Assembly: GCF_003340475.1 (NCBI RefSeq) | Contig: NZ_QBKA01000002.1 | Coordinates: 62,001-126,000 of the forward strand | Reading direction: 5' to 3' | Length of the DNA: 64,000 nucleotides | DNA from: Alteripontixanthobacter maritimus | GTDB taxonomy: Bacteria > Pseudomonadota > Alphaproteobacteria > Sphingomonadales > Sphingomonadaceae | Shown: piece after piece, positions 1 to 64,000 of the stretch | Position numbering within the stretch: position 1 is the first letter of the stretch | Layout: each line of letters opens with the position of its first letter | Translations under genes and position numbers: made by a program | Notes under the pieces: model-generated | What the model was told of the DNA's origin: nothing | Databases searched by the model: none | What the model saw: only the letters and a program-made list of their open reading frames with translations

Positions 1-279
1 CCTATTGTCGGCAAGAATGTAAGCGCGGCGCTCTGCCTCCGACAGGTGCGACAAAGCTAACGTCGGCACTTGTTTCATTCCCAGCAGCCTAGCTGCTTCA
101 ACCCGGCCGTGTCCGGCAATGATTTCGCCTGCATCTGATACCAGCACTGGGTTGGTGAAGCCGAACCGCTCGATCGATGCCGCTATCTGCTTCACCTGCT
201 TTATGGAGTGGGTTCGCGCGTTGCGCGCATACGGCTTCAGACTGCCAACGTTCTGCTCGAGTATTGCCTGTCCCGACAT
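1..279 (-). CDS. ParB-like nuclease-domain protein, N-terminal part (runs off the left edge)
   Basis: A 93-codon open frame runs from an ATG at 279 to the window edge with no stop, so the C-terminus lies outside the window. The translation has the pattern of the ParB/Spo0J N-terminal domain: a start like LEQNVGSLKPYARNARTHS, then QIAASIERFGFTNPVLV, the core IIAGHGR motif, and LSEAERRAYILADNR. In many alphaproteobacterial prophages and integrative elements this domain is fused to a C-terminal DNA (adenine/cytosine) methylase. Whether that holds here cannot be seen. It fits the mobile character of the left end of the window. Partition ParB proteins share the same fold, but the ARNARTHS start is more typical of the methylase-fused type. 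Confidence 0.85.
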   Translation of the reverse strand, partial: MSGQAILEQNVGSLKPYARNARTHSIKQVKQIAASIERFGFTNPVLVSDAGEIIAGHGRVEAARLLGMKQVPTLALSHLSEAERRAYILADNR

Positions 280-385
280 CGAATCATCCTTTCCGATTTG
301 ATCGTTACCGTACAACTGAACTGAACGCTTGCCATTGTCAACCCGGCGCATATGATAGTGTCTCCCCATGGTGAACGGAAAACTC

Positions 386-718
386 ATGAGCTTCGCGCAG
401 CGTCTTGCCGATCTACGCCTGTCCAACCGCCTCTCCTTGCAACAGGTCGCCGACCGTGTTGGCATCTCAAAGGCGCATGTTTGGAATCTGGAAAAGGGTC
501 AGGCTGACAACCCCTCGATGGAGCTTGTTGTGAAGTTTGCCGACCTGTTCCGGGTACGTGTGGCTGATCTGGTTGGCGAAAATCCCAATGCTGCAGACCA
601 GGAACCGGAGATGGTCGCCATGTTCCGCGACCTGAAAAAACTCGATACGCGCGATCGGGAAACTATCCGCGTGTTGATGAACCAACTTAAGGACGCCGAC
701 GCAAAGAACCGGCCGTGA
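386..718 (+). CDS. XRE-family helix-turn-helix regulator
   Basis: A 110-residue DNA-binding protein with a Cro/CI-type helix-turn-helix over roughly the first 65 residues (RLADLRLSNRLSLQQVADRVG, SKAHVWNLEKG). The C-terminal 40 residues are charged and could support dimerisation. I chose the ATG at 386 because a purine-rich GGAAAA lies just upstream; an in-frame ATG at 368 would add six residues. Its TGA overlaps the start of the ImmA-type peptidase gene, so the two are translationally coupled. In characterised pairs of this kind (ImmR/ImmA of ICEBs1, DdrO/IrrE of Deinococcus) the peptidase cleaves the repressor. That this pair works so is inference from order and family. Confidence 0.9.
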   Translation: MSFAQRLADLRLSNRLSLQQVADRVGISKAHVWNLEKGQADNPSMELVVKFADLFRVRVADLVGENPNAADQEPEMVAMFRDLKKLDTRDRETIRVLMNQLKDADAKNRP

Positions 719-1545
719 TGATCGGTCGCCTTGATCTCGATGGACTGGGCTCACCAGCGGTGATCGCGGCAAAGATCCACGAACTGATTACCGACATGCC
801 GGCAGAGGTGCCCCTCGAACAACTTTGCGCTCTGCTCGGCATTATTTCAATTGAGGACATTAATGCTGATGGATTTGAAGCTGCTCTCATTATGGATGAG
901 CTTAAAGCGTCGGGAGCCATCCTACTGGCATCCGGACGCTCGCAACAACGGCGACGGTTCTCTATTGCTCACGAACTGGGTCATTTTTTGATCCCGACCC
1001 ACCGACCGAAACCGGATCGGCCATTTTCGTGTTCGCTCGAAGATCTGCATCGCGTCAGCGCGAAAGATCGTGATCGCCGCCGCCGCATCGAGGCTGAAGC
1101 CAACCGGTTTGCTGCGCATCTGTTGATGCCGCCAAAGTTAATTCGTGCACGAATGGGGCAAGAGGAAGCTTGCCTCGAAACTATTGTGTCAATGGCTCGG
1201 GATTTGAACGTCAGCAAAGAAGCCATGGCGCGCGCATGGGTCGATGCCAGCCGTGAACCGGTCGCTGTTGTCATCGCAAAGGGCGGTTTGATCCTGCGGC
1301 AATATCGTAGCGAAGACTTTCCGTGGCTGCGGACCAACAAGAGTGATCAACTTCCGCAGGGGTCATTTGCAGCTGACTATATTGCCCCGCCGGGCGAGTA
1401 TTCAAATACTGAGGAAATCGACGCTGACATCTGGCTTGGCGAACGCGATGCTGCGCGCGTGTTGCTCCTTACCGAACAGGTTGTAGCACAGCAGCAGAAG
1501 TATGTCATGATCCTCCTGTTGGCCGAGCTGGACGAAGACGAATAG
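718..1545 (+). CDS. ImmA/IrrE-family metallopeptidase
   Basis: A protein of about 275 residues with a zinc-peptidase HExxH motif (HELGH, about residues 85-89) in FSIAHELGHFLIP, followed by the conserved EAEANRFAAHLLMP segment that gives the third metal ligand in the ImmA/IrrE family. The C-terminal 90 residues are unlike the peptidase core and may be a sensing domain. It starts inside the stop codon of the XRE gene (TGATG), or one codon earlier at a GTG. The likely role is inactivation of the upstream repressor in response to stress or DNA damage. The target is inferred, not shown. Confidence 0.88.
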   Translation: MIGRLDLDGLGSPAVIAAKIHELITDMPAEVPLEQLCALLGIISIEDINADGFEAALIMDELKASGAILLASGRSQQRRRFSIAHELGHFLIPTHRPKPDRPFSCSLEDLHRVSAKDRDRRRRIEAEANRFAAHLLMPPKLIRARMGQEEACLETIVSMARDLNVSKEAMARAWVDASREPVAVVIAKGGLILRQYRSEDFPWLRTNKSDQLPQGSFAADYIAPPGEYSNTEEIDADIWLGERDAARVLLLTEQVVAQQQKYVMILLLAELDEDE

Positions 1546-1649
1546 TCGCCTATTTGGCTGGACGGACCTTACTTCCAAATCCGCTGATATCGTTTGTTGC
1601 AATCCCTGATCAAGGGATCCCATTTCCCTGATACGTCTAATTAAATTCC

Positions 1650-1684
1650 CTGTTATGAGAGTAGGGAAATTCCTCTCATAACAG
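1650..1684. repeat. Perfect 12-bp inverted repeat (hairpin)
   Basis: CTGTTATGAGAG at 1650-1661 is the exact reverse complement of CTCTCATAACAG at 1673-1684, with an 11-nt loop containing AGGGAAATTC. No T-run follows, so it is not an obvious terminator. It could be a protein-binding site or the end of a degenerate mobile element. Confidence 0.7.
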
Positions 1685-1742
1685 CGGATTTCTGCGCCTG
1701 ACGAAGGACTGCGTAGGTGAAAACGGTAGCAAGAATATAAGT

Positions 1743-1773
1743 TTTCCCTGTATTTCTATGAATAACAGGGAAA
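1743..1773. repeat. Perfect 9-bp inverted repeat of the TTCCCTG motif
   Basis: TTTCCCTGT at 1743-1751 pairs with ACAGGGAAA at 1765-1773 across a 13-nt spacer. It shares its core with the repeat about 90 bp upstream and with single copies nearby (for example near 1623 and 1790), so this looks like a small repeat family, not chance. Confidence 0.65.
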
Positions 1774-2312
1774 TTACGGAAGAGACAGGTTCCCTCGATA
1801 CTGCGTGGCGCACCAAACAGTTTACAAGAGAAACTGCTATCATCACAGGCGCGCTCGACCGGAGCCCACCTTTCACGAAGTTAGCTCGGTATGTAAGCCT
1901 CGGTGGCGTCGTGTTGGGAGTGCAAGGCAGTCATCCGACCCTTGGGATCACGGTTCGCGCGATCCTTGCTCGTTGATGCGCGGTATCGCGGCTATGATTT
2001 GAAATTGCGATAAGCAAACATTTGCCCAGCATAGGGAGAACAAAAGACTCCCGCCTTTCCATGACGCCAATTAATGCGCTGGTAATTTTGATGGCCGTCG
2101 TGAAGCGTTAGGCGCCAGGGGCTTAGAGCCATCGAAAAAATTGAAGATTCAGCCCAGCCTGCGCTGACGGGCCAGGCACCTCGTCCGAACCAACCGTTTT
2201 GTAAAGTGCTAGAATGTTGCGTCGATTAAAATGATCGACTGATTACTAGTCATTCTAAAAATAAACCAGTATTTTAGACACCTTCGGGCGGTAGATACCT
2301 GCTGGCTAGAAA

Positions 2313-2349
2313 GAATGCAGGGGCTGGCATGAACCCAGCTCCTGCATTC
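2313..2349 (-). terminator. Rho-independent terminator of the peptide operon
   Basis: A 15-bp stem with one G-T wobble (left arm 2313-2327, right arm 2335-2349) and a 7-nt loop. Read on the minus strand, the stem is followed at once by TTTCTAG. It lies about 15 nt past the stop of the 56-residue membrane-protein gene, the last gene of the minus-strand peptide operon. Confidence 0.75.
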
Positions 2350-2363
2350 AAGTTGTTGGACGA

Positions 2364-2534
2364 TCAGCTGTTAAGCAAAAACAGAACGGCCAAGAAAATA
2401 CCAAAACCGCCACCGAGTATGACACTAACAATCTTCTCGTTCTGGCTCAATTTGACCCCGCGAGGAAGACGAATTGACCCTAAACAGAAATGAGACGATC
2501 TGGTTTCTGCTTTGCTAAGTAGATCGAAAGACAT
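2364..2534 (-). CDS. Small one-helix membrane protein, candidate immunity protein
   Basis: A 56-residue frame that starts 5 nt after the stop of the 57-residue double-glycine peptide and ends just before the terminator. Residues 1-33 are polar and basic with one Cys (position 17); residues 34-54 form a single hydrophobic helix (KIVSVILGGGFGIF, then LAVLFLL). Small membrane proteins encoded directly after a bacteriocin precursor are often the immunity protein, so that is my working assignment from position and topology alone. I do not recognise the sequence. It has no GG leader of the precursor type, so a third exported peptide is less likely. The tight spacing implies translational coupling to the precursor gene. 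Confidence 0.6.
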   Translation of the reverse strand: MSFDLLSKAETRSSHFCLGSIRLPRGVKLSQNEKIVSVILGGGFGIFLAVLFLLNS

Positions 2535-2539
2535 GCGAA

Positions 2540-2713
2540 TTAGTCCCGGTTTAAGGCTGTCGTAGCGCCAGCAACACCGGCCGCGCCTCCGAGCCCTACC
2601 GCTGCCGTCTTGGCAGCAGTGCTAAGCTTCACTGCGGGCACTACAAGAAATCCAAACCAGATAGGACCTCCTGCAACGACTTCCAGTTCATTGGACTTTA
2701 GTTCTTTAATCAT
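2540..2713 (-). CDS. Double-glycine-leader microcin-like precursor, 57 residues
   Basis: Starts MIKELKSNELEVVAGG and continues PIWFGFLVVP in a small, hydrophobic, Gly/Ala-rich core rich in GG, AAG and TTA motifs. The leader ends in the double glycine (residues 15-16) that C39 peptidases cleave, and has the E-L-x-x-V spacing typical of such leaders (ELEVVAGG). The predicted mature peptide is 41 residues with no Cys. The site VAGG-PI is shared with the neighbouring 70-residue precursor, so both are likely processed by the exporter at 5374-7530. An AAAGG ribosome binding site lies upstream. I infer a class II microcin-like secreted antibacterial peptide; a signalling peptide cannot be excluded. 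Confidence 0.8.
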   Translation of the reverse strand: MIKELKSNELEVVAGGPIWFGFLVVPAVKLSTAAKTAAVGLGGAAGVAGATTALNRD

Positions 2714-2745
2714 TACAAATACCTTTCAGCATAGAATTGGACGAG

Positions 2746-2958
2746 TTAAGAAACGGCGCGTACGACCCTGTCAGCGGCCACTGTAAGTGCCGCACCGGCG
2801 CCTGCTGCAGCGGTTGCGTAACCTGCAAATTTGGCTATCTTTACGACCGCGACCGGTATAAAAATTGGACCACCGGCAACGTGTTCGATATCACGGGTCG
2901 ACAGGGTTTGAATCCCGTAATTTACAGGTGTGTGTGTTGGGTTCAAAGTATGGTTCAT
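2746..2958 (-). CDS. Double-glycine-leader microcin-like precursor, 70 residues
   Basis: The ATG at 2958 is preceded by AAAGGAG at ideal spacing, so I prefer it over an upstream in-frame start at 3009. The leader is 30 residues and ends LSTRDIEHVAGG; the predicted mature 40-residue peptide begins PIFIPVAVVK and continues as an Ala/Gly-rich amphipathic stretch with Lys, Asp and two Arg near the C-terminus and no Cys. It is first in a minus-strand operon with the 57-residue precursor (32-nt gap) and the 56-residue membrane protein. Two related precursors with the same VAGG-PI cleavage junction suggest a two-peptide bacteriocin or two paralogous toxins. Modification enzymes are not seen nearby, so the peptides are probably unmodified. 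Confidence 0.82.
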   Translation of the reverse strand: MNHTLNPTHTPVNYGIQTLSTRDIEHVAGGPIFIPVAVVKIAKFAGYATAAAGAGAALTVAADRVVRAVS

Positions 2959-3061
2959 CGTAAACTCCTTTAAAAAACAAGTAGTGCAATCAACCTTGTG
3001 TTGCGACATCGTTGTGCAGGCTACTGGTCGATAGGTCTAATAAAAATGAGTGTGATTCTTG

Positions 3062-3076
3062 ATAAGCTGCACTTAT
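3062..3076. promoter_or_regulatory. Candidate LysR-type operator (T-N11-A palindrome)
   Basis: ATAAG-CTGCA-CTTAT is a perfect 5-bp-arm palindrome that satisfies the LysR T-N11-A rule. It lies between the divergent peptide operon (start 2958) and lysR (start 3182), the classical position for a LysR operator. Confidence 0.45.
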
Positions 3077-3129
3077 GGATTAGAGGCGCAAGAGAATGGC
3101 GGTGGTGAATAAAAGCTAAAATAAGGATT

Positions 3130-3135
3130 TATAAT
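3130..3135 (+). promoter_or_regulatory. Candidate -10 box of the LysR gene
   Basis: A perfect TATAAT about 47 nt before the lysR start codon. No good -35 hexamer is seen at 17 bp, so the promoter assignment is tentative. Confidence 0.35.
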
Positions 3136-3181
3136 ATTGAATCGTAAACAATGGGCGTGGGGAAGGTAACGGTTTCAGAAT

Positions 3182-4099
3182 ATGCCTACAATCCGTCAAT
3201 TCGAGTATCTGGTTGCGGTTGCCGATACGTTGCATTTCGGCAAAGCTGCAGAGAACTCCAACGTGTCTCAGCCTGGACTGAGCCAGCAATTGCAGCAGTT
3301 GGAGTTTCGCTTGGGCGCGACCCTATTCATTAGGTCCGGTCGATCGGTTGTGATTACTCCGATTGGAGAAAAGGTGGTCGAAAAAGCGAGAACCTTGCTC
3401 CAAAATTTGTCAGACATTCACGATGTTGCGCGAAACGAATCCAAAGATATCAGCGGCCATTATCGCCTGGGAATAACACCCACTCTTGGACCTTATCTGC
3501 TACCCGCAACGCGCAAGGCTCTTGTCGAAGAGATCCCGAATGTTGAGCTTTCCATAACAGAGGCTTTACCCGATCGAAGTCTGGATGCATTGACGCGTCA
3601 CGAACTGGACTTTGTCATCGCTACGTTACCCTCAAAGCAAGACGGAATCGAGTTGGTCCCTCTGTTCGAGGAACCGCTTCATATTATCGGTTCAAGAGAT
3701 CACGCGATCTTTGCGGTGGACGGCGCTGCGACAAGGGATATGAAAGGCGCCCAGATCTACTCTCTCGATCTTCGCCACCCACTAGCTCTAGTGACTAAGG
3801 CTGTGTGTGAAGAATTCGGGGCGACCCTGATTGCGGAATATCAAGGAACCAACTTGGATAATCTTCGAAAGATGGCGGCCACAGGCACTTGTTTCGCTTT
3901 GTTGCCGGAGCTCTATTTGCTATCGGAAAACAACGATCAGTCGCAGGTACGTATACTTAAACTGACAGACTGGAGTTTATCGCGAAAATTTTACGGAGTT
4001 TGGCGTAAAGGCTGTCCTGCAGAAAGGAATATCAAGACAATTGCCAAAATTATCCGTCAGACTGCTCTTAAGGAATTGCAGGCGGGCTTTGGATATTAG
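3182..4099 (+). CDS. LysR-family transcriptional regulator (OxyR-like group)
   Basis: 305 residues, the normal LysR length. An N-terminal winged helix-turn-helix (about residues 1-60: TIRQFEYLVAVADTLHFGKA, SNVSQPGLSQQLQQLE) is followed by a linker helix and a substrate-binding domain with LGITPTLGPYLLP and VIATLP elements typical of the OxyR/CbbR-like branch. It is transcribed divergently from the two-peptide operon with a 220-bp gap containing a T-N11-A palindrome, so it is the best candidate regulator of the peptides. No OxyR-type pair of redox cysteines is evident, so a peroxide response should not be assumed. The gene lies between the precursors and the exporter genes and is less GC-rich than the core genome. 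Confidence 0.9.
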   Translation: MPTIRQFEYLVAVADTLHFGKAAENSNVSQPGLSQQLQQLEFRLGATLFIRSGRSVVITPIGEKVVEKARTLLQNLSDIHDVARNESKDISGHYRLGITPTLGPYLLPATRKALVEEIPNVELSITEALPDRSLDALTRHELDFVIATLPSKQDGIELVPLFEEPLHIIGSRDHAIFAVDGAATRDMKGAQIYSLDLRHPLALVTKAVCEEFGATLIAEYQGTNLDNLRKMAATGTCFALLPELYLLSENNDQSQVRILKLTDWSLSRKFYGVWRKGCPAERNIKTIAKIIRQTALKELQAGFGY

Positions 4100-4119
4100 A
4101 ACTGATATCTCACAACTGC

Positions 4120-4290
4120 ACGCCGTCTCCGTTGTAGCGTTCATATGTGCCGTGCCTTCATCCATGTTGAGCAGTTTCGGGTGCCGGTAGGGCGCGTGCC
4201 AGCAGGATGCACTGCTTCTTTCCACTGGAGAGTGCCAAACCCACGTCGTCTACAGGCGTTCATACTGCATCGGCATGCAATGGATTAGCT
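4120..4290 (-). pseudogene. Fragment of a second peptidase-type ABC exporter ATPase
   Basis: Read on the minus strand, this region encodes, across a stop and one frameshift, a degraded copy of the exporter C-terminus at 5374-7530. Recognisable pieces are MPMQYERL, then VDDVGLALSSGKKQCILLAR (cf. MGSALSGGQKQRVLLAR) and, after a frameshift, YRHPKLLNMDEGTAH (cf. YRRPKLLIMDEGTAH). It corresponds to roughly residues 605-665 of the intact protein: ABC signature plus Walker B. Divergence is well beyond sequencing error, so this is an old duplicate or relic of a second exporter. Confidence 0.8.
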
Positions 4291-4433
4291 CTCATGCTGA
4301 TATTGGGTTGTTGAAATCCAATTGTGGGCTTCCGGCCAGCCACCATCCATTCCCGACCATCGGGGTATGAAATTTTCCGAGCAATGGAGTTCTTCGCTAT
4401 CGATGAAAGACTGGCAGCCCACAGGCCAAAGCT

Positions 4434-4661
4434 TCATCCACAACATGGCGCGAGAAACAGGACCATTCTCGCCCGAGAATAGCGGGACCTCAAACGCTCT
4501 GCGATAAGTGAAAAACCTGTATACTCGCGATGCACTATTCCGTCGATTATGAACCGTTCTTGGTCTTGGAAGGGCCAGGAGTAGGCATTCTGCAAGATGA
4601 ACTCATGGTTCGCATGCTTGAACACCCACGTTTGACCATGGAAGTCGCGAGCGGTCACCAT
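4434..4661 (-). CDS. Hypothetical protein, 75 residues
   Basis: The ATG overlaps the stop of the preceding frame (TAATG at 4661), which suggests translational coupling. The first two thirds look like a normal polar, aromatic-rich protein (DFHGQTWVFKHANHEF, NAYSWPFQDQERFIIDG). The last 20 residues (RSRYSRARMVLFLAPCCG) are less natural, so the frame may be truncated or shifted at its end. I recognise no family. It lies downstream of the exporter on the same strand. Confidence 0.45.
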   Translation of the reverse strand: MVTARDFHGQTWVFKHANHEFILQNAYSWPFQDQERFIIDGIVHREYTGFSLIAERLRSRYSRARMVLFLAPCCG

Positions 4662-5077
4662 TAATCACGCTTGTTACTACCTTTCAAAACGGTGTCAGAC
4701 CACTCAACAATCGATGGAAACAATGCATGAAATAAAAGAGGCAATGAGAGAATAGGTACTAGCATCACTAATATATTGGGGTCGGCCGGATCGACATAGG
4801 CACTGTATGCATAAAATGCGCCGAGCAGACAGAGTACAACTGCGGCACTCTTACCGAGCATCCGCCCGAAAACCGAAGCTGGCCAGTCATCCCTCTTCGG
4901 TTCTGTATTTATCTCTCGGGACATCGACTGGTCGATCTCTAGCTTGACTGCGACGAAGTTGAAGTCGTCCCACTTACCGCGGTGCCACCAACTGCGCGCT
5001 GAGCGGTTCGCTTCGCGGAATGCCCCCATGATGCGAGCTTCAACATATCTTACCGCCAATCCACCGAGCACAGGCAA
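4661..5077 (-). CDS. Hypothetical membrane protein, possibly frameshifted at its 5' end
   Basis: The frame encodes an N-terminal part with VLGGLAVRYVEARIMGAF and WWHRGKWDDFNFVAVKLEID, then two transmembrane helices (about residues 74-92 and 98-118: SAAVVLCLLGAFYAYSAYV and ILVMLVPILSLPLLFHALF) and a polar tail. Only a TTG at 5077 opens this frame. A better start, ATG at 5142 after GGAGAAGG, opens another frame (MSDVQVLSNKEKTQSVQDWG...) that stops at 5050; a single-base shift near 5085-5095 would join the two into a protein of about 160 residues. It may be an accessory or immunity membrane protein of the exporter locus, or a phage-holin-like remnant. No family assigned. Confidence 0.5.
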   Translation of the reverse strand: MPVLGGLAVRYVEARIMGAFREANRSARSWWHRGKWDDFNFVAVKLEIDQSMSREINTEPKRDDWPASVFGRMLGKSAAVVLCLLGAFYAYSAYVDPADPNILVMLVPILSLPLLFHALFPSIVEWSDTVLKGSNKRD

Positions 5078-5134
5078 AGCCGGCCCCAGTCCTGCACTGA
5101 CTGGGTCTTTTCTTTATTCGACAAAACTTGAACG

Positions 5135-5251
5135 TCACTCATGTGCCTTCTCCGGTTCACCCTGCAACATTCGCAGGATTGTCGAAATCCAGGAAGAACT
5201 GTGCGCATTTGGATCAAAGCGCGCTAGACATTTCCCGATGCGGTCCGACAT
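5135..5251 (-). CDS. Possible 38-residue peptide
   Basis: A short frame (MSDRIGKCLARFDPNAH...GEPEKAHE) ending inside the start codon of the next frame (ATGAGTGA, 5135-5142). The overlap and same-strand arrangement after the exporter gene suggest it may be translated. It has no double glycine and no recognised family. Confidence 0.35.
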   Translation of the reverse strand: MSDRIGKCLARFDPNAHSSSWISTILRMLQGEPEKAHE

Positions 5252-5373
5252 CACGATTTACAAAAGACAAATTGCTAGAGGAGCCCGGCCCGCACTTAAT
5301 ATGACCCAGAAAAACGCCAAGCGTTCCTGATTGCAAATGAATGTTTGTTATTCTGATCGATTGTTGTTTCTGC

Positions 5374-7530
5374 TCAACCCCTCGGTGAAGTTTCGCCCAT
5401 CGCTTCCGCCTGCATTCGCTCCACCTCTTCAGGTGTAAAGATCCGCCCCCCTGCAGCAATCAGCACGCGGTCTGCTGCAGCGATCGTCTCCGCCCGGTGT
5501 GCAATTACGATGCGCGTCATCCCTAGACTGTTCACGGTTTCGTTGACAACAGCCTCTGTCGCGGCATCCAGGTGGGCAGTGCCCTCGTCCATAATCAATA
5601 GTTTCGGACGGCGATAAAGGGCGCGCGCCAACAGCACACGTTGTTTTTGGCCGCCGGACAGCGCGGACCCCATGTCGCCTACCAGGCTTTCGTATTGCAT
5701 CGGCATTGCCAGAATCTCTTGTTCGATGGCGGCCGCCCGAGCAGCTTCGGCGATGCGGTCCATATCGGGCGCCTCATCGAACAGCGCGATATTGTCGGCG
5801 ATCGAGCCTGCAAACAACGTATCGTCCTGCAGCACCGCTCCCACCTGCTCGTGAAAGCTTTTGTACCCAAATCTATCCAGTGTCTGACCATCGACCAGCA
5901 TTTCCCCGCTGTCGGGCTCGACAAGGCCAAGCAGGATCTTGACCAGCGTGGACTTACCTCCGCCGGACGGGCCGGTGATTGCCACATGCTCTCCCGGCTC
6001 CACGGTCAGGTTTACACCGTCCAGCACCATCGGATCATTGGGTGCGTATCGAAAGCGGATATCCTTCAATTCAATCTTTCCGCGCAGTTCTGTATGCGCC
6101 TCGGCGCTCAATCCGAAGCTCACGTCTTCGTTGGAAAGCGCGATATCGGAGAGCCTCTCGAGGTGCAGGCCTATCATACGGAACGCGATGAATTGATCGA
6201 CCAGCCCGGCTGATTTCTGGGTAAATTGTGTCTTGTAGGCCATGTAGGCGAATACCATGCCGACGCTGAATCCGCCTTCAAGCACGAAGCCGATGGCGAG
6301 AAAGACGGTCACGATATTTTCGATGCCAAACAGAAGGCCGTTGGCGGTTTGCTGCCAGATACCGATACGCGCCTGTCGTACATCGGCGTTGACGTTGTCG
6401 GTAAGCTTTCCCTGCCAGACCGCATGCCGGAGTGTTTCACGGTTGAACAGCCGAAGTGCCGTCATTCCGCGCAGCGTTTCGATGAGCGTTGTCTGTTCCG
6501 CTGCACCGGTGGTTATGGTTTCCTCGATCGCATCGCGCTCGAAAGCAAAGGAGATGATTCGAACCAGCAAGTATATGGTGAAGGCCGCCAAGGCGATCAG
6601 CGCCAGAGTAGCGCTGTAGAAAAACATGACGGTCAATGTGAGAATCGCCATGATGCCATCGATCAGCGCTGCAATCGCTCCAGTCAGAAGCAGGTCCTGG
6701 ATCGGGCTGATCGACTGGAAGCGGGAAAGGATATCACCAACATGGCGCTTCTCGAACCAGTCGATCGGAAGACGAAACAGGCGCCGGGCAATATTGCTGG
6801 CAAGGCCATATCCAAGCGACGTGCCTGCCCACAGCAGAACGAATGATCGCAGCAGGTTCGCTGCGACATTGATCAGCATGAACAGGCCGAAGCCGAGCGC
6901 CAGCACAATCAGAAGATCGCGGTCCTGCGAAGGCAGAACGCGGTCGATCGCCAGTTGCATGTAATAGGGGGATGCGAGCACAAACGCCTGCAGCACTATG
7001 CTCAACAAAAGCGTCTGCACGAGAGCACGTTTCAGCCCGGTCATGCTGCCCCAGAGCTGTGAAAGGCGCAATCGTTCGCGATTATCCTGCCGGTCGAAAT
7101 CGGCAGTAGGACGCAGTTCGAGAGCTACCCCGCTGAAATGTCTGGATACCTCCTGCAGCGGCAGCCATTTGGTGTTGCTGGCAGGATTGTGGATGAGCGC
7201 CCGCCCACGCTCTACCTTTTCCAGAACGACGTAGTGGTTGAGATCCCAGTGCAGCACGGCCGGAAGATGCAGATTGCCAAGTTCTTCCAGCGGTAGCTTG
7301 ACGGCGCGTGGAGACAACCCGATGCGGTCTCCAATCGCCATCAGGGCTTTAAGCGGAGCCCCGCGCATGGAAACGGCGAAACGCCGGCGCATCGAGCCGA
7401 GATCGATGCGAAAGCCGTGATAGTTGGCGATCATTGCCAAGCTGGCGATTCCGCATTCCGCAACTTCGGTCTGGCGTATCAGCTTGACTCGGCCTTGCGA
7501 GAAAAAGCCGAGCTGGAGTGGACTGCTCAT
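5374..7530 (-). CDS. C39-peptidase-containing ABC exporter (CvaB-type)
   Basis: 718 residues with the full plan of a peptidase-containing ABC transporter: an N-terminal C39 domain (residues about 15-140; Gln20 and Cys26 in QTEVAECG, His99 in NHYVVL), a membrane domain of six helices (about 165-440), and a C-terminal ATPase with Walker A GPSGGGKST (about 520), signature LSGGQ (about 624), Walker B LLIMDEGTAHLD (about 644) and H-loop His678. It should cleave double-glycine leaders in the cytoplasm and export the peptides through the inner membrane with HlyD and an outer-membrane TolC-type partner not encoded here. The third C39 triad position, normally Asp in DPA, is Asn115 in HNPAS. The gene follows hlyD with no gap. 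Natural substrates are the two precursors at 2540-2958. Confidence 0.95.
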   Translation of the reverse strand: MSSPLQLGFFSQGRVKLIRQTEVAECGIASLAMIANYHGFRIDLGSMRRRFAVSMRGAPLKALMAIGDRIGLSPRAVKLPLEELGNLHLPAVLHWDLNHYVVLEKVERGRALIHNPASNTKWLPLQEVSRHFSGVALELRPTADFDRQDNRERLRLSQLWGSMTGLKRALVQTLLLSIVLQAFVLASPYYMQLAIDRVLPSQDRDLLIVLALGFGLFMLINVAANLLRSFVLLWAGTSLGYGLASNIARRLFRLPIDWFEKRHVGDILSRFQSISPIQDLLLTGAIAALIDGIMAILTLTVMFFYSATLALIALAAFTIYLLVRIISFAFERDAIEETITTGAAEQTTLIETLRGMTALRLFNRETLRHAVWQGKLTDNVNADVRQARIGIWQQTANGLLFGIENIVTVFLAIGFVLEGGFSVGMVFAYMAYKTQFTQKSAGLVDQFIAFRMIGLHLERLSDIALSNEDVSFGLSAEAHTELRGKIELKDIRFRYAPNDPMVLDGVNLTVEPGEHVAITGPSGGGKSTLVKILLGLVEPDSGEMLVDGQTLDRFGYKSFHEQVGAVLQDDTLFAGSIADNIALFDEAPDMDRIAEAARAAAIEQEILAMPMQYESLVGDMGSALSGGQKQRVLLARALYRRPKLLIMDEGTAHLDAATEAVVNETVNSLGMTRIVIAHRAETIAAADRVLIAAGGRIFTPEEVERMQAEAMGETSPRG

Positions 7531-8760
7531 CTACCGCTTCCCGACGGCAAAAAGCGGTTCGAAGAGCCAGCGGATAAGGCTCTGCTCTTCCGTGGTTATG
7601 CGCGCGGTCAGGGTCATGCCGGCGATCAGTTCTTCTTCGTTGCCATAGGCCTCGATGCTGTCCTGCTCCATCGCCACCGTTACGATATAGACCGGTACTC
7701 TGACACCGGAATTGTCCGACTGAACTACGGGCGCGTTGGTGATATCGAGTATTCGGCCCGGAACGGTCCCGAAACGTTGGTAAGGAAAGGCGTCGGGTGC
7801 CAGGCTGACCTCTTGACCAACTTCCAGAAAGCCGATTGCAGCAGAAGGTACATACAGTTCGGCGCGCAATTCCGACCCGCTTGGCACAATCAGCATGATG
7901 GGTGACTGGGGAGTGACCGCCTGACCTGATCGTGCGGTAAGTGCGGTGACCGCGCCTGCGATCGGGGCTGCCAGACTGTAAGCATCCGAGGCTTCGGCCG
8001 ATGTTCGCCGCTGCAGAATATCGGATCGCTCGCCGGACAAGGCGGCAATCTGTGCATCATTCGCGGCACTCGTTTGCCGCATAGCTGCTTGCGCTTCGGA
8101 AATCGCGGCTCGGCGTGTTGCCAATGTTTGCTGCATCTGGCCAAGTTGCTGCTGGCGGAGCAGGAAAGTTTCCTCGCGCTGAAGCAAATCCTGCCGGCTG
8201 ATGAAACCGCGCTCCACAATGGGCCGCGCCCGCTCAAGTTCCCGGCGCGCCGTTTCGACAAGACCTTGCTGTACGCCGATCTGCCCGTTCAGACTGGCAA
8301 TTTCGGCTTCGAGCCCGGCGATACGATTACTGAGTTGCTGACGTTCGGCAGCTTCTGCCGCGCGAATGCTTTTCTGCCGCAAACGCAGATCGTTCTCCTG
8401 CGTCGACAACGATGCCAAAATCTGCGCCGAAGTGTTGCCGCCACCAGCAAGGTCCTCGCCAGTGCGGATCAACGCAAGACGCTCGCCGCTTGCAATCTGC
8501 TGTCCCTGGGAGACCGACAAGCTCTCGATGACGCCGGGGCGGGTCGGCACAATCTGCGCAACGCCCCCCTCTGGAACGATGATACCTGTCACAGTCTCTA
8601 TCCGTGAATAGCTTGCAATCGACAGAAAGAAGATCGCAGCGGCGACGATGAGAAAGAAAAGGCCGCCAATCGCCTGCCAGGAAACAGGCAATGCCATTTG
8701 CACATCGCCATGAAGTTTGTCCGAGCGATGTTCGAGCGCTTCCTTACGAAACAAGTCCAT
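7531..8760 (-). CDS. HlyD-family periplasmic adaptor (CvaA-type)
   Basis: 409 residues from the ATG at 8760 (MDLFRKEALEHR); a GTG five codons upstream is less likely. One N-terminal transmembrane helix (about residues 32-52) is followed by a barrel-sandwich half (GVIESLSVSQGQQIASGERL), a long alpha-helical hairpin coiled coil (about 90-240, rich in Gln, Glu and Arg), the second lipoyl half (YSLAAPIAGAVTALTARSGQAV) and a beta-barrel. This is the membrane-fusion subunit that links the ABC exporter to an outer-membrane channel in type I secretion. Its stop directly abuts the exporter ATG, so the two are one operon. It is divergent from the LuxR-type gene at 9053. Confidence 0.93.
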   Translation of the reverse strand: MDLFRKEALEHRSDKLHGDVQMALPVSWQAIGGLFFLIVAAAIFFLSIASYSRIETVTGIIVPEGGVAQIVPTRPGVIESLSVSQGQQIASGERLALIRTGEDLAGGGNTSAQILASLSTQENDLRLRQKSIRAAEAAERQQLSNRIAGLEAEIASLNGQIGVQQGLVETARRELERARPIVERGFISRQDLLQREETFLLRQQQLGQMQQTLATRRAAISEAQAAMRQTSAANDAQIAALSGERSDILQRRTSAEASDAYSLAAPIAGAVTALTARSGQAVTPQSPIMLIVPSGSELRAELYVPSAAIGFLEVGQEVSLAPDAFPYQRFGTVPGRILDITNAPVVQSDNSGVRVPVYIVTVAMEQDSIEAYGNEEELIAGMTLTARITTEEQSLIRWLFEPLFAVGKR

Positions 8761-9052
8761 GCCCCGAAAAAGCACGAAACAAAAAAATCTGCAATAATCA
8801 TCGTGTGCGAAGGTCTTCTAGACTGATGCTCACGCGATTGTCTTGTTTCGTCAGGCCTGGCGAGATGCCTATCGGCTCCAGCAATGCTGGAAGTGCAAGA
8901 GAGGTTCGAATAACAAACAGCGATATAGCACAATAAATCGGAGTTGACGGGCCACAGGATGGCTCTTTTCCATAGCACCTCAAGGCTTACATCTCTCGTG
9001 ACTGCCATTGGGTGATTCTGCTTGGCGCGTCGCAATATGCTAAGCCGGTTGC

Positions 9053-10819
9053 ATGACCGATGACGGCAGAACAAGGGATCGACTGGTAGCGGCGCTATAC
9101 ACCGCCGCCATTCACCCCCATCGGCTTTCGGACTATCTACGGGCGTGGGACGATTTCATTCTGAAACGTCATGTGAAGCATGGCGGAAGGAATTTGCGCG
9201 AGGTCGTGTTGGCGCAGGCATTGGCGGACGACGTATTTCCGGCCCACGAATTATTCGAATTGAAGCGACAGCAAAAACGCGCCGAAAATGCGTCTGGATC
9301 GTGGGTAGGCGCCGAAACTACGCTCGGGATCGCGGTGGATGAAAGCATCTGCGAGTGTGATCCCCGTACCGCGACCAAATTTGGCATAATGGCTGGTGAA
9401 CCGCTTTCATGCCTATCTCTCGAAGCTACCGCTACAGGACGCCTGCGAGAAGCGATACGTGACGTTACCGGCGCAAAGCAGTCCGCCTTTTCGCCATTCA
9501 TCGTCATAATCTATGATGGCGACGGACATCCCGTCCCATTCTTCTGTGAACGTGCAAACCACCAAAGCGTGCAGAGGTCGGGCCGTATGTCCGATCCACT
9601 AGCGCCTGCCTTAATCCTGCGGTCGTGCGTTACCGAGTGGAATGAATTCGGTTCGGACCTGCTAGTCGAAGCTTTCGGGCTGACGCAGGCGGAGGTCGAA
9701 ATACTCAAATCACTCTGCGGCGGCATGAACACTGCGGATATAGCCGAAGAGCGAGGGCGTTCGCCGGAAACCGTTAGGCGCCAGATCAAGGCTATCATGG
9801 CCAAGTCCGACATCCATTCACAAAGCGATCTGATGAGGCTGGTTACGGGCATCCTGAATTTGTGCGGCCATCGCACGCGACAACTGCCAGCAGGCGCATC
9901 GGCGGCCTTCGCCCCAAACGATGGCTATCTCTTCGATCAAAGCGATGTCGGCGGTGGAAGGCAGGTCGAGTATATTCGATATGGCGACCTGAAAGGCGTG
10001 CCGGTGTTGCTGTTTCAGCCCAACAGCCTGCCGATCATGCCGCACAGCTTCGTCGCAGCCGCCAAACGAAGCGGCCTTCAGATCGTGGCGCCGTTCAAGC
10101 CGGGCGCATTGGGCTCTTCGCAGCAAGAAGTGTTCGATCCATATGCCCATGCAAGCGATGCATCCAAAATCATGGAGCAGCTGGAGTTTTCGGAATATTG
10201 GGTCGTCGGGCACAATATGGGAGGGATCTATGCCCTGATGGCTGCCGCGCAGGCCCCGGCGCGTGTGGGTGGAATTGCCATGATAGACACCGGCGCTCCG
10301 ATCAGGGACGAACGAAGTATCAGGCAGATGCCGCCGACCGCCTACCGGACTTTCTCCGCAGCCCGCGACGCGCCGGAAATGCTTTATCCACCCTATGCGA
10401 TCGCTGCCGACCTCTTCTTCTCAGACGCTCAGGGACGGGCGGAGATTATGCAATTGGCACATGCGGAATCGGCAACCGATCTTTCTCTGCTCGAAGATCC
10501 TGCCATCCGGCAATGCGTCGAACATAATCTGGAATACACGCTTTCCGATGCAACGCGGGCGGTCGACGATCTCGTCCTCTGGATGCAGGACTGGACGCCG
10601 TGGCTGCAAAAGATCGGGCCGGATTGCCCGGCCCTTATGCTGCACGGGGAAGCGCATGACTGGCTTCCGTTTGGCGACGTTGCACGGTTCGCGAAAATGC
10701 ACCCCAACATACAGGTTGCCAGGATCGAGGGCGCGGGACAGCTCGGTCTCTATGCGCAGCCCGAATTCGTGCTCGATAGGCTTGCAGCTGCGATGACGCA
10801 CCGATCCTGCTCTGATTGA
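9053..10819 (+). CDS. LuxR-type regulator fused to a degenerate alpha/beta-hydrolase domain
   Basis: 588 residues in three parts: an N-terminal PAS-like region (1-200) of unknown fold, a LuxR-type helix-turn-helix (about 205-268: FGLTQAEVEILKSLCGGMNTADIA, SPETVRRQIKAI), and a C-terminal alpha/beta-hydrolase fold (about 300-588). The hydrolase has lost its catalytic residues: the nucleophile elbow reads GHNMGG (Asn388 for Ser) and the histidine loop reads GAGQLGLY (Gln563 for His). The domain is therefore probably a ligand sensor, not an enzyme, controlling the DNA-binding part. It is divergent from the hlyD/exporter operon with 292 bp between, so it may regulate export, or the hydrolase cluster downstream. 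The target is inferred. Confidence 0.85.
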   Translation: MTDDGRTRDRLVAALYTAAIHPHRLSDYLRAWDDFILKRHVKHGGRNLREVVLAQALADDVFPAHELFELKRQQKRAENASGSWVGAETTLGIAVDESICECDPRTATKFGIMAGEPLSCLSLEATATGRLREAIRDVTGAKQSAFSPFIVIIYDGDGHPVPFFCERANHQSVQRSGRMSDPLAPALILRSCVTEWNEFGSDLLVEAFGLTQAEVEILKSLCGGMNTADIAEERGRSPETVRRQIKAIMAKSDIHSQSDLMRLVTGILNLCGHRTRQLPAGASAAFAPNDGYLFDQSDVGGGRQVEYIRYGDLKGVPVLLFQPNSLPIMPHSFVAAAKRSGLQIVAPFKPGALGSSQQEVFDPYAHASDASKIMEQLEFSEYWVVGHNMGGIYALMAAAQAPARVGGIAMIDTGAPIRDERSIRQMPPTAYRTFSAARDAPEMLYPPYAIAADLFFSDAQGRAEIMQLAHAESATDLSLLEDPAIRQCVEHNLEYTLSDATRAVDDLVLWMQDWTPWLQKIGPDCPALMLHGEAHDWLPFGDVARFAKMHPNIQVARIEGAGQLGLYAQPEFVLDRLAAAMTHRSCSD

Positions 10820-10921
10820 TGCCTGTGCGGTGCGTTACCCAAACGGGTCATGACCGGTCGCTTCTCGTCAGCTTACATCCGGGTCGAAACTTGTCCGACT
10901 CAGGCTAACAGGAGCGAGCAC

Positions 10922-11380
10922 ATGTCCGATGTCAGATTGGAAGACGGCGTAGTCGCGGTGGAAGGTCACCTTCGTGTCGAAGGCCCGGATATCAAACTGG
11001 ATGAGCGAACTCGGCGCGACCCGGAAAACTCGGCGCGCCATCGTAGAGCGCTTGTCCATGGTTCGAACGATGAGCTGATCGTAAACTTTGCAAACGACTT
11101 CAACAGTGTAACGATCAATGCGCGGGACGATGCTGCCATCCGGCTGAAGGGCGGTACCATTCACCTGGATGGCGATACGAGAGTGCAGGACCTCGAACTC
11201 GCAACGATCATCAGGATGCTGCTCGAAGAACGGCGCTCAATCATGGCGGCGATCAACGGTATCGAGCGCCATCTCGGTATGCCGGTCAGTATTCTGAACA
11301 GCGAGATCGACATACCCGATATCGATACGGACATCGATATCGACCTTCCCAGACCGCGTATTCCGCGTCCGCGCATATAG
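10922..11380 (+). CDS. Hypothetical protein with an Asp/Ile and Pro/Arg repeat tail
   Basis: 152 residues from an ATG at 10922 preceded by AGGAG; an upstream in-frame start at 10850 has no such signal. The N-terminal half is beta-rich and repetitive in character (VEGHLRVEGPDIKLDERT, NSVTINARDDAAIRLKGGTIHLDGD). The C-terminus is low-complexity, alternating Asp and Ile and then ending PRPRIPRPRI. I recognise no family. It is the first gene of a plus-strand run with an endonuclease/phosphatase-fold protein and a class 3 lipase. Confidence 0.75.
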   Translation: MSDVRLEDGVVAVEGHLRVEGPDIKLDERTRRDPENSARHRRALVHGSNDELIVNFANDFNSVTINARDDAAIRLKGGTIHLDGDTRVQDLELATIIRMLLEERRSIMAAINGIERHLGMPVSILNSEIDIPDIDTDIDIDLPRPRIPRPRI

Positions 11381-11425
11381 GCCGGACGCCCGAAAGCAGA
11401 TCAATCCAATCGAAGGGAAAGCGCA

Positions 11426-12658
11426 ATGTCCTTTGCCCGAATAGCACGCCGGATCGACCCGGTTGTGCCTGCATCGCGGCTATCCAGCCTGCTGCGCCAA
11501 CATACCGGCGAGCGCCCGCTGACCTCGCTTGGAGAGGTGGAACGACGCCATTCTCATCCCGGCCGTTCGCAGCAGCGTTTCCTGATCCTGAACACCTATT
11601 TGATGGACGTCTTGTGGGGTGACGGGGAGAAGCCGGCCGTCGACGTTCGGGACGGCGAGACCGGTACCTACACCGCTGAAAATTACGACCTCGTCTGCCT
11701 GAACGAAGTCTGGCACCGCGAAGAGCGACACGACCTGCTTGGCCGCTGGCCGAATAGTGCGCACATTCGCCACAAAAGCGGTGGGCGTGGCACGAATTTG
11801 AGAACAATGCTCGCCTCGGCGGGGCTGGTGACGATCTCCCGCGACTTCGAAATAGTCGCAAGCCACTTCCACGAATATATTGCGGATAGCGGGCAGGACC
11901 GGTTGGCTGGGAAGGGCTGCTTGTTGACGGTACTGACAGTGCCCGGTGCCGCATCTGCCGTCCCGAGTTCTCTCAACCTTTACAATACGCATTTTCAGGC
12001 AGGCGGATCGGATCGGTTCCGTCAGGTCATGGAACTTGCAAGGTTCATTGCCCGGACCCGGGATCAAGTGCGCGGCGATCTTGGCCGACCCGGTCGAAGG
12101 GGTTTGAACGGTATTGTGCTCGCAGGCGATTTCAACATCGACCGGCACACCGACGCGCAAGTCGACGTCGATCGCCTGTATGAAGAGTTCCGGGAATATC
12201 CCGCTTACCTTCGCGATGCCATGCGGCACGATGTGCAAGAGGATGGATCGTTTGGAGAACGCACTGCGCGCAAAAGCGAATATCAGTTCCTGAGAGACAT
12301 AATGCGCGCCCTGGGCCTGCGCGATTTGTGGGTATGGCGCAATGGATCGCCGGGACACACATCGGATGTCCATCTGCGGCAGATCGGCGAAATCATTTGC
12401 CGGCCCGACCCTTCGAACCCCGGATTGTGTGACGATGCTTATGACGCAGCGTCGCTAGGCACGGATCCGCAAAGCACGGCGATCGACTACATCTTTGTTT
12501 CGCAAACGACCGACGCAATGAGCTTCAGCATGGATTTTACGCGCCCGCGTCGCCCGCGCACGGCTCGCAATCCGCGTGCGCCGGATTACCTCGATATCGC
12601 GTGGCTATCCGATCACCTCGGGATTTCCACCGACATCCTGATCAGTCCGCGACCGTGA
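11426..12658 (+). CDS. Endonuclease/exonuclease/phosphatase-fold protein (sphingomyelinase-like)
   Basis: 410 residues with the core motifs of the DNase I/neutral sphingomyelinase superfamily: LILNTYLM, LVCLNEVWH (metal-binding Glu), LYNTHFQA (catalytic His), LAGDFNID (Asn-Asp pair), a late DYIFVS, and LSDHLG (catalytic Asp-His). The order and spacing fit a metal-dependent phosphodiesterase. The YNTHFQ strand and long insertions resemble bacterial sphingomyelinase C more than DNA-repair exonuclease III, but the substrate is not certain. No clear signal peptide is seen, which argues against a classically secreted toxin. The following lipase gene begins 8 bases after its stop. Confidence 0.85.
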   Translation: MSFARIARRIDPVVPASRLSSLLRQHTGERPLTSLGEVERRHSHPGRSQQRFLILNTYLMDVLWGDGEKPAVDVRDGETGTYTAENYDLVCLNEVWHREERHDLLGRWPNSAHIRHKSGGRGTNLRTMLASAGLVTISRDFEIVASHFHEYIADSGQDRLAGKGCLLTVLTVPGAASAVPSSLNLYNTHFQAGGSDRFRQVMELARFIARTRDQVRGDLGRPGRRGLNGIVLAGDFNIDRHTDAQVDVDRLYEEFREYPAYLRDAMRHDVQEDGSFGERTARKSEYQFLRDIMRALGLRDLWVWRNGSPGHTSDVHLRQIGEIICRPDPSNPGLCDDAYDAASLGTDPQSTAIDYIFVSQTTDAMSFSMDFTRPRRPRTARNPRAPDYLDIAWLSDHLGISTDILISPRP

Positions 12659-12666
12659 GTTGATCG

Positions 12667-13647
12667 ATGGTTTTGGCAGATACCCTCACGCTCGACGCTG
12701 GTGAATGGGAAAAAGGTCTCGTTCTCGCCCTGCTGTGTGCCATCGCCTACGATACGGACAACGCGTCGCGCCAGCGTAGGTTCGCCCGTATGGGCTTCGT
12801 GGAAAGGGGCAGCGTCAATCTCGGCATCAGCGCGATCAGCGGTCTCGATGCCTATTTCCTCGAACGGGGCGACGACAGGATCATCGTCTTTCGCGGATCG
12901 CAGGAGGCGGTCGACTGGTTCCACAATGCGCGCGCGGGCAAACGGCGTTTCGATGGTGTGAGGGTTCATCGCGGGTTCGCAGATTCGGCTGGGATATTCA
13001 AAGGTGCGTTTTTGCGGCGGCGGGCGCTCTTTACGGGAAGCCCGAACATCTGGTTGACTGGTCATAGTCTTGGCGGCGCCGTTGCGCAGCTCGCCGCATA
13101 TTCCCTTGCGCTGACGGGCCGCAATATTGCCAACATTACCACTTTCGGCGCTCCGCGTGTCGGCGGCCCGCTCCGATGGGTCACCCCGTATCGCTCGCTG
13201 GGTCTGGGGCGGGTAACCTCGCGCTGGGTGAACGACCGGGATTTCGTTCCGCGGCTGCCCTTCTTCGTTCCTGGCATACGACCCGATGCGGGCTGGGCGC
13301 ATACCGGTCCCCAGAACTATATCGATCTCGGCTCCTCGACGGTCCATTTCGGTGATACGCGGGTCCTGTTTCCGCCGGCACATGCCGTTGCAGCTTTGGC
13401 TCATCACCCGATCGTCGGATTCGGGACCGGCGAAACCAGTGGGTATGTCCGCAATATCTGTCGTCTGATGCCGGCTGGTCGGCGCATGGCGTTGCAGGAA
13501 TCTGCCGATGCAAGCTTGCGCGAAAGCCTGGATGGACTTGCCCGTTTGACGGATGGCGATGCTCCGCCCGCGAGCAGCCTTTCCGCTTTCACGCCCGTTT
13601 ATCGCCGACGGCCGACACTGGCCGAAACAGCCATTCATTTTCGATGA
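12667..13647 (+). CDS. Class 3 lipase family protein
   Basis: 326 residues with the Lipase_3 pattern: DRIIVFRGSQEAVDWFHNA (oxyanion-side strand), VHRGF, the nucleophile elbow TGHSLGGAVAQLAA with Ser134, TTFGAPRVGG, and WVNDRDFVPRLP with the acid Asp. The catalytic His is probably in the stretch after residue 215. It should hydrolyse acylglycerols or related esters. There is no signal peptide; with its upstream phosphodiesterase-like neighbour (8-nt gap) it may act on membrane lipids or a modified lipid. Similar lipases occur as effectors, but no secretion-system gene is nearby to support that. Confidence 0.88.
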   Translation: MVLADTLTLDAGEWEKGLVLALLCAIAYDTDNASRQRRFARMGFVERGSVNLGISAISGLDAYFLERGDDRIIVFRGSQEAVDWFHNARAGKRRFDGVRVHRGFADSAGIFKGAFLRRRALFTGSPNIWLTGHSLGGAVAQLAAYSLALTGRNIANITTFGAPRVGGPLRWVTPYRSLGLGRVTSRWVNDRDFVPRLPFFVPGIRPDAGWAHTGPQNYIDLGSSTVHFGDTRVLFPPAHAVAALAHHPIVGFGTGETSGYVRNICRLMPAGRRMALQESADASLRESLDGLARLTDGDAPPASSLSAFTPVYRRRPTLAETAIHFR

Positions 13648-13659
13648 AAGGAACCGATC

Positions 13660-14106
13660 ATGCCGCTTTTACAACGTAGGCAAAGGGAAACCATCGGCGG
13701 CCTGCGCGTCGTCATCAAACCGTTGGCACACGATTATGGCGAGTATTTCAAGCGATACGGGTGCCTGGTCACGATCCGCGCGAGACGGCGCAGACGTCAG
13801 GCGGCAGGGTGCACCGTGGCAATCCATAATCACTATTTCGGAAGCTTTCCTACAGGAGCACCGGGAAGCAGACCCACGATCGCCCTGTTGAGCGAAGATG
13901 GGACCCGATCCGAAAATGCCCGGCGGACCCGCCTTTCGCAGTACCGGATATTTGCAGGCAGCTCGCCCGCCCCGACCGGCGATTTTCCCGTTCGCGGAGT
14001 TTATATCCAAGTGGCTATTCGCATTGCGGACGACGAAAGGTACTTCACGTTCACGCGCGGCGAGGTACCCGCATCCTTCGACCGGAGACGCACCTTGTAT
14101 CTGTAG
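13660..14106 (+). CDS. Hypothetical protein, 148 residues
   Basis: Follows the lipase gene by 12 bases with GAAAGGA before its ATG. The protein is basic with an Arg-rich stretch (RARRRRRQ, about residues 40-47) and beta-type segments such as VYIQVAIRIADDERYFTFT. No recognised domain, signal peptide or membrane helix. Its place in the operon with the lipase and phosphodiesterase-like genes suggests a shared, unknown role. Confidence 0.65.
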   Translation: MPLLQRRQRETIGGLRVVIKPLAHDYGEYFKRYGCLVTIRARRRRRQAAGCTVAIHNHYFGSFPTGAPGSRPTIALLSEDGTRSENARRTRLSQYRIFAGSSPAPTGDFPVRGVYIQVAIRIADDERYFTFTRGEVPASFDRRRTLYL

Positions 14107-14235
14107 GGCGGCTGCGAGTTTTAGGAGCTGATTCCAGCTCTCGTCCTCGTTCGGCAAGGCTGCGCCGATTTTAGGTTGCCGGCCAGATACGGTAGCAGGT
14201 TCGGACCGTAAGCTCTCGTCAGCCGTTACTCTGGC

Positions 14236-15027
14236 ATGACCATGTATCTAACGCGCTCTGGCCGCGGCAAACCCCTCCTGCTCGTTCACGGATTGGGAGG
14301 CAGCAATCGTTCCTGGGACACAATCTCGCCCACGCTTGCGCAAGACAGGGAGGTAATCGCTCTGGACCTTCCCGGCCACGGACAAACCCCCGCCGAAGCC
14401 GACAGCGGCACGTTCGACGGGCTTGCACGCAGTCTGGATGACTGGCTCGTGGCCAAGGATCTGACAGGTATCGATATGGTAGGCAGTTCCCTGGGGGCCC
14501 GCCTCGTACTCGAAATGGCGCGACGCGGACACGCCGGCGCAGTTGTTGCGTTGGACCCGGGCGGTTTCTGGCAGGGATGGGAACGGACGTTCTTCAGGAG
14601 CACTATAACGGCATCGATTGCCCTGGTTCGGGCGCTGCGACCGGCCTTGCCAGCTATAACCGGAAATGTCGCGGGCCGGAGCGCGCTGATGGCCCAGTTT
14701 TCCGCCAAGCCTTGGGCCCTCGATCCTGCATTGCTTTCGCGCGAACTGAAATCGTTTGCCGATACACCTACCTTCAATGCACTTGTGAAAGACCTTGCGA
14801 ACGGGGAAAACCAGCAGGGGCCCGCAAACACATCCGCACCGCTCGTAATCGGTTGGGGACGCAAGGACCGGCTATGCCTGCCGCAACAGGCGGCCCGCGC
14901 GATGGCGGCGTTCCCCGACGCAACGATGCACTGGTTCGAGGATAGCGGCCACTTCCCGATGTGGGATCGGCCAGAGGAAACCGTCCGCATAATTCTCGAT
15001 GCGACGGGTCACCCGAGAGCAACTTGA
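14236..15027 (+). CDS. Alpha/beta-hydrolase
   Basis: 263 residues with the canonical hydrolase order: LLLVHGLGGSNRSW (oxyanion HG), VIALDLPGHG, the nucleophile elbow MVGSSLGARLV (central Ser), PLVIGWGRKDRLCLP with the acid Asp, and the catalytic His in DSGHFPMWDRPEE. All triad residues are present, unlike in the regulator at 9053. The substrate is unknown; the fold is shared by esterases, haloalkane dehalogenases and C-C hydrolases. It stands 130 bp after the previous gene, so it may have its own promoter. Confidence 0.9.
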   Translation: MTMYLTRSGRGKPLLLVHGLGGSNRSWDTISPTLAQDREVIALDLPGHGQTPAEADSGTFDGLARSLDDWLVAKDLTGIDMVGSSLGARLVLEMARRGHAGAVVALDPGGFWQGWERTFFRSTITASIALVRALRPALPAITGNVAGRSALMAQFSAKPWALDPALLSRELKSFADTPTFNALVKDLANGENQQGPANTSAPLVIGWGRKDRLCLPQQAARAMAAFPDATMHWFEDSGHFPMWDRPEETVRIILDATGHPRAT

Positions 15028-15188
15028 CCTTGCGGACGTCCGCTCGACAGATTGGCAACTCCATCACCAATTCAACTCGTATCGGTCGAAGCCATCCGGT
15101 CCTACCATAAGATTCCGGTGGTCGGTTCGAGCAAACTGCGCACACCCACTACCGACCTTACGCAAGGTGGCGCACCCAACGCGGCGCA

Positions 15189-15931
15189 GGTCCGGTCATC
15201 GCCACGGCCATCCATGATGGACACGGCGTGCGTCGCGAGGTGCTTGAGAAGATGGGGCATTGTCCGAAGAGGGCCGCCTGCGCGAGGAAGACCCATTTAC
15301 CGGACAGCTGTTGCAGGCATTCCTACCCATGTGATCGGCAATCGATCCCGCTTCGAATTCGACCTGAACCGGGGCGAAGATGATGCCGTTTACCGCACAC
15401 TTCAACAGAGTTGGGGCTTGAAGGTGTGGCATCAGGAACCGGACGACGAACTGGTCGAGAAATCGCTTAACATCCACCGCGCGTTTTACCGCACGATGGG
15501 TAGTGTGTTGAGCGACGTCTCGCAAATGCATCCCCGTTTCGTCGTGCTCGACGTTCACAGCTACAACCACCGGCGCGACGGGCAAGGGGGCGCTGACCGA
15601 TCCGAAAGACGCTCCGGAAACCCACATCGGTACATTCTCGATGCCGCGCAAATTCTGGGCGTCGGTGGTTGACCCGGTGATGGAAGCGATGTGCAATTTC
15701 GACTTCGACGGCCGCAAGCTTAATGTGCGTGAGAATAGGGCGTTTCAGGGCAAGGAGGCGCTGACTCGGTTTGTGCATGAAAACTATCCCGAAATAGGCT
15801 GCGCGAACGCGATCGAATTCAAGAAATTCTATATGGACGAATGGACCGGAGAGCCCAATCAGGACGATCTGGCGCCGATGCGCGGTCTGATCAAATGCGC
15901 TGCCGCCGCCGCTGAACGGGCCCTGTCGTGA
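15189..15931 (+). pseudogene. N-formylglutamate amidohydrolase-like gene, multiply frameshifted
   Basis: Fragments of the N-formylglutamate amidohydrolase family appear in order but in different frames: GPVIATAIHDGHGVRREVLEK from 15189, LSEEGRLREEDPFTGQLLQ, then IPTHVIGNRSRFEFDLNRG through FVVLDVHSYNHRRDGQG, and after another shift near 15590 (a run of five G) GALTDPKDAPETHIGTFSMPR through the end at 15931. At least three frame changes are needed, so no full protein can be made. Zinc-binding elements (IHDGH, DVHSYNH) are still readable, which implies recent decay. It is the first of three decayed genes that in relatives sit together. Confidence 0.85.
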
Positions 15932-16893
15932 GCGCCACCCAAACCGGCATGGCGAGCGAACCAGCAACCACGGACTATAATTTCTGCGAAAACGGCGCGC
16001 TCCGTCAGGAACTTGACACTGGCGGCTGGGTCCATGTCGATCGCCCGCTCCCGCTTCTGATTATCAACCGCTACCACCCGCTCAGCGTCGATCCCGATCA
16101 GGCCAAGCGCGGATTGTACAAGATCGACTTCAAGGCGATCGAGCACCCGGTGCTGGAAACGCTGTTTTCCGAAAAGCGGCGCGAACTGGATCATCAGCTT
16201 ACTATGCTGGACAGCCGCAACCCACCGCGTTTCCGCTACGCCGCGCTGATGCTGTACGAAACTGTCGACAGCGAGCTCAAGCAGGCTGCCGAAGCCATCC
16301 TTGCAAGCCCCAAACGCAGGGCGAAGGGCGACCGATCGAAAGCCGACTGCCACGAGATTGCCGATGCCGCCAGGAGGATGGCCGGACGGTACGACAAGCA
16401 GGACGATAGCTTCGATGCACGCGGGGAAATTCGCGACGATCTGTCGTCCGGGATGATGGTTTCGAAAAACCACCTTTATGCTGGGTCATCCACACGGGCC
16501 CCGCGCAACCGGATCGAGCCATTGCTCCATCACGAGGTCGGCGGTCATTTGCTCACTTACGTGAATGGCGACAATCACGACATGGAGATCTTCAAGAACA
16601 GCTCGCCGGACATGAAGGTATCCAGAAAAGTCCGGCTGTGTGTGCCGAATGGGCTGTCGGCGGTTTGACCAACACCCGGCTCTGCCTGCTGGCGGCGCGC
16701 CTACTCGGCGTCGATACCATGATCGATGGCGCGGATTTTCCGGTCCGGCGGGCTGGCCAAGGATGCGATCTACCTTCGCGGATTCAAGGCCGTGCTGAAT
16801 ATCCTGGCCGCTCGCGGTTCGCTCAAGGAACCGCGCCTGCGCCCGGAATTCCTCGATACCGAAAACACCCATGCCCGAATCGCCGCATTCCGC
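15928..16893 (+). pseudogene. DUF1704 / QEGLA-motif protein (metallopeptidase-like), decayed
   Basis: The first 230 codons from 15928 read as a DUF1704 (flavohemoglobin expression-modulating QEGLA motif) protein, including the metal motif HHEVGGHLLTYVNG. The frame is then lost near 16617; the continuation in another frame reads GIQKSPAVCAEWAVGGLTNTRL, where the family's QEGLA motif has become QKSPA. A further shift and small deletion near 16725-16740 leads to FRSGGLAKDAIYLRGFKAVL. The end appears joined directly to the ATP-grasp remnant near codon RIAAFR. Two frameshifts, a lost signature and deletions make it non-functional. Confidence 0.82.
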
Positions 16894-17190
16894 AGCAACA
16901 TTCACGCAGGCGGAAAGGCTGAAGCGGTCGAAATTACCGAAACGGAACTCAAGGTTGCAGAATTGATCCGCCCCCGTCTGGTTGCTGACGGCATGTTCCT
17001 GGTCGGTGTCGATATTGTGGGCGACAAGATCCTTGAAGTGAACGTATTCTCACCCGGGAACTTAAAGACCTGCAACGAGATGGCCGGTGTAAACTTTGCC
17101 GTGCCGATCATCGAATCGGTCGAACGCAAGGTGCAGGCCCAGAAGGAAAACCTTGTGCCCTTCTCGAACCAGGTCCTCGCCACTATGTAA
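16894..17190 (+). pseudogene. C-terminal remnant of a glutathione-synthetase-like ATP-grasp gene
   Basis: SNIHAGGKAEAVEITETEL, MFLVGVDIVGDKILEVNVFSPGNL and the following residues match the last third of a prokaryotic glutathione synthetase/RimK-type ATP-grasp protein (nucleotide and metal-binding loop with E-V-N). The N-terminal two thirds are missing, and the piece is fused in frame to the end of the DUF1704 remnant. The natural partner order amidohydrolase, DUF1704, ATP-grasp is retained, so a deletion within an old operon is the simplest explanation. A 154-codon frame across the junction may still be translated. Confidence 0.8.
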
Positions 17191-17215
17191 TTTATGCAAT
17201 CACCAGCAGGATACT

Positions 17216-17258
17216 CAGCGGCAGTTTTCAAATTCAATGGAAACTGCCGCTGGTTTTT
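17216..17258 (+). terminator. Rho-independent terminator after the decayed operon
   Basis: A perfect 12-bp stem (CAGCGGCAGTTT at 17216-17227, AAACTGCCGCTG at 17241-17252) with a 13-nt loop, followed by GTTTTT. It lies 26 nt after the stop of the ATP-grasp remnant. Confidence 0.8.
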
Positions 17259-17371
17259 GGTCCTAGTGGCGGGCGTTTTGGTTTTGCAACAATTGCAAAT
17301 CCCGGTTCGTGAAATCCCGGTCGAGGTGTACGACCGAACAAAGCCATAAGTGCGCCCAGCTATCGGGATCG

Positions 17372-18955
17372 TTACTCGGCAGGCTCGGGCTGACGGTCGC
17401 TTTTGGCCAAGTCAGCTTGACCTAGCGTGGCCTGGTCCGTTGTCGATTTGGCCGAACCCATACCGGGCGCGGTCGACTTGCCGCCGATCTTGTCGCGGAC
17501 CATCTTTTCGATCCGCTCGCCGATCTTAGCGTCGATTGCCTTCCAGTACTCGAATGCGCGCAAGAGCACGTTTTCGCTCACACCATCGCTGAGATGCCCG
17601 GCCACGTTCGACACAAAGCGTTCCCGCTGCTCGTCGTCCATGACGTCGTTGATTAATGCCCGCGGCTGACTGACATCATCGTCGTCTTCGCGCAGCGTAT
17701 AGGCCTGACGGACCATGTCGCCGTCGGCATGAAAAGTGGCTTCGATACCGGTCACCGGCTGGGCGGCGGGCCCGCCATAGGAATTGGGCGCATAGACGGG
17801 GTCCACGGCATTGACCGTCCGCATCGCCCCGGCGCGCGAGTAGGAATTGACCTCGGCATTCTTCGCAACATTGACCGGGATCTGTTTGTAATTGACCCCA
17901 AGTCGCGCGCGATGCGCGTCGGAATAGGCAAATCCGCGCGCCAACAACATCTTGTCAGGCGACAGTCCGATGCCGGGGATCATGTTGTTGGGTTCGAATG
18001 CAAGCTGTTCGATTTGCGTGTCCCAATCGACCGGGTTCGCATTCAGCACCAGCTTCCCGACCTCGATCAGCGGATAGTCGCCATGTGGCCAGACCTTCGT
18101 CAGGTCGAAGGGATTGATGCGATAGGTCTTCGCGTCTTCGTAAGGCATGACCTGCCATTTGAGCGTCCAGCTGGGAAAATTGCCTTCGTCGATAGCATTG
18201 AACAGATCGCGGCGGTGATAGTCGCTGTCCTCGCCCGCCTTCTTGACTGCCTCGTCCTGCGTCAGATGGGCGTTGCCGCTTTCGTTGCCGACGTCGGTCA
18301 TGAAGTGGAACTTGACCCAGAACTTCTCGCCCTCTGCATTGATCAACATGTATGTGTGGCTGGAATACCCGTTCATTTCGCGCCAGTTTTTCGGCACGCC
18401 GCGATCGCCCATCAAATAGGTGACCTGGTGCCCGCTTTCAGGGGACAGGGTCCAGAAATCCCACATCATGTCATGATCGCGAAGCCCGTTATCCGCGCGC
18501 CGTTTCTGGCTGCGGATGAAGTGCTGGAACTTGAGCGGATCGCGGATGAAAAAGATTGGCGTATTGTTGCCGACCATGTCGAAATTGCCGTCTTCGGTAT
18601 AGAACTTTACCGAGAAACCGCGCGGATCGCGCCAGGTGTCGGGGCTTCCACGCTCACCGGCCACGGTTGAAAACCGCATCGCAGTTTCGGTCTTTACGCC
18701 CTGCTGGAAACACGACGCCAGCGTGTATTTGGAAACATCCGCAGTGCATTCGAAATAACCGAATGCGCCCGAACCCTTGGCATGGGGTTGGCGTTCGGGA
18801 ATCCGCTCGCGATTGAAGTTCGCCATCTGCTCGAGCAAATAGTGATCGTTGAGAACAATCGGGCCATCGCGGCCCAGTGTCAGCGAATGCTCATCGCTCG
18901 GCGCGCGAATACCTGCATCAGTCGTAGTCGGCGGCACATTCGGTTTGCTGGTCAT
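17372..18955 (-). CDS. katA: Monofunctional heme catalase
   Basis: 527 residues with a full catalase core: distal His58 in [15 protein letters not shown], the distal Asn in [14 protein letters not shown] (130-131), and the heme-ligand Tyr344 in [14 protein letters not shown]. It decomposes hydrogen peroxide in the cytoplasm. Length and the C-terminal tail fit the small-subunit (clade 3) group. The last 30 residues are low-complexity (Gln, Ala, Asp, Lys) and probably disordered. It is transcribed divergently from the isoaspartate methyltransferase gene; the 244-bp gap between them must hold its promoter, but I see no sure OxyR site. The symbol is given by family, not by proven orthology. Confidence 0.95.
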
Positions 18956-19199
18956 GGCGAGGCTTTCTGGAAGGTAGGAAATTTGTATTACCCTGATGAA
19001 CGGAAGGGAGACACGAAGCGTTCCTTGAAAATCTTCGTATGGTACTTGGCCCGATCCTCTGGGATCCGGCCCGCCGTGATATGACGGCGAGGCTGGCGCT
19101 TTGGAGGGTGAAGGGGGAGGGCGAAGGCCTGCCCACTGGATTTAGCCTCGCGATGGGACGAAGTTCTTGAATGAAGATGTCAAGCGATCCTGAAGTACG

Positions 19200-19877
19200 A
19201 TGATGAAACCACTTACTGAGAAACATCTTGCGGTTTTTCGCCGCCACATGGTCGAGATGATCGACATTCATTTCGATCTGCAGAGCGACGAGATCGGTAC
19301 GACGCATATGGACGCAAGGTTACGTTCGGCCCTGCTCGAGGTACCGCGCCATCGCTTCGTGCCGCTCCAGCTGATGGGCGCCGCATATCAGGATACGCCG
19401 CTACCGATCGGTTTCGACAAGACGCTGCCGCAACCGTTCATCGCCGCCCTGATGATCGATCTGCTGGACATTGGGCCAGACGATGCGGTGCTCGAAATCG
19501 GGACCGGGCTTGGCTATCAGGCGGGCGTAATGGCGCAATTGGCGGACCATGTCTGGAGCTTGGACGTGGTCGAGGAATTCATCGAATATGCCGAAACCAT
19601 GATGCTGGAATTGCAGTATGCCAACGTCACCCTACGGGTGGGTGACGGGGTTGCCGGATGGGCGGAAGCAGCGCCATTCGACAGGATCCTGGTTACTGCA
19701 GCGTCCCATGAACCGCCTGCCCAATTGCTGGCACAGCTGAAGCCCGGCGCACGCATGGTCATGCCGCTGGGTAACCCGGACGCGCAGCAGATCAGCGTGA
19801 TCGACAAACAGGCGGATAACGACATTACTATTCGGCGGGTCATTCCGGCGCGCTTCACTGCGCTGGAGACAATCTGA
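19200..19877 (+). CDS. pcm: Protein-L-isoaspartate O-methyltransferase
   Basis: 225 residues with the PIMT pattern: PRHRFVPLQLMGAAYQDTPLPIGFDKTLPQPFIAALM (substrate side) and the SAM-binding motif I VLEIGTGLGYQAGVMAQLA, followed by a post-I acidic strand (VWSLDVVEEF) and FDRILVTAAS. It repairs isoaspartyl damage in ageing proteins by SAM-dependent methylation. Two ATG codons are adjacent at 19200 and 19203. It lies opposite to catalase, a sensible pairing for damage control. Confidence 0.92.
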   Translation: MMKPLTEKHLAVFRRHMVEMIDIHFDLQSDEIGTTHMDARLRSALLEVPRHRFVPLQLMGAAYQDTPLPIGFDKTLPQPFIAALMIDLLDIGPDDAVLEIGTGLGYQAGVMAQLADHVWSLDVVEEFIEYAETMMLELQYANVTLRVGDGVAGWAEAAPFDRILVTAASHEPPAQLLAQLKPGARMVMPLGNPDAQQISVIDKQADNDITIRRVIPARFTALETI

Positions 19878-20068
19878 ATGATGGCAAGTTGCCATGCGCG
19901 CCCGGTTCGCATCCCTGCCTAGTACGATAGTCGGAACCGTTAGGTGGAGTGGGGCCTTGGTCCATTGATGGACCCTATGAGCAATTGCCTCGGCGCCACG
20001 AACCCTTGAGTTACACTGGATGCGAATACGGGCTGGCGCGGCCGATAGCTTGCGCCTAACGGGCGAAA

Positions 20069-21364
20069 ATGCAGCGCCTTTTTCTCTCGATCGGTTCGCT
20101 CCTCGTCTCGGCCGCCATTCTGCTGGCCGGCGGAGGGTTGCACGGAACGCTAATTTCGGTGCGGGCCAATATCGAAGGCTTCTCGCTGGCTGCCATCGGG
20201 GTCGTGATGGCCAGCTATTATGCGGGCTTCGTGGTGGGCTGTCTCAAGACCCCGACACTGGTGGCCCGCGTCGGGCATATTCGGGTTTTCACCGCGCTGG
20301 CGGCGATCACGGCGGCCTGCAGCCTGATCTTCGCGATTGAACCCTACAGCTGGTTGTGGATCGCCCTGCGCTGTGTGGTCGGATACTGCTTCGCAGGCCT
20401 TTATATGATCGTGGAAAGCTGGATCAACGAACGGTCCACCAACGCCAATCGCGGGCAGGTACTGGCGATCTATCGCGCGGTCGATCTGGCCGCGATGACC
20501 GTGGGGCAATATCTCCTGCTGCTGGCCGATCCGGGTGGATTCGTGCTGTTTTCGATGGTCGCGATCCTGATAGCCTTGTCGATCGTGCCGATGGCGCTGA
20601 CGCGGATCGAAAGCCCCGCGCTGCCGGCGCAGGTAAAGCTCGATCCGAAGAAGCTGTGGCAATTGTCTCCGCTCGCCGTGGCGGGCTGCGTCGCGGTCGG
20701 GATGAGCAACGGGGCGTTCTATGCCATCGCGCCGGTATATGTGGAACGAATGGGATATGGCACGCCCACCGTGGCGTTGTTCATGAGCGTTGCCATTCTG
20801 GCCGGCGGTGCCGCGCAATGGCCGATCGGCTATTTGTCGGATATCTCGGACAGGCGGCGTATTCTGGTGCTGATGGCCCTGGGTGCGACGTTGTGCGGCC
20901 TTGCCCTGACCCTGTTCGGCGGTGTTTCGCGGATCGCCATGCTGGCGGGAGCAGCCGGATATGGAGTGTTCGCGATGGTCCTGTTCGGATTGAGCGCAGC
21001 CCACGCCAACGATCATGCCAATGATGATGCGGATGACGCCGATACCCCCAACGATTTCGTGGCCACCAGCGGGGGCTTGCTGCTGGTATACGGGCTGGGT
21101 TCCATCGCCGGACCGCTGGTTGCGCCGCTAGCGATGCAGAGCTTCGGCCCCGCCGCCCTGTGGGGCTATACCACGGCGGTGCACGGCGCGCTGTTTCTGT
21201 TCGGGGTCTACCGGATGACTGCACGCCGCGCGGTTCCTGCCGGCCAGCAGGAAGATTACGTCTATGCCCGGCCCAGCACGCCCACGGCGTTCGAATTCGA
21301 TCCACGGTCCCCGGAGGACGAAGCAAGCCCCGCACAGCGCGAGGACACGTCCTTCAGCCGCTAA
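20069..21364 (+). CDS. MFS transporter (YcaD-like)
   Basis: 431 residues with twelve predicted membrane helices, starting with a hydrophobic segment LFLSIGSLLVSAAILLAGGGLHGTLI, and the MFS motif A variant YLSDISDRRR between helices 8 and 9. The C-terminal 60 residues are cytoplasmic and acidic. Substrate unknown; this subgroup is often annotated as sugar or drug exporter without proof. It stands alone between pcm and a convergent BCCT gene. Confidence 0.88.
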   Translation: MQRLFLSIGSLLVSAAILLAGGGLHGTLISVRANIEGFSLAAIGVVMASYYAGFVVGCLKTPTLVARVGHIRVFTALAAITAACSLIFAIEPYSWLWIALRCVVGYCFAGLYMIVESWINERSTNANRGQVLAIYRAVDLAAMTVGQYLLLLADPGGFVLFSMVAILIALSIVPMALTRIESPALPAQVKLDPKKLWQLSPLAVAGCVAVGMSNGAFYAIAPVYVERMGYGTPTVALFMSVAILAGGAAQWPIGYLSDISDRRRILVLMALGATLCGLALTLFGGVSRIAMLAGAAGYGVFAMVLFGLSAAHANDHANDDADDADTPNDFVATSGGLLLVYGLGSIAGPLVAPLAMQSFGPAALWGYTTAVHGALFLFGVYRMTARRAVPAGQQEDYVYARPSTPTAFEFDPRSPEDEASPAQREDTSFSR

Positions 21365-21381
21365 AGCACAGACGCGCGCAA

Positions 21382-23181
21382 TCAGGCGGCGGTAGCGGCA
21401 ATCTCGGGCGAAACAGGCGGCGCAGCAGGCGGCGGGCCGGCTTCGATAGTAGTCGAGATACCGCGGCGTTCGCGAATAACGTCGAACACGATTGCCTTGA
21501 CTACTGCCACCGCCATCAGGCCTGCCACCAGCGAGAACGGCAGGGCACCGATGATCATGGCGGTCGAGATCGCATCGATACCGCCGATAATCAGCAGGCT
21601 ACCTACGACCATGGCAATCGCCACACCCCAGAATATAATGTGGCGGGGCGTGTTGTCATGCTCCTGCCCGGCAGCGTTGATAGTGTTGACGATCAGGATG
21701 GCGCTGTCGGCCGATGTTATGACGTAAGTCAGCAGCAAAATCAGCACCAGCACCGACATGATCAGCGTGACGACCGGCCCGAACATCACCGCCAGCGTTG
21801 CATAGAGCTGCTGCGCCAAGGTGCTGCCCAGAATAGTGCCTTGAGCCGCGCCGCTCAGTTCGAGGTCGATCGCCGTGCCGCCCACGACCACGAACCAGAC
21901 GAAACACATCAGCATCGGTGCGATGACCACGCCCAGCAGATACTCGCGCACGGTGCGCCCGCGCGAAACCCGGGCGATGAACATCCCGACGAAGGGTGCA
22001 AACGCGATCCACCAGGCCCAGTAGAATACCGTCCAGTCGAGCTGCCATTGCGCCAGCGCGTCGCCCATCACCGTGCCGTCATGCGGCAACAGGGTGACGG
22101 ACAGTTCGGGCAGGGCCAGCAGATAATCGACCAGCCCAGTACCCAGCAACTGCAACCCGAACAGCACATCGCCAAACGCCAGAAACGTCACCAGCAACAC
22201 GACCGACAGCAGCAGGTTAATGTTCGACAGCCACTTTATCCCCTTGCCCACGCCGGACAGCGCGGACACGGTGGAGGCCCCCACAATGATCAGCAACACC
22301 ATGATGATGGCGGCAGGCGAACTGGTTTCATCTGCATTGAGCAGCCATTCGCCGCCGAACACGCGGTGCAATCCGGCGATGAACTGGTTCACCCCGATGC
22401 TGAGCGTGACGGCAATGCCCAGAATGGTAGCCACCACCGCAACGATATCGATGATATGACCCAGGATGCCCGACAAGGCCTTGCCAAACAGCGGAGCCAG
22501 CCCGCTGCGGATCGTGAGCGGCAGGCCGCGGCGATAGGAGACGTAGCCCACCGCCAGCCCGACCATGGCGTAGATCGCCCAGGCGGAAAGCCCCCAATGG
22601 AGGAAAGAATATTTATAGGCCGACCGCACCGCTTCCGCCGTGCCGCCTTCCACCTCCCCAGCGATGATCGCGGGATTGTTGGCGAAATGTGACATCGGTT
22701 CGCCGGTGGAATATGTCAGCAGGCCGATACCGATGCCCGCCCCGAACAGCATGGCGAACCAGCTGACGCGGCCGAACTCGGGCTTTTCGCCGGGCAGGCC
22801 GATGGTCTGCCGGCCGAATTGCGGAACCACAGCCAGGACGATGGCGGCCAGGACCATCGCGGCCACGACGTAGATGTACCATCCCGCGAAGGTGGCGATA
22901 ACCGTGGCGTTGGCGGCAGCTAGCGTTTCGCTGGCAATCGTGGGGAAGGCGATGGCCCAGACGAGAAAGGCGGATACGATGATCTTTGCCGGCACTGCCA
23001 CCTGCGTTGCGAACCCGGCGTAGAAACCGCTGTCGGAGCGGCGGATGTCCAACGGTTCGAGGTGTCGCAGGTCAGTGGTCCCGGCGGTTTGCGCGGAGGG
23101 ATTTGCGGTAGGCGCAACGCCCCCGTTTTCGGCTTGATCGGTAATGCTCTTGTCCCCGGTCCATATGTCGCAAACGCGCAT
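21382..23181 (-). CDS. BCCT-family transporter (betaine/choline/carnitine type)
   Basis: 599 residues from the ATG at 23181; the open frame extends upstream but that part is Arg-rich and not protein-like. Twelve helices are predicted, with the family glycine-rich stretch (AMLFGAGIGIGLLTYSTGEP), the HWGLSAWAIYAMVGLAV segment, and FYWAWWIAFAPFVGMFIARVSRGRT, which holds the Trp-box Trp residues (WTVFYWAWWIAF). It imports a quaternary ammonium compound such as glycine betaine or choline, driven by sodium or proton. The last 35 residues are low-complexity and Pro/Ala-rich. It is likely an osmoprotectant uptake system, consistent with a marine lifestyle (inference). Confidence 0.92.
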   Translation of the reverse strand: MRVCDIWTGDKSITDQAENGGVAPTANPSAQTAGTTDLRHLEPLDIRRSDSGFYAGFATQVAVPAKIIVSAFLVWAIAFPTIASETLAAANATVIATFAGWYIYVVAAMVLAAIVLAVVPQFGRQTIGLPGEKPEFGRVSWFAMLFGAGIGIGLLTYSTGEPMSHFANNPAIIAGEVEGGTAEAVRSAYKYSFLHWGLSAWAIYAMVGLAVGYVSYRRGLPLTIRSGLAPLFGKALSGILGHIIDIVAVVATILGIAVTLSIGVNQFIAGLHRVFGGEWLLNADETSSPAAIIMVLLIIVGASTVSALSGVGKGIKWLSNINLLLSVVLLVTFLAFGDVLFGLQLLGTGLVDYLLALPELSVTLLPHDGTVMGDALAQWQLDWTVFYWAWWIAFAPFVGMFIARVSRGRTVREYLLGVVIAPMLMCFVWFVVVGGTAIDLELSGAAQGTILGSTLAQQLYATLAVMFGPVVTLIMSVLVLILLLTYVITSADSAILIVNTINAAGQEHDNTPRHIIFWGVAIAMVVGSLLIIGGIDAISTAMIIGALPFSLVAGLMAVAVVKAIVFDVIRERRGISTTIEAGPPPAAPPVSPEIAATAA

Positions 23182-23313
23182 AGTTTCATTTGCGCCTGCG
23201 TTGTCCTGAATGCGGCATAGCACCAGAACGCGCGCATACCCAAGGTCTATAGAAAACCGTTGGCGCCGGCAGCCGATTGCCCGATGCGGAATTTGCCGCC
23301 AAAGTCGCTGGCG

Positions 23314-24162
23314 ATGACGGAAACTGAATTCAGCCATTATGTCGGGCGCGAGCAATACCAGCATGACCGGGTGGGTGCCGCGCTGGTCAGACGTTTCGCC
23401 GCCGCGCTCGATGTGCCGTTGGCGGACAATTCCGTGCCGGACGGGCTGCACTGGTGCCTGTGTACGCCCGAGACACCAACCGAAGAGCTTGGGCCTGATG
23501 GACACCCGAAGGTAGGCGGGTTCCTACCCGATATGGGCCTGCCGCGCCGGATGTGGGCGGCGAGCGAGGTCGAGTTCTTTGCGCCCCTTACCTTGGACGC
23601 GAAGGTCACGCGGGCCAGCCGCATCCTGTCGGTCGAACGCAAGGATGGGCGCAGCGGCCCGCTGGGTTTCGTGAAGGTCGCGCATGAAACGCGCTGCGGC
23701 GATGTGCTGGCAGTTAGGGAGACGCAAACGCTGGTCTATCGCGAGGCACAGGCGGCGCGTGTCGAACTGCCACCGATCGTGAACCTGCTGCCGGAACAGC
23801 TCCGCGACTGGCAATGGCATCGCGAGCTGACGCCCGAGCCGGTGCTGCTGCAACGTTTTTCCGCGCTGACATTCAACAGCCACCGCATCCATTACGACCT
23901 GCCCTACGCCCGCGAGGTCGAGGGGTATCCGGGGCTGGTCGTGCACGGCCCGTTGATGGCGACGCTCCTGCTGGATCTCGCGCGGCGCGAATTGGGCGGC
24001 GACCGGCTGGCGAGCTTTGCATTCCGCGCGATGTCGCCTGCCTTTGCCGGTCAGCCGCTACATCTGGTAGGCCGCAGCGCTGGCGAGGAGGTAATCCTGC
24101 AGGCGCTCGGCGGTGACGGGCGCATGGTGGTGGATGCAAGCGCGAAGTTGCGCGAGGGTTAA
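23314..24162 (+). CDS. MaoC/HTD2-like acyl-CoA hydratase
   Basis: About 282 residues from the ATG at 23314 (MTETEFSHYVGREQ); earlier in-frame ATGs at 23260 and 23284 add a Pro-rich start. It has an N-terminal hot-dog domain (CTPETPTEELGPDGHP, LPRRMWAASEVEFF) and a C-terminal hydratase 2 motif FSALTFNSHRIHYDLPYA with the catalytic Asp/His. This arrangement matches mesaconyl-C4-CoA hydratases and fungal-type HTD2 dehydratases. It is convergent with the acyl-CoA dehydrogenase gene (ends overlap by 4 bases), and both could work on a C4-C5 branched acyl-CoA. Confidence 0.82.
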   Translation: MTETEFSHYVGREQYQHDRVGAALVRRFAAALDVPLADNSVPDGLHWCLCTPETPTEELGPDGHPKVGGFLPDMGLPRRMWAASEVEFFAPLTLDAKVTRASRILSVERKDGRSGPLGFVKVAHETRCGDVLAVRETQTLVYREAQAARVELPPIVNLLPEQLRDWQWHRELTPEPVLLQRFSALTFNSHRIHYDLPYAREVEGYPGLVVHGPLMATLLLDLARRELGGDRLASFAFRAMSPAFAGQPLHLVGRSAGEEVILQALGGDGRMVVDASAKLREG

Positions 24163-25784
24163 GCCTCTGCCCGCGCCAGCAGTTCGCGCGCGATGACTTT
24201 CAGGGCCAGCGTCTCTTCTGCGCCTTCGAAGATGGACAGCACCCGCGCATCCACGAAATATCGCGAAACGGACGTCTCTTCGGCATAGCCCATGCCGCCG
24301 AATAGCTGCAGCGCATCGCGGGTGACTTCCTCGGCGCAGCGACATGCGATCAGCTTGGCTAGGCTGGCTTCCATCCGGCCTGCTCCGTCACTGCTGCCAT
24401 CATCGCCTCGGTCCACCAACGCACCGGTACGGTAGGCAAGCGCGCGGCAAGCGGCCAGTTTCGCGGCCATTCCGGCAATCCGGTCCTGCACCAGCCCGTG
24501 CTGTGCCAAAGGCACGCCGAACACCTTGCGATCCTCCGCATAAGCACTTGCCGCATCGATCGCCGCCATCATCAGCCCGCAGGCCCGCGCGGCAGTTTGC
24601 ATCCGCCCGCCGACCATGCCTGCCATAGTCAGGTAGAATCCGCGCCCGCGCCCTTCCTCGCCGCCGATCAAATTGGCATCGGGGACGAAGAAATCATCAT
24701 ATGCCATGTTGAAGCTGTGCATGCCGCGATAGCCGATGGTGGGAATGGCTTTGCCGGTCATGGTTCCGCCGGTCGGCTGGGTCACGGTGAATTCATGCGC
24801 ATCCGTCGGCGGTTTTTCGACGAGGAAGAGGCTCAAGCCCCTGTGGCGGGGGGTGTGACCGGGAGTATCGTCGGTGCGCGCGACCACCATCAGCAGCCCC
24901 GCCTTGCCAGCAAAGGTGCACCACGTCTTCGCGCCGGACAGGGTCCAGCCGCCTGCCACCTTGCGCGCCTTCAGTGCCAGGCTCGCGACGTCCGATCCGT
25001 AATCGGGTTCCGTGATCGAAATGGCGCAGAGCGGATCGCCAACGGCGATGCGGGGCAGCCAGTGCGCCTTCTGCGCCTCGGTCCCGCCTGCCAGGACCGC
25101 GCGGGCCAGGATTTCCGGCCGGGTGATCAGGCTGCCTGCCGCGCCCAGCGAAGCGGCCGACAAGGCTTCGGTAATGGCAAGCATTGCGGCGCTGTCTTCG
25201 CCATCGTCGGGGGCCAACCCGCCGAAGCGTTCGGGTATCGACAGGCCGAATGCGCCCATTTCGCGCAACGGAGCCAGGATCGTTTCCGGCACAGTCAGGT
25301 CCTCGCGGTGAATCCGCTCCGCCAGTGGCGCGACTACGTCCTGCCCGAAACGCCAGAAGCTGCTGCGCGCCATGTCGCTTTCTTCGCTTGTTGAGATTTC
25401 CCGATAGGCGGTGCCGCCGGCAACGATCCGCGCGCCCGCATCTGGCGCGGCGGCACTCAGCAGACGGCCATATAGCGGCGAGGCTGCGAACGGCGCAGCG
25501 TCGCTACCGCAGGCGGCCGTCACGCGGTCGCAGCGCATCACCGTGCCGGGCAGGATTTGCGCCGCAAATACGCCTGCAAGCAGATCGCGCATCACCGGAT
25601 CGGCCATCGTGTCGCTGTGCGCCAGCGCACCGAACGCCGCAATTTCGGCAGCGGCAAAGGCGAGGTCATAGGCCGCCGGTTGGCAGGCATCGACACCGTC
25701 TTTACCGATATAAGCGGCAAGCGTTGCCGTGGCGGCGCGTTCCATCGCTGCCAGTTCGGCGGTCAAGTTTTGCCAGTCGTCCAC
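24159..25784 (-). CDS. Acyl-CoA dehydrogenase, resembling methylsuccinyl-CoA dehydrogenase
   Basis: 541 residues from a GTG at 25784 preceded by AGGCGG. A 140-residue N-terminal helical domain precedes a standard acyl-CoA dehydrogenase (ISITEPDYGSDVASLALKA, TLSGAKTWCTFAG, GMVGGRMQTAARACGL, LQLFGGMGYAEETSVSRYFVDARVLSIFEGAEETLAL). The extra N-terminal domain and length are typical of (2S)-methylsuccinyl-CoA dehydrogenase of the ethylmalonyl-CoA pathway. It uses FAD and passes electrons to ETF. The pathway partners crotonyl-CoA reductase and ethylmalonyl mutase are not in the window, so the specific assignment is moderate. The open frame continues upstream into the LacI gene, but that part is antisense to a real gene. 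Confidence 0.8.
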   Translation of the reverse strand: MDDWQNLTAELAAMERAATATLAAYIGKDGVDACQPAAYDLAFAAAEIAAFGALAHSDTMADPVMRDLLAGVFAAQILPGTVMRCDRVTAACGSDAAPFAASPLYGRLLSAAAPDAGARIVAGGTAYREISTSEESDMARSSFWRFGQDVVAPLAERIHREDLTVPETILAPLREMGAFGLSIPERFGGLAPDDGEDSAAMLAITEALSAASLGAAGSLITRPEILARAVLAGGTEAQKAHWLPRIAVGDPLCAISITEPDYGSDVASLALKARKVAGGWTLSGAKTWCTFAGKAGLLMVVARTDDTPGHTPRHRGLSLFLVEKPPTDAHEFTVTQPTGGTMTGKAIPTIGYRGMHSFNMAYDDFFVPDANLIGGEEGRGRGFYLTMAGMVGGRMQTAARACGLMMAAIDAASAYAEDRKVFGVPLAQHGLVQDRIAGMAAKLAACRALAYRTGALVDRGDDGSSDGAGRMEASLAKLIACRCAEEVTRDALQLFGGMGYAEETSVSRYFVDARVLSIFEGAEETLALKVIARELLARAEA

Positions 25785-25907
25785 GGCAGCCCGCCTAACC
25801 CACTTTGCAGGACCCGATAACCCCTGCCTGCCGAAACGGGCATGCCGCGTTTGCCATAACAGTGCTTGGCGTGACAGTGCTTGGCAGGAAGCGCCCGCTG
25901 GCATAGC

Positions 25908-26963
25908 ATGGGCAGGATGACGCAATCGCCACGCAAACGACCGACATCTTTCGATGTCGCGCATCTTGCAGGTGTCAGCCAGTCCACCGTATCGCGCGCT
26001 CTGGCGGGATCGCCTTCCATTACCGAAGCCACTCGCAACCGCGTGATGGCCGCCGCAGCAGAGCTCGACTATCTTGTCGACGAACGCGCTGCCCGCCTGC
26101 GCCGGGGCACAACCAGCACGCTGGCAGTCGTCGTGCTGCGCCGCCCGGAAGATACCGTTCGTTCCGCCAACCCGTTCTACCAGGAACTGCTGTATTCCGT
26201 ATGCGAGGCTGCGGCGACCCGGCAACTGGACACGTTGGTTTCGCTGCAATCGGACGATGGCGACCTGTCCGGGCGATATGTCGAACAAGGGCAGGCGGAC
26301 GGGCTGGTCGTGATTGGCAGCCCCACCAATGTGCGCGCGTGGGAGTATTTTCACGAGCTGGAAGCAGACACGTCTTACGACAGTCCAGATACCATCGGCC
26401 ACGCGGCTTATTGGGGTACCCCGCATGAGGATATGCGCTGGGTCCGCGCCGATAACGCCACTGGCGGACGGCTGGCGGTGCGGCATCTGACCGACGCTGG
26501 ATATCGCAGCATCGCTTATGCCGGATCGGACGGGAACGTGCAGCAACAGTTCCGTGAACGGCATGAGGGCTATCTCGCCGAAATGGCGGATCGCGGGCTG
26601 GCCCCGCGCATGATCGCCGTCGATCAGGACAGCAGCCGCGAAGACCAGGGCCGCGCTGCCGCCGATGCCGTGCTGGCGGCAGGCGATGTTGATGCAATGT
26701 TTGTGGCATGCGACCGGATGGCACTTGGAGTGCTGGACCGTTTGTCCGGGCTGGGCACAAACGTACCCGGCGATATCGGGGTGGTCGGTTTCGACGGGAT
26801 GGGCGCGGGCCGCTTCAGCAATCCGCCACTTTCCACGATCGAGCCGGATCTGGCCGCGGCGGGCAAAATGCTGGTTGATGCCGCCATCGACGGGGTCGCG
26901 CAGGCAGATGGGGTACGAGTGCCGGTTCGCTATGTCGCGCGGTCGAGCGTGAGAAGCGAGTAG
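25908..26963 (+). CDS. LacI-family transcriptional regulator
   Basis: About 351 residues with an N-terminal LacI helix-turn-helix (TSFDVAHLAGVSQSTVSRALAG, SITEATRNRVMAAAAELDY) and a periplasmic-binding-protein-like sensor domain (TLAVVVLRRPED, IGVVGFDGMGAGRFSNPPLSTIEPD). Start choice is uncertain: ATG at 25908 or at 25917, neither with a clear ribosome site. It is divergent from the acyl-CoA dehydrogenase gene (124-bp gap), so it may control it and perhaps the hydratase. The effector, probably a small sugar or CoA-derived compound, is unknown. Confidence 0.9.
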   Translation: MGRMTQSPRKRPTSFDVAHLAGVSQSTVSRALAGSPSITEATRNRVMAAAAELDYLVDERAARLRRGTTSTLAVVVLRRPEDTVRSANPFYQELLYSVCEAAATRQLDTLVSLQSDDGDLSGRYVEQGQADGLVVIGSPTNVRAWEYFHELEADTSYDSPDTIGHAAYWGTPHEDMRWVRADNATGGRLAVRHLTDAGYRSIAYAGSDGNVQQQFRERHEGYLAEMADRGLAPRMIAVDQDSSREDQGRAAADAVLAAGDVDAMFVACDRMALGVLDRLSGLGTNVPGDIGVVGFDGMGAGRFSNPPLSTIEPDLAAAGKMLVDAAIDGVAQADGVRVPVRYVARSSVRSE

Positions 26964-27034
26964 CGCCAGCGCTTTACGCGCCCGAACTTGCTTTTTATGT
27001 AGTTAACGTTTTACCACCGACACGGGGGGGTAGG

Positions 27035-28627
27035 ATGACGAACCAGGCAGGTGATCCCGCGCCGCAATATGCAGCGTTCTTAAGCTACAGCCATGCCGAT
27101 AGCGCGGCCGCGCGGCGGCTGCACACCCGCCTTGAAACCTACCGTCTCCCCACCGCCCTGCGAGCGTCCACAGGCGCAAGCGGCGGGCAGCGTGGGCGGG
27201 GAACGCAGGATGGCAGGGTCGGGCCGGTGTTCTGCGACCGCAATGATTTTCCCGCCGCGCAGGATCTGTCCGATGCGGTAAAGGCCGCGCTGGCCCAGTC
27301 GCAAGTGCTGATTGTATTATGCAGCCCCGATGCCGCCGCCAGCCCATGGGTAACGCGCGAAATCGAGTTGTTTCGCGAATTACATCCCGATCGCCCGATC
27401 CTGGCTGCAATCCTGCGCGGCGAACCTGCGGACGCGTTTCCGGGTCCGCTGACCCAGAACGGCAACGAACCGCTCGCTGCCGATCTGCGTCCGGTAAAGG
27501 CTGGCGGCGACGGGCCGCGGCTGGGTTTCCTGAAAGTGGTGGCGGGCGTAGCCGGCGTATCGCTGGACGCGCTGGTGCAGCGCGATGCCGCGCGAAAACT
27601 GCGCCGCGTGATCGCCGTCACGCTGGTGCTCGCTTTGGCGCTGCTAGCTATGGCCGTCATGAGCGTTATCGCCATCCAGTCGCGCAACGAAGCGCAGCGC
27701 CAGCGGCAAGAGGCGGAAGAGCTTGTCGAATTCATGCTGACCGATCTGCGTGCCGATCTGGAACGCGTGGGCCGGATCGAATTCATGGACAATGTGAACG
27801 CCCGCGCGATGGCCTATTACAACGAGCAGGGCGATCTGTCCGATTTGCCGCCCGACAGCCTGGAGCGGCGGGCGCGCATTCTCCATTTGATCGGAGTGGA
27901 CGCACAAAAAGCCGATGAAAGCGACCGCGCCCTTGGCCTGTGGACGCAGGCCTACCGCGCAACGGAGGAACTGCTGGCGCGCGACCCCGGTAATACTGCG
28001 CGCCTCTTCGCCCATTCACAAAGCGCGTATTACCTCGGCTATGTCCACTATCTCGCCAAGCGGACCGCCCGGGCGGAAGGCTATTGGCGTGAATATCACA
28101 CACTCGCCAAGCGGCTGCTGGACAGGGAGCCGGACAGTATCGAACGCCTGACGGAGGTTGGTTATGCGCAGGGAAATCTGTGCACCATCGCGCTGGAAGC
28201 CGACGGGCTGAGCCGCGATCCGATGAACGCCTGCGCCAAAAGTGCGGCCATGATGCGCCAGGCGTTGGAGCGCGATCCTACCAGCACCGATGCGATCCGC
28301 AATTACGCCAATCGGCTGGGCTGGCTGGCCGATGCGCAGCGCCGCGAAGGGAACAACGCCGCCGAACTCTCCAGCTTCCGCACACAGCACGGCCTGCTGA
28401 CCCGCATCGCCGCGGCCGATCCCGATAGCGCAGATGCGAAAGACCAGTTGATGCGCGCCAAGATGACGCTGTCGGAGGCGTTGGCACGTGCGGGCGAAAC
28501 GGCGGAAGCGCGAACCATGCGCGCCGAAGCGATTGCCATGGCCCGCGACCTGGTTCGCACCGATCCTGTCAACAAACGCTGGGCGCAATGGCTGCGCCGC
28601 CTGGAAAACCCACCCAAAGGAGACTGA
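27035..28627 (+). CDS. TIR-domain, single-pass membrane, TPR-type protein
   Basis: 530 residues. Residues about 10-165 form a TIR domain (AAFLSYSHADSAAARRLHTRLE, VFCDRNDFPAAQDLSDAVKAALAQS, LIVLCSPDAAASPWVTREIELF, with Glu109 in the W-x3-E position of TIR NADases). A membrane helix follows (about 190-214), then a coiled coil and a helical TPR-like C-terminal domain (about 240-530: ATEELLARDPGNTARL, WREYHTLAKRLLDREPDSIE). Cytoplasmic TIR with a periplasmic TPR part is predicted. TIR domains in bacteria may be NAD-consuming effectors or signalling adaptors. It begins a tight operon with two downstream genes (1-nt gap, then 4-nt overlap). Confidence 0.87.
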   Translation: MTNQAGDPAPQYAAFLSYSHADSAAARRLHTRLETYRLPTALRASTGASGGQRGRGTQDGRVGPVFCDRNDFPAAQDLSDAVKAALAQSQVLIVLCSPDAAASPWVTREIELFRELHPDRPILAAILRGEPADAFPGPLTQNGNEPLAADLRPVKAGGDGPRLGFLKVVAGVAGVSLDALVQRDAARKLRRVIAVTLVLALALLAMAVMSVIAIQSRNEAQRQRQEAEELVEFMLTDLRADLERVGRIEFMDNVNARAMAYYNEQGDLSDLPPDSLERRARILHLIGVDAQKADESDRALGLWTQAYRATEELLARDPGNTARLFAHSQSAYYLGYVHYLAKRTARAEGYWREYHTLAKRLLDREPDSIERLTEVGYAQGNLCTIALEADGLSRDPMNACAKSAAMMRQALERDPTSTDAIRNYANRLGWLADAQRREGNNAAELSSFRTQHGLLTRIAAADPDSADAKDQLMRAKMTLSEALARAGETAEARTMRAEAIAMARDLVRTDPVNKRWAQWLRRLENPPKGD

Positions 28628-28628
28628 G

Positions 28629-29423
28629 ATGCCCGATGCACTGCCGCTCGATGGCCCCAACATCACCAGAATACCCGATATGAATACATCGGGCGCGATG
28701 CCGATGCCGAACCAGATCCGGTTTTTCCAGCTGGACTTCTTGATGAGGAAAAAGGGCGCGTCGCTGAAAATCACCAGGTCGAAAGTCGTCGAACTGGGTG
28801 CTTCGCCAAGCCAGACCGATGTCGATACCGCGCTTGCCAATGCGCTGCACGATACGGGTCCGAAGCGCCAGATCGGTTTTCCCAGGATGGACCGGAAGGT
28901 GAAATTCAAGTCCGGTAAGGACAGGCTTGGTATCGGTCTTGCCGCCCCGCATGAACTTCCCGCGCCGGACAGTTGCCCGGCCGCTGATGTGTGTCTGTAT
29001 GTTATCGCGCTTGCGCAGCATCCGCGGATAAAGGTGAACGGCGTCAAGAAGGACCAATGGCAATTTACTGCTGCGCGCCCATTCTCACTTGGTCATGCCG
29101 AGATCGCCGATCCGGCTACGGGCCAACCGACAGGGCATCCGGCGGACAAGTTCATCGCTTGGCATAAACCATGGAACGACGATCGGCAGGAAACCGGCGG
29201 GGGCAACGGGCCGGTTAATCCGCGTTGGGCGGGTTTCGTGATGTATGACAAGATGTTGCGGGACGAAACGGGGCTGGCTGAATATCTGATCCGTTACAAC
29301 AGCCATATCGAGCTGCTGGACAACGAAGGCGGCCGATACATCCCGATCATCGTGGACCCCGATGTCGGCCACCCGGGCGGCACATCCTCCGGCGAAGTCG
29401 ATCCCAATCCCGGCTTTCCATGA
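28629..29423 (+). CDS. Unknown protein of the TIR operon, 264 residues
   Basis: The start is set by AAAGGAGA a few bases before the ATG at 28629, one base after the stop of the TIR gene. The protein is basic in its N-terminal half (MRKKGASLKITRSKVVELG, MDRKVKFKSGKDRLG), has LYVIALAQHP and an aromatic, Trp-rich middle (FIAWHKPWNDD, PRWAGFVMYD), and ends in a Gly/Pro-rich tail. No signal peptide, membrane helix or recognised domain. Because it is locked between a TIR protein and a TPR protein with no gap, it is probably a partner of the TIR system, possibly the sensor or effector. Confidence 0.8.
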   Translation: MPDALPLDGPNITRIPDMNTSGAMPMPNQIRFFQLDFLMRKKGASLKITRSKVVELGASPSQTDVDTALANALHDTGPKRQIGFPRMDRKVKFKSGKDRLGIGLAAPHELPAPDSCPAADVCLYVIALAQHPRIKVNGVKKDQWQFTAARPFSLGHAEIADPATGQPTGHPADKFIAWHKPWNDDRQETGGGNGPVNPRWAGFVMYDKMLRDETGLAEYLIRYNSHIELLDNEGGRYIPIIVDPDVGHPGGTSSGEVDPNPGFP

Positions 29424-30859
29424 TAAACAGCGATCAATCCCACCGTAGCCGGATTCTGCAATTGGCCCGCTCGAATGCCGTCGAGCGGGCGTGGTCGCTG
29501 TTGGTGGAATCCGGGCTCGACCGGCAGGAGGACGATCCTGCGGCGCTGACACTGACTGCGCGTCTGGTGAAGGACCGGGCGAAACGAACCTACGGAGCGG
29601 AGCGCATTCGGTTGCTGCGTCAATCCGCGGATAAGTATGCGCAGGCTGCTGCCATCGATGGGGCGACCTATCCGTTGATCAACGCCGCCACACTAAGTTT
29701 CTTAGCAGGGGACAAGGCGGATAGCGAAGCGGGTGCGCGCGCGGTGCTGGCACGTCTCGACAGTGATCCGTCCTCGGCGGAAACGCCCTATTGGCGGGAG
29801 GCGACACGGGCGGAAGCGCTGTTGCTGCTGGGCCGCATGGACGAGGCGCGCGAAGCGGTGCTGCGCGGCATCGCAAAAGCGCCCGAAGCGTGGGAGGATC
29901 ATGCCGCGACTTTGGGTCAGTTGCGGTTGCTGATGGCGGAAATGGACATGCATCCAGGTGATGCCGACTGGCTCGATGTCTTACAGCCACCCCGTTCGGT
30001 GCAGTTCAGCGGCGTCATGGGCCTGTCAGCCGATGATGCGGCTGCGGGCAAAGTCGTATGCGAGCTGATCGACACCGAGGCACCCGGCTTCGCCTATGGC
30101 GCGCTGGCGGCAGGGGGCGACATCCTTGCAGCAGAGGCGATGCGCGCGCGCGGCGGCGAATTGCACATTGTGCTTCCTTGCGCGCCGCATCTGTTTCGCA
30201 CCCATTCCGTAACCTGCGTCGATCCCGCATGGGGACCGCGATTCGACCGAATGCTGGAACAGGCCGCGACGGTGTACTGTCTGCAAGATACGGACGGCCC
30301 GTCAACGGATGGTATCGCGCTGGCGAACCTTGTTGCGGCAGGTCTTGCACGCGCCAACGCCGTACGGCTGCAAAGCGAAGCGATCCGGCTGGTGGTAACT
30401 ACCGGTAGCCCAGGCGCAGCCCGTCGATCCGATGTTGGGGGCTTGCGAATGGTCGAAGCCCGCATAGGCCGTACTGCCGACGTGGCCGAATGCACGCTGC
30501 CCGGTAATGGTACGGCGCGTTCATTGGTGTCTTGCATGGATTACACGGTACAAACAGCGACGTTTACGTCCGCCGGGCGCGCCTGGGATGCGGTTTCGGA
30601 TCATGTGGCGGGGCTCGATTACAGGCTGATCGATGCCAATGCGCTGAAAGATCAGTCGAGCGAGGCCGTGACGATACTGGCGCGGCTCGCGCGAGACGGA
30701 CAGAAGCTGGCAACACACAGCTTTGCCCACGCCTTGCTGGCAGAGCGGGCGGACATACGCGTGGAACCGATGGGTGAGCTGCGCGGTACTCAGGGACCCT
30801 TCGCATTCTACGCGCTGTACACCGAACCCACAGGTTTCGCGGCGACCAACATAACCTAG
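29420..30859 (+). CDS. TPR-containing protein (TRAFs-binding-domain-like)
   Basis: 479 residues, starting in the stop of the previous gene (ATGA). The first 190 residues are TPR-like helices (ARSNAVERAWSLLVESGL, INAATLSFLAGDKADSEAGARAVLARL, RAEALLLLGRMDEAREAVLRG) as in DUF4071/TRAFs-binding proteins. The second half is a mixed alpha/beta region (LHIVLPCAPHLF, RLVVTTGSPGAAR, DYRLIDANAL, HALLAERADIRVEPMGELRG) that vaguely resembles a degenerate nucleotidyl-cyclase fold but has no metal-ligand motif I can prove. It closes the three-gene TIR operon. Confidence 0.78.
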   Translation: MINSDQSHRSRILQLARSNAVERAWSLLVESGLDRQEDDPAALTLTARLVKDRAKRTYGAERIRLLRQSADKYAQAAAIDGATYPLINAATLSFLAGDKADSEAGARAVLARLDSDPSSAETPYWREATRAEALLLLGRMDEAREAVLRGIAKAPEAWEDHAATLGQLRLLMAEMDMHPGDADWLDVLQPPRSVQFSGVMGLSADDAAAGKVVCELIDTEAPGFAYGALAAGGDILAAEAMRARGGELHIVLPCAPHLFRTHSVTCVDPAWGPRFDRMLEQAATVYCLQDTDGPSTDGIALANLVAAGLARANAVRLQSEAIRLVVTTGSPGAARRSDVGGLRMVEARIGRTADVAECTLPGNGTARSLVSCMDYTVQTATFTSAGRAWDAVSDHVAGLDYRLIDANALKDQSSEAVTILARLARDGQKLATHSFAHALLAERADIRVEPMGELRGTQGPFAFYALYTEPTGFAATNIT

Positions 30860-31546
30860 CTAAACCGTCAATTCGTCCAGCATTCGCAGCGACAGGATGC
30901 GCCATGTCTTCGGTGTCGGACGCTCCAATATTCCGCGCCGTTCCAACGCACTGACCGCCCGGCTGGCAGTTTCGCGCGTGGTTTGTGCTTCCACCGCCAG
31001 GGCCGCGATGACGGGCGCGGGATTAAGCGCGCCGGATTCGTCCGCCAATTCCGCCAGCCGGGCATATACGCGCCCGGTAGCCGTCAGCGTCATGCGCAGC
31101 GCGAACCGGTCCAGCACCGATTCGAACTGCCGTGCGAACATCGCGGCAAGTCCGCTGCCGACAGGGGCGTGTTCGCCGGCAAGAGCAGCCAACCGCACGC
31201 TGTCGATCCGGAGCACTTCGGTCGGGACGCTGCAGCTGATTTCCGCCCGTGCCGTCTGGCCCGCCGGATAGGAACCGAAGATTTCACCCGGCTCGACCGT
31301 AGCGAGCTGGAATTCCTGTCCGTCTGCGCCGAGTGTTTTCATGGCCGCCGAACCGCTGACCACCATGATGCAGGCGGATTGCGCCTCGCCCTGCCGCGCC
31401 AGGATGGTACCAGGCGCGTGCTGCTTCCAGGATACGGCCGGCTCGATCGCTTCGGCAATGGCATCGTCGCACGCGAAAATCGATCGCAGCACGGCGTGGC
31501 GATCGGCAGCATCTGTCATCCGCACCAGAGTGTCCGCTTCAGCCAT
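30860..31546 (-). CDS. Crp/Fnr-family transcriptional regulator
   Basis: 228 residues: a cyclic-nucleotide-binding-type sensor (APGTILARQGEAQSACIMVVSGSAAM, EPGEIFGSYPAG) and a C-terminal winged helix (VEAQTTRETASRAVSALERRGILE). No Fnr-type cysteine cluster is present. Its start overlaps the stop of the TPR-sulfotransferase gene (ATGGCTGA), so it belongs to the operon with the sulfotransferase and TonB receptor. It could adjust that operon to a nutrient signal. Confidence 0.88.
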   Translation of the reverse strand: MAEADTLVRMTDAADRHAVLRSIFACDDAIAEAIEPAVSWKQHAPGTILARQGEAQSACIMVVSGSAAMKTLGADGQEFQLATVEPGEIFGSYPAGQTARAEISCSVPTEVLRIDSVRLAALAGEHAPVGSGLAAMFARQFESVLDRFALRMTLTATGRVYARLAELADESGALNPAPVIAALAVEAQTTRETASRAVSALERRGILERPTPKTWRILSLRMLDELTV

Positions 31547-33599
31547 CCGCGGTGCTTCCGCTTGACGGAGCCAGACTGCCGAGCGCGTCTTTCAGCTGAT
31601 CGACCCATGGTTCGAACGGCGCCCATGCGTTCTGGCCGGAACGGTTGATCGGCTGGCGCACTTGTTCCGACGAAGCGGTGCGCACTGCGCGCTTCGTGCG
31701 GTAGAAGTCCACGCAGGCTTCCTCGAACGGCAGGCCGCAATGATCGAGTATTCGGCGCACCTGACCCTCCAGATCGTCCAGCACGTCTTCGTGGTTCACG
31801 CGCAATATCCGGCCGGGCAGGACGCAGTCCCAGTGATCCATCAGATCCACGTAATCGGCATAATACCGCCCGATTTCTTCGAGCCCGTAAGTGAATTCCT
31901 GCCCCTCTGCGAACAGCTGCTTGAAGCCTGAGAAACAACAATCCATCGGCGCACGGCGGGCATCGATGATGGTGGCGTTGGGCAGGATCAAGTGGATCAG
32001 GCCGATATGCCGGAAATTATTCGGCATCTTGTCGATGAAGAACGGCGCACCCTGCCGGTGGATGCGGGTGCTTTCCATGAATTCCGCCCCATGCTTCGCG
32101 AGGTCGTCCGCCGTTAGCTGACCAAGGTTTTCGGGATAGTTCGACTGGCCCGCCTTGCGCCCGCGCAGACGGTGCGCGAGCGCGAGGATATTGGGCAGCT
32201 CCAGCGTGCCGTCGACCTGGCTGTGGCTGGCCAATATCTGTTCCAACAGGGTGGAGCCGGCGCGCGGCAGGCCGAGGATGAAGATCGGGTCCGGCGCAGG
32301 ATCGCCGCTTCCTTCGTGGTGGGCGAACAGGTCGGGCGTGCAGGCAGCCTGCTGGCGGGCCAATTCCGCGCTCATCGCATCGGCGCTGTAGCGGGTCTGC
32401 TGGCGCTTCAGCGCATTGCCTTTGTCATAGGAGGCGAAGCTGCCGGCATAATCGCCGCGATCCTCCAGCGCCTTACCCAGCGCAAAGGCGATATGAACTC
32501 GGTCCATGAAGGCTAGGTCGCTGCGCGCGGCCTGTTCCTGCATCTGGGTCACTTCGTCATCGGTGAAGCGATAAGTCTTGAGATTTGCGAGCGCGAAATA
32601 GGCATCGCCATGGTCGGGTTTGATGGCAAAGGCGCGCCGGTAATGCGCCACTGCGTCATCCTGCGCGCCGGTGGTCTTCAGCGCGTGACCCTTGCTGGTC
32701 AGTGTGGCGACATCGTCCGGGAGACGGGCCAGCACCGCATCGAACAGTTCCAGCGCGCGGCCATATTCGCCTGTCTGCATGGTGTCGATCGCGAGGCGGG
32801 ACTGGAACAGGGCATTGTCCGGGTCGCGCGCATACAGTGCCTCTGCCTCTTCGCGGGCGCGGGCGTATTTCTGGCGCTGGCGTAGCACATCGGTATATTC
32901 GAGGCGTAGCTGGATGTTGTCCGGCTGCAACTTGGTGGCCGCTTCCAGCAGGATTTCGGCATCGTCCAATATGCCCAGCTTGCTGCCGATCTGTGCGAGC
33001 AGCCGCATGCCTTCCACATCGCGCGGGTGGCGGCGCAGGTAGTGACGGCAGATTTCTTCAGCCCGCAGAATGCGCCCTTCGTGCAGGTGGTTGGTCACTG
33101 CAACCAGTTCGCGCGGCAATCCGGCGAGACGGCTTGCCTGTGCAGCGGCTTCGGCAGCCTCCGCCGGTCGTCCTGCCATCCCATGCAATTCTGCCAATGC
33201 GCGCCAGCTTGCATCCAGCGCCGGGTTATATCGCACGGCCCGCCCGAAAGCCTCGATCGCGCGGCCTGTGTCACCTGTGGTGCGCGCGAGATGGCCCTGT
33301 TCCTGCCAGGCGCGGCCATATTCGGGTGCCGCGGAATGCAAGCGGTCAAGCCAGTGCTGCGCGCGCGCGGGCGAGCCGCCGTAACGTTGCGCGACAGCCG
33401 CCAGATATAGCGCCTCGGTATCGGAAGAACTGGCAGTGGCTAGCGCTTCGGCCAGCGCGATGGCTTCCCCGAAATTCCCCGCCTGGATCGCCTCTTGCGC
33501 CGCCTTGAGCTTCGCCGCGCGGGCGGATGGCTGAGGCGCCGGAGTGTCGGCCAACTCGGGCCGTTTCGCGATATCGCCTGTCTGCGCCTTGGTTGTCAT
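31539..33599 (-). CDS. TPR-repeat sulfotransferase
   Basis: 686 residues. The N-terminal 400 residues are TPR repeats (AIALAEALATASSSDTEALYL, ALELFDAVLARLPDDVATL, AIKPDHGDAYFALANL). The C-terminal domain has the PAPS 5'-phosphosulfate loop FILGLPRAGSTLLEQILASH (about residue 445), then DARRAPMDCCFSGFKQLF (3'-phosphate site). It likely transfers sulfate from PAPS to a carbohydrate, peptide or polymer, but the acceptor is unknown. Such genes commonly sit next to TonB-dependent receptors in sphingomonads, as here. The gene follows the receptor by 118 bp and overlaps the Crp gene. Confidence 0.9.
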   Translation of the reverse strand: MTTKAQTGDIAKRPELADTPAPQPSARAAKLKAAQEAIQAGNFGEAIALAEALATASSSDTEALYLAAVAQRYGGSPARAQHWLDRLHSAAPEYGRAWQEQGHLARTTGDTGRAIEAFGRAVRYNPALDASWRALAELHGMAGRPAEAAEAAAQASRLAGLPRELVAVTNHLHEGRILRAEEICRHYLRRHPRDVEGMRLLAQIGSKLGILDDAEILLEAATKLQPDNIQLRLEYTDVLRQRQKYARAREEAEALYARDPDNALFQSRLAIDTMQTGEYGRALELFDAVLARLPDDVATLTSKGHALKTTGAQDDAVAHYRRAFAIKPDHGDAYFALANLKTYRFTDDEVTQMQEQAARSDLAFMDRVHIAFALGKALEDRGDYAGSFASYDKGNALKRQQTRYSADAMSAELARQQAACTPDLFAHHEGSGDPAPDPIFILGLPRAGSTLLEQILASHSQVDGTLELPNILALAHRLRGRKAGQSNYPENLGQLTADDLAKHGAEFMESTRIHRQGAPFFIDKMPNNFRHIGLIHLILPNATIIDARRAPMDCCFSGFKQLFAEGQEFTYGLEEIGRYYADYVDLMDHWDCVLPGRILRVNHEDVLDDLEGQVRRILDHCGLPFEEACVDFYRTKRAVRTASSEQVRQPINRSGQNAWAPFEPWVDQLKDALGSLAPSSGSTADG

Positions 33600-33717
33600 C
33601 GCCCATCCTTTGCCATTGCCGGCGGTGAAACGAAAGGGAACGCCAGACGAAATCGGCGGGCGAAGCTCGAAAGCTCCACCCGCCGATCTGGTATCAAGCG
33701 CTGTTCTTCGGAACGGA

Positions 33718-36375
33718 TCAGAAGAAGTTGTACGATGCCCGGAGGCCGACTGTCAGCGGACGGTTGGTGGTGATACGTGCGCGATCGTTGATGAAATCAC
33801 CCGCGATCTGCGCCCGTTCGTCGGTCAGGTTCTCACCGTAAACCTCGAACGAATAGGTCCCGGTCGACACACCCGCACTGAGGCCGAAGGTAGTGTAGCT
33901 CTCCAGCTCCAGGCGGTTGATCTGAATGATGTCGGTGAACTTCGACGAGGAGTATACGACCTGCGGCTGGATATGCGCCTCGAGATCCCCGCCGAGCGGG
34001 AATTCGTACCGTGCGCGCAGATTGCCCTGGAACGACGGTGCGTAAGCCAGCTCGCTGCCTTCCAGCACGTCGTTGGTCGGTGTCAGCACCTCGGTGACTT
34101 CCGTATCTAGGATCGAGAATGCACCCGTTACGGTCAACCCGTCGAGGGAGTAGGGGGCGATTGTAAATTCACCTTCCAGCCCCTTGATCTCCGCATTCGC
34201 CGCATTGTCCGAGAAGAACAAATTGGTGATCGACGGATCGAAAATGGTGGTCTGCAGATTGCTGATATCGACGTAGAAGATGCTGCCGTTCAGACGCAGC
34301 TGACCGTTCAGCAGATCGGTCTTGTACCCGATCTCGTAATTTTTCACCTCGTCCGTATCCAGCGCGAACGGGACGGTGAACCCGTTAGGACCGGCAGCGC
34401 CGCCCGGACGGTTCAGCAGGCCGGGCCGGAAGCCTTCGGAATAGGTGGCGTAGAACAGCAGGTCGTCGCTTGGGGTGAGGGTAACCGTGCCCTTGAAGAT
34501 GACGCCTTCGGTCTTGGCCTTGTCGGGCGCACCCACCGTGTTGTCTGCCGCGAACTGCGCGCTGATATTGGTCCCGCCACGTTGCTGGTCGACCCGCTGG
34601 TTCAGCGGCACGCCCGTATTCGCGCCGAAAACGGGCGAGCGCAGGTTGAAGAACGAGCTGTTGGCGCTGCCGTCCAGATCGACTTCGACATTGTAGTAAC
34701 GCGCACCCAGATTGACCGTCAGCAGGTCGGGCACGACGTCGAAGCCCACTTCGCCGAACACGCCGAATTGCTGGTCCGTCCGGCGGATATCGTTGCGGAA
34801 GATCGTGGTGTCGGGGAACGGCCCCGCTTCGGTGAAGAAGCCGGGGGAAGCGGAATTGATGCGGCCGGCTGGCGAACCAACATTGGTCAGCGGGAAGTTC
34901 GGCAGGAAGCCTGTCGTAACCCCGTCGGACCCGCGCACATCGACGTTGCCGGGATAGCTGAAGTCGTTCAGTTCTTTCAGTTCAAGGTCGCTGTAAAACA
35001 CGCCTGCAGTGGCCCGGATGCGCGCCAGCTGATCGGTGCTTACGCGGAATTCCTGCGTGAACACGGTCGTGTTGGTACGCGAAGTCACGAACAGGTTCGG
35101 GGCCTGGCAAGTCGGGTTGGCAGGGGCTGCCGCGACATAGGTGGGGTAAACCACCGCGGTGTCACAGATGTAATATGGCAGATACTGACCGACGAACAGG
35201 TAATCGGAATAGTCCACCCGCTGGTTCGTTTCGCGGTCGGTGTAGGCACCGGTGTAAACGAAATCGAGGCCCAGCGCGTCGACTTCGGCGGTGAAGGCGG
35301 TGTTGCTGTACTTGTCGTCCAGATCGTCGTCCTCGAACCGCTGGATTTCCAGATCGTCGAGGTCGAGTGCGGGATCGGCGAAGAATACACCGTCGGAATC
35401 CACTTTCTGCCGCGAGTGCGCCAGGGTGACCGTCCAGTTGGGCGTGATTTCCCACAGCGCGGATGCGCGGAAGCCCTTGTAAGTGGTGTCGTTGAAGTTC
35501 TCTTCCACCAGCGCGCTGTTATCGGCGAGGAGGAACGTGGTGCCGGCAGCCGGACCGCCAGCCTGGAAGCCGGCACGATTGGCGGAAACTGGTACGCCAT
35601 TCTCGCGCACGGTCCCGGCGGTGCGGAAACGGCCACTTTCGGCTGCGCTGCGGGTGCCGGCGACATTGTCGATATAACCGCCCTGCTCGTCATAATAGAC
35701 CACGCCGCGCAGAGCGAGATTGTCCGACACAGGGACGTTCAGCATCGCTTCGCCCTTGTAGCTCATGTCGCCGCCCTTGGTGATGGACGTACCCAGCTTT
35801 ACCGCCGCGTCGAAGCCGACGAGGTCCGGCTTGTTCGTAATCAGACGAACGACGCCTGCCTGCGAACTGGCGCCGAACAGCGTACCTTGCGGGCCGGACA
35901 GGACTTCGATCCGTTCAAGGTCGGCAGCATACACGTCGAGGTTGCGGCCGGGCTGACCCAATGGCTGTTCGTCGAGGTAGAGCGCAACGTTGGGAGCGAG
36001 GCCCGCAACACCGGCGGTGGTCAGGTTGGGCGTGGTGGAAGCAAGGCCGCGAATATAGATGGTGGACTGGCCGGGGCCGGAACCGCCCGCTGTGACCGTC
36101 GGCAGCTGCACCAGGTAATCGTCGAACGTGTCGATCCCCAGATCGTCCAGCGCTTCTTCGCCGATGGCGGCCACGGAAATCGGCACGTCTTGCAGGTTTT
36201 CGCTCTGCTTGGTGGCCGTCACGATAATTTCCTGCACGCCGCCGGTGCGCGGCTGTTGCGCGGAAGTGGGGGCGGCCGGGGTTGGAGCAGGCGTTGTGTC
36301 CTGCGCCATGGCGGGCATGGCAATAGTCGCAATGGCAAGCGCACCGAAAGAGGCGCCGCTACGAAGGTCGATCAT
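33718..36375 (-). CDS. TonB-dependent outer-membrane receptor
   Basis: 885 residues from the ATG at 36375 (AAGGAA just upstream). A signal peptide (SGASFGALAIATIAMPAMAQ) is followed by a Pro/Ala-rich linker, TonB box EIIVTAT, a plug domain (VPISVAAIGEEALDDLGI, STIYIRGLAS, VEVLSGPQGTLFGASSQ-type, here IEVLSGPQGTLFGAS), and a long beta-barrel ending in aromatic FF. The FADS/PASS-type plug with PQGTLFG is typical of sphingomonad receptors with unknown substrates. It is the first gene of an operon with the TPR-sulfotransferase and Crp regulator. The 306-bp gap to glpD is divergent and must contain both promoters. Confidence 0.93.
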   Translation of the reverse strand: MIDLRSGASFGALAIATIAMPAMAQDTTPAPTPAAPTSAQQPRTGGVQEIIVTATKQSENLQDVPISVAAIGEEALDDLGIDTFDDYLVQLPTVTAGGSGPGQSTIYIRGLASTTPNLTTAGVAGLAPNVALYLDEQPLGQPGRNLDVYAADLERIEVLSGPQGTLFGASSQAGVVRLITNKPDLVGFDAAVKLGTSITKGGDMSYKGEAMLNVPVSDNLALRGVVYYDEQGGYIDNVAGTRSAAESGRFRTAGTVRENGVPVSANRAGFQAGGPAAGTTFLLADNSALVEENFNDTTYKGFRASALWEITPNWTVTLAHSRQKVDSDGVFFADPALDLDDLEIQRFEDDDLDDKYSNTAFTAEVDALGLDFVYTGAYTDRETNQRVDYSDYLFVGQYLPYYICDTAVVYPTYVAAAPANPTCQAPNLFVTSRTNTTVFTQEFRVSTDQLARIRATAGVFYSDLELKELNDFSYPGNVDVRGSDGVTTGFLPNFPLTNVGSPAGRINSASPGFFTEAGPFPDTTIFRNDIRRTDQQFGVFGEVGFDVVPDLLTVNLGARYYNVEVDLDGSANSSFFNLRSPVFGANTGVPLNQRVDQQRGGTNISAQFAADNTVGAPDKAKTEGVIFKGTVTLTPSDDLLFYATYSEGFRPGLLNRPGGAAGPNGFTVPFALDTDEVKNYEIGYKTDLLNGQLRLNGSIFYVDISNLQTTIFDPSITNLFFSDNAANAEIKGLEGEFTIAPYSLDGLTVTGAFSILDTEVTEVLTPTNDVLEGSELAYAPSFQGNLRARYEFPLGGDLEAHIQPQVVYSSSKFTDIIQINRLELESYTTFGLSAGVSTGTYSFEVYGENLTDERAQIAGDFINDRARITTNRPLTVGLRASYNFF

Positions 36376-36681
36376 GTAAGTTCCTTGACTATGCCACCGG
36401 GACCGGCGGCATTGGGTGCCGCACTTTAAATGCGGCTGTTTCAATTGATGCAGGGGGCGAGCAGGCGCGCAAAATCGCGCAAAGCGAGCGATCAGCCCCG
36501 GCGAGAGGTGCTTAGACGCCTGACAGACTGTGGCCACCGCTGTGTCCCGATAAGTTCAAAAGCGAAACTTGTTGTGACAAAATTATCACAAGGCTGCTTT
36601 GCATTCGCCGCTCGCTTGGCGACCGACCGCAGGCCCGACTGACGATTGAGTGCTACGCGCTGTGCGCCTAAGGCGCGCGCA

Positions 36682-38172
36682 ATGCATGACCTTCTTATCA
36701 TCGGCGGCGGTATCAACGGTGCGGGCGTAGCGCGCGACGCCGCCGGACGCGGCATGTCCGTGGTTCTCGTCGAGAAGGACGATCTGGCGCAGCACACATC
36801 GTCCGCCAGTACCAAACTGGTGCATGGCGGCTTGCGTTATCTCGAACATTACGAATTCCGCCTGGTGCGCGAGGCCTTGCAAGAACGTGAGGTGCTGCTG
36901 CGCGCCGCGCCGCATATCATCTGGCCGTTGCGCTTCGTACTACCGCACGATGCGGGGCTGCGGCCGAAATGGATGCTGCGAGCGGGGCTGTTCCTGTATG
37001 ACAGGATCGGCGGGAAGCGCACTCTGCCCGGTAGCAGTAGCGTATCGCTTCGCAAGGCTCCGCACGCACGGATCTTGCAGGACAGGTTCCGCAGGGGTTT
37101 CGAATATTCCGATTGCTGGGTGGAGGATTCGCGGCTGGTCGTGCTGGCGGCGATGGACGCGCGCGAACGCGGCGCCGAAATCCGCACGCGCACCCGCTGT
37201 ACCGGACTTGCACGCCATGCGGATCATTGGGTGGCCACTGTCGAAGCTGGAGGCAGCACGTCTACGATAGAAGCGCGCGCGGTGGTGAATGCGGCGGGAC
37301 CATGGGTCGACGACATTGCAGGGCTTGCGACAGGCGGGTCGGCGGAAAAGCATCTCCGGCTGGTCAAGGGCAGCCACATCATAGTGCCGCGCATCTACGC
37401 CGAAGATCATTGCTATATCTTCCAGAACGGCGACGGACGGATCGTGTTCGCGATCCCCTATGAGCGCGACTTCACCCTGATCGGGACCACCGACCTGTTG
37501 TTCGAAGGCGACCGCGATCACCCCGAAATCTCGACCGAAGAGCGCGATTACCTGTGCAATGCTGCGAGCGAGTATTTCCGCGAACCTGTCCGCGCAGCCG
37601 ATGTCGTATCCACCTATTCCGGCATCCGCCCCCTGTATGAGGACCATTCGAGCGATAATTCCACCGTCACGCGCGATTACATGTTCGAGGTGGATCACAA
37701 GGATCAGTCGGGCGCGGACGCGGCTCCGATCCTGTCCATCTTCGGCGGCAAGATCACCACTTTCCGTAGGCTTGCCGAACACGCACTGGAACGGCTGGCA
37801 GAGCAGCAGGGCACCACGGGCGCCGCATGGACCGAGACGGCGACCCTTCCGGGCGGCGGTATTCCAGGCGGCGATTTCGCTGGCTTTCTCGAAGAACGGC
37901 GCGCCCGCTATCCATGGATGCCCTACCCCATGCTGCTGCGGCTGGCACGCGCCTATGGCAACCGGATGAAGCGTATCGTGGGCGATGCGAATGGGCTCGC
38001 CGATATGGGCCAGCGGATCGGCGGCGATCTCTATACTGCCGAGCTGAATTACCTTGTGGAACAGGAATTTGCGCAGACGGCGGACGATGTGCTGTGGCGG
38101 CGTTCCAAGCTTGGCCTGCATCTGTCGCAGGCCGAACAGGACATGGTGGCATTGTGGTTCGCCAATAGCTGA
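36682..38172 (+). CDS. glpD: Aerobic glycerol-3-phosphate dehydrogenase
   Basis: About 496 residues from the ATG at 36682, with the FAD-binding motif IIGGGINGAGVARDAAGRG at the N-terminus, SSASTKLVHGGLRYLEHYEFRLV, and the C-terminal FGGKITTFRRLAEHALE segment of GlpD. It oxidises glycerol-3-phosphate to dihydroxyacetone phosphate at the cytoplasmic membrane, passing electrons to ubiquinone. It is followed by putA on the same strand (69-bp gap), two flavin dehydrogenases feeding the quinone pool. Confidence 0.95.
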   Translation: MHDLLIIGGGINGAGVARDAAGRGMSVVLVEKDDLAQHTSSASTKLVHGGLRYLEHYEFRLVREALQEREVLLRAAPHIIWPLRFVLPHDAGLRPKWMLRAGLFLYDRIGGKRTLPGSSSVSLRKAPHARILQDRFRRGFEYSDCWVEDSRLVVLAAMDARERGAEIRTRTRCTGLARHADHWVATVEAGGSTSTIEARAVVNAAGPWVDDIAGLATGGSAEKHLRLVKGSHIIVPRIYAEDHCYIFQNGDGRIVFAIPYERDFTLIGTTDLLFEGDRDHPEISTEERDYLCNAASEYFREPVRAADVVSTYSGIRPLYEDHSSDNSTVTRDYMFEVDHKDQSGADAAPILSIFGGKITTFRRLAEHALERLAEQQGTTGAAWTETATLPGGGIPGGDFAGFLEERRARYPWMPYPMLLRLARAYGNRMKRIVGDANGLADMGQRIGGDLYTAELNYLVEQEFAQTADDVLWRRSKLGLHLSQAEQDMVALWFANS

Positions 38173-38241
38173 CCTGTGAATGCGCGGCGCGATGCTCACT
38201 TCGCTTGCGTGCGCGCATTGCGGGGTCCAGAAGCTGCTCCC

Positions 38242-41200
38242 ATGACTGGACTCGCACCGCTCGACCGTACCGCCTTGCGCAAGGCTTATCGCCAGGAAGA
38301 ACAGGCCTGCGTGGAGCAGCGTTTGGCGGAGGCTGGCCCGGCACAGGATGTGCATAACCGCGCGGCCGAGATCGCCGCCACGCTCATCGAAGGTGCGCGG
38401 GCGCGAAAGGCCAGCGGGCTCGACGCATTCCTGCAGCAATTCGGCCTCGATACGGAAGAAGGCATCGCGCTGATGTGCCTTGCCGAAGCGCTGCTGCGCG
38501 TGCCCGACAGCCGCACGGCCGATGCGCTGATCCGGGACAAGCTGGGCGATATCGACTGGTCCGAACATATGGGGGCGAGCAGTTCGACATTCGTGAACGC
38601 TGCTACCTTCTCGCTGATGCTGACGGGCGAAGTGCTGGAACGGCCCGAAGAACAGCAGCGCGGCATGGGCGCCACGCTGAAACGCGCCGTGGGCCGGGTG
38701 GGCGAACCGGTGATCCGCACCGCGACTTTGCAGGCCATGCGCATCCTGGGCGGACAGTTCGTCTATGGCCGCACGATTGAAGAAGCGCTGAAACGCGCCG
38801 CGCCGGAACGCGCGCGGGGTCTGACCCACAGTTTCGATATGCTCGGTGAAGCGGCGATGACGTTTGCCGACGCGGAACGCTATCGCGCATCCTATACCCA
38901 TGCGATCGAACGGCTGGCGCGCGAAGCGGACGACAGCGTCGGGACGTCACCGGGCATTTCCGTCAAACTGTCGGCGCTATATCCGAAATATACATTTCTT
39001 CACGCCGATGCCGCGCGCGCTGCGCTAGTGCCGATCCTGCGCGATCTTGCCATAACTGCGCGGGATGCGGGCATTCACTTTACCGTGGACGCGGAAGAGG
39101 CCGAGCGGCTGGAACTGTCGCTCGACATTATCGAAGATCTGATGTCCGACGATGCGCTGTTCACCCGGCCCGACGGGACGCGGTGGGAAGGGTTCGGGCT
39201 GGCGGTGCAAGCCTACCAGAAACGCGCGGTTCCGCTGTGCGAATGGATCGTGAAACTGGCCCGGCGGCATCATCGCAAGCTGATGGTGCGGCTGGTGAAG
39301 GGCGCATACTGGGATACCGAGATCAAGCTAAGCCAGGTCGGCGGCTTTACCGATTTCCCCGTGTTTACCCGCAAGGTAGCAACCGATGTGAGCTACCTCG
39401 CCTGCGCGGCGAAACTTCTGGATGCGCAGGACGCAGTGCACCCTGCGTTCGCCACCCATAACGCCTATACTGTTGGCGCGATCCTGGCGATGGCAGAGGC
39501 ACGGTCCTCAAGCAGCGAAGCGGTAGGACAGCAAGCTACGTCCTCAAGCAGCGAAGCGGTAGGACAAGAAAATCCGTCGTTCGATTTCCAACGCCTGCAC
39601 GGCATGGGCGAAGATGTGTTCGGTGCGCTGGCCGATATGGAACGGAAGCAGGGCAACCGGCTGACGCCGGTGCGCATTTACGCGCCGGTCGGCGGGCACA
39701 AGGACCTGCTCGCATATCTGGTCCGCCGCCTGCTCGAAAACGGGGCCAACAGTTCGTTCGTCAACCGGATGGCCGATGCCGAAGTGCCGGTGGCCGACCT
39801 CGTCGGCGATCCCGTGGCGGAACTGGCCGCGACATCGCCAAAGCGCAACCCGGCGATCCCGCTGCCCGGCGATATTTTCCCGAACCGCAGCAACAGCGCC
39901 GGGATCGACCTTGCCGATCCACTGGTGCGCGAACCCTTGCTGGCAAGATTGCGCAATCTCGAAACAGCAAGCTGGTACGCACAACCCACTTTCTGCGCCG
40001 AAGAAAGCGGCGAAGTCGCACCTATCAATGCGCCGCAGGATTTGCGTATCGAAATCGGATCGCGCCGCGACAGTACGGACGAGGAAGTGGCAGACGCCAT
40101 CCGCCGTGCAGAAGCGGTGCAGCAGGGCTGGAACGCGTTGGGCGGGCCCCGCCGGGCGGTATTGCTGGAAGAAGCCGCAAACCAGTTCGAAGCGCATTCG
40201 GACGAGCTGCTTTCGCTCTGCATACGCGAGGCGGGCAAGACCTTGCCCGATGCGGTGCTGGAACTGCGCGAGGCGGTGGATTTCCTACGGTTCTATGCAG
40301 GGGAAGCGCGCAATCTGTTCGGCGGCTCGTTCGCTCTGGCTGGCCCCACGGGTGAGGAAAACCGTCTGACGCTGGCCGGCCGCGGCGTGTTCGCCTGCAT
40401 CAGCCCATGGAACTTCCCGCTCGCCATTTTTATCGGCCCCGCCGCCGCCGCGCTGGCAGCGGGTAACACCGTGGTCGCCAAACCGGCGGAGCAGACGCCT
40501 TTGGTCGCCGCGCTCGCCATCCGGCTCTGTCATCAAGCCGGTATCCCGCAGGACGTGTTGCAATTGCTGCCCGGTGCAGGCGATGTCGGCGCGGCGATCA
40601 CGTCCGACCCGCGCATTGCAGGCGTCGCCTTCACCGGATCGAGCGATACCGCCCGCGCCATCAACCGCAACCTTGCCGCGCGAGATGGCGCGATCGCCAC
40701 GTTCATCGCGGAAACCGGCGGCCAGAACGCGATGATCGTCGATAGCTCTGCCCTGCCGGAACAGGTCACGCGCGATGTTGTCGCCAGCGCCTTTCAAAGC
40801 GCGGGACAGCGGTGTTCCGCCTTGCGCGTATTGTACCTACAGGATGATATCGCCGACGATATGCTGGCCATGATCCGCGGTGCCTTCGACGCGCTCGATA
40901 TCGGTGACCCGGCCGACCTCGCGACCGATGTCGGCCCGGTTATCGACGACGACGCCAAGGCCGCATTGGAACGCCACGTCGCCCGACGTAAGAAGGCAGG
41001 GGCACCCGTCTGGCGGCGGAAACTGGCGCGCGAACTGGCCAACGGTACCTTTGTCGCACCAACCATCATCGAAATCGGATCTATCCTCGACCTGAAGCGC
41101 GAAAATTTCGGCCCGGTGCTCCACGTAGTCCGGTACCGTTCCAGCGAGCTGGGGCAGGTGGTGGAAGACATCAACGCCACCGGTTACGGCCTGACGCTAG

Positions 41201-41445
41201 GCCTGCACAGCCGGATCGAGGGCGTGCGCGAATTCGTGGAAGCGCGGGCCAAGGTTGGCAATTTCTACGTCAACCGCAACCAGATCGGCGCGGTGGTGGA
41301 AAGCCAGCCCTTCGGCGGCGAGGGCCTGTCGGGCACCGGCCCGAAGGCTGGCGGCCCGCATTACGTAGCCCGCTTCGCCACCGAACGTGTCACTTGCGTG
41401 GATACGACGGCAGCGGGCGGCAATGCGAGCTTGCTGGCGGGTTAG
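38242..41445 (+). CDS. putA: Bifunctional proline dehydrogenase / glutamate-semialdehyde dehydrogenase
   Basis: 1067 residues from the ATG at 38242. The proline dehydrogenase half has GTSPGISVKLSALYPKY, YQKRAVPLCEWIV and LMVRLVKGAYWDTEIK; the aldehyde dehydrogenase half has WNFPLAIFIGPAAAALAAGN, FTGSSDTARAI, the Glu in AETGGQNAMIVDSS and the catalytic Cys858 in AGQRCSALR. It converts proline to glutamate. No N-terminal ribbon-helix-helix is present, so it should not act as its own repressor. A low-complexity insert of about 24 residues (SSSSEAVGQ twice, about residues 422-445) interrupts the proline-dehydrogenase barrel between AILAMAEAR and FDFQRLHGMGED. Confidence 0.95.
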   Translation: MTGLAPLDRTALRKAYRQEEQACVEQRLAEAGPAQDVHNRAAEIAATLIEGARARKASGLDAFLQQFGLDTEEGIALMCLAEALLRVPDSRTADALIRDKLGDIDWSEHMGASSSTFVNAATFSLMLTGEVLERPEEQQRGMGATLKRAVGRVGEPVIRTATLQAMRILGGQFVYGRTIEEALKRAAPERARGLTHSFDMLGEAAMTFADAERYRASYTHAIERLAREADDSVGTSPGISVKLSALYPKYTFLHADAARAALVPILRDLAITARDAGIHFTVDAEEAERLELSLDIIEDLMSDDALFTRPDGTRWEGFGLAVQAYQKRAVPLCEWIVKLARRHHRKLMVRLVKGAYWDTEIKLSQVGGFTDFPVFTRKVATDVSYLACAAKLLDAQDAVHPAFATHNAYTVGAILAMAEARSSSSEAVGQQATSSSSEAVGQENPSFDFQRLHGMGEDVFGALADMERKQGNRLTPVRIYAPVGGHKDLLAYLVRRLLENGANSSFVNRMADAEVPVADLVGDPVAELAATSPKRNPAIPLPGDIFPNRSNSAGIDLADPLVREPLLARLRNLETASWYAQPTFCAEESGEVAPINAPQDLRIEIGSRRDSTDEEVADAIRRAEAVQQGWNALGGPRRAVLLEEAANQFEAHSDELLSLCIREAGKTLPDAVLELREAVDFLRFYAGEARNLFGGSFALAGPTGEENRLTLAGRGVFACISPWNFPLAIFIGPAAAALAAGNTVVAKPAEQTPLVAALAIRLCHQAGIPQDVLQLLPGAGDVGAAITSDPRIAGVAFTGSSDTARAINRNLAARDGAIATFIAETGGQNAMIVDSSALPEQVTRDVVASAFQSAGQRCSALRVLYLQDDIADDMLAMIRGAFDALDIGDPADLATDVGPVIDDDAKAALERHVARRKKAGAPVWRRKLARELANGTFVAPTIIEIGSILDLKRENFGPVLHVVRYRSSELGQVVEDINATGYGLTLGLHSRIEGVREFVEARAKVGNFYVNRNQIGAVVESQPFGGEGLSGTGPKAGGPHYVARFATERVTCVDTTAAGGNASLLAG
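39505..39566 (+). repeat. Two exact 26-bp copies inserted in frame in putA
   Basis: Copies at 39505-39530 and 39541-39566 are identical, with a 36-bp period (12 codons). Each encodes SSSSEAVGQ. The period keeps the frame. Confidence 0.9.
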
Positions 41446-41503
41446 CTTGCAGCCCCTGCGCCTTCACTTCAAATTCAGGTGGTTATCCGTTAAAGGCCGA
41501 TCC

Positions 41504-42034
41504 ATGACCCGCCTGCTTCCCATCCTTCTTGCACTGCTCGCCGCAACGTTTCCTGCGGCCGCCAGCGCGGAGGTCCGTATGAGCTTCCACAGCTTCAACG
41601 GATCGGTCCTGTTCGGACGCTATCCGCACACATTCATCGTGCTGGAAGGAACCCTCGATGAAACAGGCGAGGTGGTAAATGAAAATTACGGCTTTTCGGC
41701 CAAGAGGGCGACTACGGCTGTTCTGCGTGGCCCGGTCGAACATGAGATCATGATCGAGAAGCCCAAATACCTCACCTCTACCAACCGTCACTTCACGGTC
41801 CCGCTGACCGATGCGCAATACCGGCGGGTTATTGCCGAAATGGAGGCATGGCGGGATGCGCCAGGCAAATATTACAGCCTCGATACGCGCAACTGCATCC
41901 ACTTCGTCGGAACGATGGCGCAGATCGCCGGGCTTAAAGTCAATTACCCGAAGAAGATGCTGCGCAAGCCGAAGAAGTGGCTGAACCATATCAGCGCCCT
42001 CAACCCCCAGCTGGGCGCGAAACGCATCAAATAG
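41504..42034 (+). CDS. Secreted hypothetical protein, 176 residues
   Basis: The ATG at 41504 opens a clear signal peptide ([19 protein letters not shown], cleaved before EVRMSF). The mature part has [19 protein letters not shown], an [14 protein letters not shown] segment, and [14 protein letters not shown], resembling DUF4105/NlpC-like secreted proteins in which a Cys-His pair follows a HTF strand ([11 protein letters not shown]). A papain-like role is therefore possible but unproven. The C-terminus is basic. It sits between putA and dcd and is probably a separate unit. Confidence 0.75.
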
Positions 42035-42090
42035 AGCAAAAGTCGTGCAGCACCGCTTGCAGCATACCCACCAATCGGGAATGTGGCCCC

Positions 42091-42645
42091 ATGGCGATTC
42101 TCAGCGATAAATGGATCCGCACCCAGGCGCGCGATCATGGCATGATCGAACCCTTCGTGGAGGCGCAGCGCCGGGATGGGTGCATCTCCTACGGCCTTAG
42201 TTCCTACGGATACGATGCGCGGGTCGCTCCGGAATTCAAGATCTTCACCAATGTCGACAGTACCATGATCGACCCCAAGGATTTCGATCCCAAGAACTTC
42301 GTCAATCGCGACAACGATGTATGCATTATCCCGCCCAACAGTTTCGCGCTGGCACGGACGGTGGAATATTTCCGCGTGCCGGACGATGTGCTGGTCATCT
42401 GCCTTGGCAAATCGACCTATGCCCGCTGCGGCATCATCGTGAACGTCACCCCGCTGGAACCGGGCTGGGAGGGGCATGTGACGCTGGAGTTTTCCAACAC
42501 CACCCCGCTGCCGGCCAAAATCTACGCCAATGAGGGAGCGTGCCAGTTCCTGTTTCTGAAAGGGAACGAGCGTCCCGAAGTGACCTATGCCGACCGCGCG
42601 GGCAAATATATGGGCCAGAAGGGTGTGACCCTGCCTCGGCTTTAG
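42091..42645 (+). CDS. dcd: dCTP deaminase
   Basis: 184 residues from the ATG at 42091, the normal length. It has [14 protein letters not shown], the catalytic Glu in [20 protein letters not shown]-type (here [17 protein letters not shown]), the [11 protein letters not shown] segment, and ends [13 protein letters not shown]. It deaminates dCTP to dUTP as the first step to dTMP. It may also help balance the pools fed by nrdAB further on. The open frame starts earlier at 41977, but the earlier part overlaps the previous gene and is not protein-like. Confidence 0.95.
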
Positions 42646-42735
42646 TCACATTACGACTGGAACCCGGCGCGCCGTAGCGGCTTTGACTCCTGACCCTTCA
42701 GCGCCCATTCCGGCGCGGCAACAGGAGAATGCATT

Positions 42736-43926
42736 ATGGCTGCCGACGCATCCGAAACCCGCGAATTCGACATCATCGTCTATGGCGCGACCGGCTATAC
42801 CGGCCGCCTCGTGGCTGAACATTTCGTGCACGAATATGGCGGGAAAGCCGACGCGCCGAAATGGGCGATGGCAGGCCGCAACCAGTCCAAGCTGGAAGAC
42901 GTCCGCACGCTGATCGGCGCGCCCGACGATACCCCGCTGGTAGTGGCCGACGCCGAAAGCGCCGCCAGCCTGGAAGCGATGTGCAAGCGCACCCGCGTGG
43001 TCATCACGACCGTCGGCCCATACCAGCTTTATGGTGACGATCTGGTGGCGATGTGCGCCAAAACCGGTACCGATTATGCCGATCTGTGCGGCGAGCCTGC
43101 GTGGATGGCGGAGAAGATCGCGCAGCATCACGCGACGGCTGAGGCAAGCGGCGCACGCATCTGCTTTTCAGCAGGCTTCGATTCCATCCCCTTCGATCTG
43201 GGCGTGCTGATGTTGCAGGAAGAGGCGGTGAAGCGGTTCGGCAACCCTGCACCGCGCGTGAAAGGGCGCGTGCGCAAGATGGAGGGCACGTTCTCAGGCG
43301 GGACGGCCGCCAGTTTCAAGGCCACGATGGCAGCGGCTGCAAAGAAACCCGCGCTGCTGAAGACGCTGGCCGATCCGTTTGCCCTGACACCCGGTTTCGA
43401 AGGGCCGGACCAGCCCGCCGGCATGATGCCGCATTACGACAAGACGCTGGAAAGCTGGACTGCGCCGTTCATCATGGCATCGATCAACACCAAGAATGTG
43501 CACCGCACCAATGCGTTGCGCGGCCATCCCTATGGAGAGGATTTCGTCTATGACGAAATGGTGCTGACCAGTCCGGGAGAGATGGGCAAGGCTGCGGCGC
43601 AGGCGATTGCCGGCGGCATGAAGTCCATGCTGGGGGATGGCGGACCCAAACCCGGCGAAGGCCCCACACCCGAAGCACGCGAAAACGGCTTCTACGACAT
43701 CCTGTTCGTAGGCGAGATGCCGGACGGGGAAGTGCTGCGTTACGGCGTGAAGGGCAAATACGATCCGGGCTACGGCTCCACCAGCCGCATGATTGCCGAA
43801 ACCGGCATGGCGTTGCTGGAAAGCGATGCACCCGGCGGGGTCGGCACGCCCGGCTCGTTCCTCGGCACCGCGCTGGTCGAACGCTTGCGGAAACGGGCCG
43901 AACTGACGTTCGAAGTGGAAGACTGA
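42736..43926 (+). CDS. Saccharopine-dehydrogenase-like oxidoreductase (trans-acting enoyl reductase type)
   Basis: 396 residues with an N-terminal Rossmann motif FDIIVYGATGYTGRLVAEHF, AGRNQSKLEDV, RVVITTVGPYQLYGDDLVAMCAKTGTDYADLCGEPAWM and CFSAGFDSIPFDLGVL. These match the family of SDR-like saccharopine-dehydrogenase-related proteins that includes the mycobacterial trans-acting enoyl reductase and plant/animal SCCPDH. The substrate here is unknown; lipid or polyketide reduction is plausible. AGGAG lies before the ATG. A strong bidirectional terminator follows. Confidence 0.88.
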   Translation: MAADASETREFDIIVYGATGYTGRLVAEHFVHEYGGKADAPKWAMAGRNQSKLEDVRTLIGAPDDTPLVVADAESAASLEAMCKRTRVVITTVGPYQLYGDDLVAMCAKTGTDYADLCGEPAWMAEKIAQHHATAEASGARICFSAGFDSIPFDLGVLMLQEEAVKRFGNPAPRVKGRVRKMEGTFSGGTAASFKATMAAAAKKPALLKTLADPFALTPGFEGPDQPAGMMPHYDKTLESWTAPFIMASINTKNVHRTNALRGHPYGEDFVYDEMVLTSPGEMGKAAAQAIAGGMKSMLGDGGPKPGEGPTPEARENGFYDILFVGEMPDGEVLRYGVKGKYDPGYGSTSRMIAETGMALLESDAPGGVGTPGSFLGTALVERLRKRAELTFEVED

Positions 43927-43944
43927 TCTGCCACGAAACGAGAA

Positions 43945-43983
43945 AAAAGGGCGCTTGCGGCGATCTGCCGCAAGCGCCCTTTT
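43945..43983. terminator. Bidirectional Rho-independent terminator
   Basis: A perfect 17-bp stem (43945-43961 with 43967-43983) and a 5-nt loop. The stem ends in A-run and T-run on both strands, so it can serve both the saccharopine-dehydrogenase-like gene (plus) and the converging TonB receptor gene (minus). Confidence 0.9.
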
Positions 43984-44069
43984 CGTTGCCACCCTTTGGC
44001 AATACACCGCTGGGTAGTTCCCCCTGTTTCAGACCAACGCTTTTTAGGCCGACGTCTTTCAGGCCGGCA

Positions 44070-46244
44070 TCAAAAGCTCGCTCGGGCGCTGATGCGGAAA
44101 TTGCGACCGACAATCGGGACGAAATCCTTGGTGAAGCTGGTGTGGCGGCGGCCCACCACGTCGAAGATATTGTCGACCGATCCAATCAGCGTCAGGCCCG
44201 GCCGCGAGGCAAATGGCTTGTAGCTGACCGAAGCGCCGACCAGGGTGTAATCATCGGTTGCCGTTTCGAACGGGGCGGTGCGCGTCTGCTCGTCGAACCA
44301 TTGCGCTTCGATCCGGGCATCGAACGGGCCGGTACCGGCTTCCAGTGCGCCGTATAGCGACAGCGGTGGAATGCGCGGCAGGTCGGTGCCGTCGTCACGT
44401 TCCGCGCGGACATATTCCGCCCGCAAATCGGTGGCGAGACGTAGGTCGTTCGTATCGCTGAATGTCAGGACGACTTGTCCCTCCGCGCCGTAATAATTCG
44501 CATCTTCCTGCAGATAGACGAACACGGGCAGATCGTCTTCCTCCTCGCCCGTTTCCGATAGGAAGATGTAATCGTCGAACGATGTGTAAAACGCCGCGAG
44601 CGATAGTTCGGCAATGCCCACATTGCCGCGCACGAACACCTCGCCGCCAAGCGCGGTTTCCTTCGCCAGGTTCGGATCGCCGATTTCGAATGCCTGGGTG
44701 GCGATGTGCGGCCCGTTAGAGAACAATTCTTCGGCAGCCGGGGCGCGTTCGGTATAATTGGCGTTGGCGCCGAACCGCAGTCCCATCGGCGTGCCATAGG
44801 TAACGCCGATGGCTCCGCTCACAGTGTCGAAGTCGCGCGACAGGCCAAGCGGTACGCTGTCGATATTCGCTTTTTCGTAACGCCCGCCGAATTCCACTTC
44901 GAACGGACCGGAGCCGACTTCCTGTAAGGCGAACAGGGCAAAGCTTTCCGTTCGGTTCGGGGCCACGAAAGCTTCTTCGCCGACGGCTGCGAAATCCCGG
45001 AAAAAATATTGCACGCCGACCGAGCCGCGAACCGGTGCGGTGCGTGACTGGACGAGTTCGGCACGCGCTTCGATACCTTGCACATCGAACACGGTGCCCA
45101 CTTCCTCGCCTTCGAATTCCGTGTGGGTGTAATCGGAATAACCGGCACGCACCCGCAGTTTTTCGAACAACCCGTCGCCCAGTTCAACCTCGGTCAGCAA
45201 ATCGGCGCGGTATTGGCGCAGATCGATCGAGACGCGCTCTTCGCCTTCTTCCTCGCCCTCTTCTTCGCCGCCCTCTTCCTCGCCATGGGCATGACCCGCA
45301 CCGGGGCGCCCGGGCACGCCGTACCGCGTATCATAGATACCTGCGGAAAAACCGATCAGTCCGCCCGGCGCGATGAAGGAAAAGCCCAGATTGCCGGATG
45401 CTGTCTCGGTAAAGCTGTTCGGCAGGACATCGCGCTGTTCGGCGGCTTCACGCAGTTCCTCCGCCTCTTCCAATTCGCCCTCGGCTTGCTCCTCAGCCGC
45501 TTCGGCAAGGATCTCCGCGCGCAGGGCTGGAGCCACGGTGAAGCCGCCCACGTCGATATCGTCGGAATTTCGGTAGCTGCCATCGGCATGCACAACAAAA
45601 TTGTTGCCGATAGGAAGGTCGATGGAGGCCGCGCCTTCATAAAGGTTGGATGCGGAATCGGCTGCAGCAAGAAGATCGATATGAACGGGTTCGTTGGGTA
45701 CGCGGCGCGGAATGCGCTTGTCGATCACGTTTACTACGCCGCCGATTGCCTGACTGCCGTAAAGCAGCACGGCCGGGCCGCGCAGCACTTCGATACGTTC
45801 TGCGGTCAATGGATCGATGGAAACGGCGTGGTCTGCACTGGTATTGGAGGCGTCAATCGCGCCGATGCCGTCGATCAGGGTTCGGATGCGTTCGCCTTGC
45901 AGGCCGCGAAGGACTGGGCGGGAGGCGCCGGGTGCGAAACCGCTGGACGCAACACCGGGCAATTCTTCCAGCATATCGCCCAACTGACCTTCCAGTTCGC
46001 GCTGCAAGTCGTCCCCTTCGACGACCGACGTCCCGGCAAGAATGTTTAATTCGCGCAAACCTTGCGCGCTGACGATGATGGTGCCGAATTCGTCCATCTG
46101 CTGGTTGTGAACGTCATCCTCCAATTCCATACCCGCCTCGTCGGACGATACCGGGCGCTCTTGTGCGTGGAGAGGAAAGGCAAGGGTCGCCGCGGATGCG
46201 AGAAGACCTGCCGTAGCGAAGCGGGTTTTAGAATGTGATAACAT
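44070..46244 (-). CDS. TonB-dependent receptor, ZnuD-like
   Basis: 724 residues with a signal peptide (FATAGLLASAATLAFPLHAQ), a TonB box (GTIIVSAQG), a plug (VLRGLQGERIRTLIDGIGAIDASNTSADHAVSIDPLTAERIEVLRGPAVLLYGSQAIGGVVNVID) and a barrel ending ISARASF. A loop at about residues 316-338 is very acidic with two His (GAGHAHGEEEGGEEE), and a second Glu/Ala-rich stretch lies at about 245-270. His/Glu-rich loops of this type occur in zinc receptors such as neisserial ZnuD, so zinc or another divalent metal is the likely ligand. A palindrome with resemblance to Zur boxes overlaps the start codon. It is monocistronic between a terminator and tRNA-Gly. Confidence 0.88.
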   Translation of the reverse strand: MLSHSKTRFATAGLLASAATLAFPLHAQERPVSSDEAGMELEDDVHNQQMDEFGTIIVSAQGLRELNILAGTSVVEGDDLQRELEGQLGDMLEELPGVASSGFAPGASRPVLRGLQGERIRTLIDGIGAIDASNTSADHAVSIDPLTAERIEVLRGPAVLLYGSQAIGGVVNVIDKRIPRRVPNEPVHIDLLAAADSASNLYEGAASIDLPIGNNFVVHADGSYRNSDDIDVGGFTVAPALRAEILAEAAEEQAEGELEEAEELREAAEQRDVLPNSFTETASGNLGFSFIAPGGLIGFSAGIYDTRYGVPGRPGAGHAHGEEEGGEEEGEEEGEERVSIDLRQYRADLLTEVELGDGLFEKLRVRAGYSDYTHTEFEGEEVGTVFDVQGIEARAELVQSRTAPVRGSVGVQYFFRDFAAVGEEAFVAPNRTESFALFALQEVGSGPFEVEFGGRYEKANIDSVPLGLSRDFDTVSGAIGVTYGTPMGLRFGANANYTERAPAAEELFSNGPHIATQAFEIGDPNLAKETALGGEVFVRGNVGIAELSLAAFYTSFDDYIFLSETGEEEDDLPVFVYLQEDANYYGAEGQVVLTFSDTNDLRLATDLRAEYVRAERDDGTDLPRIPPLSLYGALEAGTGPFDARIEAQWFDEQTRTAPFETATDDYTLVGASVSYKPFASRPGLTLIGSVDNIFDVVGRRHTSFTKDFVPIVGRNFRISARASF

Positions 46245-46249
46245 ATCAC
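46235..46249. promoter_or_regulatory. Palindrome over the start codon of the ZnuD-like gene (Zur-like)
   Basis: GTGATA-ACA-TATCAC is a perfect palindrome spanning the ATG at 46244. It contains ATAACATAT, similar to Zur/Fur-type boxes, but the position over the start codon is unusual. Confidence 0.35.
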
Positions 46250-46460
46250 CGCTAATAGCGCGCAGATTCTCGGTCGCAACCCCTTTTTCGCACAGTCCGA
46301 CGAATTACACTCTCGCAGCGATAAATGGCATGCAGCGTGATTTATAACGCCTGACCGCAATACGCTTTATTACGCGTTAGATTGTGGGGCTGCGGGCAAA
46401 TTCCGGTATTCCCCGAAATTTCATCCCTGCTGTTTGCTGGATGCCCGATCGGCAAACGTC

Positions 46461-46535
46461 TGGAGCGGGCGAGGCGATTCGAACGCCCGACCCCAACCTT
46501 GGCAAGGTTGTGCTCTACCCCTGAGCTACGCCCGC
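46461..46535 (-). tRNA. tRNA-Gly (anticodon GCC)
   Basis: A complete cloverleaf on the minus strand: acceptor GCGGGCG/CGCCCGC, D-arm GCTCAGGGGTAGAGC, anticodon stem-loop CAACCTTGCCAAGGTTG with GCC, T-arm GGGCGTTCGAATCGCC and encoded CCA at 46463-46461. Confidence 0.97.
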
Positions 46536-46730
46536 TCACTGACGCTCTACCGGGATAGGGGCGGAAGCCGATACCCGGTGGGGAAGCGCGCGGTTAGCAG
46601 CGGGCCGCCGGTGCGGCAAGCGGAAAAACAGCGAATATCATGCTGCCCGGCATCGCAGCGCCCTTCACATTCGGGGGAAACTTGCCACATTGCCAGTAAG
46701 ACACGCATCAACTTGTGACAGGAGCGCCAA

Positions 46731-47726
46731 TTGGCCACCACACCCCCACCCGGCGGACCGCCCCCGCAGCTCAGCATCGAAGAGCAAAAGGCCGTCGAAA
46801 CTTTCCGTACCAATGTCGTCGATCCATCGATGACCAAGCTGGTCATCCTTGATTTCTGGGCCGAATGGTGCGGGCCGTGCAAGGCGCTGACGCCGACACT
46901 GGAAAAGGTCGCGGCGGAATATGCCGACAAGGGCGTGGTGCTGGCCAAGATCAATGTCGACGAAGAAAAGTTCATCGCTGGCCAGTTCCAGGTGCAATCC
47001 ATCCCCACCGTCTACGCGATGTTCCAGGGGCAGCCGGTGGCCGATCTGACCTCGGCGCGTACCGAATCGCAGTTGAAGGAAGCGCTCGACCAGATCCTGG
47101 CGCAGCTGCCCATCGGCGACGCCGCAGCAGGTGGTGCCCCTGATGGCTCTCCTGCCGATGCTGCACAAGGTGGGGCGCCCGGAGCGGAAGCGGCCAAGCC
47201 CAACATCGACCAGTTCCTTACCATGGGGGAGGAAGTGCTCGCAGGCGGCGATGCCGAACGCGCAGCCGGAATTTTTCAGCAGGTCGTGCAGATGGCCCCC
47301 GATAATGTTGCAGCGCAAACAGCCATGGTGCGTGCGCTGGTGGCTGCAGGCCGGACCGACGAGGCCCGCTCGGTCCTCGACGTGCTGGAACCTGCCATGG
47401 GCGACGATCCGCTGGTCAAGACCGCCCGCAGCACGCTGGACCTGGCCGGCACGCAGGTCGATCCCGGCGAACTCGACACTTTGCGTGCCGCAGCGGTCGA
47501 GCGCCCCGCCGATATGGAAGCGTCCTACGCCTTTGCCGAGGCGGCCTATGCCAGCGGCGAACGCGACGAGGCTGCCGACACCCTGCTGAGCATGGTGGAG
47601 AAGGACCGCGAGTGGAACGAGGGCGCGGCGCGCACCAAGCTGCTGCAGATATTCGAAGCCGTCGGGTTGGAGGATGCATGGGTGAAACAGACCCGCCGCC
47701 GCCTGTCCGAAATCCTGTTCGGCTGA
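46731..47726 (+). CDS. Thioredoxin-TPR protein (CnoX/YbbN-like)
   Basis: 331 residues from a TTG at 46731, chosen because AGGAG precedes it and the translation then starts ATTPPPGG. An N-terminal thioredoxin domain with an intact WCGPC site (VILDFWAEWCGPCKALTPTLEKVA) and cis-Pro SIPTVYAMFQG is followed by a Gly/Ala-rich linker and a C-terminal TPR half (AGIFQQVVQMAPDNVAAQTAMVRALVAAGRTDEARSVLD). It fits the YbbN/CnoX chaperedoxin family, which protects proteins during oxidative stress and hands them to GroEL/DnaK. The Lon-N-domain gene follows 11 bases after the stop, so both probably act in protein quality control. Confidence 0.92.
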   Translation: MATTPPPGGPPPQLSIEEQKAVETFRTNVVDPSMTKLVILDFWAEWCGPCKALTPTLEKVAAEYADKGVVLAKINVDEEKFIAGQFQVQSIPTVYAMFQGQPVADLTSARTESQLKEALDQILAQLPIGDAAAGGAPDGSPADAAQGGAPGAEAAKPNIDQFLTMGEEVLAGGDAERAAGIFQQVVQMAPDNVAAQTAMVRALVAAGRTDEARSVLDVLEPAMGDDPLVKTARSTLDLAGTQVDPGELDTLRAAAVERPADMEASYAFAEAAYASGERDEAADTLLSMVEKDREWNEGAARTKLLQIFEAVGLEDAWVKQTRRRLSEILFG

Positions 47727-47737
47727 TCGGAGATTTC

Positions 47738-48361
47738 ATGATCGATACCAAGCCCGCGCGTCTTTCCATCTTTCCGCTGACCGGCGCGATCCTGTTTCCC
47801 GGAATGCAATTGCCGCTGCATATCTTCGAGCCGCGCTACCGCGCGCTGGTCGGCGATGCGTTGGTGCGCGACCGGCGGATCGCCATGATCCAGCCGCAGA
47901 CCCGGACGGACGGTGCCTCGCTTTATCAGATTGGTTGCGTGGGCAAGATCGGCGATGTCGAGGCGTCGGAGGATGGTCGTTACAATGTCGTGCTGACCGG
48001 CGAGCACCGTTTCCGCCTGCTGCGCGAACTGGATGTCACGACCCCGTTCCGGCAAGTGGAAGGCGAATTGCTGCATGACGACACCAGCGAGGCGCTAAGC
48101 AGTGTGGAACGCGCCGGGTTCGAGCGTGAGGCGCGGCGGTTTGCCGATGCACAGGGATATTCCGTGGATTGGGAATCGGTTTCGCGTCTGGACGACCAGT
48201 CGCTGATAAATGGCGTGGCACAAATCGCGCCTTTCGATCCCGCAGCAAAACAAGCATTGTTGGAAGCCGAAGACCTCGCCCAGCGTTGCGAGTTGATGGT
48301 GCAACTGATGTATTTTTTCGGCCGCCGCGATGGCGAGGATGACAGCATCACGCTGCAATAG
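47738..48361 (+). CDS. Lon N-terminal-domain protein
   Basis: 207 residues from the ATG at 47738 (GGAGAT upstream). RLSIFPLTGAILFPGMQLPLHIFEPRYRALVGDAL is the signature of the Lon protease substrate-binding (LON) domain. No ATPase or protease domain is present. It is in an operon with the thioredoxin-TPR gene and is common in this pairing in alphaproteobacteria. Its biochemical role is not established. Confidence 0.93.
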   Translation: MIDTKPARLSIFPLTGAILFPGMQLPLHIFEPRYRALVGDALVRDRRIAMIQPQTRTDGASLYQIGCVGKIGDVEASEDGRYNVVLTGEHRFRLLRELDVTTPFRQVEGELLHDDTSEALSSVERAGFEREARRFADAQGYSVDWESVSRLDDQSLINGVAQIAPFDPAAKQALLEAEDLAQRCELMVQLMYFFGRRDGEDDSITLQ

Positions 48362-48382
48362 GAATTCCCGAAGCCTGCTCGC

Positions 48383-49009
48383 TTAGATCCCGAAACTGCC
48401 ACGCAACCCGTCGATGATATATTGCGCGGCCAATGCCGCGAGCAACACGCCGAGCAGCCGAGTGATAACTGCCTCCACCCGCTCCCCGAACAACCGCATC
48501 AGCGGCGCTGCCGCGATCAGCGCCAGCATGGTGAGCAGCAGCACGGTCGCCAGCGCGCCCAGCACGACGAGCGTCTGCTCGGTCCCGTTCGCTTCGTTCA
48601 TCAGCAACATGATCGCCGCGATGGCGCCCGGCCCCGCCAGCATCGGCATGGCCATGGGAAATACCGACACATCCTCTATCTGCGGATCGGCGCTGACCTT
48701 CTCGGCCCGCTCCTCGCGGCGTTGAGTGCGCTTTTCGAACACCATTTCGAAGGCGATAAAGAACAGCATCAATCCGCCGGCGATGCGAAACGCGTCGAGT
48801 TCTATATGCAATGCCGCCAGCAACTCCTCGCCGAACAGCGCGAAGATCAGCAGGATCACCGCCGCGATCAGGCAGGCGCGGATAGCCATGATACGCGCCT
48901 GCGCCGAAGTCGCGCCTTTGGTCAGCCCGGCATAGATTGGCGCGCAGCCGGGCGGATCGATCACCACGAACAGGGTGATGAAAGCGGACAGGAACAGGTC
49001 GAACATCAT
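48383..49009 (-). CDS. MarC-family membrane protein
   Basis: 208 residues with six helices and the UPF0056/MarC pattern (FVVIDPPGCAPIYAGLT, ALFGEELLAALHIELDAFRIAGGLMLFFIAFEMVF, FPMAMPMLAGPGAIAAIMLLM). Function unknown; earlier claims of a role in antibiotic resistance were not supported. Its start overlaps the stop of the upstream lipoprotein gene by 4 bases. Confidence 0.93.
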   Translation of the reverse strand: MMFDLFLSAFITLFVVIDPPGCAPIYAGLTKGATSAQARIMAIRACLIAAVILLIFALFGEELLAALHIELDAFRIAGGLMLFFIAFEMVFEKRTQRREERAEKVSADPQIEDVSVFPMAMPMLAGPGAIAAIMLLMNEANGTEQTLVVLGALATVLLLTMLALIAAAPLMRLFGERVEAVITRLLGVLLAALAAQYIIDGLRGSFGI

Positions 49010-49734
49010 GGCCCTGGTATGGCTGGCTTAACATCGTCCAGCAGCTTGGTCTGGAAGGCGGATCCGTCCCAGCTTTCGACCGCAACCGTGCGCCGCTGGG
49101 CATCGTCATCATAGCGCCATGTCACGCGCAAAGTTCCGTCGGGCGAAGTCATCCGTCCCGCCTTGTTGCCCGCAGGCACTGGCGGAGCAGGAGACGGGGC
49201 CGGTGCAGAGGGAGTGCCGGTGCAATTTGCCACCGAACTCTGGATAAACTCGGGCGCGATGCGGGGGCTCTCCACACCGTCACCATGTGACAGCACCCAG
49301 CGATAGCGCGGCTCGTCACCGCGCCTGCCGGACCCCTGCCATACGGTCGTATAATAACCGTCCGTACCCCCCCAGCGGATGGCGCCCGTGGTCACGGCCA
49401 GCAACCCGTCGCAGGAAAGATGGACCGCATGAGGGGACCAGGCGGTCGCGGGAAAGGCCGGCGCGCCGCGCAGCCAGTCCTTGGCCAGCACCGGCTGCGG
49501 CACAAAGGTTATCGCGTCGCTCGCAGCGGTATCCTTCAGCGCTTTGGCCACACCATCCACCTGCGCGGCGCGGTTTTGCCCGATGTCGACGGCAATCACG
49601 GCGGAGGGATTGGCCTTGAACAAGCTGCGATCGAGCCCGCCCCCCGGCCGTTCGGCAGGAGCGCAAGCCGACGCCAGCATAGCGGCAAGCGTAGCCGCGC
49701 CAGTTGCGGCCGCGAGGCTGCGCAGAGATGTCAC
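49006..49734 (-). CDS. Putative lipoprotein, 242 residues
   Basis: Begins [26 protein letters not shown]-type with a lipobox (LASAC), so it is probably anchored to the outer or inner membrane. The mature protein has [26 protein letters not shown], and a Pro-rich linker (about residues 175-192). No domain recognised. GTG start overlaps the folD stop (GTGA) and its own stop overlaps marC, so it is translated in the yggT-folD operon. Confidence 0.78.
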
Positions 49735-50639
49735 AGCGTTCCGTCAGCCAGTTCGAGGCCTGCGTTGCGATACGCCGCCACGACCGTATTGCGCAGCAAC
49801 ACCGCGATGGTCATCGGGCCGACCCCGCCCGGTACCGGAGTGATGGCACCGGCGCGTTGTCCTGCTTCGTCGAAAGCGACATCGCCCACCAGGCGTGTCT
49901 TGCCCTCTTCAGCAGCAGGCACACGGTTGATGCCGACGTCGATGACGGTCGCGCCCGGCTTGATCCAGTCGCCCCGGATCATTTCCGGGCGGCCGACGGC
50001 AGCCACCACGATATCGGCGCGGCGCACCACATCGGCCAGATCCTTCGTTCGGCTATGCGCAATCGTCACGGTGGCGTTTGCGTCGGTCAGCAATTGCGCC
50101 ATCGGCTTGCCGACGATGTTGGAACGGCCGATGACCACCGCGTCCTTACCCGACAGATCGCCCAACTCGTCCTTCAGCAGCATCAGGCAGCCCAGCGGGG
50201 TGCACGGTACAAAGCCCGACTGTCCGACCGCCAGCCTGCCGGCATTGGTAACGTGGAACCCGTCCACATCCTTGTCCGGCGATATAGCCGCGATAACCGA
50301 CTGCTCGTCGAGATGCGCGGGCAGGGGTAGCTGTACCAGGATACCGTCCACCGCAGGGTCGCCGTTCAGCCGTTCGACCAGAGCCATCAGCGTATCATTG
50401 TCGGTATCGGCAGGCAGGCGGTGTTCGAAGCTTTCGATGTTGGCGGCCACGCTCGCCTTGCCCTTGTTGCGGACATAGACGCTGCTGGCCGGATCCTCCC
50501 CCACCAACACCACGGCGAGACCCGGCTTACGGCCGGCCTCGGCAGCAAAGTCAGCCGCCACTTTGCCAATTTTCTCACGCAGGGTCGCTGCAAAAGCCTT
50601 GCCGTCGATGCGGCGTGCGGCCTGCCTGGGTTCGCTCAC
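49731..50639 (-). CDS. folD: Bifunctional methylenetetrahydrofolate dehydrogenase/cyclohydrolase
   Basis: 302 residues from a GTG at 50639. Signature regions: [18 protein letters not shown] (with the catalytic Lys), [28 protein letters not shown] and [17 protein letters not shown] (NADP site). It interconverts methylene-, methenyl- and formyl-tetrahydrofolate. It overlaps YggT upstream and the lipoprotein downstream by 4 bases each. Confidence 0.97.
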
Positions 50640-50929
50640 GACGCGCTGGCTGCCAGATTGCCGAGAATGATCTGCACCACCTGCAGGATTACGATCAGCA
50701 CCAGCGGCGAGAAATCGATTGCTCCTGTTGCCGGCAGCAATCTTCGGATCGGGGACAGGACCGGATCGAGCACCGCATTGATGGAATTGTAAACCTGCGT
50801 AAGGAACGCGTTGGAACTGTTCACAACATTGAACGCGAACAGCAACCCGATCACGAATTGCACGATGATCAGCATGACCAGCACACTGGTCAGCAGCCCG
50901 ACGATCTGGAGGATTGTTTGAAGAACCAA
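50636..50929 (-). CDS. YggT-family membrane protein
   Basis: 97 residues with two hydrophobic segments ([28 protein letters not shown] and [20 protein letters not shown]) and the family motif [23 protein letters not shown] between them. Role unclear; it may help osmotic or division-related membrane processes. First gene of the yggT-folD-lipoprotein-marC run. Confidence 0.93.
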
Positions 50930-51098
50930 GCTGGAATTCCTTGCTAGCGCGATCTGTAAAAATGTCGGGTTGCCGCCATCTACCGCAGCGCGGTGAAGTG
51001 TATCAACCGTATAATACGCATATCAGCGTCACGCGGCAAACCCCGGCGGCGCCCTTTACCGTAGACCCGACCTGTTTGCCGTGGACGCTGCTGATCGA

Positions 51099-51986
51099 TC
51101 AGTCCGCCCGGATCAGCGTTCCGGCCCCGCGCGCGGTGAAGAATTCCAGCAGCATCGCATGTGCCTCCCGCCCGTCCAGCACCACGGCAGCGTCGCAGCC
51201 TGCTTCCACCGCATGGACGCAGGTCTCAAGCTTGGGAATCATGCCGCCGCTAATCGTGCCGTTTTGTTCCAGTTCACCTATCTGTGATGGAGTAAGGTCG
51301 GTCAGCAGCGCGCCGTCCTTGCCCAGCACCCCTGCAACATCGGTCAGCAGAAACAGCCGCGCCGCGCCGAGAGCCGCCGCGAGTGCGCCCGCCATGGTAT
51401 CGGCATTGATGTTGTAGGTCTGCCCGTCCACGCCCGCCGCGATCGGCGCGACGATGGGGATCATGCCCGATGCGCTGGCGGTTTCCAGCAAGGTCGTGTC
51501 GACCGTCTCCGGCGTTCCGACGAAACCCAGATCGATCACTTGTTCGATGGCGCTGTCCGGGTCGCGGCGCGTGCGTTCGAGCTTGGTGGCGGTAACCAGC
51601 CCGCCATCCTTGCCCGAAATGCCGATCGCCTTGCCGCCGGCACTGGCGATCCAGCCGACCAGTTGCTTGTTGATCGCGCCCGACAGCACCATTTCCGCAA
51701 TCTCGGCCGTTGCCTGGTCGGTTACGCGCAGCCCGTCCACGAAAGTGCTTTCCACGCCCAGCTTTTCCAGCATCGCCCCGATCTGCGGGCCGCCGCCATG
51801 TACCACCACCGGGTTGATGCCGACCGCCTTCAGCAGAACGATATCTTCGGCAAATTCGCGCGCGGCCTTGGCATCGCCCATCGCGTGGCCGCCATATTTC
51901 ACCACGAATGTGCGCCCGGCATAGCGCTGGAAATAGGGCAGCGCCTCGATCAGCACCTCAGCCTTGGCCAGCATTTCTTTGGTCAT
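51099..51986 (-). CDS. argB: Acetylglutamate kinase
   Basis: 295 residues: [51 protein letters not shown] is the phosphate-binding N-terminus, and [30 protein letters not shown] the ATP lid. It phosphorylates N-acetylglutamate in arginine synthesis. It precedes the yggT-folD run with a 169-bp gap, so it may have its own terminator or be co-transcribed. Confidence 0.97.
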
Positions 51987-52125
51987 CGCAGATTCCCGTG
52001 TCCGTTCCCGGCGCGGCGTAGGATGTTGCGGCGGTCAAGGAAAGCGCGAAGCTGGCTGGGCCTGAACCGTACAACACCCGGTAATCGGCATTCCCTTCCG
52101 ATGCGGTCTGCGCGAGAGGGGCTGG

Positions 52126-52644
52126 GTGCGACGTCTGCTCCCTCCGCGCCGGTTCTGGCGATATGCGCTGCTGCTCGGCACATTTCTGGCGGCCGGCTGG
52201 TGGTTTGCGGGATGGCAGACCGACGGCGACGACTGGCGGGAAGTGACGGCGCGCTATCCGGTATGTGGGCAAGACCGTGTACCAAGGGGTCCTGCACCGA
52301 GGGGCTGCGTGATCGATGGCGACACGCTGGCGATCGGTTTCGGCAAGGACGCGCGGCGCATCCGTCTTACCGGCTTCGATGCACCCGAACTGGATGGCGC
52401 TTGCCCTGCGGAGCGGGCGAAGGCAGCCCTAGCACGTACCACCTTGTCGCGCTGGCTTTCCGCCGGTCCGTTCCTGCTGGATGGAGGCGCGGAACCGCCG
52501 CGGGATCGCTATGGGCGCGAGCTGCGTTCCGCTCGCCGGATTACAGCCGATGGTAGCGAGGAATGGCTGGCCGATGCCATGGTGGATGCCGGGCTTGCGC
52601 GAGAGGATAGTTGGGAAACGCCAGCAGGCTGGTGTCCGGCCTGA
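52126..52644 (+). CDS. Staphylococcal-nuclease-like protein 1
   Basis: 172 residues from a GTG at 52126 (GAGAGGGG upstream). An N-terminal membrane anchor (YALLLGTFLAAGWWFAGW) is followed by an OB-fold nuclease: CVIDGDTLAIGF, RIRLTGFDAPELDGAC with the Arg-Asp-Glu active-site residues, and DRYGRELRSAR with the second Arg. All catalytic positions are kept, so it could be an active membrane-anchored nuclease. It is the first of three such genes in 2.8 kb on the same strand. Confidence 0.85.
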   Translation: MRRLLPPRRFWRYALLLGTFLAAGWWFAGWQTDGDDWREVTARYPVCGQDRVPRGPAPRGCVIDGDTLAIGFGKDARRIRLTGFDAPELDGACPAERAKAALARTTLSRWLSAGPFLLDGGAEPPRDRYGRELRSARRITADGSEEWLADAMVDAGLAREDSWETPAGWCPA

Positions 52645-52790
52645 CACCGGCAGGGCGAGCGATTGCATCCGCATTGGTGTGACCCGATGGCTTGTCCGCC
52701 GCGGTATGCGCATGATTACCGTGCGCTACCGGACCGGAACGGAGGGGCCTCCACGCGCCGGAGCGGCCGGCTGCGGATTAGGCGGCGGGG

Positions 52791-53306
52791 ATGGACCGAC
52801 CCCTCTCTCGCTCGCCCTTCCGCTTCCTTTCGGCAGCATCTTTGCCATCCGGCATCTTGTTGGCAGTGGTCATGCTCTTGCCGATACTCGCTGCCAGTGC
52901 CGTGCCTGCATCGGGTACCGAGCGCCTGCAGCCGGAGCTCTTGTCCGCCGCCCGCTTCGACAGATGCGGCCGGGCGAAGCGGGTGACCTGCATCGTCGAT
53001 GGCGACACTTTCTGGTTTGGCGGGACCAAGATCCGCATCGCCGATATCGACACACCCGAATCGCACCGCCCGTCATGCCCCGCCGAGGCCGCTCTGGCCG
53101 CCCGCGCCACCGTCCGGATGCAGGGCTTGCTCAATGGCGGAAAGTTCGCGCTGGCCCCTTCCGGCGATGGGCGGGATACCGATTATTTCGGGCGATCGCT
53201 CCGCATCGTCACGCGCGGCGGGACGAGCCTCGGCGCAGTGCTGGTGCGCGAAGGGCTGGCCGATGCATGGGGCGGGCCGCGGACCGACTGGTGCAATCCG
53301 GCTTAG
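52791..53306 (+). CDS. Staphylococcal-nuclease-like protein 2
   Basis: 171 residues with a signal peptide or anchor (SGILLAVVMLLPILAASAVPA) and a nuclease core: TCIVDGDTFWFGGTKIRIADIDTPESHRPSC (Arg, Asp, Glu) and DYFGRSLRIV. Cysteines flank the core, consistent with an extracytoplasmic disulfide. It is closest in sequence to the protein at 54158 (both have CIVDGDTFW and KIRIADIDTPE), so these two are probably recent paralogues. Confidence 0.87.
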   Translation: MDRPLSRSPFRFLSAASLPSGILLAVVMLLPILAASAVPASGTERLQPELLSAARFDRCGRAKRVTCIVDGDTFWFGGTKIRIADIDTPESHRPSCPAEAALAARATVRMQGLLNGGKFALAPSGDGRDTDYFGRSLRIVTRGGTSLGAVLVREGLADAWGGPRTDWCNPA

Positions 53307-53361
53307 CGCCTGGCGCGGACAAACCACTTCCCCTTTCGCGCGCCCTTGCTAGGCTGCGGCT

Positions 53362-54033
53362 ATGAGAAACACCGCCATCCTGCTCGCCCTGCCGCTCCTC
53401 CTGCCGCTGGCCGCCTGCGCCACCACCGCGCCAGATTTGCCCGCTCTGCCGCAGACGCAGCACGCGTTCTGGGATGCGCTGGAAAGCCATTGCGGTAACG
53501 CCTATTCGGGCAAGCTGGTCAGCAGCGATGCGCGCGATGTTGACTGGGCCAGGCGCGCGATGGTGGCGCATTGGGCGCGCTGCACCCCGACTGAAATTGC
53601 CGTGGCCTTTCATGTCGAGGAAGCAGACGGGTCCGGCTGGGACCGCAGCCGCACATGGCTCGTCAGCCGCCACGCGCCGAACGAGACAGGGATCGATACG
53701 AAATATGGGGGCCTGCGGTTGAAGCATGACCACCGGCACGAAGACGGCAGCGTGGATGCGGTGACGCAATATGGCGGCGATACGCTGTCCGCCGGAACCG
53801 CCCGCATTCAGGATTTCCCGGTAGATGCATTTTCGATCGCACTGTTCGGGCGCGAGGGGCTGGATGTGTCGGTTACCAATGTCTGGCGGGTGGAAGTGGA
53901 TGACGCGCAGACGGGCGGCGCGCGCTTCGCTTATCAGCTGACCCGCCGCAACGATCCCACGCGGCTGTTTCGGGTGGAAATGGATGCCGGCAAACCCGTC
54001 CCCGCGCCGCCTGCCGCATGGGGCTGGGAGTAA
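53362..54033 (+). CDS. Putative lipoprotein between nuclease-like genes
   Basis: 223 residues with a lipobox (LLPLAACATT). Mature protein has HAFWDALESHCGNAYSGKLV, ARRAMVAHWARC and VDAFSIALFGREGLDVSVTNVWRVEVD; no domain recognised. It lies between nuclease-like genes 2 and 3 on the same strand. Confidence 0.78.
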   Translation: MRNTAILLALPLLLPLAACATTAPDLPALPQTQHAFWDALESHCGNAYSGKLVSSDARDVDWARRAMVAHWARCTPTEIAVAFHVEEADGSGWDRSRTWLVSRHAPNETGIDTKYGGLRLKHDHRHEDGSVDAVTQYGGDTLSAGTARIQDFPVDAFSIALFGREGLDVSVTNVWRVEVDDAQTGGARFAYQLTRRNDPTRLFRVEMDAGKPVPAPPAAWGWE

Positions 54034-54157
54034 GACCGAACGAACACTCGGCGTTCCATGGGTGGGAACGTGATGCACGGGACACATCCAACGCGCACGA
54101 TAAACTTCGCGCCACGCTAACAGTATCTGAACCATATGCTGCCACCATCGCGGCATC

Positions 54158-54847
54158 ATGGCGAAGCGATCGACCCATCGGACAAGCTGGCACTCGGCCA
54201 AGCGCAAACCGCGCTCCGTGCTGGACCACAACCGCGCTTTCACCGCCTTGCTGGTGGCGCTGCCATTGGCGGCGTTTACCGCCGTGTTTCTGTCTGGCGG
54301 ACCTCCGGGCGGGGCGGCCAGCACGGTGGCGGATGCGGATCAGCCGCTGTCGGTCCGGCTGGCGGATGTGCCGGTGCCAAACCCGTGGCCGCATGCCCCG
54401 CCGCAGGACCTGACGCCGCCTTTCGAAACGAACACGCAATCGGGTGCCTGGCCAAGCCAAAGCCCAAGCCATAGCACCGGCGGACAGCGCGTCGCGCAAA
54501 GGTTCGGACGGTGCGGAACAGGCGCGCGCAACAGCTGCATCGTCGATGGCGACACGTTCTGGCATGATGGTGTAAAAATCCGCATCGCCGATATCGACAC
54601 CCCGGAAGTCAGCAGCCCCGGCTGCGCCCGCGAAGCCCAACTCGGCGCTCGCGCGACAACCCGCATGCAGCAACTGATGAACGAAGGCGCCTTCACGCTA
54701 ACCCGCCCCATCGGAACCCCCGACACCGACAAATACGGCCGCAAACTCCGCGTGCTGGAGCGAGGCGGCGCGAGCTTGGGCGCGGCACTGGTGCGCGAAG
54801 GCTTGGCGGAAGAGTGGGGCGGAACGCGGATCAGGTGGTGTGGGTAG
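54158..54847 (+). CDS. Staphylococcal-nuclease-like protein 3
   Basis: 229 residues: a basic N-terminus, a membrane helix at about residues 27-47 (RAFTALLVALPLAAFTAVF), a Pro-rich linker, and a nuclease core CIVDGDTFWHDGVKIRIADIDTPEVSSPGC and DKYGRKLRVL. Arg, Asp, Glu and second Arg are present. Its linker makes it longer than its two neighbours. Confidence 0.87.
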   Translation: MAKRSTHRTSWHSAKRKPRSVLDHNRAFTALLVALPLAAFTAVFLSGGPPGGAASTVADADQPLSVRLADVPVPNPWPHAPPQDLTPPFETNTQSGAWPSQSPSHSTGGQRVAQRFGRCGTGARNSCIVDGDTFWHDGVKIRIADIDTPEVSSPGCAREAQLGARATTRMQQLMNEGAFTLTRPIGTPDTDKYGRKLRVLERGGASLGAALVREGLAEEWGGTRIRWCG

Positions 54848-54985
54848 GGTTTTGGTTAGCCGAGGTTGCGCTGGGTTGCCGGGAGTTTTTGTTTGGACCC
54901 TGCGGGCGGGGTGCATCCGCACCCCTTGCTTCCTCGCATAAGCTCGGGCGTGCGTTCGCGCTTGCGGTCCGCTGGTCGCGGACCG

Positions 54986-55097
54986 AATAGCGCTGGATTG
55001 ATACCTCGTCATTGCGAGGAGCCGCAGGCGACGCGGCAATCCAACAGCACCGCGCTCTGGATTGCTTCGCTACGCTCGCAATGACGAAATAGCGCTG
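54986..55097. repeat. MITE-like palindromic element with flanking direct repeats
   Basis: CGTCATTGCGAG (55007-55018) and its reverse complement CTCGCAATGACG (55075-55086) frame a nested inner palindrome CAATCCA/TGGATTG. Direct 10-bp copies of AATAGCGCTG stand at 54986-54995 and 55088-55097. A separate 8-bp hairpin (54965-54985) adjoins. The 54848-55254 gap otherwise holds no gene. Confidence 0.75.
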
Positions 55098-55254
55098 TAG
55101 TGAACACCAGGTCCCAGGTCACGGCAGTCATAGGCACAAAGGGCCGCCCGCAACAATGTGAGGAAAGTCTAAGGGAGCGGATACGATTGCCGGCGCTTAA
55201 AGCTAAATAAAAATTCTTCAAATAACTACCAAGTAAACAGCTAATAACTATTAG

Positions 55255-56523
55255 CTATACCGAAGTATCAACATAATCACGCGACCATTTTAAAAAAAAT
55301 GCAAAAAACGGATCGGTAATATGAAGCTTTTGTTCCTCCTCGTCCCAGTCTAGAACTTTAACCGACATCTCTTCTTTAGAAGCTATCTCAGCCATTTTTT
55401 CTAAAACACGAGTGACCTCATGCGCTTGAGGCATATCTTCCTGATAAAGTAAATCTTTCACACTTGCTCGAAGACTTTCGTAATCGACTTTACGCATTCC
55501 GGGCTCTAAACGCGAGAGCGCCATTAAGATCACACGATAAATATCAGCAGTTCCACCTCCTACTAATCGGCGCTGTTTTCTGTCTGATCTCTGTCGGGGA
55601 CCAGAAGCTAGCTTATCAAATATTACCTTTCCAGTGTGTTCGCTTATCTTAATGAAAATACTATCATCGAAGCTTCGTTCGACGGAAGGCTCGGTTAGTT
55701 CGTCTGATTTCTGAGCGAGTTCCTTGCAGAATTCCTGCATTAAATGTGGGCTTCCATATGCTTCTTCAGCTAATCTTTTGGAGAGTTTGTCTGTGATCTT
55801 CATCCCAAGAAGCGGGAACCCAATTTTGGGAATCTTCACTAGCTCTTCGATGGACCAGTCTGGTACCTTTATAGGTTCGATCCTTCCATTCATTTCACGT
55901 TCCACGCGCACTGCATCATATCTGCGGTGAGGAATGGCTATTATAACGAAAGGGAAGCCATCAAAAATTTCACTTTTTAAAGCTCGAACAATATGACCCT
56001 GTAAGCTGCGCGGTAAATAATGAAAATCGTCTGCAATTAAAATAGAACTCGTTTCTCGCAAATAGCGAATAGTACGAGAGCGGAGAGATCCCGCTGGTTT
56101 GCTTTTTTCGATTTTTTGGCTATTAATTTCTTCATTAATTTGTGCCTGTGTCTTAAGCTTTGCTCCAAATGCGCCTACTGATAGTGTTCCCGATATATCG
56201 GCACCTTCTGCTTTCCCAGAAGACTCAGACAACTCAACATCAAGTCGAGCCCCTAATTCTATCATGCATTCTTGCCAAAAATCATCTTCTGATTGAATTC
56301 TACCACACTCTACTTTCACGAGTGGTTCTTGGTTGGAAAGGACGCGACGAGTTAGTACTGTCTTGCCTGTCTTCGTCGCACCGGTGACAACGACTAACTT
56401 GCACAAATTATCGGTTACCTTTTGAAGCGCTTTCTCCAGCTCCCGTTCTGTGCGTGGCACGTAGGTAAATTTTGGCATACCTCCCGGCACGAATACTGTC
56501 CCAATAGTTGGTTTTTGTTCCAT
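55255..56523 (-). CDS. P-loop (STAND/AAA-type) ATPase, AT-rich and likely acquired
   Basis: 422 residues from the ATG at 56523. Walker A GATKTGKT (48-55), Walker B-like ILIADDF (161-167) and a C-terminal winged-helix-like part (VGGGTADIYRVILMALSRLEPGMR, EVTRVLEKMAEIASKEEMSVKVLD) suggest a STAND or Orc1/AAA-like NTPase. The gene is visibly AT-rich, with many AAA/ATT codons, beside GC-rich neighbours. It begins 4 nt after the nrdB stop, and GTAGGGC in that stop region can act as its ribosome site, so it can use nrdB transcription. No transposase or repeats flank it closely, though the MITE-like element lies 160 bp downstream. Function unknown; many such ATPases belong to defence systems. Confidence 0.82.
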   Translation of the reverse strand: MEQKPTIGTVFVPGGMPKFTYVPRTERELEKALQKVTDNLCKLVVVTGATKTGKTVLTRRVLSNQEPLVKVECGRIQSEDDFWQECMIELGARLDVELSESSGKAEGADISGTLSVGAFGAKLKTQAQINEEINSQKIEKSKPAGSLRSRTIRYLRETSSILIADDFHYLPRSLQGHIVRALKSEIFDGFPFVIIAIPHRRYDAVRVEREMNGRIEPIKVPDWSIEELVKIPKIGFPLLGMKITDKLSKRLAEEAYGSPHLMQEFCKELAQKSDELTEPSVERSFDDSIFIKISEHTGKVIFDKLASGPRQRSDRKQRRLVGGGTADIYRVILMALSRLEPGMRKVDYESLRASVKDLLYQEDMPQAHEVTRVLEKMAEIASKEEMSVKVLDWDEEEQKLHITDPFFAFFLKWSRDYVDTSV

Positions 56524-56527
56524 TGCC

Positions 56528-57592
56528 CTACTCTGCCGCCACACCCGCAACACCATCACCGAACAGCCCCGGCCCGTCATCCGCAACGTCGTCCTCGGCG
56601 TTGGCGGCTTTGCCTGCGCCTTGGCGTTTGTCGAAGTTCGACCAGACGTCCTGCCAGTCGCCCGTTGTCGCGCCCTTGGAATATTCCGTCGCGCGCTGTT
56701 CGAAGAAGTTGGCGTGCTCCACGCCGTTCAAGAGCGGCGTGAGCCAGGGGAGGGGGTGTTCTTCGACCATGTAGATGGCGGGGAGGCCCAGCTGGCCCAG
56801 TCGCCAGTCGGCGATGTAGCGGATGTATTTCTTGATTTCCTTAGCCGTCATCCCGTGGACGGGGCCCATTTCGAAGGCGAGGTCGATGAAATTGTCTTCC
56901 AGGCGCACGCTCGTCTGGCAGATGTCCATCACGTCTTCCTTCACTGCCTTGGTCAGGCAGTCCCGCTCGCGCACGAATTCGTGGTAGAGGCGGATGATGC
57001 CTTCGCAGTGCAGCGTCTCGTCGCGCACCGACCAGCTGACGATCTGGCCCATGCCCTTCATCTTGTTGAAGCGCGGGAAGTTCATCAGCATGGCGAAGCT
57101 GGCGAACAGCTGCAGCCCTTCGGTGAAGCCGCCGAACGCCGCCAGCGTGCGGGCGATATCCTCGTCCGTGTCAACACCGAACTGCTGCAGATAGTCGTGC
57201 TTGTCCTTCATCTCCTCATATTCGAGGAAGGCGCTGTATTCGCTTTCGGGCATCCCGATCGTGTCGAGCAGGTGCGAGTAGGCCGCGATGTGGACCGTTT
57301 CCATGTTCGAAAACGCGGCCAGCATCATCTTGATCTCGGTCGGTTTGAACACGCGGCCGTATTTCTCGTGGTAGCAATCCTGCACCTCGATATCGGCCTG
57401 GGTGAAGAAGCGGAAAATCTGGGTGAGCAGATTGCGCTCGTGCTCGGTAATGTTTTGCGCCCAGTCGCGGCAATCCTCGCCCAACGGCACTTCTTCGGGC
57501 ATCCAGTGGATCTGCTGCTGGCGTTTCCAGAAATCATACGCCCACGGATATTCGAACGGCTTGTAGGTCTTGCGGGCTTCGAGCAGCGACAT
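56528..57592 (-). CDS. nrdB: Ribonucleotide reductase beta subunit (class Ia)
   Basis: 354 residues. Metal ligands and the radical Tyr appear in order: TQADIEVQD, then METVHIAAYSHLL (Glu, His, Tyr at the Glu115-His118-Tyr122 spacing of E. coli), and WSVRDETLHCEGIIRLYHEF. It supplies the stable radical for deoxyribonucleotide synthesis. nrdA lies 2.5 kb upstream on the same strand. The gene is cleanly followed by the AT-rich ATPase gene. Confidence 0.96.
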   Translation of the reverse strand: MSLLEARKTYKPFEYPWAYDFWKRQQQIHWMPEEVPLGEDCRDWAQNITEHERNLLTQIFRFFTQADIEVQDCYHEKYGRVFKPTEIKMMLAAFSNMETVHIAAYSHLLDTIGMPESEYSAFLEYEEMKDKHDYLQQFGVDTDEDIARTLAAFGGFTEGLQLFASFAMLMNFPRFNKMKGMGQIVSWSVRDETLHCEGIIRLYHEFVRERDCLTKAVKEDVMDICQTSVRLEDNFIDLAFEMGPVHGMTAKEIKKYIRYIADWRLGQLGLPAIYMVEEHPLPWLTPLLNGVEHANFFEQRATEYSKGATTGDWQDVWSNFDKRQGAGKAANAEDDVADDGPGLFGDGVAGVAAE

Positions 57593-57806
57593 GGGATTTC
57601 CTTAACGAACGGATCGGCGTGGATAGGGGCGTGAATAGATAAGGCTAGTGGGTTGCGATGCCACCTGCAACTATATGTTGTGGTTTGCGCGCAGAAAGTC
57701 GGCAGTCCACCAGCCCTTCCCCTGCCGCGTATCGTGCACCCCGCCTCTGAGTCGCGCAAGCGGTGCGAATACCGACGATGGGCATATCTTTGGGATAACG
57801 CGGCGT

Positions 57807-58343
57807 TTACGCAGAACCCATGGCGATCGTGGCCACAAGTCCCAGGATAACGACGCTGCCGACGATAAGGCCGATGGAGAAATGATTGTCATCCGCTTCC
57901 GCGCCTACATCGGCAAACCGGGTGCCGGAATCGTCCATCGAGGGGTTCCAGAATTTGTATGCAAAGATAAGCATCAGCGCCGACACACCGGTCGCTATCC
58001 AGTATCCAGAAGCGATGCCAGTTGCCTGGGCGAGCAAGCTGGCCAAGGGAAAGGAGGCGCTTGCAGCAAAAACAATTCCTCCAGTCCAGAGAATCGAGAG
58101 AGGCGTATGCGTGGTCGCATCCTCTTCCGTTTCATCGGGTGCATCGTCGGATTGTTTCTGCCAGGCTTCCACCGATTCAAGCTGGCGCGCCGCCAAGCGC
58201 GCGGCACCCCACTGGCGCGCACCCAAAGCCAATAGGCCAATGCCTACTCCAACTACGGCGAATAACGCCGCATCCGCGAGCTCGTTTTCGCGCGCCCACT
58301 GCCATGCCGCGTCCAGCAGTCCGGCGTCCAACATCGCTGTCAT
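57807..58343 (-). CDS. Hypothetical membrane protein, four helices
   Basis: 178 residues from the ATG at 58343 (a second ATG 9 bases inside). Helices are at ALFAVVGVGIGLLALGA, LSILWTGGIVFAASASFPLASLLAQ, GYWIATGVSALMLIFAYKF and FSIGLIVGSVVILGLVATIAM. A Gln/Glu-rich loop follows helix 1. No recognised family. It shares strand with nrdB and nrdA but is divergent from the small genes at 58436. Confidence 0.7.
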   Translation of the reverse strand: MTAMLDAGLLDAAWQWARENELADAALFAVVGVGIGLLALGARQWGAARLAARQLESVEAWQKQSDDAPDETEEDATTHTPLSILWTGGIVFAASASFPLASLLAQATGIASGYWIATGVSALMLIFAYKFWNPSMDDSGTRFADVGAEADDNHFSIGLIVGSVVILGLVATIAMGSA

Positions 58344-58435
58344 GGGGCGAGAATGCCGGAACGCCGAGCCTGCGACAAGCGTTGATGGGATAACGCCTGA
58401 ACGTAGGCGACCAATCCCCGACAAGGAGCAACGCC

Positions 58436-58597
58436 ATGGGCCAGTATGAACCGAACGATTCCCGCAATGTCACACTCGACACGGATAAGGATACAGCGGG
58501 GCTGAAGCCGACCGGCGGACGCGAGGCGGAAGCGCGCGCAAAGGCGGAAAAGGGCAAGGACAGCAAGGACAAGCGCGACGACAGGGAGCGCACATGA
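58436..58597 (+). CDS. Small hydrophilic protein, 53 residues
   Basis: AGGAG lies before the ATG at 58436. Nearly all residues are charged or small (DTDKDTAGLKPTGGREAEARAK, KDSKDKRDDRERT), so it is probably disordered, perhaps stress-related. Its stop overlaps the start of the next gene (ATGA). Confidence 0.7.
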   Translation: MGQYEPNDSRNVTLDTDKDTAGLKPTGGREAEARAKAEKGKDSKDKRDDRERT

Positions 58598-58848
58598 TGT
58601 CCGGATCAGACCACACGCCAATCAAGGAAACCGGCAAGGCGCAGTCCGCTTACGGCAATAGCCGCGATGCCGAAGGGCGCAGCGAGCAGGACGTGGCCAA
58701 GGCTTCCGGCAAGGATACAGGCGAAGAAAAGCCGGACGTTGTAGATAACAGCGATACCGCCATTCCCGGCGAAGTATCGGGCGACCCGGCAGCCCGGGCG
58801 CAGGCCGATGCAGCACGGCCGCTCTATCAGCCGGACGAGGAAGAATAG
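58594..58848 (+). CDS. Hydrophilic low-complexity protein, 84 residues
   Basis: Translationally coupled to the 53-residue gene. Composition is Gly, Asp, Lys, Glu and Ser with no hydrophobic core (KQETGKAQ-like start, ending YQPDEEE). Probably disordered, as for stress or desiccation proteins. No family. Confidence 0.72.
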   Translation: MMSGSDHTPIKETGKAQSAYGNSRDAEGRSEQDVAKASGKDTGEEKPDVVDNSDTAIPGEVSGDPAARAQADAARPLYQPDEEE

Positions 58849-58934
58849 ACCCACCCGTTTTCGGCCAAATCACGGAACCTGCCGCCCGCGCGGGCCGTTG
58901 AGCAGGTGAACCGTTCATTACTTAAGGAGCATTT

Positions 58935-59171
58935 ATGTTCGAGAGACTGCGCATCAAGGAACACATGGAAGTGTCCGATTGCAACAGCCAGCACGTCGGC
59001 ACGGTCGACGATGTCGAGGGTGACAAGATTAAGCTGACCAAATCGGACAGCGCCGATAGCATTCACCATTTCCTCAATATGGCCGATGTCGACCGCGTAG
59101 AAGACAACCGCGTCTATCTCAAGGAAGGCACACACCTTCCTAAAGGCCTGGGCAACAAAGCCGTTTCCTAA
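58935..59171 (+). CDS. DUF2171-family protein
   Basis: 78 residues after TAAGGAGCATTT. The pattern EHMEVSDCNSQHVGTVDDVEGDKIKLTK and NRVYLKEGTHL is that of DUF2171/PRC-barrel-like proteins, common in sphingomonads and thought to be stress-induced. It is followed by a terminator. Confidence 0.85.
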   Translation: MFERLRIKEHMEVSDCNSQHVGTVDDVEGDKIKLTKSDSADSIHHFLNMADVDRVEDNRVYLKEGTHLPKGLGNKAVS

Positions 59172-59211
59172 CTGGGTCCAATCCTAACTGGGTCCGACGA
59201 AATCGTGATTG

Positions 59212-59247
59212 GCCCCCGCCTGCCACAGCGCAGCGCGGGGGCTTTTC
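59212..59247 (+). terminator. Terminator after the DUF2171 gene
   Basis: GCCCCCGC (59212-59219) pairs with GCGGGGGC (59235-59242), followed by TTTT. Two near-copies of CCTAACTGGGTCC lie just upstream. Confidence 0.8.
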
Positions 59248-59257
59248 GTATTGGGGC

Positions 59258-59443
59258 TTACCGCGCCGCGCCCAGCAGGGTTATCGCGATCCCCGCAATA
59301 CAGGCGAGCGCAAGCGCGTAGAACACCAGCGATATGGCGCGTCCTATCACCGGACGTTTCTTCGAAACATTGCCCGAAAAAGTGAAGCCGAACACGCCGG
59401 CCAGCAGTGCCATCATGGCATAAAACAGGATCTGGCTGATCAT
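59258..59443 (-). CDS. Small membrane protein, 61 residues
   Basis: From the ATG at 59443: two hydrophobic segments (ILFYAMMALLAGVFGFTF and AISLVFYALALACIAGIAITLL) joined by a basic loop SGNVSKKRP. Last of four small membrane-protein genes downstream of nrdA on the same strand. Confidence 0.65.
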   Translation of the reverse strand: MISQILFYAMMALLAGVFGFTFSGNVSKKRPVIGRAISLVFYALALACIAGIAITLLGAAR

Positions 59444-59477
59444 CGCGGCTCTACCCGATTGGAGCGTGGAAGGACGG

Positions 59478-59660
59478 TCAAACAACCGATCCGATACGAA
59501 TCCCGGCATTTATTATAAGCAGAACCGCAGCGGCTATGACGAGGAACAGCCCAACCCTGCGCCGTGTGTTATCGCCATTTTTCGCCCCGCTTTGCTGCAA
59601 TAGCACGCCGCAGACCAGCATAAGTGTAAGCGCCGCAAGGCCAATCAGGAAGACGGTCAT
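59478..59660 (-). CDS. Small membrane protein, 60 residues
   Basis: Two helices (MTVFLIGLAALTLMLVCGVLL and VGLFLVIAAAVLLIINAGIRI) around a polar turn QQSGAKNGDNTRRR. Its ATG overlaps the stop of the next upstream gene by one base. Confidence 0.68.
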   Translation of the reverse strand: MTVFLIGLAALTLMLVCGVLLQQSGAKNGDNTRRRVGLFLVIAAAVLLIINAGIRIGSVV

Positions 59661-59818
59661 CAGAACAGGCCCGCATTACCGAGCGCTGCGACGAGAAACA
59701 GTCCGCCGGCCAGCACGAACAGCACCCATGCCAGTTTTCCGCCGATACCCTGTTTGCGGAAGATCAGGCCAAGGGCGAGAAACGAGATGCCCAAGGCGAT
59801 ATAACCGACGTAACCCAT
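59660..59818 (-). CDS. Small membrane protein, 52 residues
   Basis: Starts MGYVGYIALGISFLALGLIF with a second helix KLAWVLFVLAGGLFLVAALG. TGATG overlap with the 60-residue gene shows translational coupling. No family recognised. Confidence 0.7.
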   Translation of the reverse strand: MGYVGYIALGISFLALGLIFRKQGIGGKLAWVLFVLAGGLFLVAALGNAGLF

Positions 59819-59891
59819 TATTCCGTTCCCCCGGTGCTCGCGTACCGATCACCTGATCGCTCGCGTCCAATGTTTGCGATAGCTGACGGCG

Positions 59892-60062
59892 TTAGAGAAT
59901 GTCGAATGCGTCGATTACGGCGAGCAACAGAGCAGTGAACAACAACGCCAAAGCTGCCGTGCGCAGAGGTCCTGCGCGGCTCTTGCCGGCGGCGGAGGGA
60001 ACACGCGCAGCCGCCATCAGCAACACACCCAACACCAGCAGTATCACCACGATCGTCGTCAT
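59892..60062 (-). CDS. Small membrane protein, 56 residues
   Basis: Starts 36 bases after the nrdA stop: MTTIVVILLVLGVLLMAAARVP, a basic loop, and a second helix LRTAALALLFTALLLAVID. Likely co-transcribed with nrdA, like the three small genes after it. Confidence 0.7.
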   Translation of the reverse strand: MTTIVVILLVLGVLLMAAARVPSAAGKSRAGPLRTAALALLFTALLLAVIDAFDIL

Positions 60063-60098
60063 CGCACGGCCACCTCTGCCAACGGAAAACCCGTCCGC

Positions 60099-62165
60099 CT
60101 ACTGGCAGGACAGGCATTCCTCGTAATCGGTCTGTTCGCCTTCTGCAGCCAATTCGAACTTGGCTGCATCGGCTGTGTTATCCGCTTCCACACCGCCGGC
60201 GAAGCCTGCCCGCTGTACGGATTTCGATCGCAGGTAATAGAGCGATTTGATGCCCTTTTCCCACGCCTGGAAGTGCAGCATCATCAGGTCCCATTTGTCG
60301 ACATCGGCGGGGATGAACAGGTTGAGGCTCTGCGCCTGGTCGATGAACGGCGCACGGTCGGCGGCGAATTCCAGTAGCCAGCGTTGGTCCATTTCGAAGC
60401 TGGTCTTGAACGCCGCCTTTTCGTCCACGGTAAGGAAGTCCAGGTGCTGGACCGAGCCGCCGCGTTCGAGGATCGAATTCCAGGTGTTGGTGGAATCCTT
60501 GCTTTTCTTCTGCAGCAGTTTTTCCAGATACGGGTTCTTCACCACGAAGCTGCCCGACAGGGTCTTGTGCGTATAGATATTGGCCGGGATCGGTTCGATG
60601 CAGGCGCTGGTACCGCCGCAGATAATCGAGATCGACGCGGTCGGCGCGATTGCCATCTTGCAGCTGAACCGTTCCATCGCGCCCATATCTTCGGCATCCG
60701 GGCAGGGGCCGCGTTCATTGGCCAGCATCATCGAGGCTTCTTCTGCCTTGCCGCTGATGTGCTTGAACATCTTCAGGTTCCACACCTTCGCCATCGGGCT
60801 TTCAAAGCCGATCTGCTTGGACTGGAGGAAGGAGTGGAAGCCCATCACGCCGAGCCCCACCGAACGTTCGCGGCTGGCGGAATATTTCGCGCGTGCCATT
60901 TCGTCCGGTGCGCGGTCGATATAGTCCTGCAGCACATTGTCGAGGAAGCGCATGACGTCTTCCACGAAATCCTTGTCGCCTTCCCACTCTTCCCACTTTT
61001 CCAGGTTGAGCGAGGATAGGCAGCAGACCGCCGTACGGTCGTTGCCGAGGTGATCGCGGCCGGTGGGCAAGGTGATTTCGCTGCACAAATTGGAGGTGGA
61101 AACCTTCAGGCCCAACTCGCGGTGATGCTTTGGCATCATGCGGTTCACGGTGTCGGAGAACACGATGTAGGGCTCGCCCGTAGACAGGCGCGTTTCGACC
61201 AGTTTCTGGAACAGGCCGCGCGCATCCACTTCGCCGCGCACTTCGCCGCTCTTGGGGGATTTCAGCTCGAACTTGTCGCCTGCGCGTACGGCTTCCATGA
61301 AGTCGTCCGTCAGCAGCACGCCGTGATGCAGGTTCAGCGCCTTGCGGTTGAAATCGCCCGATGGCTTGCGGATTTCGAGGAATTCCTCGATTTCCGGATG
61401 CGACACGTCGAGATAGCAGGCAGCCGATCCGCGCCGCAGCGAGCCTTGCGAAATGGCCAGCGTCAGGCTGTCCATCACGCGCACGAACGGAATAATTCCG
61501 CTGGTCTTGCCATTGAGGCCGACCGGTTCGCCGATCCCGCGCACATTGCCCCAATAGGTGCCGATGCCGCCGCCCTTGGACGCCAGCCAGACGTTTTCAT
61601 TCCAGGTATTCACGATACCGCCCAAGCTATCATCGACGCTATTCAGATAGCACGAAATTGGCAGGCCGCGCCCGGTGCCGCCATTCGACAATACTGGCGT
61701 GGCAGGCATGAACCACAGGTTCGACATGTAATCATACAGCCGCTGTGCATGCTCTTGGTCGTCGGCATAGGCATCGGCTACGCGCGCAAACAGCGACTGG
61801 AAGGTTTCGCCGGGCAACAGGTAACGATCGGTCAGCGTGGCCTTGCCGAATTCGGTCAGGTTGGCGTCGCGCACATCGTCGGTGACAATGGTAAAGCGGC
61901 GGTCATTGACCCTCTTGCTGTCGGACTCGGCTTTTATTTCGGCAGCATCGGTCACCTGTTCGGCCAGCGCATTGGCAGCTGTTGCCATCGCGCTTGCCGT
62001 AGCCGTGGCTAGTGCTTCGCTACCGGTATCCTGCTTGTCCATTGGCAGTGCCTTATCCTTTGCCGCATCCGTCTTGGGCGGTGTCGATGCAGGGGCGGTT
62101 TCGTTTTCCATGATCACGGTATCGTCCATCGCCATCGCCTGCTCGTCGCCCTTGCTGAATTCCAT
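60099..62165 (-). CDS. nrdA: Ribonucleotide reductase alpha subunit (class Ia)
   Basis: 688 residues. After an unusual low-complexity N-terminus of about 80 residues (Ala, Asp, Lys, Thr) comes the catalytic barrel: NGGTGRGLPISCYLN (redox Cys), KVSTSNLCSEITLP (active-site Cys), SSLNLEKWEEW and PTASISIICGGTSACIEPI; the C-terminal pair of thiols is in ECLSCQ. No ATP-cone is apparent, so dATP overall-activity control by the classical cone is not expected. The gene is separated from nrdB by small genes. The upstream 626-bp leader holds candidate NrdR boxes. Confidence 0.96.
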   Translation of the reverse strand: MEFSKGDEQAMAMDDTVIMENETAPASTPPKTDAAKDKALPMDKQDTGSEALATATASAMATAANALAEQVTDAAEIKAESDSKRVNDRRFTIVTDDVRDANLTEFGKATLTDRYLLPGETFQSLFARVADAYADDQEHAQRLYDYMSNLWFMPATPVLSNGGTGRGLPISCYLNSVDDSLGGIVNTWNENVWLASKGGGIGTYWGNVRGIGEPVGLNGKTSGIIPFVRVMDSLTLAISQGSLRRGSAACYLDVSHPEIEEFLEIRKPSGDFNRKALNLHHGVLLTDDFMEAVRAGDKFELKSPKSGEVRGEVDARGLFQKLVETRLSTGEPYIVFSDTVNRMMPKHHRELGLKVSTSNLCSEITLPTGRDHLGNDRTAVCCLSSLNLEKWEEWEGDKDFVEDVMRFLDNVLQDYIDRAPDEMARAKYSASRERSVGLGVMGFHSFLQSKQIGFESPMAKVWNLKMFKHISGKAEEASMMLANERGPCPDAEDMGAMERFSCKMAIAPTASISIICGGTSACIEPIPANIYTHKTLSGSFVVKNPYLEKLLQKKSKDSTNTWNSILERGGSVQHLDFLTVDEKAAFKTSFEMDQRWLLEFAADRAPFIDQAQSLNLFIPADVDKWDLMMLHFQAWEKGIKSLYYLRSKSVQRAGFAGGVEADNTADAAKFELAAEGEQTDYEECLSCQ

Positions 62166-62420
62166 TATTCCCTACCCCAATCCTGTATATCTCGCCCGTT
62201 TGCGAAAGCTTGCGCGCCGCATCGGGTATCAGCCCTCGATTCGGTGGCCGCTTTGCTGTCTTGCGGCTTCACCTAGCATTCCTGCGAGCGATTTAAGGAG
62301 ATTACTTCTCCCCATTTTACCCACAGCCAGGGGTTGTGCAGGCCGGTTTCCCGTTTGCCGCAACATGGGCAAAAACAGCACTTTCGCTGTGTTCTCGCCG
62401 CGTTTGGCTACACCCGTCAT

Positions 62421-62469
62421 ACACTAGGTATGGTGTGTGATCCTGCATTCCCTACCCAATAGATAGTGA
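62421..62469 (-). promoter_or_regulatory. Candidate tandem NrdR boxes upstream of nrdA
   Basis: ACACTAGGTATGGTGT at 62421-62436 closely fits the NrdR consensus (acaCwAtATaTwGtgt). A weaker match, ACCCAATAGATAGTGA, lies at 62454-62469, about three helical turns away, the usual tandem arrangement. They are about 260-300 bp before the nrdA start. Confidence 0.55.
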
Positions 62470-62791
62470 ATCATCTGCAATTCGCACGCAAGGGGGTTAA
62501 TCAAGTTTTAAGGTTGGCAGAGTCATCCGCGAGACGGTGTGTTGCCCGCGCCAAACACCGCGACGCGCGGTGCAAGCTGGGGTGGCGGCCCGCGCAACCC
62601 CTAATTCGGGAAAACCATAATATTTCCGGAACAGGACGAGATGAACCCGCCGCTATATGAAGCAATGTGTTGGGGCACGAAAATCACCGGTTCGGTTCCG
62701 GTCGCCGGGAGCGCTTTTATTCGAACCGACACCACCGGCCATCGTCCGCAGAACGACGAACCAGCGATGTCGGAAGCTTCGTTCCTAAAAG

Positions 62792-63343
62792 TCAGGCCGA
62801 AGGTCGGGAGATGGTGCCGATCGCCAGCAGTGGCGCTGTCCCATCGGACCGATTGGCAAGACGCAACTGTTCGCGCCGGTTAAGTTTCGCGGTCAGCCGT
62901 TTCAGCTTGATAGGCGAATCGGACATGACGATATTGGCGAGAAACGCCTGGCCTGGCCGCGCCTCTTCGGGGAATTGCTCCAGAACCGTCAGGTTTTGAA
63001 CCGCCCGTGTAGCTATCCGGTCAAGCATGTGGTTGCCGGATTTGCGATAGTGGCCGACATTGACGACGTTGCCTTGGCCATCATGTTCGAAACGAACCTG
63101 TGCGATACCGGACACGCTCGATGCGCGGTTGTTGACTATCGATCGTTCCACTCGGTCCAATTGTCGTTCCAGGTCAAGTCTGGCGCGGTCAGCGAAAACC
63201 TGCGCATCGCTGCTCACGATGATATCGCGGCTTGGAATATTCTGGCCGGAGCCTCCTTCGCGACCATAGACAGGCAGTGCAACAGACAACGCCAGCAACG
63301 ACGTCAGCATAATTGCCAAAGTTACAGAAAGTATATATTTCAT
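62792..63343 (-). CDS. Secreted TonB C-terminal-domain-like protein
   Basis: 183 residues: a signal peptide (YILSVTLAIMLTSLLALSVALPVYG), a coiled-coil-like segment (ARLDLERQLDRVERSI), then GIAQVRFEHDGQGNVVNVGHYRKSGNHMLDRIATRAVQNL, which resembles the TonB/TolA C-terminal fold. AAAAAGGATG precedes the ATG. No N-terminal Pro-rich spacer, so it is not a classical energy transducer. It is the last complete gene of the window. Confidence 0.8.
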   Translation of the reverse strand: MKYILSVTLAIMLTSLLALSVALPVYGREGGSGQNIPSRDIIVSSDAQVFADRARLDLERQLDRVERSIVNNRASSVSGIAQVRFEHDGQGNVVNVGHYRKSGNHMLDRIATRAVQNLTVLEQFPEEARPGQAFLANIVMSDSPIKLKRLTAKLNRREQLRLANRSDGTAPLLAIGTISRPSA

Positions 63344-63726
63344 GGGATCATCCTTTTTAAAGTAAATGATCGACCATATTCGTATGCGAAAACGCTATTG
63401 CGACCCCACTACCTTCGCGACGACTTGATGGTCGATCGAGAAAGCGGCAACTGCGGTTCACCGGATTTCTGCTTACTATAATATAGGAAAAGGGCATCAA
63501 AGCAACGCAGTTCTGCCAATTTCCCAGGCGCCAGCTGCAAATCCTTGAATTAAAAATGACAATGTTAACGATGGAACGGCCGCCGCCCCTCCAGTTCACT
63601 CACTGTTCGCGCTTTTCCTAGATCGACTCGGCCCAAGGTTCAGCTTGCGGCGCCTATCGCACATGGCCATTTGCATGTGCGGCGCCGGTTTGCATGGAAC
63701 AAGGATCGCGCTGCGATAGTGGAGGC
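63344..63726. other. Intergenic stretch, no supported gene
   Basis: About 380 bases, AT-richer than the neighbours. An 80-codon minus-strand frame (63357-63599) has no ribosome site, signal or family pattern. It must contain the promoter of the 62792-63343 gene. Confidence 0.5.
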
Positions 63727-64000
63727 TCAGGCGGCTTTGGCATGTCCAGCTATGGCGTCAGCCATTTCGTCTACCAGTTCCAGCGGCAGATCATGGCCCA
63801 TGCCGGGGATGGTATGCAGCTTTGCCCCGGGAATAGCCTCCGCCGTGTCGTGACCACCTTCTACCGGCACCAAGGGATCGGCCTCACCATGGATGACAAG
63901 GGTCGGCGCTTTCACGGCCTGCAAGCGTTTGCGCCGGTCGCCATCGGCAATAATCGCGGCTAGCTGGCGCGGCATTCCCGTGGGGTGGAAGCTGCGGTCG
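63727..64000 (-). CDS. Alpha/beta-hydrolase, C-terminal part (runs off the right edge)
   Basis: The frame is open to the window end (DRSFHPTGMPRQLAAIIADGDRRKRLQAV before the first internal ATG) and ends at 63727. It has the acid-loop APTLVIHGEADPLVPVEGG and the catalytic-His loop IPGMGHDLPLELVDE of the fold. The nucleophile half is beyond the window. Substrate unknown. Confidence 0.85.
   Translation of the reverse strand, partial: DRSFHPTGMPRQLAAIIADGDRRKRLQAVKAPTLVIHGEADPLVPVEGGHDTAEAIPGAKLHTIPGMGHDLPLELVDEMADAIAGHAKAA

Follow-up and report, generated by a model that had tools for sequence, protein, structure and literature searches.

What do two very small, adjacent genes with GG leaders encode when a peptidase-bearing exporter lies close by, and which product might protect the cell that makes them? 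The question is raised by a locus in the window, i.e. the whole 64,000-nt stretch of Alteripontixanthobacter maritimus DNA analysed here (contig NZ_QBKA01000002.1, positions 62,001 to 126,000). An initial annotation had proposed a two-peptide microcin-like system with a dedicated exporter in a sphingomonad. The host assignment fits, genomes of the same family being tied to Sphingorhabdus and Parerythrobacter records by identical exporter cores. The two small genes (70 and 57 aa, leaders ending in VAGG directly before PI) were confirmed on the minus strand within 2958-2364, as were the domains of the C39-peptidase ABC exporter and its HlyD partner 2.4 kb away, position 8760 being an internal ATG of the HlyD gene (Table 1). 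We consider the locus to be probably a two-peptide bacteriocin-like operon, with genes for peptides alpha and beta and a putative immunity protein, accompanied by a neighbouring type I exporter.

Table 1. Features of the peptide operon, its surroundings and the exporter genes (window coordinates)
Feature	Position	Strand	Remarks
Terminator-like hairpin closing the operon	2313..2349	minus	-25.4 kcal/mol, z -3.44
56-aa single-helix protein, putative immunity protein	2364..2534	minus	hydrophobic C-terminus
Peptide beta precursor	2540..2713	minus	57 aa; Shine-Dalgarno-like AAAGG
Peptide alpha precursor	2746..2958	minus	70 aa; Shine-Dalgarno-like AAAGGAG
Divergent intergenic region, 223 bp	2959..3181		presumed promoter region of peptide operon and LysR gene
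OxyR-like LysR regulator	3182..4099	plus	divergent from peptide operon; presumed regulator
Remnant of a second C39-ABC exporter gene (3' part, decayed)	4097..4285	minus	about residues 606-669, one stop
C39-peptidase ABC exporter, 718 aa	5374..7530	minus	C39, ABC membrane and ATPase domains
HlyD-family periplasmic adaptor, 414 aa	7531..8775	minus	GTG start; ATG at 8760 possible

Alpha has a 30-aa leader ending in EHVAGG and a 40-aa core starting with PIFIP (calculated core mass 3884.6 Da), and beta a 16-aa leader ending in EVVAGG and a 41-aa core starting with PIWFG (3940.5 Da). Both cores combine hydrophobic and cationic character (GRAVY 1.19 and 0.85; pI of about 10), and the two peptides hold 10 and 8 small-xxx-small pairs; beta has one GxxxG (core residues 26-30) and alpha no strict GxxxG. 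Judging from their spacing, the two genes are probably co-transcribed from one operon. Codon usage gave no support for the alpha, beta and 56-aa genes (p 0.69, 0.67 and 0.15, respectively). When each peptide was used alone in phmmer searches of the loci fetched from other genomes, alpha (P0001) matched an exporter-linked ORF of locus L020 (2.9e-5) and beta (P0002) one of locus L027 (1.4e-4), which is beyond what chance would give. An alignment-based search of the window's own genome returned the alpha and beta sites only, a specificity due in part to the construction of the alignment, which contained both window peptides together with five peptides from four other genomes. The AlphaFold model of beta (alignment A1) was helical but of low confidence (pLDDT 56) and was given no weight. 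The claim that some of these genes would fall below usual gene-caller cut-offs looks overstated, because common gene callers apply a 90-nt minimum and the three genes span 171-213 nt.

The exporter contains the PF03412, PF00664 and PF00005 domains (106.1, 112.6 and 113.6 bits) and aligns over residues 16-698 with the ABC-type bacteriocin transporter 4ry2; it is the only one among the 27 ABC matches of the genome in which the peptidase domain is covered. The Cys and His of the C39 triad are present, and the third position is occupied by Asn instead of Asp, as it is in 21 of the 37 exporters aligned, that of the window among them; papain also has Asn at the corresponding catalytic position. The genome encodes three OEP/TolC-type ORFs (6 domain matches). 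We infer that the C39 domain would cut both precursors after VAGG, and that a HlyD-TolC channel would release 40- and 41-residue cationic, Gly/Ala-rich peptides, which together may make the inner membrane of closely related bacteria permeable.

The LysR gene, the exporter remnant and an ORF without assigned function lie between the operon and the exporter; for the ORF at 5077-4661 (138 aa) zero plasmid relatives were found. The LysR protein, which has Pro where OxyR has the peroxidatic Cys, might control the peptide operon, and the consensus scan listed no promoter consensus in the divergent intergenic region. As for the end of the operon, the predicted helix of the 56-aa protein and the stable hairpin agree with the initial annotation, although the T-tract is weak and the hairpin is absent from the listing of the consensus scan.

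Comparable arrangements recur in other genomes. Across 63 related exporter loci, GG-leader ORFs within 5 kb of the exporter cluster on its strand (60 same strand versus 9 opposite), and at 5-9 kb the counts are 1 and 2; 33 of the loci have at least one GG-leader ORF on the exporter strand. These counts required a ribosome site of at least 4 nt and excluded exact duplicate loci while retaining near copies. Two-peptide pairs occur at 13 loci by hand count, the first peptide having the longer leader in 11 of them. A wider scan of 90 loci found a hydrophobic GG-leader ORF in 47, adjoined by a small membrane ORF in 22; the mechanical rule found no such neighbour in the other 25. On the Shewanella oneidensis MR-1 megaplasmid (NC_004349, L221), a C39 exporter 46% identical to that of the window and a HlyD gene accompany two adjacent ORFs annotated as bacteriocin-like peptides, with GG/GS leaders, followed by a 71-aa membrane ORF. 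This locus differs from that of the window in that its peptides lie downstream of the exporter, both leaders are short and the membrane ORF is no look-alike of a peptide.

Against the NCBIfam class IIb bacteriocin model TIGR03949 (lactobin A/cerein 7B; cut-off 21.5 bits), both peptides of L025 pass (alpha 36.6, beta 24.4 bits), and in the window beta stays below it at 12.0 bits; beta likewise reaches 18.1 bits against PF10439 (Bacteriocin_IIc; gathering cut-off 27.1), alpha being unmatched by either family. The alpha peptide of L181 has sub-threshold matches to PF17508 (15.9 bits) and NF051486 (14.6 bits).

The enterobacterial class II microcins MccV and MccE492 combine a GG leader, a C39 exporter with a HlyD-type adaptor and a small immunity protein, and they differ from the window in being single peptides of other sequence. 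The label "microcin-like" is loose, because the closest studied systems are Caulobacter CdzCDI and the class IIb bacteriocins. Like the latter, the window has a pair of distinct GG-leader peptides from adjacent genes of one operon, cores rich in small residues, a membrane immunity candidate and a C39 exporter; it departs from them in its Gram-negative host, its sub-cut-off scores and a putative immunity protein that resembles a peptide. A 42-aa one-helix immunity protein, CbnZ, described for carnobacteriocin XY (PMC6957408), offers a precedent for the 56-aa protein. The mcbABCI locus of Moraxella catarrhalis, as described (PMC2761928), is also Gram-negative, with a GG leader, exporter genes of its own and, immediately where the peptide gene ends, a small gene for immunity; it differs in encoding one peptide and a 74-aa immunity protein with four predicted helices. 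CdzCDI/CdzAB of Caulobacter crescentus, a contact-dependent glycine-zipper bacteriocin, shares with the window an alphaproteobacterial host, two small hydrophobic peptides whose operon also codes for a small membrane protein, and a separate exporter operon (PMC5380434). Compared by published description, the peptides of the window have fewer residues (70 and 57 versus 86 and 84 aa), lack extended glycine zippers, and come with an immunity candidate of one helix instead of the three predicted in Cdz (PMC5380434). The criteria given for Cdz-like peptides are 60-151 residues, one or two uninterrupted glycine zippers, a leader with G[G/A/S] at its end and, no more than 10 kb away, genes for type I secretion (PMC5380434). 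Both window peptides have such a leader end and such secretion genes nearby; alpha is within the length range and beta, at 57 aa, is below it, and neither has an extended zipper, alpha lacking even the single GxxxG of beta.

Three other readings of the locus can be given. A Cdz-type system, in which peptide aggregates remain on the producer surface and kill by contact, is rather unlikely: the alphaproteobacterial host and the placement of peptides and membrane protein apart from the exporter, as in cdzCDI and cdzAB (PMC5380434), speak for it, but the short beta and the zipper content just described do not. That the peptides are secreted signals or surface or biofilm factors, with the 56-aa protein as their receptor or an accessory membrane peptide, seems improbable to us. 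Biofilm development in Synechococcus is reported to need GG-leader proteins (PMC4997328), and the related loci L027, L098 and L101 encode short GG peptides, polar or with Cys (VTxxPDGxxCT-like), whose make-up does not suggest activity on membranes; the window cores, in contrast, are hydrophobic and cationic, and the two-peptide layout with a small membrane protein, together with the class IIb matches of relatives, fits bacteriocins. Finally, the cassette could be decaying: an exporter once beside the peptides may have been lost, leaving the remnant at 4097-4285, or the operon may have fallen silent, or the 56-aa frame may carry no meaning. The remnant itself, the absence of a codon-usage signal and the partial exporter or HlyD copies near the peptide genes of L016 and L021 are compatible with this, yet all three frames are intact, the peptides have relatives in other cassettes and the genome retains an intact C39 exporter; we consider decay unlikely.

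The remaining question is the role of the 56-aa protein, which the initial annotation had named the immunity protein. Its ORF starts 5 nt past the beta stop, with no clear ribosome site, and AlphaFold predicts from the single sequence a helix at residues 31-55 (block pLDDT 79-91). Residues 27-46 resemble residues 12-31 of the beta core. Its position, predicted helix and likeness to beta support a role as putative immunity protein, but a family search turned up no homolog that convinces: besides the window itself it gave one hit, to G320 (E 0.0038), within a 283-residue open frame, which was judged to be due to chance.

The resemblance was assessed in 19 of 28 locus entries, all preselected for a peptide and a membrane ORF. 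Left out were L040 (a near copy of L024), L190, L191, L196, L197 and L202 (each repeating a place already listed), L039 and L184 (where the leader match was spurious) and L091 (candidate overlapping alpha in another frame). The alpha peptide of L024, beta of L098 and the second peptides of L095 and L096 were added by hand, further peptides of L027, L096, L098 and L208 and one frame each of L182 (plus strand) and L018 (minus strand) were omitted by hand, and the cleavage site of L181 beta was corrected by hand. In six cassettes (the window, L024, L025, L098, L207 and L212) the putative immunity protein resembles the cassette's own peptide without its leader (shuffle p 0.0002-0.0004 each), a resemblance that is new here, and cognate pairs scored higher than non-cognate ones, none of 100,000 re-pairings reaching the cognate total. 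All six had been noticed by eye before testing: the idea arose from the window, L024, L025 and L098, together with L123, which failed (p 0.21), and L207 and L212 were spotted later. The other 13 cassettes show no significant look-alike, among them L020 and L027, the loci with the beta peptides nearest to that of the window. The window pair scores 41 (shuffle p 0.0004; cognate rank 1 among 19), a significance that is modest if taken alone: 30 other ORFs of 8,908 (1.01 million residues) reach at least 41 against the beta core, several of them GG peptides or duplicates. In an unseen set of ten plasmid exporter loci (H10, H11, H12, H14, H15, H17, H18, H20, H23 and H25), to which the rule was applied without hand edits, the single candidate, that of Shewanella L221, was not a look-alike (p 0.96), and we lowered our already hesitant estimate for the look-alike mechanism slightly as a result. 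In L098 the look-alike stretch forms the end of a 111-aa multi-helix protein, and so is there not merely a peptide gene minus its leader.

We tentatively propose that the producer is shielded by the 56-aa protein through a helix that mimics that of beta: a leaderless, bulkier membrane look-alike would pair with the incoming peptide and block pore assembly. More generally, a leaderless membrane copy of the toxin helix might, in some two-peptide systems of Sphingomonadales, join and poison the pore, though we regard this with some doubt. About as likely, in our view, is an account without immunity by look-alike, in which the likeness to beta arises because the 56-aa protein acts as a third effector that has no leader, or is due to chance between two Gly-rich helices. 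The modest single-case significance, the 13 cassettes without resemblance and the negative unseen candidate are in keeping with it, and leaderless two-peptide bacteriocins exist, the enterocin DD14 genes being reported to contribute to their own immunity (PMC7332713); against it stand the five further cassettes with the resemblance and the advantage of cognate over non-cognate pairs.

Immunity through a look-alike helix would bear on a recognised difficulty: immunity genes of Cdz-related systems have been called difficult to identify by the authors of that work (PMC5380434), and the immunity mechanism of two-peptide bacteriocins a mystery in a topology study (PMC6957408). Searches of titles and abstract openings in the open-licence literature found no report of a GG-leader bacteriocin of sphingomonads, nor of a peptide whose immunity protein is similar to it; two papers that matched phrases on such similarity dealt with other subjects. 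The locus and its relatives represent repeated two-peptide layouts in environmental sphingomonads. The suggested sequence rule, a look-alike helix lacking a leader, would find some immunity genes and predict important residues; if true, the immunity gene could be read from the toxin sequence, and membrane-anchored mimicry would be a testable mechanism for one class of these proteins. In such copies, small residues may, as a tentative generalisation, be mostly swapped for bulkier ones: over the six pairs, residues are bigger in the look-alike at 87 positions and smaller at 43 (binomial p 1.4e-4, with positions treated as independent), a bias that may only mirror toxin helices rich in small residues and that L024 reverses (9 bigger, 13 smaller). 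In the VKLS and LGG blocks common to beta and the 56-aa protein of the window, four of seven codons, read by hand, differ synonymously between the two genes.

On the minus strand of the window, ORF reading and folding gave the order 70-aa ORF (precursor alpha), 57-aa ORF (precursor beta), 56-aa ORF and hairpin. The two tiny adjacent genes of the initial annotation, with VAGG leaders just before PI, are indeed present as the 70- and 57-aa ORFs, and the claimed C39-peptidase ABC exporter, together with the HlyD adaptor, is found 2.4 kb from the operon, on the same strand as the peptides. Alpha and beta have ribosome-binding sites; none is clear for the 56-aa ORF, which starts 5 nt past the stop of beta. 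Among the 27 ABC matches of the genome, the peptidase domain is covered in the window exporter only, and three OEP/TolC-type ORFs are encoded in the same genome; the components needed for type I export are therefore present. Codon usage supports none of the three small genes taken alone; it is sequence comparison with other genomes that backs the two predicted peptides where codon usage fails. A 138-aa ORF between operon and exporter has two hydrophobic stretches, with no match in Pfam or NCBIfam and no relative on plasmids.

Features of the window and of compared loci (L-numbers: loci fetched from other genomes)
Feature	Sequence	Position	Strand
Alpha precursor	window	2958-2746	-
Beta precursor	window	2713-2540	-
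56-aa protein	window	2534-2364	-
Hairpin	window	2313-2349	
LysR gene	window	3182-4099	+
Exporter/HlyD remnant or partial duplicate	window	4097-4285	-
138-aa ORF	window	4661-5077	-
ABC exporter	window	5374-7530	-
C39 domain	window	7102-7488	
HlyD adaptor	window	7531-8775	-
Exporter/HlyD remnant or partial duplicate	L016	15329-15709	
Exporter/HlyD remnant or partial duplicate	L021	7430-7765	
Prolyl-oligopeptidase-like gene	L016	12557-14512	
Prolyl-oligopeptidase-like gene	L221	10222-12150	
Rce1-like gene	L211	3257-3772	
Rce1-like gene	L215	3573-4241	
GG-leader ORF array	L187	2579-4993	
GG-leader ORF array	L189	3246-5116	

Related exporters (identity up to 79%) were found in 38 loci from one exporter-based scan, most of them titled sphingomonad; across the family, a match at E <= 1e-150 occurs in 40 of the 397 genomes. 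In 63 exporter loci (window excluded, exact duplicates removed, near copies L024/L040 and L104/L105 retained), ORFs with a ribosome site and a leader ending in a Gly-Gly-type cleavage site (GG-leader ORFs) within 5 kb number 60 on the exporter strand versus 9 on the opposite one, and 1 versus 2 at 5-9 kb. At least one GG-leader ORF occurs on the exporter strand in 33 of the 63. In the C39 domain, 21 of the 37 exporters aligned, that of the window among them, have Asn rather than Asp as the third catalytic residue. Near the peptide genes of three genomes, remnants or partial duplicates correspond either to the ABC gene (its 3' end) or to HlyD (its 5' end), as if cassettes or exporters had been swapped by recombination at these genes.

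A two-peptide layout recurs across genomes: first comes alpha, a hydrophobic peptide whose long leader is often of the MSYxxxxFAPAGGIQELSFDEIxxVxG[GA] type, and then beta, whose leader is shorter and which is hydrophobic in most pairs and more polar in L036 and L098. The first leader is the longer one, by hand-counted lengths, in 11 of 13 hand-counted pairs (window, L020, L024, L025, L027, L036, L091, L098, L109, L181, L183, L186 and L210; exceptions L183 and L210), a count that leaves out L040 (near copy of L024), L093, L110 and a Shewanella pair (equal leaders), and L185 and L207 (three or four peptides). An alignment of alpha matches 19 of the 397 genomes of the family at E <= 0.02 and 20 of the 386 genomes of the order at E <= 0.003; some of the matches are not cassettes, and seven of the 19 family genomes are themselves among the sources of its rows. 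Two pairs, L109 in genome G336 and L181 in genome G187, lie far from the exporter found in the respective genome. Both peptides of L025 pass the NCBI class IIb model of the lactobin A/cerein 7B family; those of the window fall below its cut-off.

Small membrane proteins accompany many of these peptides: 47 of 90 scanned loci contain a hydrophobic GG-leader ORF, adjoined in 22 by a small membrane ORF. Beta is directly followed by a one-helix protein in the window as well as in L020 and L027; in L024 and L025 such a protein stands between alpha and beta, and in L098 a 111-aa multi-helix protein follows. Several of these proteins resemble their own leaderless beta peptide; the 56-aa protein of the window has a stretch, VKLSQNEKIVSVILGGGFGI, that aligns gap-free with VKLSTAAKTAAVGLGGAAGV of beta. 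In 19 loci, this similarity was significant against shuffled cores in six (window, L024, L025, L098, L207 and L212; p 0.0002-0.0004), all spotted by eye ahead of the formal test, and not in the other 13, L020 and L027 among them. The cognate peptide ranked first of 19 in six loci (window, L025, L098, L123, L207 and L212), where one was expected; L123 ranked first yet had a shuffle p of 0.21, and in L024 the cognate came second, behind the related L025. Over the 19 loci, none of 100,000 random re-pairings reached the observed total similarity, and the number of row maxima had p 0.0003. The window pair's own score was reached by 17 to 39 of 100,000 shuffles and by 30 of 8,908 other ORFs. Ten unseen plasmid loci yielded one candidate (Shewanella), without resemblance to its peptide.

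The most fitting label is a sphingomonad two-peptide system of class IIb/Cdz type, assigned to neither as a member. The closest studied system, CdzCDI of Caulobacter, is likened to that of the window by its published description, and the window departs from the published Cdz criteria (PMC5380434) in beta length and zippers. The new element would be the putative look-alike immunity protein, for which searches of open-licence papers gave no precedent. What is shown is layout, domains, recurrence and similarity; the system most likely works as follows: the C39 domain would remove the leaders, the peptides would leave through HlyD and a TolC-type channel, and the pair would permeabilise the membrane of close relatives. 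The 56-aa protein would protect the producer, perhaps through its look-alike helix pairing with incoming beta. Rce1-like proteins are related to Abi proteins, and the PF02517 superfamily is tied to Gram-positive bacteriocin immunity. In G412, a genome of another family, two GG-peptide loci are each followed by an Rce1-like protease gene (PF02517); a role in plantaricin immunity has been proposed for Abi proteins (PMC8538875).

The LysR gene is divergent, 223 bp upstream of the peptide operon, and its OxyR-like product has Pro in place of the peroxidatic Cys. The same Pro is found in L144, a LysR encoded divergently to the alpha-beta pair in G336, and the two group apart from Cys-keeping proteins with weak support (0.395), in a tree with 21 of 22 matches aligned and an apparently wrong row for L149. 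Among the flanks of six non-window LysR matches, GG peptides occur beside L144 only. This suggests that the peptide operon may be under the control of a non-redox relative of OxyR.

Cargo near related exporters is diverse, comprising hydrophobic pairs and proline-rich, Cys-containing and polar peptides, and L093 carries six of them, L098 eight. A recurrent kind of short GG peptide, which has one Cys and begins VTxxPDGxxCT-like, occurs near the same exporter type in L027, L098, L100 and L101. The arrays of L187 and L189, from two genomes of one genus, consist of roughly seven to ten GG-leader ORFs; the leaders are LNExELDQVTGG-like, many end in a Gly-rich stretch before Ile, and the ORFs are unlike the window peptides. 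A prolyl-oligopeptidase-like gene stands behind GG peptides both in L016, from an uncultured Sphingorhabdus, where it was assigned by reading alone, and in L221, from a Shewanella plasmid, where its annotation is S9 family peptidase. Rhizobium plasmids (L219 and hits H1-H8) carry exporters 61-63% identical to that of the window; H1, typed conjugative, has a 211-aa ORF with a leader-like DFEIDAVNGA stretch upstream of HlyD.
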